In this document: positions 1-43,691 of the stretch, piece by piece
How positions within the stretch are numbered: the first letter of the stretch is position 1
How the letters are laid out: each line of letters starts with the position of its first letter
Origin: Lactobacillus ultunensis DSM 16047
GTDB lineage: Bacteria > Bacillota > Bacilli > Lactobacillales > Lactobacillaceae
Reading direction: 5' to 3'
NCBI RefSeq assembly: GCF_001436305.1
Contig: NZ_AZFO01000017.1
Coordinates: 1 to 43,691 of the forward strand
DNA length: 43,691 nt
Notes under the pieces: generated by a model
Databases searched by the model: none
The model's input: the letters and a program-made list of their open reading frames with translations, nothing else
Told to the model about the DNA's origin: nothing
Made by a program: the position numbers and the translations under genes

Positions 1-45
1 GGGTTAGTTTTTTCCCAGACACTTTTAGAAAATTTATATTTTATC

Positions 46-1815
46 TTACTTGGCGTAAGCTACATTGTACCAGTTAGGGAAACCATTACCCATTGAATGT
101 GATGGCTTAAGTGAATAGCCAGTAAGTTTCTTGTTAACTGCAGTAATAGTGTAGCTATTTGAAACTGGAATAACGTAAGCTTCGTCATCCATGTATTTTT
201 GCCATTCATGGAATTTGTCCACTCTGTATTGATGGTTGAAGGCCTTTTGTGAGTCCATTTCTTCAAGAAGTTGATTATTCTTCTTGGTTACGAAACGTGA
301 ATAGTTCATTGGAGCCTTTTGACTGTAAAGGTCATTTGGTGATGGTTCACTTGAAAGTGACCAAGCACCCATAAACATATCAACTGATGGATCATCGTTT
401 TGAACCTTGTCATAGAATGAGTTGAATTCGATCAAACGACCACCAGTCAACTTAACGTTCAAACCTTCCTTCTTCCATTGTTGGATATAGTTTTGAACGA
501 TTGGTTCTTGGTTAGAACTACCAGTCATAGCAGCAAGACGAATAGTTAAAGGCTTACCATTAGGTTGTACACGATAAGTGCCCTTCTTCTTGAAGCCAGC
601 TTTGTCCAAAATTTCGTTACCCTTCTTAATATTGTAAGAGTAGCCCTTGACATCTTTATCGAAGTAGTCACCAAATTGCTTTGGAATTAAAGTCGGAACT
701 CTAAAGCTTAAGCCATAAGTATAACGTTTAGCTACTTGATCAACGTTCATACCGTAACCAATAGCTTGGCGAAGAGCCTTGTTATTCATCTTGGAATTAG
801 GATTCATAACATTTTCGCCCTTCTTAGCATCCCACTTACCTACTTTAAAGCCAAGGTATGAGTATGAAAGTGGAACAGTAGCGATAAAGTTAACGCCCTT
901 AGTATTCTTAACATTTTGCCATTGTGAGTTGACAACTTGAATAACATCGAACTTATTGGACTTAATACTTTGAGCAACTGAATTAGGGTTAATTACAGAA
1001 GCAGTGATCTTTGATAGCTTTGGCTTACCCTTGTAGTAATATTTGTTAGGTACCCAAGTAACAGATTGACCACGAATAACTTTTTCAAGCTTGTATGGAC
1101 CAAAGAACAAAGGTCTCTTACGGATCTTATCGCTTGACATCAAGTCCTTGAATTTAACATCCTTCAAGTAGTGGTATGGAGCAGCAACTTCCCAGATATA
1201 ACCATTACCGCTGGTGTTCATACCAGGCTTCATAGTCTTAAAGTGAAGAACAACCTTGCGGCCATTTTCACCATCTGGCATTTCAATACCAGAAATCTTA
1301 TTAGACTTACCTTCATGGTATTCTTCCAAACCAACTAAGTCAGCTAAAGCAGCAGTGTAACGTTGCGACTTAGATTCTTTGTTAGCAATGATCTCGTAAG
1401 CATATTCATAATCCTTAGCAGTTACTTGCTTACCATCTGACCACTTAACACCCTTCTTGATGTTAATAGTTGCCGTCTTAGCCTTTTGGTCGATCTTAAT
1501 AGTAGCTGCACCCTTGTCAGTGAAAACATAGTGGTCGTCAGTAGAGAAGAGTGATTCAGCACCATATTGCATTACTTCAGTATCAGTTGCAGAAGTTGAG
1601 AGTTCATCGTTGAAGATACCAGTAAATGGGGTATCAGTTTCAACAGCAACTTTAACAGTACCACCATTCTTGGCAGCCTTAGTTGGAACTGCTGAACTAA
1701 ATTTAGCAGCAGTTGAAGCTTCGTTTGCATTAGAACCTGACTTACCACAAGCAGCTAATGTAAGTGCGACACCTGATAAAAGTGTAATACCAGCAAAAAG
1801 TTTTGCCTTTTTCAT
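46..1815 (-). CDS. oppA2: Oligopeptide ABC transporter substrate-binding lipoprotein (OppA paralogue 2)
   Basis: Extracellular peptide-binding protein of the SBP_bac_5 family that delivers oligopeptides to the OppBCDF permease. The 589-residue product has a lysine-rich start, a hydrophobic segment and a lipobox LAAC with the lipidated cysteine at residue 23, then a Gly/Ser/Asn linker. A conserved block near residue 120 (KKGVKWSDGK) is typical of the family. It has the same length as the neighbouring oppA and is closely similar along its whole length, so the pair looks like a tandem duplication. The start is an ATG about 9 nt after GGAGG. It has its own promoter in the 206-bp gap after the upstream oppA, and no clear terminator fits in the 45 bases left at the window edge. 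Peptide specificity cannot be read from sequence. Confidence 0.95.
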   Translation of the reverse strand: MKKAKLFAGITLLSGVALTLAACGKSGSNANEASTAAKFSSAVPTKAAKNGGTVKVAVETDTPFTGIFNDELSTSATDTEVMQYGAESLFSTDDHYVFTDKGAATIKIDQKAKTATINIKKGVKWSDGKQVTAKDYEYAYEIIANKESKSQRYTAALADLVGLEEYHEGKSNKISGIEMPDGENGRKVVLHFKTMKPGMNTSGNGYIWEVAAPYHYLKDVKFKDLMSSDKIRKRPLFFGPYKLEKVIRGQSVTWVPNKYYYKGKPKLSKITASVINPNSVAQSIKSNKFDVIQVVNSQWQNVKNTKGVNFIATVPLSYSYLGFKVGKWDAKKGENVMNPNSKMNNKALRQAIGYGMNVDQVAKRYTYGLSFRVPTLIPKQFGDYFDKDVKGYSYNIKKGNEILDKAGFKKKGTYRVQPNGKPLTIRLAAMTGSSNQEPIVQNYIQQWKKEGLNVKLTGGRLIEFNSFYDKVQNDDPSVDMFMGAWSLSSEPSPNDLYSQKAPMNYSRFVTKKNNQLLEEMDSQKAFNHQYRVDKFHEWQKYMDDEAYVIPVSNSYTITAVNKKLTGYSLKPSHSMGNGFPNWYNVAYAK

Positions 1816-1856
1816 TAGTAAAATTCCTCCAATACATGGAACAAGTTGACTAGTTC

Positions 1857-1885
1857 ATATTATCACTATTACAAAAAAGTTACAA
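1857..1885 (-). promoter_or_regulatory. Promoter of the second oppA
   Basis: Read on the minus strand: -35 TTGTAA (1880-1885), 17-nt spacer, -10 TAATAT (1857-1862). It lies just downstream of the terminator of the first oppA and 42 nt before the ATG, so the second gene can be expressed on its own. Confidence 0.6.
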
Positions 1886-1891
1886 TAGCAT

Positions 1892-1932
1892 GAAAACGAC
1901 AGGTATCTTTTTTAAGATATCTGTCGCTTTTT
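1892..1932 (-). terminator. Terminator between the two oppA genes
   Basis: A 13-bp stem with one G-U pair (1897-1909 with 1914-1926) and a 4-nt loop. On the minus strand it is followed by only four T, so it may be leaky; on the plus strand it is followed by CTTTTT. Confidence 0.65.
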
Positions 1933-2021
1933 ATGTTAGTTATTAGATTTTAATATGAAAGTTTATGTAAAGGATTATTTATTGTTTAGAATTTGGAGAA
2001 TTTTTTACTAATTTGGATAAA

Positions 2022-3791
2022 TTACTTAGCGTAACCAACTTGGTACCATAATTGGTGACCGTTGTTGTTTTGTGATGGTTTAGTTGAGTAGCCAGTCAAC
2101 TTACTGTTTACAGCATTAATGCTGTATGAGTTGCTCAATGGAACTACGAATGCTTGATCATTCATGTATTGTTGCCATTCATGGAATACCTTTACACGGT
2201 ATTTAGTATCAAATGACTTTTGTGAGTTCATTTCTTCAAGCAACTTGTTGTTTTCTGGAGTTGCAAAACGTTCGTAGTTCATTGGTGAAGTTTCACCGTA
2301 CATACTACCTTGTGATGGTTCAGAAGCTAATTGCCAACCAGCTTGGAAGAAGTCAATGTCCTTAGAATCATTTTGAACTTTGTCGTAGAATGAGTTAAAT
2401 TCCATCAAACGACCACCGGTTAACTTAACGTTAAGACCGATCTTGTGCCATTGTTGCAAGTAGTTTTGAGCAATAGCTTCAGCGTTTGGTGAACCTGACA
2501 TGGTTGCAAAGTGAAGTACTAATGGCTTGCCATTAGGTTGTACACGCCACTTACCCTTCTTCTTGTAACCAGCCTTGTCCAATAATTGGTTAGCTTTCTT
2601 AAGGTTGTAGTCATAGCCCTTAACTGAGCTATCGTGGTAAGCACCAAAGCCTTCAGGAATCAAAGTCTTGATATGGAAACTCAATCCTTGAGTATAACGT
2701 TTGTTAACTGCATCGACGTTCATTGCATAAGCAATAGCTTGACGTAATGACTTATTAGCAACCTTGGAGTCTTTATTCATTACGTTCTTGCCAGCCTTGG
2801 CATCGAACTTACCTACCTTGAAGCCAAGGTATGAATATGCTAATGGAACTTGAGCAACCCAGTTAACGTTCTTAGTATTCTTAACTTGTTGCCATTGTGA
2901 GTTAATTACGCTAGCAATATCGAACTTGTGACTCTTAATAGCTTGTGAAGCTGAGTTAGGACTAACTACTTGAATAACAACCTTGTTAAGCTTTGGTTTA
3001 CCTCTCCAGTAGTACTTGTTTGGAACCCAAGTTACTGATTGACCACGAACAAGCTTATCAAGCTTAAACGGACCAAAGTATAAAGGCTTCTTTCTAATTT
3101 GATCACATGATTGAAGCTTGTTAAATGGAACATCCTTTAAGTAATGGTATGGTGCAGCTGATTCCCAGAAGCAACCATTACCACTGAAGTACATACTTGG
3201 TTTCATTTGCTTAAAGTGAATTACAATGGTACGACCATTCTCGCCATCAGGCATTTCAATACCAGAAATAGTCTTAGCTTTTCCTTCGTGGTATTCCTTC
3301 ATACCTTCAATGTCTTCAAGAGTTGAATCATAACGTTGAGCTTGAGTCTTCTTGTTAGCCAAGATTTCGTATGGGTATTCAAGGTCCTTAGCATTTACTT
3401 GCTTACCGTCTGACCACTTAACACCCTTCTTAACAGTAATAGTTACTGTCTTGGCCTTACGATCAAGCTTCATAGTAGCAGCACCTTTATCATTAATCTT
3501 ATATTGATCATCAGTGTCAAACAATGATTCTTCACCTGGGGCAGCTACGCTTGAATCATAAGCTGAAGTAGATAATTCATCAGAAAAGATTCCAGTAAAT
3601 GGAGTATCTGTTTCCAAGGCTACTGTAACAGTACCACCTTGCTTGGTAGCTTTCTTTGGTGTTGCTGTTGGGAACTTCTTTGCTTCTTTAGCGTTGGAAT
3701 TATTATTTTGTCCACTTTTACCACAAGCTACCAATGCTAAGGCAGCAGCAGATACAACTCCTACGGAACCTAAAACTTTTGATAATTTCAT
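2022..3791 (-). CDS. oppA: Oligopeptide ABC transporter substrate-binding lipoprotein (OppA)
   Basis: SBP_bac_5 family lipoprotein that captures peptides at the outer face of the membrane for OppBCDF. The signal peptide carries the lipobox LVAC, with the lipidated cysteine at residue 23 of 589. Family blocks are present (KKGVKWSDGK near residue 120; QSVTWVPNKYYW near 250). It follows oppC, giving the order D-F-B-C-A known from lactic acid bacteria, but it is separated from oppC by a strong terminator and has its own promoter. This fits the usual need for more binding protein than permease. The ATG lies 7 nt after GGAGG. Its paralogue follows immediately. Confidence 0.95.
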   Translation of the reverse strand: MKLSKVLGSVGVVSAAALALVACGKSGQNNNSNAKEAKKFPTATPKKATKQGGTVTVALETDTPFTGIFSDELSTSAYDSSVAAPGEESLFDTDDQYKINDKGAATMKLDRKAKTVTITVKKGVKWSDGKQVNAKDLEYPYEILANKKTQAQRYDSTLEDIEGMKEYHEGKAKTISGIEMPDGENGRTIVIHFKQMKPSMYFSGNGCFWESAAPYHYLKDVPFNKLQSCDQIRKKPLYFGPFKLDKLVRGQSVTWVPNKYYWRGKPKLNKVVIQVVSPNSASQAIKSHKFDIASVINSQWQQVKNTKNVNWVAQVPLAYSYLGFKVGKFDAKAGKNVMNKDSKVANKSLRQAIAYAMNVDAVNKRYTQGLSFHIKTLIPEGFGAYHDSSVKGYDYNLKKANQLLDKAGYKKKGKWRVQPNGKPLVLHFATMSGSPNAEAIAQNYLQQWHKIGLNVKLTGGRLMEFNSFYDKVQNDSKDIDFFQAGWQLASEPSQGSMYGETSPMNYERFATPENNKLLEEMNSQKSFDTKYRVKVFHEWQQYMNDQAFVVPLSNSYSINAVNSKLTGYSTKPSQNNNGHQLWYQVGYAK

Positions 3792-3868
3792 ATATTATTC
3801 CTCCATCTAGGACATATTTCTATGAACTTATTTCTTTTCTATAATTTTTGAATCAAGTTGATGATTAA

Positions 3869-3896
3869 ATAATACCACGTTATATTAGTTTTTCAA
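3869..3896 (-). promoter_or_regulatory. Promoter of oppA
   Basis: Minus strand: -35 TTGAAA (3891-3896), 16-nt spacer, -10 TATTAT (3869-3874). The transcript would have a leader of about 70 nt before the oppA ATG. The surrounding 3800-3960 region is very AT-rich and otherwise shows nothing. Confidence 0.6.
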
Positions 3897-3964
3897 TAGT
3901 TTTATGAAATTAATTTTAATTTTTATTTTATTTTACTAACATAACTTTATTATTATGATCACGC

Positions 3965-3997
3965 AAAAACAGCTCTACCTTACGATAGAGCTGTTTT
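3965..3997 (-). terminator. Terminator after oppDFBC
   Basis: A perfect 12-bp stem (3966-3977 with 3986-3997) with an 8-nt loop and a run of five T on the minus strand. It lies 18 nt after the oppC stop codon. Confidence 0.9.
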
Positions 3998-4015
3998 AAT
4001 GTATTTATTAATATA

Positions 4016-4927
4016 TTAATTTTCACGTTGTCTTGCATCACCAGCACGCTGAAGAGCACGACCAACATAGTTAATACTCAATGAAATTACCAAAAGTAAA
4101 ATTGTGGCTGGGAGCCAAAGCCATGGACGGTTAATAACGTTAACTGGGTCATCAGCGAATCCAATTAAAGTACCAAGTGATGGTGTTGTAGTTGGTAAAC
4201 CATAACCCAAGAAGGATAAACTAGTTTCAATACCAATGTTACCAGCAATAGTCAAAACAACGTCGATGATAATCATTGATGTAATGTTTGGCAAAACTTC
4301 ACGGAACATAATTTGGAAGTTGGATGAACCAGAAGTTTTCGAAGCCAAAACATAATCACGATCACGCTGTGACAAAATGAATGAACGGTAGTAACGCGCC
4401 GTCGTCGTCCACCCGAACATCGCAATTAAGAATACCAAAGTTACGGCATTGTAGTGAGGAATAACTGTAGTTAAAACAATGATAATTGGCATTTGTGGCA
4501 AAATCTGAATGAAATCAACTATTCTCATGATAATAACATCAATTACGCCACCGTAGTAACCTGAAACTAGACCAACAATTAAACCAACAATTTCAGTAAT
4601 TACAGTAACTGAGATACCAATCATGATAGAGTTACGTCCACCCATAATGAGCAGTTTCAAAATATCACGACCACCATCATCAGTACCTAACAGGTGTCCG
4701 CCTTCACCCCAGCCATAGTAGGCATCGGCAATGTTCATTTCAGTAATTTGTGCTCTATTCAAGAAGAGTGAACCACCGAAAGTGAGTAATAAAATCAATA
4801 CAATGATAATCAAAGCAGCACAAGCTGACTTTGAACGTAAAATTTCACGTACAGCTACCTTAAAACCAGAAGGTGGGAGAGTAGCCTTTTCTTTAACATC
4901 TTTTTTGTTTTCTTTCTTATCAGCCAT
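4016..4927 (-). CDS. oppC: Oligopeptide ABC transporter permease OppC
   Basis: Inner-membrane permease that pairs with OppB to form the peptide channel. The 303-residue protein begins with a lysine/glutamate-rich cytoplasmic segment (about residues 1-20), then a first membrane helix near residues 36-54 and five more. The GTDDGGRDI block after the first extracellular segment is the usual OppC/DppC signature, and the EAA-type loop that contacts the ATPases is near residues 185-215 (LASKTSGSSNFQIMFREVLP). The start is an ATG with GGAGGAGAG upstream. It follows oppB after a 14-nt gap and is the last gene before the opp terminator. Confidence 0.95.
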   Translation of the reverse strand: MADKKENKKDVKEKATLPPSGFKVAVREILRSKSACAALIIIVLILLLTFGGSLFLNRAQITEMNIADAYYGWGEGGHLLGTDDGGRDILKLLIMGGRNSIMIGISVTVITEIVGLIVGLVSGYYGGVIDVIIMRIVDFIQILPQMPIIIVLTTVIPHYNAVTLVFLIAMFGWTTTARYYRSFILSQRDRDYVLASKTSGSSNFQIMFREVLPNITSMIIIDVVLTIAGNIGIETSLSFLGYGLPTTTPSLGTLIGFADDPVNVINRPWLWLPATILLLVISLSINYVGRALQRAGDARQREN

Positions 4928-4941
4928 TTCTTCTCTCCTCC

Positions 4942-5901
4942 CTATTGAATTCTAATACGTGGATCAATAATACTCATGATGATATCTGATAACAAGTTAC
5001 CAATCAGAGTCAAAATACCAAAGATCAGAATCAAAGCAGTTAAAGTAGTGTAGTCACGTTGACTGATTGAGTCAAGGAACAACTTACCCATACCAGGATA
5101 ACTGAAGACACTTTCAATAATCATTGAACCACTAAGAAGACCGGTAATAGTGTTACCTAAGAATGCAGCGATTGGTAATAGTGAGTTTCTCAAAATATGC
5201 TTATGGAATACAACATTTTCAGGAACACCTTTACTACGAGCAGTTCTTACGTAGTCTTCAACCTTGTTGTCAACGATACCAGTTCTCAAGTATTGAACTG
5301 TAAAAGTGGTAGTAATCAAAGCATACAAGATAGCTGGCAAAATCATGTGGTAAAGTCTACTGCCAAATACGCCCCAGAATCCGGATGCATTAGCTGAAAC
5401 AGAACCTGAAATTGGGAACCAACCCAAAGTAAAACCGAATAACCACAAACCTAAGATGTAGAATACAAAACCAGGTGTAGCTAAAGTAATATAGTTAAAG
5501 ATTTGTACAGAAGTATCTTGCCATTCATCTTGGTGACGACCAGCAGTAATACCAAGAGGAATCGCAATACTATAAGTCAAAATGGTGGTCAAAAGTGACA
5601 ACCAGAAGGTGTTGCTGGCACGATCAGCAATTAATGAAACTACTGGAACGTGTTGGATATAACTTGTACCAAGGTCACCATGGAACAGGTTACCCACCCA
5701 TCTAAAGTATTGGACATACCACGGATCATACAAACCTGCAGCTCTTCTCAAAGCATCAATTTGCTTAGGGTCAGTGTTAGGGTTAATTGATCCACTAAAT
5801 GGGTCACCAGGCATCATCTTAGCGAGCAGGAAGACGAGCAAACTCAAAATGATCAATTGAGGGATCATGATTAACAAACGACGTAAGATTGTTTTCCACA
5901 T
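4942..5901 (-). CDS. oppB: Oligopeptide ABC transporter permease OppB
   Basis: Membrane permease partner of OppC, 319 residues. The N-terminal helix (about residues 9-28) is followed by the GDPF block typical of OppB/DppB. The EAA loop is near residues 230-260 (DYVRTARSKGVPENVVFHKH), and the C-terminal half holds several membrane segments including the ESVFSYPGMGKL block. The ATG follows the oppF stop by 2 nt; the ribosome site AAGGAGAG lies inside the last codons of oppF, so the two are probably translationally coupled. Confidence 0.95.
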   Translation of the reverse strand: MWKTILRRLLIMIPQLIILSLLVFLLAKMMPGDPFSGSINPNTDPKQIDALRRAAGLYDPWYVQYFRWVGNLFHGDLGTSYIQHVPVVSLIADRASNTFWLSLLTTILTYSIAIPLGITAGRHQDEWQDTSVQIFNYITLATPGFVFYILGLWLFGFTLGWFPISGSVSANASGFWGVFGSRLYHMILPAILYALITTTFTVQYLRTGIVDNKVEDYVRTARSKGVPENVVFHKHILRNSLLPIAAFLGNTITGLLSGSMIIESVFSYPGMGKLFLDSISQRDYTTLTALILIFGILTLIGNLLSDIIMSIIDPRIRIQ

Positions 5902-5903
5902 GC

Positions 5904-6890
5904 TTAATCACTCTCCTTTTCTTCTCGTTCTTCAAGCTTAGCTTCTTGAGCCATATCTTTTGGTAAAGCTACCCAGTGGTTTGGAGCAACTTTTTGAAGT
6001 GGATATACACGGCCATCCTTGTCATACCACTTGCTTTGATTATCTTCGAATTCCTTTTCAACCTGTTCACGGTGCTTCTTGTGTTCTTCACGATGCTCTA
6101 CATCAACCTTTGGAATAGCAGAAAGAAGACGCTTAGTGTAGATATGAATTGGGTGCTTATAAATTTCATCACGACTGCCCAATTCAACCAGACGACCACG
6201 GTGCATAATTGCTAAGTTCTCTGACATGTGCTTAACAACACCCAGGTCATGAGAAATAAATAGATAAGCGATATTGTATTGTTGTTGAATGTGCTTCATG
6301 AAGTTCAAAACCTGTGCTTGAACTGATAAGTCCAAAGCACTTGTTGGTTCATCAGCTACAATCAGCTTAGGATTAGTAGCTACGGCACGAGCAACACCAA
6401 TTCTTTGACGCTGACCACCTGAGAATTCATGAGGATACTTGTAGATAGCATCACTAGGCATCCCTACAATATCAAGAAGTTCCTGAACACGATCACGTTC
6501 TTGATCTGTAGTCAAATTTTCAAAGTTTCTAATTGGCTCAGCAATAATATCTTCAATTCTCTTTCTTGGGTTCAAACTGGACATTGAATCCTGGAAAATC
6601 ATCTGGACATCCTTGTTGTAGTCAAGTTTCTTACGATTGCTTGCCTTAGTTACGTCCAAGCCTTTGTACATAATTTGACCACTCGTAACTTTTTCAACCC
6701 CAACAATCGCTTTACCAGTAGTTGATTTACCAGAACCTGATTCACCAATCAAACCATAGGTTTCACCTTCGCCAATTGAAAAGTTAACACCATCAACAGC
6801 TCGAACATAATCAGTAATTCTGTTCCAAAAACCGGAGCGAATTGGGTAATAGACTTTTAAATCTTTGATTTGAATTATTTCTTTTGCCAT
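5904..6890 (-). CDS. oppF: Oligopeptide ABC transporter ATPase OppF
   Basis: One of two ATPases energising the peptide importer. Walker A is GESGSGKST at residues 49-57, the signature FSGGQ at 156-160 and Walker B LIVADEP at 176-182; the H-loop follows in LFISHDLG. The C-terminal extension of roughly 70 residues (oligo_HPY region) is charged and ends WVALPKDMAQEAK. At 328 residues it is normal for OppF. It starts 3 nt after the oppD stop with GGGGAG upstream. Confidence 0.95.
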   Translation of the reverse strand: MAKEIIQIKDLKVYYPIRSGFWNRITDYVRAVDGVNFSIGEGETYGLIGESGSGKSTTGKAIVGVEKVTSGQIMYKGLDVTKASNRKKLDYNKDVQMIFQDSMSSLNPRKRIEDIIAEPIRNFENLTTDQERDRVQELLDIVGMPSDAIYKYPHEFSGGQRQRIGVARAVATNPKLIVADEPTSALDLSVQAQVLNFMKHIQQQYNIAYLFISHDLGVVKHMSENLAIMHRGRLVELGSRDEIYKHPIHIYTKRLLSAIPKVDVEHREEHKKHREQVEKEFEDNQSKWYDKDGRVYPLQKVAPNHWVALPKDMAQEAKLEEREEKESD

Positions 6891-6893
6891 AAA

Positions 6894-7925
6894 CTACTCC
6901 CCACTTGCTGTTACTGTTTGTGTACTATCCTGGTCCTCAAAGTGGAATGTCTTCCAGCAAGTACATCTCACCCAATGTCCAGGTGCAACTTCATGTACCT
7001 GTGGATCTTCTTCATGGGCACTGGCAGGAATCCATGGAATTCTTGCTGCAAAACGGTCACCCTTACGAGGCATATTCTTAAGAGATGGTACAGTACCGTG
7101 AATAACATGCAAATCCTCATCATTATCATCTGATTGAGGCATTGAGTTCAAAAGTGATCTGGTGTATGGATGAAGTGGATTTTCAAAAATTGTCTTAACG
7201 TCAGATTTTTCAACAATTTGACCAGCATACATAACTGCAACTTGATCAGCAGTTTCAGCTACAACACCCAAGTCGTGCGTAATTAAAATAATACCTGAAT
7301 GAGATTGTCTTTGAATGTCTTCAAGTAGATCCAAAATTTGAGCTTGAATAGTTACGTCCAAAGCAGTAGTTGGTTCATCAGCAATAATAACTTCTGGTTT
7401 ACATGCAATAGCCATCGCAATTACCACACGCTGACGAAGACCACCAGATAATTCGTGTGGGTACATCTCATACATTTCTTCTGGCTTAGGCATCCCTACT
7501 TGATTAAACAATTCAATTACACGTGCATGACGTGCTTTTTCATCCATATCAGTGTGATAGTAAAGAGTTTCTGCAACTTGATCACCAACACGCATTAATG
7601 GATTCAAGCTAGCTAGCGGATCCTGGAAGATCATACCGATCTTATCCCCACGAATCTTATTAAACAATGATTCATTCAAGCCAACCAGGTTTAATTCATT
7701 GTAAAGAATGTCCCCTGTAACTTTCGTATTCTTATGGTCATATAATCCAATAATACTTGCAGCGATAGTACTCTTCCCACAACCAGATTCACCAACAATG
7801 GCCAGAATCTCATCGCGTTTTAAAGTTAAATTGATATCGTCCGCAGCATCATAGAATTTCCCTTGCAAACGGTAAGCCGTATGCAGGTGCTGGATATCTA
7901 ACAATAGATCACTCTGCTTTTCCAA
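6894..7925 (-). CDS. oppD: Oligopeptide ABC transporter ATPase OppD
   Basis: ATPase subunit and first gene of the oppDFBC transcript. Walker A GESGCGKS is at residues 45-52, the signature LSGGLRQR and Walker B IIADEPTTALD follow, and a C-terminal cysteine-containing stretch (RCTCWK) is typical of OppD. The start is TTG at 7923-7925, 8 nt after GGAGG; the nearer in-frame-looking ATG after GGAGGA is in another frame and stops after eight codons, so TTG is preferred. The promoter lies about 70 nt upstream and overlaps the acpP terminator. Confidence 0.93.
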   Translation of the reverse strand: MEKQSDLLLDIQHLHTAYRLQGKFYDAADDINLTLKRDEILAIVGESGCGKSTIAASIIGLYDHKNTKVTGDILYNELNLVGLNESLFNKIRGDKIGMIFQDPLASLNPLMRVGDQVAETLYYHTDMDEKARHARVIELFNQVGMPKPEEMYEMYPHELSGGLRQRVVIAMAIACKPEVIIADEPTTALDVTIQAQILDLLEDIQRQSHSGIILITHDLGVVAETADQVAVMYAGQIVEKSDVKTIFENPLHPYTRSLLNSMPQSDDNDEDLHVIHGTVPSLKNMPRKGDRFAARIPWIPASAHEEDPQVHEVAPGHWVRCTCWKTFHFEDQDSTQTVTASGE

Positions 7926-7990
7926 AGGTCATTCCTCCATTTAAGACTTTATTCATTAAAAGCCGTTTAATCTTTTCTATTTATTTTCTA

Positions 7991-8019
7991 ATTATAAACA
8001 CAAAGCCGGTCGTATGCAA
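7991..8019 (-). promoter_or_regulatory. Promoter of the oppDFBC operon
   Basis: Minus strand: -35 TTGCAT (8014-8019), exactly 17 nt, -10 TATAAT (7991-7996). The -35 box lies in the loop of the acpP terminator hairpin and the spacer contains the hairpin's distal arm. The tRNA-Arg promoter at the other end of the window uses the same two hexamers and spacing. Confidence 0.75.
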
Positions 8020-8038
8020 ATAACGATCCGGCTTTTTT
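8002..8038 (-). terminator. Terminator after acpP
   Basis: GC-rich hairpin (8023-8034 with 8002-8013, one bulged base) whose A-tract pairs with a short T-tract; it begins 7-8 nt after the acpP stop codon. The T run on the minus strand is short (TTTG), while the plus strand has seven T. Confidence 0.65.
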
Positions 8039-8045
8039 TAGGAAA

Positions 8046-8288
8046 TTAACCTTGGTGAGATTTAATATATGAAACTGCATCACCAACAGTTTTAATCTTT
8101 TCAGCTTCATCATCTGGAATTTCCGCACCAAATTCATCTTCAAGCTGCAAGATAAATTCAACTAAATCAATTGAATCTGCATCCAAATCATTCATAAAAT
8201 TGGTATTTTCAGTAATTTTATCTTTATCAACATCAAAATTATCAGCAATAAGGCCTTGAATTTTATTAAAAATTTCTTCTTCTGACAT
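8046..8288 (-). CDS. acpP: Acyl carrier protein
   Basis: Carries acyl chains on a phosphopantetheine arm for fatty acid and phospholipid synthesis. It is an 80-residue acidic protein with the attachment motif DADSIDLVEF; the modified serine is Ser39, and the usual DSL is DSI here. The C-terminal helices (DEFGAEIPDDEAEKIKT) are characteristic. It lies 31 nt after plsX, matching the plsX-acpP pairing common in Firmicutes. The start is ATG after AGGAGG. Another ACP probably sits in the fab cluster elsewhere; this one may serve PlsX acyl transfer. Confidence 0.95.
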   Translation of the reverse strand: MSEEEIFNKIQGLIADNFDVDKDKITENTNFMNDLDADSIDLVEFILQLEDEFGAEIPDDEAEKIKTVGDAVSYIKSHQG

Positions 8289-8319
8289 TTGACTTCCTCC
8301 TTTTTAATAAATAATTTTA

Positions 8320-9321
8320 CTATTTTGTAGCAAATTCGTCTTTAAAATCTTCTACAAGATTTTCTTTAATCATCTTGTCGACTTGTTTTAAAGTGTAATA
8401 AATTGGACGCTCATCTGAACGACCATGAGTTTTAACAACTGGAGCATTTACGCCTAAAAGGACAGCACCACCATACTTAGCAGTATCAAACTTACTTTTT
8501 AGACTAGCAAGTGATCCCTTAATCATTAAAGCTCCCAGCTTAGTCATTACCCCACCATCTAAAAGACTATCTTTCAAGAGATGAAGCAATACGCTTGATG
8601 TGCCTTCAATAGTCTTCAATGCTGCATTTCCAGTGAAGCCATCTGTGACTACAACATCGGCTTTGCCGATCATCAACTCGTTACCTTCAATATTGCCAAG
8701 AAAGTTTAATTTACTATTCTTCAAAAGTTCATATGCTTTTTGGTGAACATCATCGCCTTTATCGCTTTCAGCTCCATTGTTCAAAAGCATAACGCGTGGA
8801 TTTTCAATACCGCGAATTTTTTCTACATAATACGAGGCCATTTCAGCCCATTGTAATAAGTATTCTGGCTTACTTTTAGCATTAGCACCAACGTCGACCA
8901 TATTAAAACCGTCATCACTATTCTTTACAGGCAAAGTAGGCATTAAACCTGGACGTACGATTCCTTTAATACGACCAATAATAAAAATGCCACAAGATAG
9001 TAGAGCTCCTGTATTTCCAAGTGATAAAAGCGCATCCGCTTTACCCTCTTTTACGTAATGAGCCGCAACTACCATTGAAGAATCTTTTTTGGTTCTAATT
9101 GCCTTAACAGGTTCATCTTCATCAGCAATTACTTCAGTCGTTGGTACTACCCCCAATTGATCATTAATTTGATCAGCTGGGATTAAATTGCGCAGCTGTT
9201 CCTTATCACCAAAAAGTAGAAACTTAGTATCAGGCATCTCGCCTTTTGCTTTTAATACTGCTTTAACGATTGCTCCTGGGGCATTTTCTCCACCCATTGC
9301 ATCAATCGCAATTGTTCTCAT
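8320..9321 (-). CDS. plsX: Phosphate acyltransferase PlsX
   Basis: Converts acyl-ACP and phosphate to acyl-phosphate, the donor for PlsY in the first acylation of glycerol-3-phosphate; a peripheral membrane enzyme. The N-terminus IAIDAMGGENAP, the LSLGNTGALL block and VVTDGFTGNAALK are diagnostic of the family, and 333 residues is the normal length. It lies between recG (19 nt) and acpP (31 nt). With FakA upstream in the same operon, the cluster links fatty acyl-phosphate production from external and internal sources. Confidence 0.96.
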   Translation of the reverse strand: MRTIAIDAMGGENAPGAIVKAVLKAKGEMPDTKFLLFGDKEQLRNLIPADQINDQLGVVPTTEVIADEDEPVKAIRTKKDSSMVVAAHYVKEGKADALLSLGNTGALLSCGIFIIGRIKGIVRPGLMPTLPVKNSDDGFNMVDVGANAKSKPEYLLQWAEMASYYVEKIRGIENPRVMLLNNGAESDKGDDVHQKAYELLKNSKLNFLGNIEGNELMIGKADVVVTDGFTGNAALKTIEGTSSVLLHLLKDSLLDGGVMTKLGALMIKGSLASLKSKFDTAKYGGAVLLGVNAPVVKTHGRSDERPIYYTLKQVDKMIKENLVEDFKDEFATK

Positions 9322-9340
9322 AAACTCACCACAATCTTTT

Positions 9341-11377
9341 CTAAATTCTATTTTGTTCCAGTTGCTTATATTCTAGCACTTGCTTAAGAGCCTTGTGCTC
9401 TGGATCAGATAATTCAGGATCCTTTTTAACTAAAGAACGAGCAACTTTTTGCGCTACAACAAGGGTATTATAATTATTAACTACATCACCAACTCGAAAT
9501 TCAGGCAAACCTGATTGAGCCTTACCAAAAAGATCGCCTTCACCACGCATTTTTAGATCTTCTTCAGCTAATTTAAACCCATCATTGGTAGCAGCAATAA
9601 TTTTCATCCTAGCTTTACCAGAATCAGTTTTGGGATCAGCAACAAAAACACAATAACTCTGAGTGATTCCTCGACCAATCCGACCACGAAGTTGGTGTAA
9701 TTGACTTAGTCCAAAACGATCAGCGTTATAAATAACCATCATATTAGCATTAGCCACATCTACTCCGACTTCAATGACACTAGTAGTGACCAAAATGTTA
9801 ATCTCTCCGTTGGCAAATGCCGTCATAATTTCGTCTTTTTTAGGTCCCGGCATCTGTCCATGCAGAAGCACAACTTTTTGATCAGGAAAATCATGACTTA
9901 GCTTTTTATGAAGCTCCTCTGCATTTTTTAAGTCTAAGGTTTCTGACTCAGTAATCAATGGCGTAACTGCATAAATTTGAAAGCCTTGATCTAGCTGTTC
10001 ATGCATCAAGTGATAGACTTCCTTCATCTGACTACTAGTTTTCCAAGCAGAAATAATCGGCTTTCTCCCCGCAGGCAAATGATGGATCTCAGAAACTGTC
10101 ATGTCACCATACACGGTTAGTGCCAATGTACGTGGGATAGGCGTTGCAGTCATAGCTAAAATATCAGGTCTATCACCCTTATTAATCAAAGCTTGCCTTT
10201 GTCCAACACCAAAACGATGCTGTTCATCGATAATAACTAATCCTAATTTTTTGAAAATCACATTTTTTTGAATCAAAGCATGAGTACCAATAACCACATT
10301 AATCGTACCATCAGTTAACTCACGGTAGATTTCCCGTCTTTCCAACGTTTTTGTATTTCCCGTTAAAAGAGCTACACGAACTCCAAGTGGCCGAAGTAAT
10401 TCATCTATTTTTTTAAAATGCTGAGTTGCCAAGATTTCGGTAGGTACCATCAAAGCCGCTTGATATCCAGCCGTGATAGCTGCAAAAATTGCATAAACAG
10501 CAACTACAGTTTTACCTGACCCTACATCTCCTTGAAGCAAACGCCGCATTTGACCTGGGGAATGCATATCTGCAAAAATCTCATTGACTACACGCTTTTG
10601 ATCATTAGATAACTCAAACGGTAATGAATTCGTCAAATTTGCAATTTCTTTTAAATCATATTTCTTAGGATATCCCTCCTGCTTACCATCATGACTAGCT
10701 AATAAGGTCAATTGCAATTCAAAAATGAAAAATTCTCGGAAAATTGCACTTCTCTTAGCAATTTCTGCTTCCTGACCATTTTTAGGTCGATGCATCTTTT
10801 GAATAATTTCCTGATCTTTTAATAAACGATATTTTTCTCTAATCTGTAACGGAACAATATCCTGTACTTGATCTAAGAAATTATCGATTGCTAGGTTGAT
10901 CAGATTAACCAGTTTTTTCTGTTTAACATGACGGTTTACAGGATAAATGGGCGCCATGCCACTGTCATTTTCTTTTGCTGCCACAAATTTAAAGGCTGAC
11001 AGACTCTCTCGAGCAACATTATATTTGCCATAAATGGCTACTTCTTGCCCGATCTCAATCTTATTTTTTAGCCAAGGTTGATTAAAAAAATTGACCATGA
11101 TTACATCATGGTCAATTCTCATTTTGAAGCTTAAGCGAGTCTTCTTATATCCAAAACGACTGACAAAAGGTTCAGTAGCTACAATTCCTTTTAACATTAC
11201 TTTTTGACCATCCATGATTTGATCTAATGGTAAAGTTTGTAATTCATCATAGCGAAATGGAAAGTAGAAGAGCAAATCATAGATACTATAAATACCTAAG
11301 CTTCCTAGATCAGCCGCAGTCTTTGTCCCTACACCTTTTAAATCTGTAACAGGAGCAAATAATGCATTATTTATCAT
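9341..11377 (-). CDS. recG: ATP-dependent DNA helicase RecG
   Basis: Branch-migrating helicase that remodels stalled replication forks and Holliday junctions. The order is: N-terminal wedge/OB region (about residues 1-200), Walker A GDVGSGKT at 283-290, motif II DEQH at 384-387, MTATPIPRT, then the second RecA lobe with QLRGRIGRG and the RecG-type C-terminus. I chose the ATG at 11375-11377 (678 residues), one base after the fakA stop (TAA-A-ATG); a TTG three codons earlier would overlap fakA by 8 nt. Neither has a strong ribosome site, so coupling to fakA translation is likely. A 12-bp inverted repeat lies inside at 11089-11117. Confidence 0.95.
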   Translation of the reverse strand: MINNALFAPVTDLKGVGTKTAADLGSLGIYSIYDLLFYFPFRYDELQTLPLDQIMDGQKVMLKGIVATEPFVSRFGYKKTRLSFKMRIDHDVIMVNFFNQPWLKNKIEIGQEVAIYGKYNVARESLSAFKFVAAKENDSGMAPIYPVNRHVKQKKLVNLINLAIDNFLDQVQDIVPLQIREKYRLLKDQEIIQKMHRPKNGQEAEIAKRSAIFREFFIFELQLTLLASHDGKQEGYPKKYDLKEIANLTNSLPFELSNDQKRVVNEIFADMHSPGQMRRLLQGDVGSGKTVVAVYAIFAAITAGYQAALMVPTEILATQHFKKIDELLRPLGVRVALLTGNTKTLERREIYRELTDGTINVVIGTHALIQKNVIFKKLGLVIIDEQHRFGVGQRQALINKGDRPDILAMTATPIPRTLALTVYGDMTVSEIHHLPAGRKPIISAWKTSSQMKEVYHLMHEQLDQGFQIYAVTPLITESETLDLKNAEELHKKLSHDFPDQKVVLLHGQMPGPKKDEIMTAFANGEINILVTTSVIEVGVDVANANMMVIYNADRFGLSQLHQLRGRIGRGITQSYCVFVADPKTDSGKARMKIIAATNDGFKLAEEDLKMRGEGDLFGKAQSGLPEFRVGDVVNNYNTLVVAQKVARSLVKKDPELSDPEHKALKQVLEYKQLEQNRI

Positions 11378-11378
11378 T

Positions 11379-13040
11379 TTATTCAACTGATACTAAGAAA
11401 TGATATACAGGTTGACCACCATCATGAATTTCAAATTCTAGATCATCATGATTTTCTTCCAACTTGTCAACTACTTCTTGAGCTTCTTCTTTGTTGGAAT
11501 CACGACCAAACATAATCGTAATAATTTCTGAGTCTTCATCCAACATCTTTTCAATCATTTCAGTAGTCGTCTTAATCAAATCAGCATTATCAACTTTAAT
11601 GTTTCCATCAATAATACCTAAGTAGTCGTTCTTATGAATTTCTACATCATCGATTTCAGTATCACGAGTAGCTTGTGTAACTTCGCCTGAAACTACTGTA
11701 TCAAGATCTTCAGACATCGCCTCTACGTTTTCATCAACAGAAGCATCTGGGTTAAATGAAAGCATAGCAGTTAAACCTTGAGAAATTGTCTTGCTTGGTA
11801 CGATACCCACCGGAATGTCACTAACTTCAGCAGCTTGTTTAGCGGCCATCACAATATTACCGTTATTTGGCAAAACAATTGCCTTTTTAGCACCGGACTT
11901 CTTGATAGCATCAATAAAGTCTTGAGTTGATGGGTTCATAGTTTGACCACCAGAAATAATTCGGTTAACGCCTTCACTTTCAAAAAGTTTGCGGATACCA
12001 TTCCCAGAAGCAACAGCAATTACAGCAAAATCAACGGCTTCTTGTTGTTCCTCATCTTGATCAACAATACTCTCATGTTGAATTCTCATGTTGTCAATCT
12101 TGATCTTACCTAATTGACCAAATTGACTGCCATATTGGAAAACATCACCTGGATGTTCAGTATGAACGTGAACCTTAGCAATTTCTCCATCTGATACTGC
12201 AAGAAGAGAATCACCTAAGCCAGATAAATGCTTTCTGAACTCTTCCAAATCAAATTTCTTCTTGTTAGGTACATCTGCATTAAGATCTACCATAATCTCA
12301 GTACAGTAGCCATTCTTAATATCTTGAGTAGCTAATTGACTTTGAACAGATGATTGATGATGCATTGCATTGATCATTTCATCCATTTCAGCTTCATCAG
12401 GTTGATATTGATCGGCAAAGTTCTCACCAAGCAAGCCTTCTAAGAATCCTTCGTATATGAAGAGAAGTCCTTGACCACCAGAGTCAACTACTCCAACTTG
12501 CTTCAATACTGGAAGTAAATCTGGGGTGGACTTAAGGGCCTTTTTAGCACCCTCAACCACGGCCTTCATTACTTCAGTAACGTCATCAGTGTCATTTGCC
12601 TTAGATGCACCTTCTTGTGCAGCAACACGTGCTACCGTCAAGATAGTACCTTCAACAGGTTTCATAACAGCTTTATAAGCAGTAGCAACACCATTTGAAA
12701 AGGCATTGGCTAATTCCTGAGCAGTTAAGGTCTTCATACCTTGAGTTGCTTTGTAAACACCACGGAATAACTGTGAAGTAATAACCCCACTATTACCACG
12801 GGCACCCATTAACATTCCTTTAGCCAAGCTCTCTGTTAAATCACCAACATTAGTGCTTGGATTTTCAGAAACAGCCTTAGCACCACTTTCAATAGTCAAA
12901 TTCATATTAGTACCAGTATCGCCATCAGGAACTGGGAAAACATTCAATGAGTTAACAAACTCTGCATTTTTACCAATTCTATGAGTGGCAACACGTACCA
13001 TATCTCTAAACTGCTTACTATCTATCTCATTTAAAACCAC
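11379..13040 (-). CDS. fakA: Fatty acid kinase catalytic subunit FakA (DAK2/DhaL-like, YloV family)
   Basis: Phosphorylates fatty acids held by a FakB (DegV-family) binding protein to give acyl-phosphate, letting the cell use exogenous fatty acids. The N-terminal DhaL-like domain has the Mg-ATP motif PVPDGDTGTNM at residues 36-46 and GARGNSGVI near 79-87; the DegV-like C-terminal part ends with DGGQPVYHFLVSVE. The 553-residue length is normal. The start is GTG, 9 nt after GGAGG and 21 nt after the Asp23 gene. Placement with plsX and acpP fits its role. No fakB is in the window. Confidence 0.92.
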   Translation of the reverse strand: MVLNEIDSKQFRDMVRVATHRIGKNAEFVNSLNVFPVPDGDTGTNMNLTIESGAKAVSENPSTNVGDLTESLAKGMLMGARGNSGVITSQLFRGVYKATQGMKTLTAQELANAFSNGVATAYKAVMKPVEGTILTVARVAAQEGASKANDTDDVTEVMKAVVEGAKKALKSTPDLLPVLKQVGVVDSGGQGLLFIYEGFLEGLLGENFADQYQPDEAEMDEMINAMHHQSSVQSQLATQDIKNGYCTEIMVDLNADVPNKKKFDLEEFRKHLSGLGDSLLAVSDGEIAKVHVHTEHPGDVFQYGSQFGQLGKIKIDNMRIQHESIVDQDEEQQEAVDFAVIAVASGNGIRKLFESEGVNRIISGGQTMNPSTQDFIDAIKKSGAKKAIVLPNNGNIVMAAKQAAEVSDIPVGIVPSKTISQGLTAMLSFNPDASVDENVEAMSEDLDTVVSGEVTQATRDTEIDDVEIHKNDYLGIIDGNIKVDNADLIKTTTEMIEKMLDEDSEIITIMFGRDSNKEEAQEVVDKLEENHDDLEFEIHDGGQPVYHFLVSVE

Positions 13041-13061
13041 TATTTATAACCTCCGCTTACG

Positions 13062-13424
13062 TTATTCGTCAAGTACCTTTACACTTTGAACGATTACATT
13101 AACGGCTTTAGTGTTAATACCTAATTGATTAGAAAGATTAAATTTAACACTGTCTTGAACATTCTTACTTACTTCAGAAATTTTAAGTCCGTATCCAACA
13201 ATAATGTACACGTCAACAGTAATTTCATTATCTTCTGACTTAACAACAACACCGCGCTTGTAGTTTGCGCGATTAAGAATTCCGTCAAAGCCATCTCGAA
13301 TGGCATTCTTAGAAGCCATTCCCACAACGCCATAATTAGACGTAGCTGCGCCACCAACAACAGTTGCGATTACACCGTTTGAAATATCAATCAAACCATC
13401 TTTTGTCTTGATCTTAACAGCCAT
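13062..13424 (-). CDS. Asp23/Gls24 family envelope stress response protein (YloU-like)
   Basis: A 120-residue Asp23-domain protein; the family is linked to cell-envelope stress and in some Firmicutes to membrane anchoring, but the molecular role is not defined. The ATG at 13422-13424 is preceded by a perfect GGAGGACAAAC site, so six longer in-frame codons were left out. The domain runs from IDISNGVIATVVGGAA through NVIVQSVKVLDE. It is the first gene of the fakA-recG-plsX-acpP transcript and is divergent from rpmB, an arrangement usual in Firmicutes. A second Asp23 gene lies next to nusB. Confidence 0.9.
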   Translation of the reverse strand: MAVKIKTKDGLIDISNGVIATVVGGAATSNYGVVGMASKNAIRDGFDGILNRANYKRGVVVKSEDNEITVDVYIIVGYGLKISEVSKNVQDSVKFNLSNQLGINTKAVNVIVQSVKVLDE

Positions 13425-13467
13425 GTTTGTCCTCCGTCTCATTATCTATATATACGCTTATTATTTT

Positions 13468-13496
13468 ATCATAGTACTAACATAATCAATAAACAA
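13468..13496 (-). promoter_or_regulatory. Promoter of asp23-fakA-recG-plsX-acpP
   Basis: Minus strand: -35 TTGTTT (13491-13496), 17-nt spacer, -10 TATGAT (13468-13473), about 44 nt before the Asp23 start codon. Confidence 0.55.
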
Positions 13497-13524
13497 AATA
13501 CGTCTCAAAAAATTTCTTTTAGAG

Positions 13525-13553
13525 TTGAATTGCTCCAAAACATATGATATTCT
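13525..13553 (+). promoter_or_regulatory. Promoter of rpmB
   Basis: Plus strand: -35 TTGAAT (13525-13530), 17-nt spacer, -10 TATTCT (13548-13553), followed by a short leader and the ribosome site AAAGGAGG. Confidence 0.6.
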
Positions 13554-13591
13554 AATTAAGAATGACACCATAAACAAAGGAGGTTTAGCAA

Positions 13592-13777
13592 ATGGCAAAA
13601 GATTACGTAACAGGTAAGAAGACTACATTCGGTAACAAACGTTCACACTCAATGAACTCAGCTCGTCGTGCTTGGAAGCCAAACCTTCAAAAAGTTCGCA
13701 TTCTTGTTGACGGTAAGCCAAAGCGCGTATGGGTTTCAACCAAGGCTTTGAAGTCTGGTAAAGTTACTCGTGCCTAA
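13592..13777 (+). CDS. rpmB: 50S ribosomal protein L28
   Basis: Small basic large-subunit protein of 61 residues. The pattern [28 protein letters not shown] and [11 protein letters not shown] is characteristic. It lacks the N-terminal CxxC zinc pair seen in some L28 versions (here [10 protein letters not shown]), so it is the zinc-independent type. The start is ATG 8 nt after GGAGG. It is monocistronic, with its own promoter and terminator, divergent from the Asp23 gene. Confidence 0.96.
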
Positions 13778-13783
13778 TAGACC

Positions 13784-13814
13784 AACCTTACAGAATCTTC
13801 TGTGAGGTTTTTAT
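13784..13814 (+). terminator. Terminator after rpmB
   Basis: A 12-bp stem with one G-U pair (13784-13795 with 13798-13809), a very short loop, followed by a T-rich tract. Confidence 0.8.
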
Positions 13815-13840
13815 TTTGCAAAAAATTTGCTTCAAAAATT

Positions 13841-13876
13841 AAAGAGGACAACTTTAAAAGTTGTCCTCTTTTTTCG
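13841..13876 (-). terminator. Bidirectional terminator at the end of the gmk-to-thiN gene block
   Basis: Near-perfect inverted repeat, AAAGAGGACAACTTT (13841-13855) against 13857-13871, with T runs on both sides. It abuts the stop of the small gene at 13877 on the minus strand and also backs up the rpmB terminator on the plus strand. Confidence 0.8.
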
Positions 13877-14182
13877 TTATTTCATAATATTATGATGCTT
13901 GTCATCATCAGGAATTTCATCGGCCATTCTTTCATCAATTGGCGTATAAGCATACTCTGTAATCATTTCACCAAGCTTGGTTGGCAAGCCTAAATCTTGG
14001 TAAGTAACATTTCGAGCTAAGCCATTAATAGTGGCAACTTCTTTATTCTTTTTCTTGTCAAAAACATGAACATGATTCTTATGCATATAATCTTCAACAT
14101 TTCTCTTAGCACGATCAAGTCTTGCTTCATAACGACCGTTTTCAAAGTCAGCAACGTCTTTTTCAAAATCAGTATATTTCAT
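13877..14182 (-). CDS. Uncharacterised small acidic/basic protein
   Basis: A 101-residue soluble protein that I do not recognise. It is rich in charged residues, with an N-terminal helical stretch (FEKDVADFENGRYEARLDRA) and a C-terminal tail ending in DDDKHHNIMK; there is no signal peptide, membrane segment or metal motif. The start is ATG with GAGGAAGC upstream. It lies 46 nt after thiN and just before a strong terminator, so it is probably the last cistron of the rsgA-rpe-thiN operon. Codon use resembles its neighbours. Its function is unknown. Confidence 0.75.
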   Translation of the reverse strand: MKYTDFEKDVADFENGRYEARLDRAKRNVEDYMHKNHVHVFDKKKNKEVATINGLARNVTYQDLGLPTKLGEMITEYAYTPIDERMADEIPDDDKHHNIMK

Positions 14183-14228
14183 TTTGCTTCCTCGTTTCTA
14201 TATCTTTACTCATATTCTACACGCTTTT

Positions 14229-14909
14229 TTACAGATTATGAAAGCGATCTATATCTTTTGAGTAAATTGCCGCAACCAGACCATCTTTAAAAGAAATTTC
14301 AAAAGCTTTACTACCCGGCAGAAATTCATTTGAAGAAAAAACACGTGGATAATTACTTGAATAATTCTTTAATTCATAGCGCGCGCCTTGAATACTAAAA
14401 TCCTGTATTGTACTCAAACTTGCAAGGCCAATATAAGGATAGTCTTCTCTTTTAGAAATAACATGTTTACCTGCATTAAAAAAGCATACGACATTTTGCA
14501 TATCAATAAGTGATACTTTTTCGGCATAAGGACGAACGACTGGATTAAGCAACATGAACAAGTTAATTAAAAAATGATCTAGACGGCCTCCAGTTGCTCC
14601 GAAAATAGTCAAATGATCGATATGATAATCTTGAAAAACTGTCCGTAACATTAATTCAGAATCAGTCCAATCCTTCACCGGATTAGAGTAACGCACATCC
14701 GGTACAGAATTCTCTATCCAAGCTAAATCATTTTTCTGTAAGGAATCAAAATCACCCATTGCGAGGTCGGGCAAAATTCCCATTTCTTCTAAAAACAATG
14801 CACCGCGATCAACTCCAACGATTAAATCATCCTGTACATTCTTTAGAGTTTGTTTTATATTCTTTGGCCATAAATTTGTTGGACCACCTAACAACGCATA
14901 TGCTTTCAT
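14229..14909 (-). CDS. thiN: Thiamine pyrophosphokinase
   Basis: Transfers pyrophosphate from ATP to thiamine, making the coenzyme thiamine diphosphate from imported vitamin. The 226-residue protein has GVDRGALF near residues 32-39, the catalytic-domain motif GDFDS at 52-56 and FGATGGRLDH in the middle; the C-terminal half is the B1-binding domain. The start codon overlaps the rpe stop by one base (TAATG), so translation is coupled. The order rsgA-rpe-thiN is standard in Firmicutes. Confidence 0.94.
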   Translation of the reverse strand: MKAYALLGGPTNLWPKNIKQTLKNVQDDLIVGVDRGALFLEEMGILPDLAMGDFDSLQKNDLAWIENSVPDVRYSNPVKDWTDSELMLRTVFQDYHIDHLTIFGATGGRLDHFLINLFMLLNPVVRPYAEKVSLIDMQNVVCFFNAGKHVISKREDYPYIGLASLSTIQDFSIQGARYELKNYSSNYPRVFSSNEFLPGSKAFEISFKDGLVAAIYSKDIDRFHNL

Positions 14910-15556
14910 TAATTAATAGCCTTCTCCAATTTGTGTACTTGTTTGGCAATTGAACCATCTTCATAAAGATATGAACCTACAACAAATACATCAGCACCTG
15001 CATCCCTTGCCATCTTAATAGTTCGATCGTTGATACCCCCATCAACCTCAATTGGCATATCATCGACAATGTCTCTTGTCTTTTGAATTCTTTCAGTAGT
15101 TTTTGTAATAAAAGATTGACCGCCAAAACCAGGATGAACTGACATAATTAATACTTGTTTAATTTTAGTCAAAAATTTTTCAATTACTTCAACTTGTGTA
15201 TCTGGATTAATAGCTAAATTAGCACTTACTCCATTGGAAGCTAAGTAATCAAGCCAGTAATTAAGTTGAGATTCATTCATTGATTCATAATGCAATTCAA
15301 TAGAGTCTGCTCCCGCATCAACAAACGCTGGAACCAAATCATCTGGATTATTGCTCATTAAATGAATTTCAGCTTCAGTCATTGGAAATTCTCGTTTAAA
15401 GTCTTTAATCAGCTGTGGGCCAAAAGAAAGATTAGGCACAAAATGTCCATCCATGATATCAATATGAAATCTACTAATTCCTGCTTCAACTGCTTCTTTA
15501 ATATTCGCTTCTAAATTTAGATTATCTGCGTTCAAAATAGATGGCGCAATGATCAT
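14909..15556 (-). CDS. rpe: Ribulose-phosphate 3-epimerase
   Basis: Interconverts ribulose-5-phosphate and xylulose-5-phosphate in the pentose phosphate/phosphoketolase route. It is a TIM-barrel of 215 residues with the metal and active-site blocks HIDIMDGHFVPNLSFGP (from residue 31), MSVHPGFGGQ and EVDGGI, ending in VVGSYLY. The start is ATG after TAGGAGTG, 15 nt downstream of rsgA, and it overlaps thiN by one base. Confidence 0.96.
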   Translation of the reverse strand: MIIAPSILNADNLNLEANIKEAVEAGISRFHIDIMDGHFVPNLSFGPQLIKDFKREFPMTEAEIHLMSNNPDDLVPAFVDAGADSIELHYESMNESQLNYWLDYLASNGVSANLAINPDTQVEVIEKFLTKIKQVLIMSVHPGFGGQSFITKTTERIQKTRDIVDDMPIEVDGGINDRTIKMARDAGADVFVVGSYLYEDGSIAKQVHKLEKAIN

Positions 15557-15571
15557 AATTTCACTCCTATC

Positions 15572-16462
15572 TCATTTCAAATACTCAGGCATACGACCTT
15601 CTGTAATCTCCATACGCATAGCCAAATAATCATCGTAGCGGCTTGGCATAATCTTGCCTTCTTCCAGCAATTTTTTAACTTCACATTTTGGTTCTTTTAA
15701 ATGCTGACATCCTCGAAACTTACAATTTTTGCTGGCACGTTTAAACTCAATAAAATAATTGCATAGCTCATTGATTTTAATTGGTGTCAGATCAATAGAT
15801 GAAAACCCAGGCGTATCTGCCAAAAAGCCTTTTCCTAATTTAAATAACTCAACTTTTCTTGTGGTATGCTTTCCCCGATTTAAACTAGTTGAAATAGCGC
15901 CTGTTGCTTGATTTGCGTCTTTTTTCAAATGATTAAGTAAAGTTGACTTACCTGCCCCAGATTGTCCAGCTAGAGTCCAAATCTGATCCTTATCAATCAT
16001 ACCCGGAATTTGCTTTTGTACGTCATGGTAATTGGTAAAAACTGGATATCCAATTTTTTGATAATAAGACAACAAATCTGAAATTTGTTCAAACTTTTTA
16101 TCATCGATTAAGTCAGCCTTCGACAAATAAATTGTCACACGCACTTTTTGCCAAGAAAAGAAGGTTAAAAATCGATCTAACAACTCCAAAGAAAAATCAG
16201 GCTCTATAGCCGAAATCACTAGTAAAACATGACTTACATTAGCTACAGCCGGACGACCAATTCGATTAACTCTTGGCAAAATCTTTACTAGATAACTCAT
16301 TCCTTTATCATCAATTTGAATTTCTACATGATCTCCTACCGCTGGTTTTTGCTTCTTTTGACGAAAAACGCCGCGAGCACGCGTTCTCACGATACCCGCA
16401 GCGGTTTCCACGTCATAATAACCAGCAATTAGACCAATAACGGTTCCTTCTGCTAGTTTCAT
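15572..16462 (-). CDS. rsgA: Small ribosomal subunit biogenesis GTPase RsgA
   Basis: Circularly permuted GTPase that checks late 30S maturation. The 296-residue protein has an N-terminal OB-fold (about 1-70), the G4-like SKAD at 114-117, the P-loop GQSGAGKST at 166-174, DTPGF at 216-220 and a zinc cluster with C247, C252, H254 and C260. The ATG is immediately preceded by the TAA that would end a full-length prkC reading frame, suggesting ancestral coupling with the kinase gene. In this sequence prkC stops 107 nt earlier. Confidence 0.95.
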
Positions 16463-16575
16463 TTATTTTGTTACCTTTTCATTTAAAATTGTTTCACCAT
16501 TACGAACGACTCTCAACTGTCCATTACCATTTTTAATAGAGAATGGAATTGAGAAGCTCATATCTCGCTTTATGT
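16463..16575 (-). pseudogene. Displaced C-terminal codons of prkC (frameshift remnant)
   Basis: The 107 bases between the prkC stop and rsgA are fully open in the frame one base off from prkC. After the last shared residues DYT they read IKRDMSFSIPFSIKNGN, then GQLRVVRNGETILNEKVTK and a TAA that abuts the rsgA ATG. Restoring one A in the sequence ACATAAAG joins both frames into one protein about 36 residues longer. This is what is seen; that it is a true deletion rather than a sequencing error is inference. Confidence 0.8.
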
Positions 16576-18489
16576 ATAATCACGATAAATATTGCTTAAA
16601 GAGTGATCATCGTCTTTGATATAAATCTGAACATGATCTCCCTTGCTCTCACTAGACTCACTAGATGAGCTACTATTATCTTTATCGTTATCTGGCTTTT
16701 CATTCTTATTGACATTGTCACCAACATAGTTAACTGTGAAAGTCTTAGTGATAGTGGTTTCTTTTTCCTTCTTTGGGCCTCGTGAAACCTTAATAGTAAT
16801 CGTTGAACCGCGATCTACTTTGGTCCCTGGACCTGGATCCATTGAAATTACCAAGCCCTTTTCCACATCATCAGAATATTCCTGATTTATCTGTAATGTT
16901 AAGCCGTGTTCTTTGGCATAATCTTGTGCACCCTTTAACGAATAGTTGCGTAAATCTTTTAACGTTACACTATTATTTCTTTGACGCGGAGATTTTCCCT
17001 TCGAAACAACCAAAGTAATCGTAGTCTGAGTTGGTTTAACTTCAACTCCAGCTGCAATACTCTGAGAAATAATGTCATTAGGTGGAATTTTATTAGAATA
17101 TTGATCTTCCCTAATTACATCAAAGCCTTGATTTTCGAGTTTTTCAGCTGCCTTATCATAATCATGACCAACCACATTAGGTACTTTGACCATGCTTGAA
17201 CCGCTGGAAACAATTAAGTTCACAGACTTCCCACGATTTACACTATTTCCTGCTGTCGGCTTTGAAGCAATAACATAACCTTTCTTAACATCATCAGATT
17301 GACGTCTAATAATCTTACCGACCTGCAAACCAGCTGCTTCTAATTTATTTTCTGCAGCTTTTTCAGTTATGTTTGTTACATCAGGTATATTTACGTCTTG
17401 TGGTTTCTTATTATTGCCGCTTAAAGCAAAAATCATAATAAAGATAATCAATCCAGCTGCAATAACTGAAAAGATCCACCACCATTTGTGGTCTTTAACA
17501 TTTTGCCAAAAACTCTTTTTCTCCTTAATTGGTTCCGCTTCAGCTTTTTCTTCTTTTTTAGGTTCTTCAGCAGATTCAGCTTTTTGTGGCTTAAATCCTG
17601 GCAAAACAATAGTTTTATCATTGCTATTACCATGATTCGGAACAAAGACAGGCTCATCACTACGTTCTGGATCAAGACTGCTATCAAGGTCAGCTTTCAT
17701 AGCTTGTGCAGATGCATAACGATCACGAGGATCTTTGGCTGTAGCTTTTAAAACCACGTTCTCTAAAGCTTGAGGAACGCTTTTATCCTTCTTTCTAATA
17801 GATGGGATTGGTTCTTGTGCATGTTTTAAAGCAATAGAAACCGGTGTATCTCCATTAAAAGGTACTTTTCCAGTAATTAACTCATAAAGGATAATTCCCA
17901 GAGAATAAATATCTGATTGCTTAGTAACCAGACCACCTCTTGTCTGCTCAGGCGACATGTAATGCACTGATCCCATTACAGAATTAGTTTGCGTAATCGA
18001 ACTTTGATTAAGAGCGACAGCAATACCAAAGTCAGCAATCTTAATATTGCCTCGCTTATCCATCAAGATGTTCTGTGGTTTTAAATCACGATGAATTACA
18101 TTGTGCTTGTGAGCAAGAGCAACTGCACTTAGGATTTGATCCATAATGCGAATCACTTCACGCAAATCAAGAGGGGAATTCTTACGAATATATTCCTTCA
18201 GATCTGGACCATCAACATATTCCATTACCATATATGGCAAACCATGATCTGTCCCAACATCCAATACTGATACAATGTTAGGATGACTTAATTCGCTTGT
18301 AGCTAAAGCTTCTCTTTGAAAACGTGCTTGCGTTTGTGGTTCATTTTGTAAATCTAATCGCAGTATTTTTACAGCTACTTTTCGCTGTAGAATAATATCT
18401 TCAGCAAGATAAACATTAGCCATGCCACCTTCACCCAAGGTGTCAATTATGCGATAGCGCTCACCAAGCAGATAACCTTTATCGATCAC
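16570..18489 (-). CDS. prkC: PASTA-domain serine/threonine protein kinase, C-terminally truncated
   Basis: Membrane kinase that senses muropeptides or lipid II and phosphorylates cell-division and wall-synthesis proteins. Visible are the glycine loop GEGGMANVY (residues 19-27), Lys41, HRDLKPQN (133-140), DFG (153-155) and MSPEQ; a membrane helix near 336-358; three PASTA repeats over about 362-570; and a Ser-rich linker. The start is GTG at 18487-18489 after AAGGAGG, overlapping the phosphatase gene by 11 nt. The final domain is cut: a stop follows IYRDYT, and the rest continues in another frame. Kinase, membrane and PASTA parts are intact, so activity may remain. Confidence 0.93.
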   Translation of the reverse strand: MIDKGYLLGERYRIIDTLGEGGMANVYLAEDIILQRKVAVKILRLDLQNEPQTQARFQREALATSELSHPNIVSVLDVGTDHGLPYMVMEYVDGPDLKEYIRKNSPLDLREVIRIMDQILSAVALAHKHNVIHRDLKPQNILMDKRGNIKIADFGIAVALNQSSITQTNSVMGSVHYMSPEQTRGGLVTKQSDIYSLGIILYELITGKVPFNGDTPVSIALKHAQEPIPSIRKKDKSVPQALENVVLKATAKDPRDRYASAQAMKADLDSSLDPERSDEPVFVPNHGNSNDKTIVLPGFKPQKAESAEEPKKEEKAEAEPIKEKKSFWQNVKDHKWWWIFSVIAAGLIIFIMIFALSGNNKKPQDVNIPDVTNITEKAAENKLEAAGLQVGKIIRRQSDDVKKGYVIASKPTAGNSVNRGKSVNLIVSSGSSMVKVPNVVGHDYDKAAEKLENQGFDVIREDQYSNKIPPNDIISQSIAAGVEVKPTQTTITLVVSKGKSPRQRNNSVTLKDLRNYSLKGAQDYAKEHGLTLQINQEYSDDVEKGLVISMDPGPGTKVDRGSTITIKVSRGPKKEKETTITKTFTVNYVGDNVNKNEKPDNDKDNSSSSSESSESKGDHVQIYIKDDDHSLSNIYRDYT

Positions 18490-19234
18490 TGCCTTCGTCC
18501 TCCTTGTTCCAAAGTAGGCAGACGGTAATATTATCACCACCACCTAATCGATTAGCTTCGCTAATTAATTTATTGCAACGCTCTTTTAAACTTAATTCCT
18601 TGGTTGCTAAAATTTGCTGGATTTGAGGATCACTGAGTGAATTGGTCAAACCGTCAGTACAAAGCAGAACAATATCATTATCGGCCAATTTAATTTCATC
18701 AAATTCTGGATCTATCGTACTAGAAACTCCTAATGCCTGAGTAATGATATTCTTTTGAGGATGATGCTTAGCTTGTTCTTTAGTAATCTGACCCATTTTT
18801 ACTAGCTCATTAACTAAAGAATGATCTTCAGTTAATTGCACAAATTTACCTTCAGAATAGCTGTAAGCGCGAGAATCACCCAAATGAGCAATTAATGCTT
18901 TGTTCTCAAAGGCAAAAGCCAAAACAATGGTTGTTCCCATCCCATTAAGATCAGGGAACTTATCAGCGGTCTTCAAAATAGTTTCATTTTCAGAATTCAA
19001 TTGTACATCTAACCACTTATGAGCAATATTGGCATCTGTAAAATCAGTCGTACCAAAATTGTGTCCCAGATGAGTGACTGCCATAGTAGAGGCTACGTCC
19101 CCACCTTGATGACCACCCATACCATCACAAACGATAGCTAAAGTGATCCCTTTGCGATTTTTAAAAACTTGTACAAAATCTTGATTGCTTTTTCGTACCT
19201 TACCGATACTTGAAGCATATGCTGTTTCAATCAA
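18479..19234 (-). CDS. stp: PP2C-family protein serine/threonine phosphatase
   Basis: Removes phosphate from PrkC and its substrates. The 251-residue protein carries the PP2C metal motifs CDGMGGHQGGD, GDSRAY, CTDGLTNSL and GGGDNITVCLL. I chose the TTG at 19232-19234, giving MIETAYASSIGKVRKSNQD, which is the usual family start; it lies 4 nt after the rsmB stop with GAGG upstream, and the longer frame would only overlap rsmB. It overlaps prkC by 11 nt, the classic phosphatase-kinase pair. Confidence 0.94.
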   Translation of the reverse strand: MIETAYASSIGKVRKSNQDFVQVFKNRKGITLAIVCDGMGGHQGGDVASTMAVTHLGHNFGTTDFTDANIAHKWLDVQLNSENETILKTADKFPDLNGMGTTIVLAFAFENKALIAHLGDSRAYSYSEGKFVQLTEDHSLVNELVKMGQITKEQAKHHPQKNIITQALGVSSTIDPEFDEIKLADNDIVLLCTDGLTNSLSDPQIQQILATKELSLKERCNKLISEANRLGGGDNITVCLLWNKEDEGSDR

Positions 19235-19238
19235 AAGT

Positions 19239-20570
19239 CTAACCTCGCATTTTAAATTTTGCAATGAAAAATCCATCATTGCCATTTTGATCAGGCATAA
19301 TCTTTAACATCCCGGTCTTAGATTCTAATTTACTCAACTTAAATGGTTTCAATACAAACTGTGAATGCCTCTGTAAAAACTTTTTAACTACCTCTTCATT
19401 CTCTTCCATTGAAATAGAGCAAGTCGAATAAACTAATTCGCCATTTTTTTGTAGAGGTACGCTAACAGAATCCAGAATCGCTAATTGAATTTTTTGTAAA
19501 CTATGCAAATCCTGAAGACTCTTTGTATAACGTATTTCTGGCTTGCGTCTTAGTAGTCCTAAACCAGAACATGGTGCATCAACTAGGATCTTGGTAAATT
19601 CACCTTTATTAAAAATCTTTCCAGCTTTGCGTGCATCACAAGCTTGAGTTTTAATCTTGTCTGCTACATGCATTCTCTTAGCATTTTCTGCAACCAGACG
19701 TAACTTTTTCTCATGAATATCTAGCGCTATTACGTCACCATCTGCAAGATTTTCTGCTATTTGAACAGTCTTACCACCTGGTGCACTACAAGCATCAAGA
19801 ACATGTTCCACTTGCGTTTTATCAAAATCGAAAGCCTCTACCACTAAGCTAGCGGCTTCATCTTGAATTGTCAACTGACCTTTTTTAAATAAATCGCTTT
19901 GACCAATGCCACCATGTTTCAAAGTTACATCATGATCTGATAAATTTGACCACTTAGGCTGGTAACCCTCATCTTTTAATCGCTGAAAGACCTCAGTTGC
20001 ATTGACTAATGAAGAAATGCGTACGCAATTTTTAGCTGGTTTATTAATACTGGTTAAAATTGATTGCGTACGTTCGATGCCCAAATTTTTCACAAAGTAT
20101 TTAACCAACCACTCCGGCACGCTTTCTTTCACGCTAAGATATTCTAACTTATTGTTTTCTTTAGGCAAAATTACGCCTCGTCGAATAAAAGAACGCAGAA
20201 TTCCATTAACGATGCGATAACCAGAAGAATGATGTCTACCAAACTGTTTAGCTAGCTTATTAGCTTCATCCAAAACTGCCCGATTAGGTACTTTATTTAA
20301 GAAAATGATTTGATAAAGCGACATCAATAATAAAGGATTAATATATCTTTCCGTTAACTTGGTTCTAATTAATCCTTTCAACTGATATTCCAAGAAAAGA
20401 CGATACTGAATCGTACCGTAAACGATTCTTGTTGCTAAATTCTGATCAGCAACTGAAAGATTTGAATTTTTAAAGCTGTTATTCAAACTAATATTAGAGT
20501 ATGAACCATCCTCTAAAACTTTAATTAATGTTGCTAAGCTGATTGCACGAGCACTCTTACTTGTCGACAA
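19239..20570 (-). CDS. rsmB: 16S rRNA (cytosine-967-C5) methyltransferase
   Basis: Methylates C967 of 16S rRNA. It has an N-terminal NusB-like RNA-binding domain (about residues 1-140) and a Rossmann methyltransferase with LDACSAPGGKT, VDAPCSGLGLLRRKPE and the second cysteine motif STCS. The preferred start is TTG at 20568-20570, 6 nt after AGGAG, overlapping the fmt end by 14 nt (443 residues); an ATG 12 codons earlier has no ribosome site. It sits between fmt and stp, as is standard. Confidence 0.93.
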   Translation of the reverse strand: MSTSKSARAISLATLIKVLEDGSYSNISLNNSFKNSNLSVADQNLATRIVYGTIQYRLFLEYQLKGLIRTKLTERYINPLLLMSLYQIIFLNKVPNRAVLDEANKLAKQFGRHHSSGYRIVNGILRSFIRRGVILPKENNKLEYLSVKESVPEWLVKYFVKNLGIERTQSILTSINKPAKNCVRISSLVNATEVFQRLKDEGYQPKWSNLSDHDVTLKHGGIGQSDLFKKGQLTIQDEAASLVVEAFDFDKTQVEHVLDACSAPGGKTVQIAENLADGDVIALDIHEKKLRLVAENAKRMHVADKIKTQACDARKAGKIFNKGEFTKILVDAPCSGLGLLRRKPEIRYTKSLQDLHSLQKIQLAILDSVSVPLQKNGELVYSTCSISMEENEEVVKKFLQRHSQFVLKPFKLSKLESKTGMLKIMPDQNGNDGFFIAKFKMRG

Positions 20571-21501
20571 TTTCTTCTCCTGAGGTAAACTTGTTACCCT
20601 GTCCATTCAAAAAGTTCTTTATATCCATTCTCTTCTTACCACTAGGTTGTACTTCAAGTAAGTTCAAAACTGTACCTTCAGCAAAACTAAGGGCAAATCT
20701 TCCCTTCTTTGCCACAACTGATCCTGCAACTAAATCCGTATGATCATCAGCAACCTCTGCCTTCCAGATCTTAAAACGTTTGCCTTGAATCATCATATAA
20801 GCACCAGGATCTGGATTAAGAGCACGAATCATATTATTTGCTTGTGTAGCAGTCATTTCAGAAGTGATTTTTTCTTGTGCCTTGGTAATATTAGGCGAAA
20901 AAATAACTTTATCAGGATCTTGCGGAATTTTCTTAACAGTGCCGTCAATAATTGCTGGCAAAGTCTTAAGAAGTAAATCACGTCCAACAATTGATAATTT
21001 GTTAAACAAACTACCAGCATTGTCATCTGGCTCAATCTTAATTGCTTCTTGAGCATAAATATCACCGGCATCCATTTTCTTCACCATTTCCATAATTGTA
21101 ATACCAGTTTCTTGATCACCATTAATTAATGAATATTGAATAGGCGCACCACCGCGATATTTTGGTAAAAGCGAACCATGTACATTAACAGCTGCAATCT
21201 TTACAGAATTCAAAAATTTAGTTGACAAAAACTGACCATAAGCTGCAGTTACAATTAAGTCAGCATGCATATCAATTAATTTTTGCATTTCTTCTGAACC
21301 AGACAACTTTGCCGGTTGGAAAACTGGTAAATTATGTTTTTCTGCCGCTATTTTTGCAGGAGACTTGGCAATCTTTTGCTTACGTCCCACTTTTTTATCT
21401 GGTTGTGTTACTACTGCCTTAATTTCATAGTTATTGTCAATTAAACCTTCAAGTACTGGAACTGAAAATTCTGGTGTTCCCATAAAAATTATTGATGTCA
21501 T
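20557..21501 (-). CDS. fmt: Methionyl-tRNA formyltransferase
   Basis: Formylates initiator Met-tRNA using 10-formyl-tetrahydrofolate. The N-terminal domain has FMGTPEFSVPVLEGL at the start and the active-site region HGSLLPKYRGGAPIQ with ETGITIMEM; the C-terminal domain binds tRNA. The ATG at 21499-21501 is 8 nt after GGAG; a GTG one codon earlier is possible. The 314-residue length is normal. It lies 12 nt after priA, and FolD elsewhere in the window makes its folate cofactor. Confidence 0.95.
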   Translation of the reverse strand: MTSIIFMGTPEFSVPVLEGLIDNNYEIKAVVTQPDKKVGRKQKIAKSPAKIAAEKHNLPVFQPAKLSGSEEMQKLIDMHADLIVTAAYGQFLSTKFLNSVKIAAVNVHGSLLPKYRGGAPIQYSLINGDQETGITIMEMVKKMDAGDIYAQEAIKIEPDDNAGSLFNKLSIVGRDLLLKTLPAIIDGTVKKIPQDPDKVIFSPNITKAQEKITSEMTATQANNMIRALNPDPGAYMMIQGKRFKIWKAEVADDHTDLVAGSVVAKKGRFALSFAEGTVLNLLEVQPSGKKRMDIKNFLNGQGNKFTSGEEIVDK

Positions 21502-21513
21502 CACAGCATCTCC

Positions 21514-23910
21514 TTACATTATTCTTTCTGGCTCATTATCAATATAAATACTTAAACCATATTTCTTAGCTTCCTGTGCGGAATCTTGAACATGGTGCAA
21601 TAATTCATTTAAATTTGGTTCTTTTTTATATTTTACCAGTATTTGATAATAATATTGATTTTTTACACGAGAAATTGCACTTGGCGAGGGACCTAAAATA
21701 ATTGTCTCCTGATGCAATCTCTGCATTAAGAAGCGTTTAATTCTGAAAGCTTCACGAGCAGCATTTTGTTCTTTTTTTGACGCAATTGAAATTAAAACAG
21801 TAAAAAAGTATGGCGGATAATTACCAGCATGACGAACGTTCATTTCATAAGCATAAAAACGCTCATAGTCTTGCGTTTTAGCTAATTGAATTGCATAGTG
21901 ATCTGGATTATAAGTTTGGATCATAACCTCGCCTTCTTTTTCAGCTCGGCCTGCTCGACCTGCAACTTGAGTTAATAACTCAAAAGTCTTCTCAGATGCA
22001 TTATAGTCTGAAATCCATAAACCAGTGTCAGCATTAATAACCCCAACCAAAGTAACATTAGGGAAATCTAATCCCTTGGCAATCATCTGAGTACCCAACA
22101 AAATGTCTGCTTCATGATTTCCAAAAGCATCTAAAATTCGTTTATAACTACCTTTTCTACGGGTAGTATCCACATCCATTCGTAAAATTCTTGCACCTGG
22201 CAAAAGTTCTTCTAATTCTTCTTGAACTTTCTGAGTTCCAGTACCTAAAAATCTAATTTGTGAACTTTGACAGTTGGGACAACGTTGCGGAATCGGTTCA
22301 GTATGACCACAATAATGACATTGCATACTATTAGTATCTTTATGTAAATTCAGCGAAACATCGCAGTTAGGGCATTTTAAAACAAACCCACATTCTCGAC
22401 ATAGCATGAAGTTAGCAAATCCTCGCCGATTAAGCATTAAAATGACCTGCTCTTTTTTCTCAAGCCGATCCTTAATCGCATTTACTAAATTAACTGAAAG
22501 ATCAAATTGACCTCCTGCAAACTGAACATGTTTTAAATCAATTAAATTAACCTGTGGCAGTTCCTTATGATTAGCTCTCTTAGTTAAGCGTAATAGTTGA
22601 TAAACATGTTTTTGTGCCCTTGCACGACTACCTAATGAGGGTGTAGCACTTCCTAAAACAAGTGGACAGTGATGATACTTGCTACGCCAAATTGCCACAT
22701 TACGTGCATTATAGCGTGGATCTGTCTCTTGCTTGTATGAAGATTCATGCTCTTCATCAATTACGATTAATCCAATATTATCAAGTGGAGCAAACACAGC
22801 GCTTCTAGCGCCCACTACTACCTTAGTTTCACCACGACGAATACGTCGCCATTCATCATATTTTTCACCTTCGGACAAAGCACTATGCAGAACTGCAACT
22901 TCTTGACCAAATCTAGCCCTTACCTGTCGCACCATTTGTGGAGTTAAAGATATCTCCGGCACTAACATTAAGGCATTTCTGCCTTGAGCTAACGCTTCAC
23001 TAATCGCATGTAAATAAACTTCGGTTTTGCCGCTACCTGTAATTCCCTCTAATAAAAAAGTTTTAGACTTTTGCTGATCAATTTTTTGAGCTATCTGATC
23101 AAGTGCATTTTGTTGTTCATCATTTAAGGTAATTTTAGCAGGTTTATGATCATCAAACCCAGCCAATGGATCTCGATAAACTTCGACTGCTTTACGTTTT
23201 AACCAACCTTTTTTTACAGCCGAATTAAGCACACTAGATGTTAAATCCAATTTATTTTCAAGATTAGATTGACTCTTAGGATAAGCTTTATAATTTTCAA
23301 CAATATCCATTAAAAGTTGTTTTTGCTTAACAGCATTTTGTCTTAAAGTGTTATAAATCTTTTCATATTCTGACGGAGCCAAGACTAAGTCATATTGATT
23401 TTCTTTTTTCTTTTTTGCTTTGTTTTCGACAACATATTCAATCTTGGCATCGTCATTTCTCAGTAGTTTACGAATCTGCTTAATTTGATCTGGATCAGTA
23501 ACTTTATTCAAATCTATCGGATCACCCTTAAAGAATTGCATCTTTTGAGCTTGACTACTATTGGGAAGCAATAATTTTCGATACCCTGCACGCATCACCC
23601 ACGGCAACATTGCCTGCAGGATTTTAATACGGTATGAATAAATATTTTTAGCTAGATCAGCAGATAATTTTACCAGCTCAGGTGTAAGAGGCGGCATTTC
23701 ATCTACTACCACTAATAGATCTTTTAACTTACCCTTAAATTCACTGGTTTCTGATAACCCTACAACAAAGCCTTGAACCTTTCTCGGGCCAAACGGAACA
23801 ACCACTCTAGAGCCAATTTTAATATCTTTTTCTAAATCGGACGGAATATGATATTCAAAAGCACGGTCAGTCTGCCGCGCGGCTACATCTACAATAACCT
23901 GAGCAATCAT
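21514..23910 (-). CDS. priA: Primosomal protein N' (replication restart helicase PriA)
   Basis: Reloads the replisome at stalled forks. The 798-residue protein has an N-terminal DNA-binding domain (FVVPFGPRKVQGFVVG region), Walker A GITGSGKTEVYLH, DEEH in motif II, and the zinc region with CRECGF, CPNCD, CHYCGH and CPNCQSS, then the helicase C lobe with TQMIAKGLDFPNVTLVG and QVAGRAGR. The ATG follows CAGGTG. A terminator-like hairpin separates it from rpoZ, so its expression may depend on read-through or an unrecognised promoter. Confidence 0.95.
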   Translation of the reverse strand: MIAQVIVDVAARQTDRAFEYHIPSDLEKDIKIGSRVVVPFGPRKVQGFVVGLSETSEFKGKLKDLLVVVDEMPPLTPELVKLSADLAKNIYSYRIKILQAMLPWVMRAGYRKLLLPNSSQAQKMQFFKGDPIDLNKVTDPDQIKQIRKLLRNDDAKIEYVVENKAKKKKENQYDLVLAPSEYEKIYNTLRQNAVKQKQLLMDIVENYKAYPKSQSNLENKLDLTSSVLNSAVKKGWLKRKAVEVYRDPLAGFDDHKPAKITLNDEQQNALDQIAQKIDQQKSKTFLLEGITGSGKTEVYLHAISEALAQGRNALMLVPEISLTPQMVRQVRARFGQEVAVLHSALSEGEKYDEWRRIRRGETKVVVGARSAVFAPLDNIGLIVIDEEHESSYKQETDPRYNARNVAIWRSKYHHCPLVLGSATPSLGSRARAQKHVYQLLRLTKRANHKELPQVNLIDLKHVQFAGGQFDLSVNLVNAIKDRLEKKEQVILMLNRRGFANFMLCRECGFVLKCPNCDVSLNLHKDTNSMQCHYCGHTEPIPQRCPNCQSSQIRFLGTGTQKVQEELEELLPGARILRMDVDTTRRKGSYKRILDAFGNHEADILLGTQMIAKGLDFPNVTLVGVINADTGLWISDYNASEKTFELLTQVAGRAGRAEKEGEVMIQTYNPDHYAIQLAKTQDYERFYAYEMNVRHAGNYPPYFFTVLISIASKKEQNAAREAFRIKRFLMQRLHQETIILGPSPSAISRVKNQYYYQILVKYKKEPNLNELLHHVQDSAQEAKKYGLSIYIDNEPERIM

Positions 23911-23922
23911 CTAATCACCTGT

Positions 23923-23954
23923 AAAAAAGACCTCCACCCCATAGGATGAAGGTC
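23923..23954 (-). terminator. Terminator between rpoZ and priA
   Basis: An 11-bp stem with two G-U pairs (23944-23954 with 23929-23939) and a 4-nt loop, followed by six T on the minus strand. The hairpin starts 6 nt after the rpoZ stop and ends 13 nt before the priA start codon. Confidence 0.75.
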
Positions 23955-23960
23955 AATCAA

Positions 23961-24185
23961 TTAATCTTCGAGGTTAACCTCGGCATGAGCTGGGTCAACT
24001 GTTACTTTACCAGCAGCAATTTCTTCAAGTGCCTTGCCAACAGCCTTATCACATTTGAACTTTTCCAAAGTTGGTGGATCACCTGCTTCAAGTTCATGTG
24101 CTCTCTTAGCAGCAAGAACAGATAATGAATAACGTGAATCAACACGTGATAACAATTTATCAATTGATGGATAAGTGATTCTCAT
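23961..24185 (-). CDS. rpoZ: RNA polymerase omega subunit
   Basis: Small assembly factor of RNA polymerase, 74 residues. [20 protein letters not shown] and [13 protein letters not shown] match the omega core, and the acidic C-terminus ends in AHAEVNLED. It starts 2 nt after the gmk stop, with the ribosome site in the gmk end, giving the common gmk-rpoZ pair. Confidence 0.95.
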
Positions 24186-24187
24186 AA

Positions 24188-24802
24188 TTAGTCCTCCTTG
24201 ACCATCTTGCGATAGTCATCAATTACACGTTTAACGCTGACATGTTCTGCATCAACAATTGCCTTAATATGGTCGACTGCATTAGCTACTGTATCATTTA
24301 CTACTGCATAATCATAGTCTTCCATTTCCAAGATTTCATTTCGAGCTTGTTTAATTCTACCACGAATAACATCTTCTGATTCAGTACCGCGGTGTTCAAG
24401 TCGTAAATGTAAGGTATGTAAATCTGGTGGGGTCAAAAAGATAAATACGCCATCAGGCATTTTCTCTCGCACTTTTTGTGCACCATTGACATCAATTTCG
24501 AGCAGAACATCTTTGCCTTCATGAAGCATCTTCTTTACCGGACCAAGGGGTGTTCCGTAATGATGTCCGACATATTCATTATATTCTAACAACTCACCGT
24601 TTTTAATAGCTTCTTGAAAACGTTCTTCACTAACGAAGAAATAGTCTTTGCCATCAACCTCACCTGGACGAGGTTTACGGGTTGTCATTGAGACCGAATA
24701 TTCAAATGGAAAGACTTTGTTTTCAACTATAGCACTTTTAACAGTCCCTTTTCCAACTCCTGAGGGACCGGAAAGTACAAGTAATAAACCTTTATCTGCC
24801 AT
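24188..24802 (-). CDS. gmk: Guanylate kinase
   Basis: Phosphorylates GMP to GDP. It has 204 residues with the P-loop GPSGVGKGT at 12-20, the GMP-binding block [18 protein letters not shown] type ([10 protein letters not shown] here) and [12 protein letters not shown]. The start is ATG after GAGGAG. It opens the long minus-strand gene block and diverges from the small plus-strand gene at 24941; no convincing promoter with two good boxes was found in the 138-bp AT-rich gap. Confidence 0.96.
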
Positions 24803-24940
24803 GCTGAACTCCTCTTAGTAACTATTAATATATCTAGTTTGCACTAAATTGCTTAGTTTTTCAAGTTTTCAATTTTTATTTATTTTGTATATACCAAACG
24901 CTTGTTTTATGGAACAATGGTTCACAAAAGGATGATTAAT

Positions 24941-25225
24941 ATGACTAATTTTTTAGAAAAACAATTCAAAAAGGCATACCGCTATCTATTCGAATATAAT
25001 ACTGACAAGCTTAGTATCTATAGTCAATTCTCCGGTAAGATTTTAGCTTACTTAACCTACGCAATTCTACATAAGAACTACATAATGATTACCTATCGCG
25101 ACGGTACAAGTGAAATCGGCAAAATTTCTAAACGTTTGTCTGCAGGACGTTTTGTTCTATCAGATATTGATCAAAAAATATTACGAATTGTCGATATAGA
25201 CGACATTTTTAGAATTGACCTATAA
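24941..25225 (+). CDS. Uncharacterised small protein, weakly YolD-like
   Basis: A 94-residue protein from the ATG at 24941, 8 nt after AAAAGGA; earlier in-frame starts lack a ribosome site. The N-terminal half is basic and aromatic (FKKAYRYLFEY). The second half alternates short hydrophobic stretches with the pattern IGKISKRLSAGRFVLSD, then IVDIDDIFRIDL. That layout recalls YolD-like or Sm-fold regulatory proteins, but I cannot assign it. No signal peptide or membrane helix is present. It is a lone plus-strand gene between two minus-strand operons, with its own terminator. Confidence 0.7.
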   Translation: MTNFLEKQFKKAYRYLFEYNTDKLSIYSQFSGKILAYLTYAILHKNYIMITYRDGTSEIGKISKRLSAGRFVLSDIDQKILRIVDIDDIFRIDL

Positions 25226-25252
25226 AAAAAGAAGGCAATTGCCTTCTTTTTT
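25225..25252. terminator. Bidirectional terminator
   Basis: Perfect palindrome GAAGGCAATTGCCTTC (25231-25246) flanked by A and T runs. It serves the plus-strand gene ending at 25225 and the minus-strand ASCH gene ending at 25254. Confidence 0.85.
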
Positions 25253-25253
25253 C

Positions 25254-25694
25254 TTATTCAACTTTAATAAAAGTTTCGCACACTACTTCTGTATTTTCCG
25301 TAAATTCTTTTCCAAGTTCCTCACGACATTCCCAAGTAAAAAACTTTTCATGTATATCACGCCAAGTTTCATAAGAACGATCGCCTTCTCCTTCTAAATA
25401 GGCATGTTCCGGTGAGACTTTTTTAAAAGGCATGATTTCTACTGTTTTAGTTCTAATTACACAAACTGGTTCATTTTTGCCATTTAAAACAATCGAATAA
25501 GCTCCTACTGTCGGAAGATCTTCTTGAGAAGTATAAATACTAGTCGTGGCCGTTTTAATTCCACGATTGATCAGATCACTCAGAACATCTGCATCATGAC
25601 TATTAGCTCCATAAGCATCCGCACTTTCTAATGCAGCGGGGCTAAGTTGATGTTTCTGACAAAAATCATTCCAAAATTTATTAATACTATTCAT
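25254..25694 (-). CDS. ASCH-domain protein (YhfF-like)
   Basis: A 146-residue soluble protein of the ASCH fold (PUA-like beta barrel). The motif GIKTATTS near residues 52-59, followed by GAYSIVLNGKNEPVCVIRT and the C-terminal FTWECREELGKEF, matches the YhfF-like subgroup. ASCH proteins are proposed RNA binders, and one family member (E. coli YqfB) hydrolyses N4-acetylcytidine; whether this one does is unknown. Its first codons overlap the end of recN by 8 nt, so it is the last gene of that operon. Confidence 0.82.
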   Translation of the reverse strand: MNSINKFWNDFCQKHQLSPAALESADAYGANSHDADVLSDLINRGIKTATTSIYTSQEDLPTVGAYSIVLNGKNEPVCVIRTKTVEIMPFKKVSPEHAYLEGEGDRSYETWRDIHEKFFTWECREELGKEFTENTEVVCETFIKVE

Positions 25695-27369
25695 CTTTTA
25701 TACTTTTAATTAAATCCGCAGCATTCTGTTTAGCTGCATCTGTTACATCTTGTCCGGCCATCATTTGAGCAATAGCAGTAATGGTTTCTTCTTTACTTAA
25801 AGGTCCAATTTGAGTAAAGGTTGACCCATCTTTAACTTGTTTAGCTACTAGATAACGTTGATCACCTGCTGCAGCAACCTGTGGGGAGTGAGTAATAGCA
25901 ATAACTTGCTTATTATGACCAATAGAATGCATTTTCTTACCAATAGCAGCAGAAACACGTCCAGAGACACCAGTATCAATTTCGTCAAAGATCATGGTAC
26001 CTACTGGTTCAACTCGGCTAAATATTGATTTTAAAGCCAAAATAAGTCTAGATTGTTCACCGCCAGAAACTATTTTTACCAATGGCATCAGGTCCTCACC
26101 AGGGTTAGGTGCAATCAAGAACACAATTGAATCGGTACCCTTATCAGTAAAAGTCTTAGTTTCCTCAAAGTTGATTGAAAATCGAGCTTTTTCCATGTAA
26201 AGATCAGCTAACTCTTGTTTAATTTGTTCTTCCAAAGTATGAGCTACTTTTTCACGAATTAAGTGGAGTTTACGCGCTTTTTTAGTTAATCTCTCTTCAA
26301 CTTCAGCTACTTCCGCTTGTATTTTCTCTTCATCTAAACCACCAGTTTCAAACTGACCAAGTTCTTTTTGTACCTTGGCGTAGAAGTTAAAAACATCTTT
26401 TAAGGTCGGACCATACTTTTTCTTCAAAGAATTAAGCGTATCTAGGCGATTAGTAACGTACTGAAAACGTTCTTCATCAAAATCCATTTGATCCATTAAA
26501 TTTGATAATTCGCTTCGTGCATCATTTAAAGCATAGACACCATCGTCTACCGTTTTAGCAAAATCTTTAAACTTTGAGCCAAATTCAGTCAGATCAGTTG
26601 CCGCATTCTGAGCATCCCCCAATAAAGTTGCAATTCCATGCTCGTCATCGTCGTACAATTGCACGAAATAATTGGCAGTATCAGCAATCTTTTGATAATT
26701 ATTCAACTCATTATATTCTTCTTCTAACTTATCATCTTCTTGAGGATCTTCTAAATCCGCAGACTCTAATTCATTGTTCTGAAATTGAAGAATATCCTGT
26801 TTTTGTGCTAACTCCTGAGCATCCTGACGAAGATGACGCAATTTTTTAGTTAAATTCTGCCACTTGACGAAATCTGCCTGATAATCTTTCAAATCATCTT
26901 TAAAACTTGCTGGTGCATAATTATCGACTAGATCTATTTGGCGATCTTGATCCATTAAAATTTGTTGATCGTGCTGTCCATGAATATCTACTAAATAATG
27001 GCCAATTTCTCTTAAAACATTAATTGTTGTTAATTGCCCATTGATTCGAACTACATTTCTGCCTTTTACAGCTAATTCACGACTAATTACTAATTGATCA
27101 TCATCATGTGGTAAACCGTATTTATCACATAATTCAGCAATCTTATCTTTTTGGTCATCTAATTCAAATAATCCTGTAATTACAGCTTTCTTTTCACCTG
27201 AACGGATCATCTCTTTTTGACCACGACCACCCATCAATAAAGAAACTGCATCAATAATAATTGACTTACCAGCACCAGTTTCACCGATAATGACCGTCAT
27301 TTTTTCTTGAAAGCGAACCTTTAAGCTTTTAATAATTGCAAAGTTTTTAATATCCAGTTCGACTAACAT
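25687..27369 (-). CDS. recN: DNA repair protein RecN
   Basis: SMC-like ATPase that gathers DNA ends at double-strand breaks. The N-terminal head has the P-loop GETGAGKS at residues 29-36; a long coiled coil spans roughly 160-380; the C-terminal head has VSGGEQSRLILALKSIF and IFDEIDTGVSGR. 560 residues is normal. It follows tlyA by 10 nt. In Bacillus an argR/ahrC gene usually lies between these two; it is absent here. Confidence 0.95.
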   Translation of the reverse strand: MLVELDIKNFAIIKSLKVRFQEKMTVIIGETGAGKSIIIDAVSLLMGGRGQKEMIRSGEKKAVITGLFELDDQKDKIAELCDKYGLPHDDDQLVISRELAVKGRNVVRINGQLTTINVLREIGHYLVDIHGQHDQQILMDQDRQIDLVDNYAPASFKDDLKDYQADFVKWQNLTKKLRHLRQDAQELAQKQDILQFQNNELESADLEDPQEDDKLEEEYNELNNYQKIADTANYFVQLYDDDEHGIATLLGDAQNAATDLTEFGSKFKDFAKTVDDGVYALNDARSELSNLMDQMDFDEERFQYVTNRLDTLNSLKKKYGPTLKDVFNFYAKVQKELGQFETGGLDEEKIQAEVAEVEERLTKKARKLHLIREKVAHTLEEQIKQELADLYMEKARFSINFEETKTFTDKGTDSIVFLIAPNPGEDLMPLVKIVSGGEQSRLILALKSIFSRVEPVGTMIFDEIDTGVSGRVSAAIGKKMHSIGHNKQVIAITHSPQVAAAGDQRYLVAKQVKDGSTFTQIGPLSKEETITAIAQMMAGQDVTDAAKQNAADLIKSIKDE

Positions 27370-27379
27370 ACTTTCACTC

Positions 27380-28192
27380 CTAAAGACCGTTTACGGCACG
27401 TTCAACTACTTCTTCAGGTGTTCCATGCCAAAGATTTTGACCACCATTGGTCTCATCTTTTTGCAAATGAATTAAAAATTCAATATTTCCTTTACCACCC
27501 TTAATTGGTGAATAGTCTACGCCTAAAACATTAAATCCAATATCCAGTGCTTTTTGCATTGTGTGTTGGATAACTTGTTTATGAACTTCATGATCATGTA
27601 CGATACCATGTTTACCAACATTTTCTGGACCTGCCTCAAACTGCGGCTTAATTAAACAAACAGCATCGCATTTATCCTTTAAGATGTCATACATTGGTGG
27701 CATGATTAAATCCAAAGAAATAAAGGATACATCAGTCATGGCAAAATCAGGCAAGCCTTGATTAAAATCTTCAGGCTTAGAATAACGGAAATTTTGCTTT
27801 TCCATTACTACTACACGTGGATCATCACGTAACTGCCAAGCAAGTTGGTTATATCCTACATCTAATGCATAAACCATTTTAGCTCCATTTTGTAAAGCTA
27901 CGTCGGTAAAACCACCTGTAGAAGCACCAATATCCAAGCAAATCTTGTTATTCAAGTCAATTTGAAAAACCTTTAAAGCTTTTTCCAACTTGAAGCCACC
28001 ACGAGAAACGTATTTTTTACCATCATCCTTGACATAGAACTTCTCTCCCTCAGGAAATTTAGTTCCGCTTTTATCAATTCTTTGGTGATTATGATCAGAA
28101 ACTAATCCTGCCATAATTGCTCTTTGTGCAGCAGAACGAGAATGAAAAACTCCCTCCTCTGCCAACAAAATATCTGCTCTCTTTTTTGCCAT
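27380..28192 (-). CDS. tlyA: TlyA family rRNA 2'-O-methyltransferase
   Basis: The 270-residue protein joins an N-terminal S4 RNA-binding domain (about residues 4-65, RADILLAEEGVFHSRSAAQRAIMAG) to an FtsJ-type methyltransferase with the SAM motif LDIGASTGGFTD at 86-97. Homologues methylate 16S and 23S rRNA ribose; the old name hemolysin A is misleading. The ATG directly follows the ispA stop, with AAAGGTG upstream inside the ispA end. Confidence 0.9.
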   Translation of the reverse strand: MAKKRADILLAEEGVFHSRSAAQRAIMAGLVSDHNHQRIDKSGTKFPEGEKFYVKDDGKKYVSRGGFKLEKALKVFQIDLNNKICLDIGASTGGFTDVALQNGAKMVYALDVGYNQLAWQLRDDPRVVVMEKQNFRYSKPEDFNQGLPDFAMTDVSFISLDLIMPPMYDILKDKCDAVCLIKPQFEAGPENVGKHGIVHDHEVHKQVIQHTMQKALDIGFNVLGVDYSPIKGGKGNIEFLIHLQKDETNGGQNLWHGTPEEVVERAVNGL

Positions 28193-29062
28193 TTATAACA
28201 CCTTTTGATATAGATCAAAAAAGCCAGATAAAATTTTCCCATTTAAACCATGCAAGTCATCTTTAGCTTGCTTGATTAAATTTTTAAGTTCTTTCCGACT
28301 CTTATCAATTCCTAACAAAGTTAATGTATTGTTCTTGCCTTCTTCTTCATCCTTATGAGTTGCTTTACCAGCTTCTTCACTTGTTTCAACTACATCAACT
28401 AAATCATCATAAATTTGATAAGAACGCCCAAAAGCCTTAGCAAAATCTACTAATTTTACTTGTTCAATATCAGTAGCTCTAGCATACACTGCTGCCATTT
28501 CTACACTAGCCTGAATTAAACAGCCAGTTTTCAACCATTCCATCTTATTAATAAATTTTGCATCTCCAGCCACACTAGCATTATTAGTAGAATCAATATC
28601 TAAATATTGACCCCCAACCATGCCATTAGGGCCGACAGCTTTGGTAATCATTGCTGCTAATTTAGCAGAATTGCTACCTTCAGCAATCCATTGAATACCC
28701 ATTGGCAAAAGTGCATCCCCAGCTAGAATCGCTTCAGCTTCGCCCCATTTTTTATGACTAGTTAATTTACCACGACGATAATCATCATTGTCCATTGCTG
28801 GTAAATCATCATGGATTAACGAATAAGTATGAATCAATTCAATTCCACAGGCAATTCGAATTTCAGGCTCTTCAATTTTTTTACCTAAAACATTCAATGT
28901 TGCTAAGAAAAGCAAAGGACGCAATCGTTTACCACCTGCCATGACAGAATAAGCCATAATTTGACTAATTTTCGGATCTTCAACCTCATCTGCCAAATGC
29001 TTTGCTAAATAATCATCAATTACTGGTGTCCAATCATTTTTAAAATAAGTAAATTCTGTCAT
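28193..29062 (-). CDS. ispA: Farnesyl/geranyl diphosphate synthase
   Basis: Chain-elongating prenyltransferase (289 residues) that makes farnesyl diphosphate for undecaprenyl carrier synthesis. The first aspartate-rich motif DDLPAMD is at residues 85-91 and the second, DDLVD, near 217-221; GGKRLRP is at 43-49. The ATG at 29060-29062 follows the xseB stop by one base, with GAGGAAT as ribosome site; an eight-codon longer start is less likely. Precursor supply in lactobacilli is normally the mevalonate route (family knowledge), and no dxs is next to it. Confidence 0.94.
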   Translation of the reverse strand: MTEFTYFKNDWTPVIDDYLAKHLADEVEDPKISQIMAYSVMAGGKRLRPLLFLATLNVLGKKIEEPEIRIACGIELIHTYSLIHDDLPAMDNDDYRRGKLTSHKKWGEAEAILAGDALLPMGIQWIAEGSNSAKLAAMITKAVGPNGMVGGQYLDIDSTNNASVAGDAKFINKMEWLKTGCLIQASVEMAAVYARATDIEQVKLVDFAKAFGRSYQIYDDLVDVVETSEEAGKATHKDEEEGKNNTLTLLGIDKSRKELKNLIKQAKDDLHGLNGKILSGFFDLYQKVL

Positions 29063-29063
29063 T

Positions 29064-29306
29064 TTATTCCTCTGGAGCTGATGCATTATTAGGGTCTAAT
29101 TTATGTTCCGTACCATCACTATCGATCAACTTAGCCACAGTTTCCTCTGCACTAGTTAACTTTTTATCTAAATCACGACTAATTTTTACTCCTTCTTGGA
29201 ATTGCTTCAAAGCATCTTCCAATGGAACGTTACCATTTTCTAAATTGGTAACAATTTGTTCTAAATTATTTAATTGTTCTTCAAAATTATTCTTTTTAGT
29301 TGGCAT
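29064..29306 (-). CDS. xseB: Exodeoxyribonuclease VII small subunit
   Basis: An 80-residue helical protein that binds XseA. FEEQLNNLEQIVTNLENGNVPLEDALKQFQEG is replaced here only in detail from the family pattern, with the second helix ISRDLDKKLTSAEETVAKL. The start overlaps the xseA stop by one base and the end is one base from ispA, so the three are translationally coupled. Confidence 0.94.
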   Translation of the reverse strand: MPTKKNNFEEQLNNLEQIVTNLENGNVPLEDALKQFQEGVKISRDLDKKLTSAEETVAKLIDSDGTEHKLDPNNASAPEE

Positions 29307-30658
29307 TATTTATCTTCCTTCGTCTTTGTAACTATTGCTACTGCTTGACCATCCTTAAAATGCAAATTTAACTGATCCTTTGTCTTAACTTGTTTAATAG
29401 AACTAATTGTACGCCCTTGCTCATCGGTAGTATAAACAAAGCCACGTTCAAGCGTCTTTAGTGGACTATAATCATCTAACTGCTGGACGACTTTAGCAAA
29501 GCCGCTGCGTTTATCTTTTAGATAGTGTTGCATATTATCCACTAAACGTTTAATCAAAAACTGTTCTTGTTGCTTCACTTGGTGAACTTGCTTATCTGGA
29601 TTCACACTAAGTAGTCTTTGTTTCAATAACTGATAGCTTTGATTTGAGCGATTTAGTTGATTTTTCATGCTATTATCTAAGCGTTGTTTTAAACGATCAA
29701 CTGTTTCAATTTGTTGATCATACAACCTTGTGGGTTCACGCATAATAACCGAGTTTTTAATTCGATTCAAGCGATCACGCCTTTCACGAATTATAGCTTG
29801 CATACTAGAAAATAACCGACTACGTAATTGCTGAATCCCCGCTAATTCATCTACTAGATTTGGAGTTGCATATTCAGCAGCTGCAGTAGGTGTTGCAGCT
29901 CGTGCATCAGCAACTAAATCACATAAAGTGGTATCAGTTTCATGTCCAACTGAGGAAATAACCGGCATTGTCATTGCATAAACTTGTCGAACCACTTTTT
30001 CTTCATTAAAGGGCCACAAGTCTTCAAGTGAGCCACCGCCTCGACCGATAATCATAACATCATATTTGTCACCTTGAGCCGCAATTTGTTGCATAGCACT
30101 AACTAATGAATCAGCAGCTGTATCTCCTTGAACCTGAGCAGGAAATAAATCAATTTCAGCATGAGGGAAACGTCGATTAGCGGTTACCATAATATCGTGA
30201 ATAACCGCACCTGAGGCACTAGTAACCACTGCAATTCGATCAGGAAAACGTGGTAGTTTTTTCTTATGTTCAGGATTGGTGAATAAACCTTCTTTAGCTA
30301 ATTTAGCCTGCAACTGCTTAAGTTGCTCATATAAAGCGCCTAACCCTGCTGGTTCCATACTTTCTGCATAGAATTGGTATGAACCTTGTGGGCCATAAAC
30401 ACTTACATAACCAACAACATAGACTTTCATTCCTTCTTCAGGCTTGAACTTTACTTTATCAAAATATGAACGAAACATAACCACATTTATTTTAGATTTC
30501 TCATCCTTCAGTGAAAAATATTGATGAGAGTTTCGCCGATAACGAAAGTTAGATAATTCACCCTGCAAAAAAACCTTGTGTAGATACGGGTCATTTTTAA
30601 ATTTTTGAGTAATATAATAGTTTAAATCTGTAACCGTTAAGTATTTATCTTCGGTCAT
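29306..30658 (-). CDS. xseA: Exodeoxyribonuclease VII large subunit
   Basis: Catalytic subunit that degrades single-stranded DNA. The N-terminal OB-fold (about residues 1-100, LTVTDLNYYITQKFKNDP, then FLQGELSNFR) is followed by the catalytic core with RGGGSLEDLWPFNEE and VGHETDTTLCDLVADARAATPTAAAE in two blocks, and a long helical tail. 450 residues is normal. The ATG overlaps folD by 14 nt with GGAGAC upstream. Confidence 0.95.
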   Translation of the reverse strand: MTEDKYLTVTDLNYYITQKFKNDPYLHKVFLQGELSNFRYRRNSHQYFSLKDEKSKINVVMFRSYFDKVKFKPEEGMKVYVVGYVSVYGPQGSYQFYAESMEPAGLGALYEQLKQLQAKLAKEGLFTNPEHKKKLPRFPDRIAVVTSASGAVIHDIMVTANRRFPHAEIDLFPAQVQGDTAADSLVSAMQQIAAQGDKYDVMIIGRGGGSLEDLWPFNEEKVVRQVYAMTMPVISSVGHETDTTLCDLVADARAATPTAAAEYATPNLVDELAGIQQLRSRLFSSMQAIIRERRDRLNRIKNSVIMREPTRLYDQQIETVDRLKQRLDNSMKNQLNRSNQSYQLLKQRLLSVNPDKQVHQVKQQEQFLIKRLVDNMQHYLKDKRSGFAKVVQQLDDYSPLKTLERGFVYTTDEQGRTISSIKQVKTKDQLNLHFKDGQAVAIVTKTKEDK

Positions 30659-31496
30659 TTTGTCTCCTAGTCAATTTAACTACTGCTTCCATCAAGAATT
30701 GTACAGTAAGAGGGCCAACGCCGCCAGGTACAGGTGTAATGTAGCTAGCTTTTTCTTTAACATTTTCAAAGTCAACGTCTCCTACTAACTTACCATTCAC
30801 ATGATTTATACCTACGTCAACTACAATTGCTCCATCCTTAATCATATCAGCAGTGACCAAGAAAGCTTGTCCCGTAGCTGAAACGACTATATCAGCATGT
30901 TTTGTTAGGTCTTCCAAATTTTGAGTTTTAGAATGAGCAATCGTTACAGTAGCATCTTGTTCTAACATCAAAGCGGCAAGGGGCTTGCCAACAATATTGC
31001 TACGTCCAATAATTACTACATTTTTACCGGCTAAAGAGATGTGATAGTGCTTCAATAATTCAATTATTCCCTCAGCTGTTGCTGGTTCAACAAAATGATT
31101 ATCCATCCACAAACGGCCTGTATTAGCTGGAGTCAAACCATCAACATCTTTATCAGGATTGATTCTTGCAAGCAATTCATCTGCATCAATTTGATCTGGT
31201 GCCGGTAATTGAACCATTACACCATTAATTTTAGGATCAGAATTTAACTTATCAATTAGTTTCAGTGCTTCTTCTTGACTAGTATCCGCACTTAATTGAT
31301 AAACATCTTGCACAATTCCTATTTTTTCTGCACGCCGTTTCTTCATACGTACATAAATTTTACTAGCAGGATCGTCTCCAATATTAATTACGCAAAAATG
31401 GGGTACTATTCCTTCACTTTTTAGTTTCTTAACCTTTTCTTTAAGATTTTGCGCTAACAGATTTGCAACTGCTTTTCCATCAAGAATCTTTCCCAA
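30645..31496 (-). CDS. folD: Bifunctional methylenetetrahydrofolate dehydrogenase/cyclohydrolase
   Basis: Makes 10-formyl-tetrahydrofolate for purine synthesis and Fmt. The 283-residue protein has the catalytic region YVRMKKRRAEKIGI (Lys in the YxxxK motif), QLPAPDQID, GRSNIVGKPLA and the ending ITPVPGGVGPLT. The start is TTG, 7 nt after AAGGAG. A strong terminator lies between nusB and this gene with no room for a normal promoter after it, so it probably relies on read-through. Confidence 0.95.
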   Translation of the reverse strand: MGKILDGKAVANLLAQNLKEKVKKLKSEGIVPHFCVINIGDDPASKIYVRMKKRRAEKIGIVQDVYQLSADTSQEEALKLIDKLNSDPKINGVMVQLPAPDQIDADELLARINPDKDVDGLTPANTGRLWMDNHFVEPATAEGIIELLKHYHISLAGKNVVIIGRSNIVGKPLAALMLEQDATVTIAHSKTQNLEDLTKHADIVVSATGQAFLVTADMIKDGAIVVDVGINHVNGKLVGDVDFENVKEKASYITPVPGGVGPLTVQFLMEAVVKLTRRQNDRR

Positions 31497-31514
31497 TTAA
31501 TTTCTCCTTACTGT

Positions 31515-31549
31515 TAAAAAAATAGCCGGCAAAAAAATGCCGGCTATTA
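31515..31549 (-). terminator. Terminator between nusB and folD
   Basis: An 11-bp perfect GC-rich stem (31538-31548 with 31521-31531) with a 6-nt loop and seven T on the minus strand. The stem starts 7-8 nt after the nusB stop and the T run ends about 18 nt before the folD start. Confidence 0.88.
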
Positions 31550-31555
31550 TCGTTA

Positions 31556-31948
31556 TTAAACAAAGTTTGCTAACATGCCATTAATAAATGGTTTTTCTTT
31601 TGGCTCAGCAAATTCGTCACATAAATTTAAAGCTTCATTAACTGCGGCTTTAGGATCAATTTCATCACTCTCTTTAATTTCAAAAAGAGCAACTTCCATG
31701 ATAGCAACCACAATTTGACTTACACGTTCAAGACGCCAGCCCTTTTTTAAATGATTAGTTAATTCAGACTGTAAATCTTCACGATTTTTAAGTACGCCTT
31801 CGATTAGTTTCTTCGAATAGGCAGAAAGCTGTTTTAAATTAAGCGTTGCGACGACTTTTGCTTCAACCTCTTCAGCATTTAAATCTGGCTCTTGATTAGC
31901 CAAATATACTGCTTGCATAGCAACTTTGCGACTTTCGTGTTGGTTCAT
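31556..31948 (-). CDS. nusB: Transcription antitermination protein NusB
   Basis: All-helical RNA-binding factor that, with NusE/S10, supports antitermination on rRNA operons. The 130-residue protein starts NQHESRKVAMQAVYL and ends PKEKPFINGMLANFV, both typical. The start overlaps the stop of the Asp23 gene (TAATG). A strong terminator follows directly. Confidence 0.95.
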   Translation of the reverse strand: MNQHESRKVAMQAVYLANQEPDLNAEEVEAKVVATLNLKQLSAYSKKLIEGVLKNREDLQSELTNHLKKGWRLERVSQIVVAIMEVALFEIKESDEIDPKAAVNEALNLCDEFAEPKEKPFINGMLANFV

Positions 31949-32382
31949 TATTTCTCTACTTCATCCTCCGGAAACAGCTCTGAGGTAGTCTCCTCAGTGT
32001 CTTTTTCATCTTCTGGGAAAGCTAGACCTACAACATGAACATTAATTGCTTTAAGTTCAAGGTCAGTCATTTGCAACAATTGTGCTTTTAGCTTTTTTTG
32101 CAATTCCATACCGACCTTAGGAACGTTCACACCACTTTCAAGGTATACGTAAACGTCAGCAATTAATTTATTATCTTCATCGACTTTTACATTAACACCT
32201 TTACCATGATCCTCACGACCAAGAACCCAATTAAGTCCAGATTTAAGACTACCACGCATTCCAGCGACGCCATCTACTTTTTCGGCGGCAATACCCAAAA
32301 TAACTTCAAGCACACTTGGATCAATCTTAATTTGTTCGCTGTTTTCTTCGCCACTTAAGAGAATTTTTGAACTATCTGCCAT
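31948..32382 (-). CDS. Asp23/Gls24 family protein (YqhY-like)
   Basis: A 144-residue Asp23-domain protein, the second of the window. The N-terminal part (SSKILLSGEENSEQIKIDPSV) leads into the domain with VEVILGIAAEKVDGVAGMRG and NVPKVGMELQKKL, and the tail is acidic (FPEDEVEK). In Firmicutes this gene regularly sits with efp and nusB, and in Bacillus YqhY is linked to fatty-acid (acetyl-CoA carboxylase) control; the same role here is inference. Confidence 0.9.
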   Translation of the reverse strand: MADSSKILLSGEENSEQIKIDPSVLEVILGIAAEKVDGVAGMRGSLKSGLNWVLGREDHGKGVNVKVDEDNKLIADVYVYLESGVNVPKVGMELQKKLKAQLLQMTDLELKAINVHVVGLAFPEDEKDTEETTSELFPEDEVEK

Positions 32383-32399
32383 TTTGTTACCTCAAAGAA

Positions 32400-32969
32400 C
32401 TACTTATTTGCACGAGATACGTATGTACCATCAGTAGTGTTAATAGTTAAAACGTCACCTTCATTAATAAAGAATGGTACGTTAACTACCAAACCAGTTT
32501 CCATAGTTGCTGGCTTACCACCACCTGATGAAGTATCACCTTTAATATTAGGTTCGGTCTTAGCAACCTTCAAATCAACTGTGTTAGGCAGTTGAATACC
32601 TAAAGTTTCACCATCGTGCATAATTACATTAACAACCATGTTTTCAAGTAAGTACTTGGATTCGTCACCAATTTGTTCATTAGGAATAGCTAATTGGTCA
32701 TAAGTAGAAGTATCCATAAATACGTAACTTGAACCATCGTTGTATAAATATTGCATTGACTTAGTTTGAATATCTGCAGTTTCAACCTTAGCAGTTGAAC
32801 GGAAAGTATATTCCTGTACAGCACCAGTTCTCAAGCTCTTTAACTTTGAACGTACAAAAGCACTACCTTTACCTGGTTTTACGTGTTGGAATTCAACAAT
32901 GCGCCATAAATCGTTATTGTATTGAATAGTTAAGCCATTCTTGAATTCGTTAACTGAAATCATTGTCAT
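32400..32969 (-). CDS. efp: Elongation factor P
   Basis: Relieves ribosome stalling at proline runs. The 189-residue protein has three OB-like domains; the loop normally carrying the modified residue reads [16 protein letters not shown] with the tip Lys at the usual place. The start at 32969 (MTMISVNEF) is 6-7 nt after GAGGG; a start two codons in is possible. The gene block efp-asp23-nusB follows pepP, which is the normal order. Confidence 0.95.
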
Positions 32970-33049
32970 ATTAAGTCCCTCATTTCTACATTAATATCTT
33001 ACCAATCTTAAACCGTTTTGGCTATAACTTCGACCCATTAAAATCTAAA

Positions 33050-34159
33050 CTAAAGAGAAATCAACTCATCTTTAGGTAAAGTCGATAAAGTTTCAGGCGT
33101 TTGATTATGAACTAAAATATCATCTTCAATTCTAACGCCACCTTTATCTGGTAGATAAATTCCTGGTTCAACAGTGTGTACCATATTATTAACAAGTTTA
33201 GTTGTTCTAAATGGTAAAGCTGGTTGACACAGTTCATGAATTTCTAAACCTATGCCGTGACCAATACCATGCCCAAAAAATTGACCATAGCCTTGTTCGG
33301 TGATGTAATCCCGAGCTGCTTTATCAACGTCATGACCAGTATTTCCTACCACCGCAGCTGCAATTCCACGACGTTGTGCTTCATGCACAATATCATAAAT
33401 TTTATGCATCTCAGCATCAACTGTACCTAAGGACACTGTTCTAGTAATATCTGCAGCGTAACCATGATAAAAGCTACCAAAATCGATAACTATCATGTCG
33501 CCTTCTTCAATTTCCTTATCGCTAGCTACTCCATGAGCCCAAGCAGAACGTACCCCTGAAGCAACAATTGTATCAAAGTCTGGACCATCTCCGCCATTGA
33601 CTTTGAATAAATAATCTAGCTTAGCACCAATAGCTCGCTCTTTCACACCTGGCTTAATCATAGGCAAAATAGCTTTGAAACTCTCCATTGAAATATCAAT
33701 TGCTTTACGTAAAGCGGCAATTTCTAATTCATCTTTAACGTTTCTTACACGTTCAACAAGTTCCTCAACTATTTCAAAATCAGCATCAGGATTTAAATCC
33801 TTTAGCTTAACGTATTCACTGGCAGAAACGAATTCACCTTCAACTAAGACTCTTTTAACATTCATTTTTTTAAGGGCTTTAGTTAGTTCTTCATAGTCAC
33901 TTGAATGTTTCATTACAACATCCATTTCACCTGGAGCCTGTGCTTTAATCTGACCAGCAAAGCGAGAATCTGATAAAAGTGTCCGATCACCATTAGCACT
34001 CAAGATCAATTGAGCTTCTTCACCGGTAAAATTGGTTAGATAACGATAATTGGCTTGATTAAAAATAATCATTGCATCAGCATTATGTTTTTTAATCAAA
34101 GCTGCAACTTGATCAATTCTTCGATTGATCAACGTTAATAATTCTTGCTTTTCTTCCAT
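33050..34159 (-). CDS. pepP: Xaa-Pro aminopeptidase (M24 family)
   Basis: Cytoplasmic metallopeptidase that removes an N-terminal residue before proline, useful for casein-type peptides imported by Opp. The creatinase-type N-terminal domain is about residues 1-130. The pita-bread domain has metal ligands in VIDFGSFYHGYAADITR, GHGIGHGIGLEIHE, TVEPGIY and GVRIEDD. I chose the ATG at 34157-34159 (369 residues) after AAGG; eight upstream codons include no better site. It could equally be named PepQ, but domain layout favours PepP. Confidence 0.9.
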   Translation of the reverse strand: MEEKQELLTLINRRIDQVAALIKKHNADAMIIFNQANYRYLTNFTGEEAQLILSANGDRTLLSDSRFAGQIKAQAPGEMDVVMKHSSDYEELTKALKKMNVKRVLVEGEFVSASEYVKLKDLNPDADFEIVEELVERVRNVKDELEIAALRKAIDISMESFKAILPMIKPGVKERAIGAKLDYLFKVNGGDGPDFDTIVASGVRSAWAHGVASDKEIEEGDMIVIDFGSFYHGYAADITRTVSLGTVDAEMHKIYDIVHEAQRRGIAAAVVGNTGHDVDKAARDYITEQGYGQFFGHGIGHGIGLEIHELCQPALPFRTTKLVNNMVHTVEPGIYLPDKGGVRIEDDILVHNQTPETLSTLPKDELISL

Positions 34160-34192
34160 ATCAGAGACCTTCTTTGCATACAATTTCTATTA

Positions 34193-34198
34193 ATTATA
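34193..34198 (-). promoter_or_regulatory. Probable -10 box of the pepP promoter
   Basis: Minus-strand TATAAT 34 nt before the pepP start codon. No convincing -35 box lies at the right distance, so only the -10 is marked. Confidence 0.4.
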
Positions 34199-34234
34199 CT
34201 AAATTTAGGCCCCTAATAGCTAGAAAAGGCCATG

Positions 34235-34264
34235 AAAAAAGGCGGGTGGCTCAAGCTACTCGCC
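34235..34264 (-). terminator. Terminator after rpmA
   Basis: A 10-bp GC-rich stem (34241-34250 with 34255-34264) with a 4-nt loop and six T on the minus strand. Two pairs are A-C mismatches in the minus-strand RNA but G-U in the plus-strand RNA. Confidence 0.7.
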
Positions 34265-34285
34265 TCATTCTTTTGTCTATCTGAA

Positions 34286-34582
34286 TTACTTAGCTTCTTC
34301 AGCTGGGTATACAGAAACTTGCTTCTTGTACTTGCCAAGACGTTCAAACTTAACAACGCCATTTACAAGTGCAAATAAAGTATCGTCTCCACCTTGACCT
34401 ACGTTCTTGCCTGGGTGAATCTTAGTACCACGTTGACGGTAAATAATAGTACCTGCGTGGATAGTTTGACCGTCACCAGCCTTAGCGCCTAAACGACGAC
34501 CAGCTGAGTTACGACCGTTGGCAGTAGAACCGCCACCCTTGTGGTGGGCAAATAATTTCATACCTAAAATATTCATAATCAT
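34286..34582 (-). CDS. rpmA: 50S ribosomal protein L27 with short N-terminal leader
   Basis: Large-subunit protein whose N-terminus reaches the peptidyl-transfer centre. The 98-residue frame begins [11 protein letters not shown], followed by [32 protein letters not shown] and [12 protein letters not shown] in the usual order. The leader before AHHKGG resembles the Firmicutes extension that Prp protease removes after a phenylalanine, but it lacks the normal NLQFF sequence. The ribosome site (GAGGTGA) sits before the leader, so it is translated. It starts 12 nt after rplU and there is no prp gene between them. Confidence 0.95.
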
Positions 34583-34594
34583 TTCACCTCTGAA

Positions 34595-34906
34595 TTAAGC
34601 TTCAATCTTTTCAACTGTAACCTTAGTGTAAGGTTGACGGTGACCATACTTGCTGTGTGAGTGCTTCTTAGGCTTGTACTTGAAAGTTACAACTTTCTTT
34701 TCCTTACCTTGCTTTTCAACTTTAGCAGTTACCTTAGCACCATCTACTAATGGAGTACCAACCTTAACGTCGTCACCATTAGCAACAAGGATAACTTCCT
34801 CAAAAGTTACTTCGCTGCCTTCTTCAGCATCAAGCTTTTCTACAAATACGCTGTCGCCTTCTGCAACTTTGTATTGCTTACCACCGGTCTTAATAATTGC
34901 GTACAT
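34595..34906 (-). CDS. rplU: 50S ribosomal protein L21
   Basis: Large-subunit protein, 103 residues, starting [14 protein letters not shown] and ending with the basic [20 protein letters not shown] block typical of L21. The start is ATG after GGAGGTG. It is the first gene of a two-gene rplU-rpmA operon preceded by a structured leader RNA that probably gives autoregulation by L21. Confidence 0.97.
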
Positions 34907-34911
34907 TTGTA

Positions 34912-35020
34912 CACCTCCGAAAAAATACTTAGACTCGCCGAACTGGGGTGCTCCTTACCCAAGAAGACTTCTAACCTCTAGCCGTGCGGTTGCAGATGTG
35001 GAGGTCTCCACAAATACAAC
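34912..35020 (-). promoter_or_regulatory. L21 leader RNA (ribosomal protein autoregulatory element)
   Basis: The roughly 100-nt untranslated region between the promoter and rplU is unusually GC-rich for this genome and folds. A 7-bp hairpin (TGTGGAG with CTCCACA) lies near its 5' end, followed by a conserved-looking core with the CTTGGGT/ACCCCAG pairing and GTTCGGCGAG. Position and form match the Firmicutes L21 leader family; L21 binding is family knowledge. Confidence 0.8.
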
Positions 35021-35026
35021 TCTTAT

Positions 35027-35055
35027 ATAATACAACGGTTTTCAACGGATATCAA
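35027..35055 (-). promoter_or_regulatory. Promoter of rplU-rpmA
   Basis: Minus strand: -35 TTGATA (35050-35055), 17-nt spacer, -10 TATTAT (35027-35032), about 120 nt before the rplU start, leaving room for the leader RNA. Confidence 0.7.
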
Positions 35056-35069
35056 TAATTTTAAAGTTT

Positions 35070-36437
35070 TTATTCCTTCGCTTCCTTATATTCTATTGTT
35101 TGTGTACCTTCATAAGCAGGCAATCCATTTTCAGCTCGGTATAATGCTCTTTCAAAGGAACGATAGCCTTTAGATGAAGAAACGGCAAATTTAGCGCCAT
35201 ATTTAGATGCAAATTCTTGAATGTTCCAAGTGGCATCATGAGCAGCATAGGCAGTCATTAGGATCACAATATCTAGATCTTTAATCTGTCTTTCCATAAT
35301 CTTCTTCTTACCTTCAAAAGCATCAATTGGAATAGGGATGCCGTTATAGCGAGTAACAATTCCTTCTAAAATACCTTCATTTTGATTATCACCAATAGCA
35401 ATTCCTACTCTCTGATAGTGAAGATTCATGTCTAACTTAGTAAGTTCTTCTTGCTCTTTTTTACTCTTATCTTTCTTCTTATAAGATAAATCAGATTGTT
35501 TAGGTGGATCAACTTGATAAATCCAACGAATCTGAACAGCTTCGCTTGGATTTTTCTTTATTCTGACATCCCCTGTATACCATGCCAAATCTACAATCGA
35601 GCCATCTTCTAAGTGAATATCTTCACCTTGATAGTAACTAGAATCGACTGGAATAGTAATATCTTTTCCACGAATACGTAATTTCTCACCTTTAATGTTA
35701 CGAGTAATTGCTAGTTGGCCCGTTTTACCTTGGACTACCGCATAACGAAATTCTTCAATTGGATCATAATCACGAGTTCTCAACTTACGATAACCAACAA
35801 CACGCAAAATTTCAGCTTCATAATGAGGATTGTCTTTATCTTCTAAAGCTTCAACAATGTCACCACTTTTAAGATTTAAAGAATGGATTTGAGATTCTTT
35901 AATGCGATAAACAATTTGACCATTATCGTTGATCAAATTACAACCAGAAAGCGTCCGAATAACTGTGTATCTTTTACCTTTTCGATAATCACGCTTAGGC
36001 TCTTTCTTGGGTTTCATTGCATCTTCAAAAATCTTTTTATTTACAGCTTCTCTAGTTGTCTTAGATCTTTGAATTGCCTGATCCAATTTTCCTAAAACGT
36101 TGCCGTAACGTTTACCTACGCCAGGTACAAATGTAAGTTTATGCAAAGCTGAAAGTGATTTTTTCTTTGCGTTATCATCGCCAGGCGTTTCGATTAATTC
36201 AGTTAAGCCCATCAATAATTGTTTAAATTGCTTTAAATCCGCATTTCTTTGTGCAATTGATTGCGTATTGGCCATTTTCTTAGGCTTAGATACTATTTTT
36301 TTCGATTTAGACTCTGTCGATTCACCTTCAGCCATTGCAATAATTGCCTTAATGGCATTTAAACTATTGGCTAAACTTCTATCATCTGAATCTGTTTTAT
36401 TTAAAATTATTTTGATATTGTTTCGATAATCGTACAT
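35070..36437 (-). CDS. DUF2325 domain protein of unknown function
   Basis: A 455-residue soluble protein. The last 110 residues (from about 350, YNGIPIPIDAFEGKKKIM, then VILMTAYAAHDATWNI and FAVSSSKGYRSFERALYRAENG) match DUF2325. The middle (about 165-300) looks like tandem small beta domains, with repeated VIRT/VVQGKT/IAITRN segments, perhaps OB-like. The N-terminus is lysine-rich and helical with GVGKRYGNVLGKL, which suggests nucleic-acid contact. There is no catalytic motif I can name. The ATG follows GTGGTGAAAAA. It is monocistronic, divergent from the aminotransferase gene. Confidence 0.8.
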   Translation of the reverse strand: MYDYRNNIKIILNKTDSDDRSLANSLNAIKAIIAMAEGESTESKSKKIVSKPKKMANTQSIAQRNADLKQFKQLLMGLTELIETPGDDNAKKKSLSALHKLTFVPGVGKRYGNVLGKLDQAIQRSKTTREAVNKKIFEDAMKPKKEPKRDYRKGKRYTVIRTLSGCNLINDNGQIVYRIKESQIHSLNLKSGDIVEALEDKDNPHYEAEILRVVGYRKLRTRDYDPIEEFRYAVVQGKTGQLAITRNIKGEKLRIRGKDITIPVDSSYYQGEDIHLEDGSIVDLAWYTGDVRIKKNPSEAVQIRWIYQVDPPKQSDLSYKKKDKSKKEQEELTKLDMNLHYQRVGIAIGDNQNEGILEGIVTRYNGIPIPIDAFEGKKKIMERQIKDLDIVILMTAYAAHDATWNIQEFASKYGAKFAVSSSKGYRSFERALYRAENGLPAYEGTQTIEYKEAKE

Positions 36438-36474
36438 TTTTTCACCACTTTTTTCATTTTGATCATGCCTATTT

Positions 36475-36480
36475 ATTATA
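36475..36480 (-). promoter_or_regulatory. Probable -10 box for the DUF2325 gene
   Basis: Minus-strand TATAAT 38 nt before the start codon; the -35 region at the right distance (TTTTAA) is weak. Confidence 0.4.
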
Positions 36481-36520
36481 TTGCTTACTTTTAATAATTA
36501 AAAATAAAATATCAAATCTT

Positions 36521-36549
36521 TTGCGTTTAAAGCCATGCCTTCATATAAT
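36521..36549 (+). promoter_or_regulatory. Promoter of the branched-chain aminotransferase gene
   Basis: Plus strand: -35 TTGCGT (36521-36526), 17-nt spacer, -10 TATAAT (36544-36549), 40 nt before the ATG with its AAAGGAGG site. Confidence 0.75.
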
Positions 36550-36589
36550 TTAATCAAAAATACTACTTATTCCAAAGGAGGAACAACTT

Positions 36590-37615
36590 ATGACAAAAAC
36601 TCGTCCTGAAGACTTAGACTGGAATAATCTTGGCTTTAAGTATCATGATCTTCCATATCGCTGGGTCGATGAATTCAAAGATGGTAAGTGGCAAGGTGGT
36701 CATTTAACTCAAGATTCTACTATTACCTTTAACGAAGCTGCTGAAGAATTGCACTACGGCCAGGAAATCTTTGAAGGCTTAAAAGCATATCGCAGAAAAG
36801 ATGGTGGTATTAACCTTTTCAGACCTGACCAAAATGCTAAAAGAATGGCTAACTCAGCTAAGCGACTTTTGATGGAGCCTTACCCTGAAGAAGAATTTCT
36901 TAAAGCTGTAAAAGAAGTAGTTCTAGCAAATCAGGAATTTGTGCCTCCATATGGTTCAGGTGGCACGCTTTATCTTCGTCCATTCATGATGGGAACTCAA
37001 CCAATTGTTGGCGTTTCTCCTTCAGCAACCTATGAATTCAGAATTTACGCTACTCCAGTTGGTGCCTATATCAAAGGCCTCAAACCAATGCCTTACGAAG
37101 TCAGCGATTATGACCGTGCTGCTCCATTTGGCACTGGTCAAGCTAAAACCGCTGGTAACTATGCCAGTAGCTTAATGCCATCATTAATTGCCAAGAAGAA
37201 TGGTTTTGCTGATGCACTTTACCTTGATCCAAAAGAACACAAATACATCGATGAATTCGGTGGTGCCAACTTCTATGGCATTACTAAAGAGGGACAATTC
37301 CAAACACCAAAATCAGACTCAATTTTACCTTCAATTACCAAACGATCAATTTTGAAAATTGCTAAAGATCTTGGTCTTAATCCAACTGAAACCCAAATTC
37401 CAATTAATGATGTTGATCGCTTTGCTGAAGCTGGTGCAATGGGTACGGCTGCTGTAATTTCTCCGGTAGGTTCCTTGACTTATCAAGGCAAGAAATATGT
37501 CTTTGGCAGTGAAACAGAAGCTGGACCTATCACGCAAAAACTTTATGATACATTATTTGGTATTCAAGTTGGCGATCTGGACGACAAATATGGTTGGACC
37601 GTTAAATTAAGTTAA
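36590..37615 (+). CDS. ilvE: Branched-chain amino acid aminotransferase
   Basis: PLP enzyme (class IV) that moves amino groups between Leu/Ile/Val and 2-oxoglutarate; in lactobacilli it mostly serves catabolism and flavour formation because the synthesis pathway is often missing. The 341-residue protein has GQEIFEGLKAYRRKDG, LYLRPFM, the PLP lysine at K186 in GTGQAKTAGNYASS, and EAGAMGTAAVISPVG near the end. It stands alone with its own promoter and a shared terminator. Confidence 0.94.
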   Translation: MTKTRPEDLDWNNLGFKYHDLPYRWVDEFKDGKWQGGHLTQDSTITFNEAAEELHYGQEIFEGLKAYRRKDGGINLFRPDQNAKRMANSAKRLLMEPYPEEEFLKAVKEVVLANQEFVPPYGSGGTLYLRPFMMGTQPIVGVSPSATYEFRIYATPVGAYIKGLKPMPYEVSDYDRAAPFGTGQAKTAGNYASSLMPSLIAKKNGFADALYLDPKEHKYIDEFGGANFYGITKEGQFQTPKSDSILPSITKRSILKIAKDLGLNPTETQIPINDVDRFAEAGAMGTAAVISPVGSLTYQGKKYVFGSETEAGPITQKLYDTLFGIQVGDLDDKYGWTVKLS

Positions 37616-37627
37616 TTCAAGAGAAAC

Positions 37628-37670
37628 AAAAAGATCTTTGTGAAATTCAAAATTCACAAAGATCTTTTTT
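37628..37670. terminator. Bidirectional terminator between ilvE and the tautomerase gene
   Basis: A perfect 17-bp inverted repeat, AAAAAGATCTTTGTGAA (37628-37644) against 37653-37669, with an 8-nt loop. It ends both converging genes. Confidence 0.9.
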
Positions 37671-37673
37671 AGT

Positions 37674-37853
37674 TTAAGCTCTCCATTCGCCGCCTTGACC
37701 ATATGAGTGCTTACCCAATTCATTGATAATTACATGAATATGCTCCTTTGGAGCACCTGTATTCTTATGAACTGCTTCAGTAACATCCTTCATCAAATTA
37801 GTAATTTGTTCGTCTGAACGACCCTTAATTAATTCAATATGTACAAATGGCAT
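37674..37853 (-). CDS. 4-oxalocrotonate tautomerase family enzyme
   Basis: A 59-residue protein read directly from the sequence, starting [20 protein letters not shown] and ending YGQGGEWRA. After methionine removal Pro1 would be the catalytic base, and the short length, beta-alpha-beta layout and VTEAV helix fit the 4-OT family (YwhB/XylH type). Its true substrate is unknown. The ATG is preceded by AGGAGGCAGAACT. It lies 38 nt after the DUF2207 gene, so it may be cotranscribed, and ends 4 nt before the shared terminator. Confidence 0.9.
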
Positions 37854-37891
37854 AGTTCTGCCTCCTTTTTTATAAATTATACAAAATATTT

Positions 37892-39700
37892 TTAAAATGC
37901 TCCACCGCCAGATCCACCACCGAATCCGCCTGATGAACCGCTTGAAAATCCACCTGATCCACCAGATACAGATGATGATGACCCTACAGAAACTCCCGAG
38001 GAGAAACTATTATCAAAACTTCTAGCGAAACCATCACTACTTGAGCTATAAAATGGCCCATAAAGTATAAATGGGGTATTCGCTAATTCTTCATCACTAA
38101 ATTCCACTTTCAGCTCTTTCAAAACCTTTTTCGATAAGCCAAAAGCAACAGCATATGGCATGATATCTTCCCATAAGATCAAGTCACCCACGTCCTTCAT
38201 CTTAAAGTTACCGATATCATCCAGCATTTTTTTAAATCCTCGTACTTTATCAGTTTCTAAAGCACCCTTTTGAGTATAGATGCTCATTCGTTTATTACCA
38301 ACAAAGAAAGCAATAAATTCTAAAACGACTAAAATCATTCCACATACAACTGCAACATCTAATATTGGAGGAAAATCATCGGATCTGTATAAAGCGAGCA
38401 CCAAGGCAACTACACTAACAATAACGCCACTAATCATAAACATACGGCGATGATATTTTCGAGTTTCTAATTTGGCATCAAAAAAGTTAGCATCTTCAAC
38501 TAGTTTATACTGTCGATCACGCCATTTTTCATACTTTTTGCCTAATTTACGCGAAGTGTAATCACGTAAGTCTTTAGTAGTAAATGATTTTCCATCGCCA
38601 ACTTTGTTAAACAAAAAGTTTAATAAATCATCTTGTAGAATACTATCATCGACTACCGTAATTCGATAGGCTGTCTTCTTGCGTATTCTAGTACGATAAT
38701 CTTCAATCTTAATCTTGTGTTTACCAGCTAGCTGCATCAAATACGCAGTAAAAGCTTTTGTATCTGGCTCACTTGCTTCATCCAAAATTTGTGCAGCAAC
38801 AGGACTGATATCTGGAATTTCATAATTGTGAACCAATTCTTTCCATTTTCTTGGACGACTACCAATCTTTTTGCCAAAGAAGCCTGAAATAATAACCCAT
38901 ATACTACTTATAGCAACAATTATAAGCAAATCAACATTAATAACGTTGCCTTCTTGCCTTCTTTGATTGGCCTCATTAGCCAAAATAGCTTCTTGTTTTT
39001 CAACAGCTTTTTTCCTGTTTTTATTAACAAAATTCATATTAGCTGATGTTATTGCAGGCGGAAAAATTGAGTGCACTTCAATTCCTGTATCACCTGATAA
39101 ATGGTCAACCGTCATAATAATTTTACCCTGATTTGGTAAAACCTGAGTCTGACCATTAAGAGGTCCATGTGCCCATGCTTTGAGCCCTTTAACTTTTCCC
39201 GGGAAAAGCACAGTTACTCGTGCATTATTAATATCTGTATCCCAACCATTACCAATAATCTTAAAGTTCAATTCAGCTGTATCTTTATAATTTGTAATAG
39301 CATTTAAGATCCGATATGAATATTCCACCCTTACTTTTTGATCTTCATTAATACTGTGAAATACTTTGAAGCGATATGAATTACCGTCCTTAGTTAATTG
39401 ATAAGTATTATTATCCCCATTTTTAGCAGGTACAATATTTTTACCATCAACTTTAACCTTAATATTCGATAAACTTTGTTTCTTACCCAGATTCTGCGTA
39501 TAAAATACGCCATGTGCATCACTATCAAAATCGTAGTAAATTTCACGATGCATCATTAAAGAACCGTCTCGATTGACTTCAGCTGTAACATCCATATCAT
39601 TAATGTCATAATTAACATCGGCATTTGCTCGTTGGGTAAAAATGGCTAAAAAACTAAGCAAACTTAATAGGCTAATTAAGCTTAAGAATTTCTTTTTCAT
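37892..39700 (-). CDS. DUF2207 membrane protein with glycine/serine-rich tail
   Basis: A 602-residue envelope protein. It has a signal peptide ([14 protein letters not shown]..., cleavage likely after RANA), an extracellular DUF2207 beta domain (about residues 28-225, [19 protein letters not shown]), a membrane helix near 255-275, a cytoplasmic part, and two more helices near 420-470. The end is almost only Gly and Ser ([13 protein letters not shown]), as often seen in the family. The function is unknown. The start overlaps the stop of the lipoprotein hydrolase gene (ATGA), so the two are coupled. Confidence 0.88.
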
Positions 39701-40611
39701 CTCTTATCCTCGTTTTTTCTTAAAAAACTATCAATTAAATTATTAGCACGTGTTCTATATTTACCTTTAAAATCATGCCCTGCATGCCTAATAATGTAAA
39801 GCTGTGAATGTTTGAACTTTTTATTTGCTTTTTCAGAATATGTTTCTGGCACAATAATATCGTCAGAACCATGAATAATTAAAACAGGTCCGTCATATTT
39901 GGTTGCCGACTTTAACAAGTTATATTTAAACAATTTATCAAAATAAGCTTTTCCAACCGTGAACCCAAATAAGTTAAAGGTCTTTGGTACTTTTTTAATC
40001 GATTTAAAAGCAAGCTGCGTATAATCAGTGATTGAAAATGCTGGATACAGTAGAATTAATGATCTAATCTTCTTAGGAAACTTGGAAGCAAGCATTGCAG
40101 AAACTGCTCCTCCTTGACTCTCACCCATAAGAGATACTTGATTATGATCAACATCAGGTCGATTTCTTATAGCAGTTAAAACCGTCTCTAAATTTTGTTC
40201 TTCAGTAAAGATTGACATATTTAGTTGATTAATACCACTACTTTGGTCATTCTTAGCACCACCAGGATAATCAAAAGCATATGCCAGATAACCTTGACTA
40301 GCCAAATTCTTAGCATAACTCACCATATCGCGATAGTTTCCTGCTAAACCATGTGACAGAATAACGACTCTCTTTTTACCAACTAAATTTTGGGGCAAAT
40401 ATAGGCGACCATAAATATTTACGCCATTTTGTTGAATATTCCAGTCTTGTTCAACTACTTGATATTTTTTTGAATTATTATTCTTTTTTTGATGATGAAC
40501 TTTAGTCGTTTTAACTGAGCCTGTTTTCTTTTGTACATTTTTGTTCATTGTACAGCCTGTCAAAAAAATTGATAGACCTGCTATTAGTATTGTTATAATT
40601 CTTTTTTTCAA
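39697..40611 (-). CDS. Lipoprotein alpha/beta hydrolase
   Basis: A surface-anchored serine hydrolase, 304 residues from the preferred TTG start at 40609-40611 (MKKRIITILIAG), 9 nt after AGGTG; the GTG four codons earlier would sit inside the ribosome site. The lipobox is LTGC near residue 20. Catalytic elements are visible: oxyanion HGLAGN, nucleophile elbow GESQGG, acid in HGSDD, and histidine in HAGHDF. The substrate is unknown; a peptide, ester or feruloyl-type ester is possible. It is coupled by ATGA overlap to the DUF2207 gene. Confidence 0.86.
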   Translation of the reverse strand: MKKRIITILIAGLSIFLTGCTMNKNVQKKTGSVKTTKVHHQKKNNNSKKYQVVEQDWNIQQNGVNIYGRLYLPQNLVGKKRVVILSHGLAGNYRDMVSYAKNLASQGYLAYAFDYPGGAKNDQSSGINQLNMSIFTEEQNLETVLTAIRNRPDVDHNQVSLMGESQGGAVSAMLASKFPKKIRSLILLYPAFSITDYTQLAFKSIKKVPKTFNLFGFTVGKAYFDKLFKYNLLKSATKYDGPVLIIHGSDDIIVPETYSEKANKKFKHSQLYIIRHAGHDFKGKYRTRANNLIDSFLRKNEDKR

Positions 40612-40660
40612 AATTAATTTCACCTTTAATAAAACACCTAAGCGTTTCTTAGATACTTTT

Positions 40661-40666
40661 ATTATA
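40661..40666 (-). promoter_or_regulatory. Probable -10 box of the lipoprotein-DUF2207 operon
   Basis: Minus-strand TATAAT directly after the T run of the lysozyme terminator, 50 nt before the start codon. The -35 region would fall in the hairpin and is weak (TGATTC). Confidence 0.4.
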
Positions 40667-40700
40667 CAAAAAAAGTGCGAGCAGAATCACTCACACTTTT
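40667..40700 (-). terminator. Terminator after the lysozyme gene
   Basis: An 11-bp stem with one G-U pair (40690-40700 with 40671-40681), an 8-nt loop and seven T on the minus strand. Confidence 0.85.
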
Positions 40701-40719
40701 CATATATTAATCTTTAATT

Positions 40720-41952
40720 TTAAAAGTTGGCTACTTTAACGTATAAGCCTTTACCAATACGGTAATATGACTTGCCATTAATGTGGAATCTTGAGCCATA
40801 AGTCTTAACTGGCGTACCCTTTCTCAAAACTCTCCAGTTAGCACGTCTACCTGCATGATTATAAATATAAGCATTATGTCTTATTACACGAGAATTGCCT
40901 AACACGTTGCTTGCCATTACGTAACGGTCATCGCCTACTTTAATAGCCGTTTTTCCATTATCAAGTCTAGTGGTAGAGCCATAGTAAGTGATACGAGTGT
41001 AGGCTGCATATGAACCGCTTTGACGTTCACCCTTCTTGTTGTAAACATAAGCCTTCTTCATTACAAATGCTGAAGTTGCTGATTCACTTGGAGTTGAACT
41101 AGCAGGCTTACTGTCGGTTTTATCCTCTTTCTTTGTAGTAGATGTATTATTAGCATTTGAGGATGGAGCTTGAGAAATAGCACCATTATTTGAAGTAACA
41201 TTACCATTAATCGATAAAGGAAGAACGGTCACATTACCATCTACATTTAAACCACGCCAATTATCAGTAAATTGCCAAATTGAAACTCCGTTCATTGATG
41301 GGAAATAATTAAAGTTAGGATTATCAATTCTACCTGAGATAGCATATGAAGCTACCCATAATGAATTAGGATACTTAGCAACTACGCTGTTAGTATCAAT
41401 TTGATTTTGCAAAACTGATGAACTTGCATAAAGCAATGGTTGATAACCAGCTGCTTTAATTTGATCCATAAAAGCAATAATTGCGTTAGCAGTAGGCGTC
41501 TTACCACCATAAATATTATTGCCCTGTCCAGTTTCATAGTCACAAGCGATGTATGAACCCTTTGGCAAACCAAAAGCTTGAGCCGCCTTGATTGCATATT
41601 GTGCTTCAGCAGCTGCTGCACTTGCATTCGAACTAAATGTGGCAAAATGATATGCCATTGGCATCATATTATTTGATAACGCTGTTGAAATTTGGCTTGA
41701 AGCCTTAGGGTTACGATAAGAAGTCCCCTCACTTACTTTAACAATTGCAAATTGTGCGCCAGCTCTAGCATGACTTGACAAGTCAGCACTTTGATAACTG
41801 GCAACATCAACACCCAGTGCACGAGCAGCTACTGATGTGGTAGATGCATTAACAGTAATTACTGGTCGGTTAATCTGAGTCAATGCAATACCTGCCGTAC
41901 CTATTACAGTCGCACATGCTAATTTAGCAATAAATTGTTTAGTTTTAGTCAA
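40720..41952 (-). CDS. Secreted GH25 lysozyme with SLAP cell-wall repeats
   Basis: Muramidase cutting the MurNAc-GlcNAc bond of peptidoglycan, probably an autolysin. The 410-residue form starts at TTG (41950-41952), 9 nt after GGAGG; upstream codons to an ATG at 42009 have no site. A signal peptide of about 36 residues (cleavage near VNAS) is followed by the GH25 barrel with GVDVASYQ (Asp49) and the DYE acidic pair (Asp138, Glu140), a Ser/Thr/Asn linker near 255-290, then two SLAP repeats (AYVYNKKGERQ..., AYIYNHAGRRA...) that bind wall polymers alongside the S-layer. A promoter and terminator bracket it. Confidence 0.92.
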   Translation of the reverse strand: MTKTKQFIAKLACATVIGTAGIALTQINRPVITVNASTTSVAARALGVDVASYQSADLSSHARAGAQFAIVKVSEGTSYRNPKASSQISTALSNNMMPMAYHFATFSSNASAAAAEAQYAIKAAQAFGLPKGSYIACDYETGQGNNIYGGKTPTANAIIAFMDQIKAAGYQPLLYASSSVLQNQIDTNSVVAKYPNSLWVASYAISGRIDNPNFNYFPSMNGVSIWQFTDNWRGLNVDGNVTVLPLSINGNVTSNNGAISQAPSSNANNTSTTKKEDKTDSKPASSTPSESATSAFVMKKAYVYNKKGERQSGSYAAYTRITYYGSTTRLDNGKTAIKVGDDRYVMASNVLGNSRVIRHNAYIYNHAGRRANWRVLRKGTPVKTYGSRFHINGKSYYRIGKGLYVKVANF

Positions 41953-42027
41953 TCTTCTCTTCCTCCACTCATGTGAAAATTTAAAATTCACACTAGTTGT
42001 TCTTCTCAAAATATGAAATCAAATTTA

Positions 42028-42056
42028 GAATAGTATCGTTTTAAAATTTAGTCAAT
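42028..42056 (-). promoter_or_regulatory. Promoter of the lysozyme gene
   Basis: Minus strand: -35 TTGACT (42051-42056), 17-nt spacer, -10 TATTCT (42028-42033), giving a leader of about 70 nt before the TTG start. Confidence 0.7.
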
Positions 42057-42068
42057 AAAAATAGCTCG

Positions 42069-42088
42069 ATGTAAGATATTTGTTACAT
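42069..42088. promoter_or_regulatory. Palindrome upstream of the lysozyme promoter
   Basis: ATGTAA-8 nt-TTACAT, perfect 6-bp arms, 12 bp upstream of the -35 box and 22 bp after the ArsC-like gene. It may be a regulator site or a weak hairpin; the spacing does not fit the GlnR/TnrA consensus. Confidence 0.3.
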
Positions 42089-42110
42089 TTTTGTATTATA
42101 CAATGAAATA

Positions 42111-42473
42111 TTATTTTTCCAGCCAAGTTTGTGCAAAAACATCCTCTTTAAAGCCACAGGTCAAATTATTTTTATCAACTACCAGCGGACGTTTAATCAA
42201 TTTACCATCTTTAGACATCATCTCAGCAGCTTCAGCAATCTTCATTGTAGGAACCTTATCCTTTAATTTTTGTTGACGATAATGTTGACCACTTGTATTA
42301 AAGAAATATCTTAATCCACGATCTTGATACTTGGTCATCCAATTGATTAGAGCTTCTTTTTTAGGTGGCTGTTCAACTAAATCTTGAAATTCATACTTTA
42401 TTCCATGATTATCCAGCCATTTTTGAGCTTTTTTTGAAGTGGAGCAACGTTTATATCCATAAAATTTAATCAT
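42111..42473 (-). CDS. ArsC/Spx family protein (thioredoxin-like)
   Basis: A 120-residue thioredoxin-fold protein of the Spx/MgsR-ArsC group. The N-terminal active-site motif is CSTS (Cys10, Ser13), so there is a single redox cysteine rather than the CxxC of Spx. The family blocks KAQKWL, RYFFNTSGQ and the end region LIKRPLVVD are all present. It might be a reductase or a regulator; the lack of the second cysteine argues against a classical Spx switch. It starts 1 nt after the esterase gene and is cotranscribed with it. Confidence 0.85.
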   Translation of the reverse strand: MIKFYGYKRCSTSKKAQKWLDNHGIKYEFQDLVEQPPKKEALINWMTKYQDRGLRYFFNTSGQHYRQQKLKDKVPTMKIAEAAEMMSKDGKLIKRPLVVDKNNLTCGFKEDVFAQTWLEK

Positions 42474-42474
42474 A

Positions 42475-43374
42475 CTAATCCTTCCTCATATGTTCTCTGA
42501 AGAATTCAATTTCCTCATCATTGGCAATATCAGCTAATTCATCTTTTTGATTAACAAAGAAAACATGTCCACGAGGATTTTTTTCATCACCATAAGACTT
42601 GCAAATAGCTGGTACGCCCCTGCCTAATAGAAATCCAAATAACGTAAATTGCATATCATGTAAAAAGTCTTTATTGGCGGTAATCAAGAAAGTTGGTAGG
42701 AAATCAGAATTAATGTACTTTTCAACATCTAACTGTTCATGATATTTATTAACAGATCTGGGTGTAAAATATGCACTTTCTAATCCTGCCAAACTATCAG
42801 GTGTCAGAACAAAAGAAGCAGCGCAATTTAAACCAACAGCTCTAACTTTTAAATTAAGTGGCTTGTAAGAAAAAAGCTTAGCATAATCAGGATTAGTCAA
42901 GATTGTTACATATTGCTCTGCCATTTGACCGCCAGCACTATCACCAATAATAAATACATTATTACGATCCAGTCGGTATTCTTCGGCATGGTCATCAACC
43001 CAGTGCATATACCGATCAACATCATCTAATTCATCAGGAAATTCCGCATTCTCTGGAGCTAAACGATAATTAGGATTGATAAAAGCAAAACCGCGTTTAG
43101 CCAGACCCATACCATAATATTGATAAACTTCTTTAGTGCCATATACCCAGCCACCGCCATGAATATTAATAATTACAGGAAATGGTTTATCTTCTTTTTT
43201 AGGTAAGTAAACATCTAAAGTATTCCACTTTTCATTTGGACCATATTGTAAATCATTAATACGTTCAACTTCTGGAATATCATGTGGAAGTCCGCTATCA
43301 CGCGCATCATCATTTTGCTTAGCACCTTCGCGAAATTCAGTTACGTACTTTCTAATCTTATCGGTAAGTTCCAT
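42475..43374 (-). CDS. Alpha/beta hydrolase, HSL-like esterase
   Basis: A 299-residue cytoplasmic carboxylesterase of the hormone-sensitive-lipase type. The oxyanion motif HGGGW is at residues 72-76, the nucleophile elbow GDSAGG at 144-149 (Ser146), and the histidine is probably in RGHVFF near the C-terminus. LDVYLPKK before the core is typical of the group. The ribosome site (AAAGAG) is weak. It heads a two-gene unit with the ArsC-like gene. Confidence 0.87.
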   Translation of the reverse strand: MELTDKIRKYVTEFREGAKQNDDARDSGLPHDIPEVERINDLQYGPNEKWNTLDVYLPKKEDKPFPVIINIHGGGWVYGTKEVYQYYGMGLAKRGFAFINPNYRLAPENAEFPDELDDVDRYMHWVDDHAEEYRLDRNNVFIIGDSAGGQMAEQYVTILTNPDYAKLFSYKPLNLKVRAVGLNCAASFVLTPDSLAGLESAYFTPRSVNKYHEQLDVEKYINSDFLPTFLITANKDFLHDMQFTLFGFLLGRGVPAICKSYGDEKNPRGHVFFVNQKDELADIANDEEIEFFREHMRKD

Positions 43375-43410
43375 AATTTTTCTCTTTTCTAACCATACTT
43401 TTCAATATTA

Positions 43411-43416
43411 ATTATA
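43411..43416 (-). promoter_or_regulatory. Probable -10 box of the esterase operon
   Basis: Minus-strand TATAAT 37 nt before the start codon, inside AT-rich inverted repeats; the -35 (TAGTTG) is poor. Confidence 0.4.
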
Positions 43417-43465
43417 ATTGAAAAAGCAATTTTCAACTAAAAAACAATTTTTTTCAAAAATACCC

Positions 43466-43494
43466 TTGCATTTTAAATCTAAATTCCCTATAAT
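43466..43494 (+). promoter_or_regulatory. Promoter of the tRNA-Arg gene
   Basis: Plus strand: -35 TTGCAT (43466-43471), 17-nt spacer, perfect -10 TATAAT (43489-43494), 37 nt before the mature tRNA end. Confidence 0.8.
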
Positions 43495-43531
43495 AATTTA
43501 TGTTCTGTTGAGGACATACAAACATACAGAT

Positions 43532-43605
43532 GGTCTGGTAGCTCAGCTGGATAGAGCAACAGTCTTCTAAACTGTGGGTCGTGGGTTCGAATCTCACCCG
43601 GATCA
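43532..43605 (+). tRNA. tRNA-Arg (anticodon TCT)
   Basis: A full cloverleaf can be drawn: acceptor GGTCTGG with CCGGATC (two G-U pairs), D stem GCTC/GAGC, anticodon stem ACAGT/ACTGT with loop CTTCTAA (TCT at 43566-43568), T arm GTGGG-TTCGAAT-CTCAC and discriminator A. It decodes AGA. CCA is not encoded (CTA follows), so it is added after transcription. Confidence 0.95.
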
Positions 43606-43612
43606 CTAGAAT

Positions 43613-43640
43613 AGCAACGCTTAAAAGCGTTGCTTTTTTG
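43613..43640 (+). terminator. Terminator after tRNA-Arg
   Basis: A 10-bp perfect inverted repeat AGCAACGCTT/AAGCGTTGCT followed by a T run, 7 nt after the tRNA. Confidence 0.9.
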
Positions 43641-43691
43641 TTATCTTAATACATAAAAGCCGTCTCAAATGATACAATCCCACTAAAGTGG
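43641..43691. other. Unassigned right-edge segment
   Basis: The last 51 bases hold no recognisable gene start. On the minus strand one frame is open from the edge to a TAA and would end ...SGIVSFETAFMY. The final 12 bases, CCACTAAAGTGG, form a small hairpin. This may be the 3' end of a neighbouring gene or an insertion-sequence edge. Confidence 0.25.

Follow-up and report, generated by a model that had tools for sequence, protein, structure and literature searches.

The window, which is the whole 43,691-nucleotide stretch of DNA analysed here, carries the kinase gene prkC on its reverse strand between the phosphatase gene stp and rsgA (Table 1). The prkC product was assigned to the Stk1/PrkC family of PASTA kinases because the NCBIfam model NF033483 matched above its cut-off and a kinase domain and three PASTA repeats were found. 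A complete Ig-like C-terminal domain is no requirement of this model, whose match stopped at residue 581 of 651. A hydrophobic membrane-type segment was also read by eye from the sequence. The longest open frame of prkC starts at 18543. The start codon would be the GTG at 18489, with an AGGAGG upstream of it and the proteins of relatives starting to align there. Promoter-like sites in the window were at chance level (25 versus a mean of 24.5 in shuffles). Terminator-like sites numbered 8 versus a mean of 3.9 in shuffles, and none of these 8 was located between prkC and rsgA.

Table 1. Features of the prkC locus in the window.
Feature	Positions	Strand	Evidence
stp, PP2C phosphatase, upstream of prkC	18479..19285	-	NF033484, 297.5 bits (cut-off 230)
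prkC as present, 639 aa, Stk1 family PASTA kinase	16570..18489	-	NF033483, 679.6 bits (cut-off 450)
Protein kinase domain	17692..18456	-	PF00069, E 9.4e-60, residues 24-278 of the frame 16570-18525
PASTA repeat 1	17203..17394	-	PF03793, 61.5 bits
PASTA repeat 2	16999..17190	-	PF03793, 65.3 bits
PASTA repeat 3	16783..16968	-	PF03793, 66.2 bits
Ser/Asp-rich linker and first part of Ig-like domain, still in frame	16580..16770 (left edge approximate)	-	Alignments to relatives and to 3PY9
Overlap with both frames open; frame lost at its upstream edge	16570..16579	-	Frame scan, relatives' tails
Displaced second half of Ig-like domain (38 codons plus TAA)	16463..16579	-	Relatives' tail profile, 82.6 bits, E 4.1e-23
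rsgA, ATG adjoining the TAA of the displaced frame	15572..16462	-	TIGR00157, 213.6 bits (cut-off 100)

The prkC frame ends at a TAA (16572-16570, reverse strand), and the 107 bases that separate this stop from the ATG of rsgA form an open stretch in the adjacent frame. This displaced frame runs open from 16579 to a TAA (16465-16463) that is directly followed by the rsgA ATG (16462-16460). Both the open stretch behind the stop and the contact between TAA and ATG had been described in an earlier note on this DNA, and the coordinates agreed with it. The profile of relatives' tails, which gave the score listed in Table 1 for the displaced frame of the window's genome, matched the upstream frame with 31.6 bits (E 3.4e-7). 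The 674-residue proteins of two relatives, G003 and G005, followed frame -3 through residue 636 and frame -2 from residue 637, with the switch at 16579. The 676-residue protein of G010 showed the same frame switch at residues 638/639. For all three proteins, the alignment stayed in a single frame as far as 16579 and continued in the next one down to 16466. A chance open frame was ruled out because the displaced frame matched the relatives' tails in both the profile search and the protein alignments. The displaced frame represents the genuine 3' end of prkC, as the tails of the relatives show. The Pfam search of the 32-residue downstream ORF returned 0 families.

The earlier note had proposed that a one-base frame break truncates prkC, and this was supported in that the relatives encode the tail in a single frame. 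However, the missing base was not found to lie inside ACATAAAG, where the note had put it. The relatives read NIYRD-LYIKRDM, of which the part through Tyr-Arg-Asp is encoded by the upstream frame and the next residues by the downstream frame, so the base is missing upstream of ACATAAAG. The alignment places the loss in the codon directly after Tyr-Arg-Asp, a few positions upstream of that stretch. The break is located about 16 kb inside the 43.7 kb contig, far from the contig ends. The longest run in the 43 bases inspected around it was 3, and there was no long homopolymer.

The lost part was compared with known structures. A family-wide profile, built from 13 tails from across the family, matched residues 207-289 of PDB 3PY9, the ectodomain of S. 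aureus PrkC (Stk1), with E 8.2e-13. A profile of genus tails alone gave three PDB matches up to E 10, with no PASTA kinase among them, and Pfam on the ectodomain of a relative returned PASTA only, with the Ig-like domain unseen. The 3PY9 ectodomain consists of three PASTA repeats and then a fourth, Ig-like domain, and this layout is shared with the window's prkC. In contrast to 3PY9, the window's protein stops at a point that corresponds to about residue 252. Its last native residue falls on that residue of the chain, with 46 of the 83 aligned positions kept and 37 lost. Past the break point, the relatives' proteins continue for 38 residues. By the match to 3PY9, these 38 lost residues make up the latter half of the fourth, Ig-like domain found in PASTA kinases. 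A complete single-frame Ig-like C-terminal domain, as in S. aureus PrkC and in the genus, was not found in the window's prkC. The match to 3PY9 and the single-frame tails of relatives supported the earlier statement that an extracellular C-terminal domain follows the PASTA repeats. The statement that this domain was removed was correct as to truncation, but only about half of the domain was lost. In a passage of the review PMC3601408, the fourth domain is presented as an Ig-like fold that is incomplete and may be able to bind peptidoglycan.

The genus tail profile, built from the tails of ten relatives, was run on 75 Lactobacillus genomes, and the tail was present in 72. It was uninterrupted by a stop in 71 of these and was split over two frames only in the window's genome. 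The genomes without a match (G041, G046 and G067) were 85, 59 and 54% complete, respectively. The earlier note had asked whether relatives all stop at the same place, and this was not seen. Such a shared end was ruled out because the relatives inspected encode ...NIYRDLYIK... in one frame and the tail is unbroken in all 71 other genomes that have it. The PrkC proteins of other Lactobacillus, such as L. kefiranofaciens ATCC 43761 (L040), shared with the window's prkC the gene order to rsgA and the domains through Tyr-Arg-Asp, and they differed from it in having the tail in one frame. Tails were extracted for 33 of the 34 other loci (L007-L040), with L027 missed by the search motif; L036-L040 duplicate genomes already present in L007-L035. 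In the family sample, 185 of 301 genomes, the window's genome included, matched the Lactobacillus tail profile. The other 116 gave no match; their PASTA kinases may lack the Ig-like domain or may have diverged. The searches turned up no further genome of the species, although records that closely resemble the window's may have been omitted from part of the collections searched. A 28-base flanking piece gave 0 matches to viral contigs.

Frame changes in prkC were also observed elsewhere. There were two in G029, one in G255 (L144) and several in G357 (L145), the last two judged by eye from translations; G357 is 91% complete with 8% contamination. As in the window's genome, prkC was split by frame changes within a single assembly in each case, whereas the breaks in these three genomes were located upstream of the tail. 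Single assemblies with a broken prkC were thus not rare, which weakened the case for the window's prkC being special.

The age of the break was estimated from the displaced frame. The nearest relative by DNA at this site was G029, with 89% identity over 161 bases. The displaced frame differed from that of G029 by 20 bases in 117, with 1 residue changed. Compared with G005 (L010), 21 bases differed, and 18 of these differences fell in synonymous codons. Only 1 of 38 codons, with the stop counted, was changed in meaning, versus 39 of 219 upstream codons. Compared with G003 (L007), 3 of 38 codons were changed in meaning. An old pseudogene remnant was ruled out because no decay was seen behind the break (1 of 38 residues changed versus G029 despite the 20 base differences). 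These comparisons indicated that selection acted on the displaced frame over almost the entire divergence. The break is consequently either recent or not real.

Frame breaks were then counted in a sample of 299,025 bases of the window's genome, G000 (the window and contigs C1 and C18, 13.8% of the genome). After inspection, four breaks were found, each of them in comparison with G003 (210 orthologous ORFs) as well as with G005 (218). One was the break in prkC. The other three, named from Pfam matches of the relatives' copies, were in genes for an MFS transporter, a DAGK/YegS-type lipid kinase and a GntR/UTRA regulator. The transporter break was near the gene end, beside GGG (L109, about 14180-14190; G000 C1, about 74185). 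The lipid kinase break was at an A6 run (L113, about 10755; G000 C18, about 90757), and the regulator break was at an A7 run (L105, about 5440; G000 C18, about 45440). All three were again seen against both relatives. Some candidates had been dropped before the counts. As G000 breaks, these were G003 ORF win|11071, which lies antisense to the leader region of L21; G005 ORF a|38227, with a switch upstream of the conserved start; and G005 ORF a|142707, with a junction spanned by the G000 ORF. As breaks in G003 or G005, they were ORFs C1|42434 and C18|116547, which switched in both near the start, and C1|128480, which matched a non-syntenic G003 stretch. In the reverse comparison, 3 candidate broken genes were left for G003 (of 208) and 5 for G005 (of 209), as counted from scan rows not individually inspected. 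The placing of the four breaks in G000 is backed by the agreement of G003 and G005. The number of breaks in G000 was similar to that in these two single-contig genomes. Within the window, there was 1 break in G000 versus 5 switches in 4 genes, rsgA included, among the 42 window orthologues in G029. An error-rich genome was unsupported by this sample. The window's genome does not look like an error-rich assembly, and a single isolated error is possible. In G029 (contig C31, L164-L169), there were many frame switches, so its two prkC breaks were probably assembly errors.

Based on the above results, prkC probably carries a recent strain-level deletion of one base in the codon after Tyr-Arg-Asp, private to this genome among those compared. 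The unbroken tail of the 71 other genus genomes and the near-perfect displaced frame versus G029 and G005 were consistent with a real deletion. The few breaks in the genome sample and a site that is neither a long homopolymer nor near a contig end also argued for it. However, a tail conserved in 71 of 71 genomes is an unlikely place for a natural break.

A base-call or assembly error, in which prkC is intact in the organism and one base was lost in the draft assembly of 105 contigs, has an appreciable but smaller chance of being correct. The nearly unchanged displaced tail is predicted equally by such an error, and broken prkC frames were present in the error-rich G029 and in G255 and G357. 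In addition, the other three sampled breaks at or beside short homopolymers (A6, A7 and GGG) follow the pattern of some sequencing methods. The low and relative-like number of breaks and the position of the prkC site, on the other hand, argued against it.

Other explanations fared worse. It is very unlikely that a lineage is shedding its Ig-like cap, which would leave the PASTA repeats as the kinase's only means of reading the cell wall and make this a natural deletion experiment on a poorly understood fourth domain. A fixed functional shortening, with the whole species having a PASTA kinase of reduced C-terminal domain, is hardly probable. The searches yielded no other genome of the species that could speak against it, but 1 changed residue versus 20 base changes in the comparison with G029 points to a break of short standing. 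Synthesis of a full-length protein from the broken frames by programmed ribosomal frameshifting or transcriptional slippage would fit the conserved displaced frame but was rejected as very unlikely. The overlap of the two frames is only 10 bases long, there is no XXXYYYZ slippery heptamer and no run longer than 3 within the 43 bases, and none of the 71 other genus genomes that have the tail shows the split arrangement.

If the one-base deletion is real, the frame would shift after the conserved Tyr-Arg-Asp of the Ig-like domain, and translation would stop two codons later. The predicted short kinase would retain the catalytic domain, the membrane-type segment, the three PASTA repeats and roughly the N-terminal half of the Ig-like domain. 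This half domain would probably fold improperly. Kinase activity and PASTA binding may be largely retained, and any defect would be mild and in envelope sensing. In addition, the prkC stop would lie 107 bases before rsgA and no longer touch it, which could weaken translational coupling. An excerpt of PMC5786024 reports that B. subtilis GFP-PrkC forms ending, by construct name, after PASTA2, PASTA1 or the membrane segment were found at septa and poles. The same short forms were autophosphorylated in vivo, as reported in that excerpt, which suggested that such a truncation can be tolerated. By this analogy, the short kinase would be expected to remain functional, and any defect would concern sensing. 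However, the localization of PknB and StkP in other bacteria needs the extracellular part, according to the same excerpt, so the B. subtilis analogy may fail.

The prkC break is ordinary, being a recent mutation or a sequence error, and no established picture is changed either way. A real break would be a natural truncation affecting a domain of unsettled role, in a kinase that otherwise looks functional. The strain compared with full-length isolates would then be a test of the fourth domain, for which the passage of PMC3601408 suggested peptidoglycan binding. If it is an error, annotation would report a nonexistent short PrkC. Among the literature matches listed, there was no report of such a PrkC truncation.

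Elsewhere in the window, two adjacent genes on the reverse strand (49-1815 and 2025-3791) encode family 5 solute-binding proteins (SBP_bac_5), and each matched the orthologues of the other at about 65-67%. The only Rfam matches above gathering score in the window were a ribosomal protein L21 leader at 34921-35001 on the reverse strand and a tRNA gene at 43532-43605 on the forward strand.
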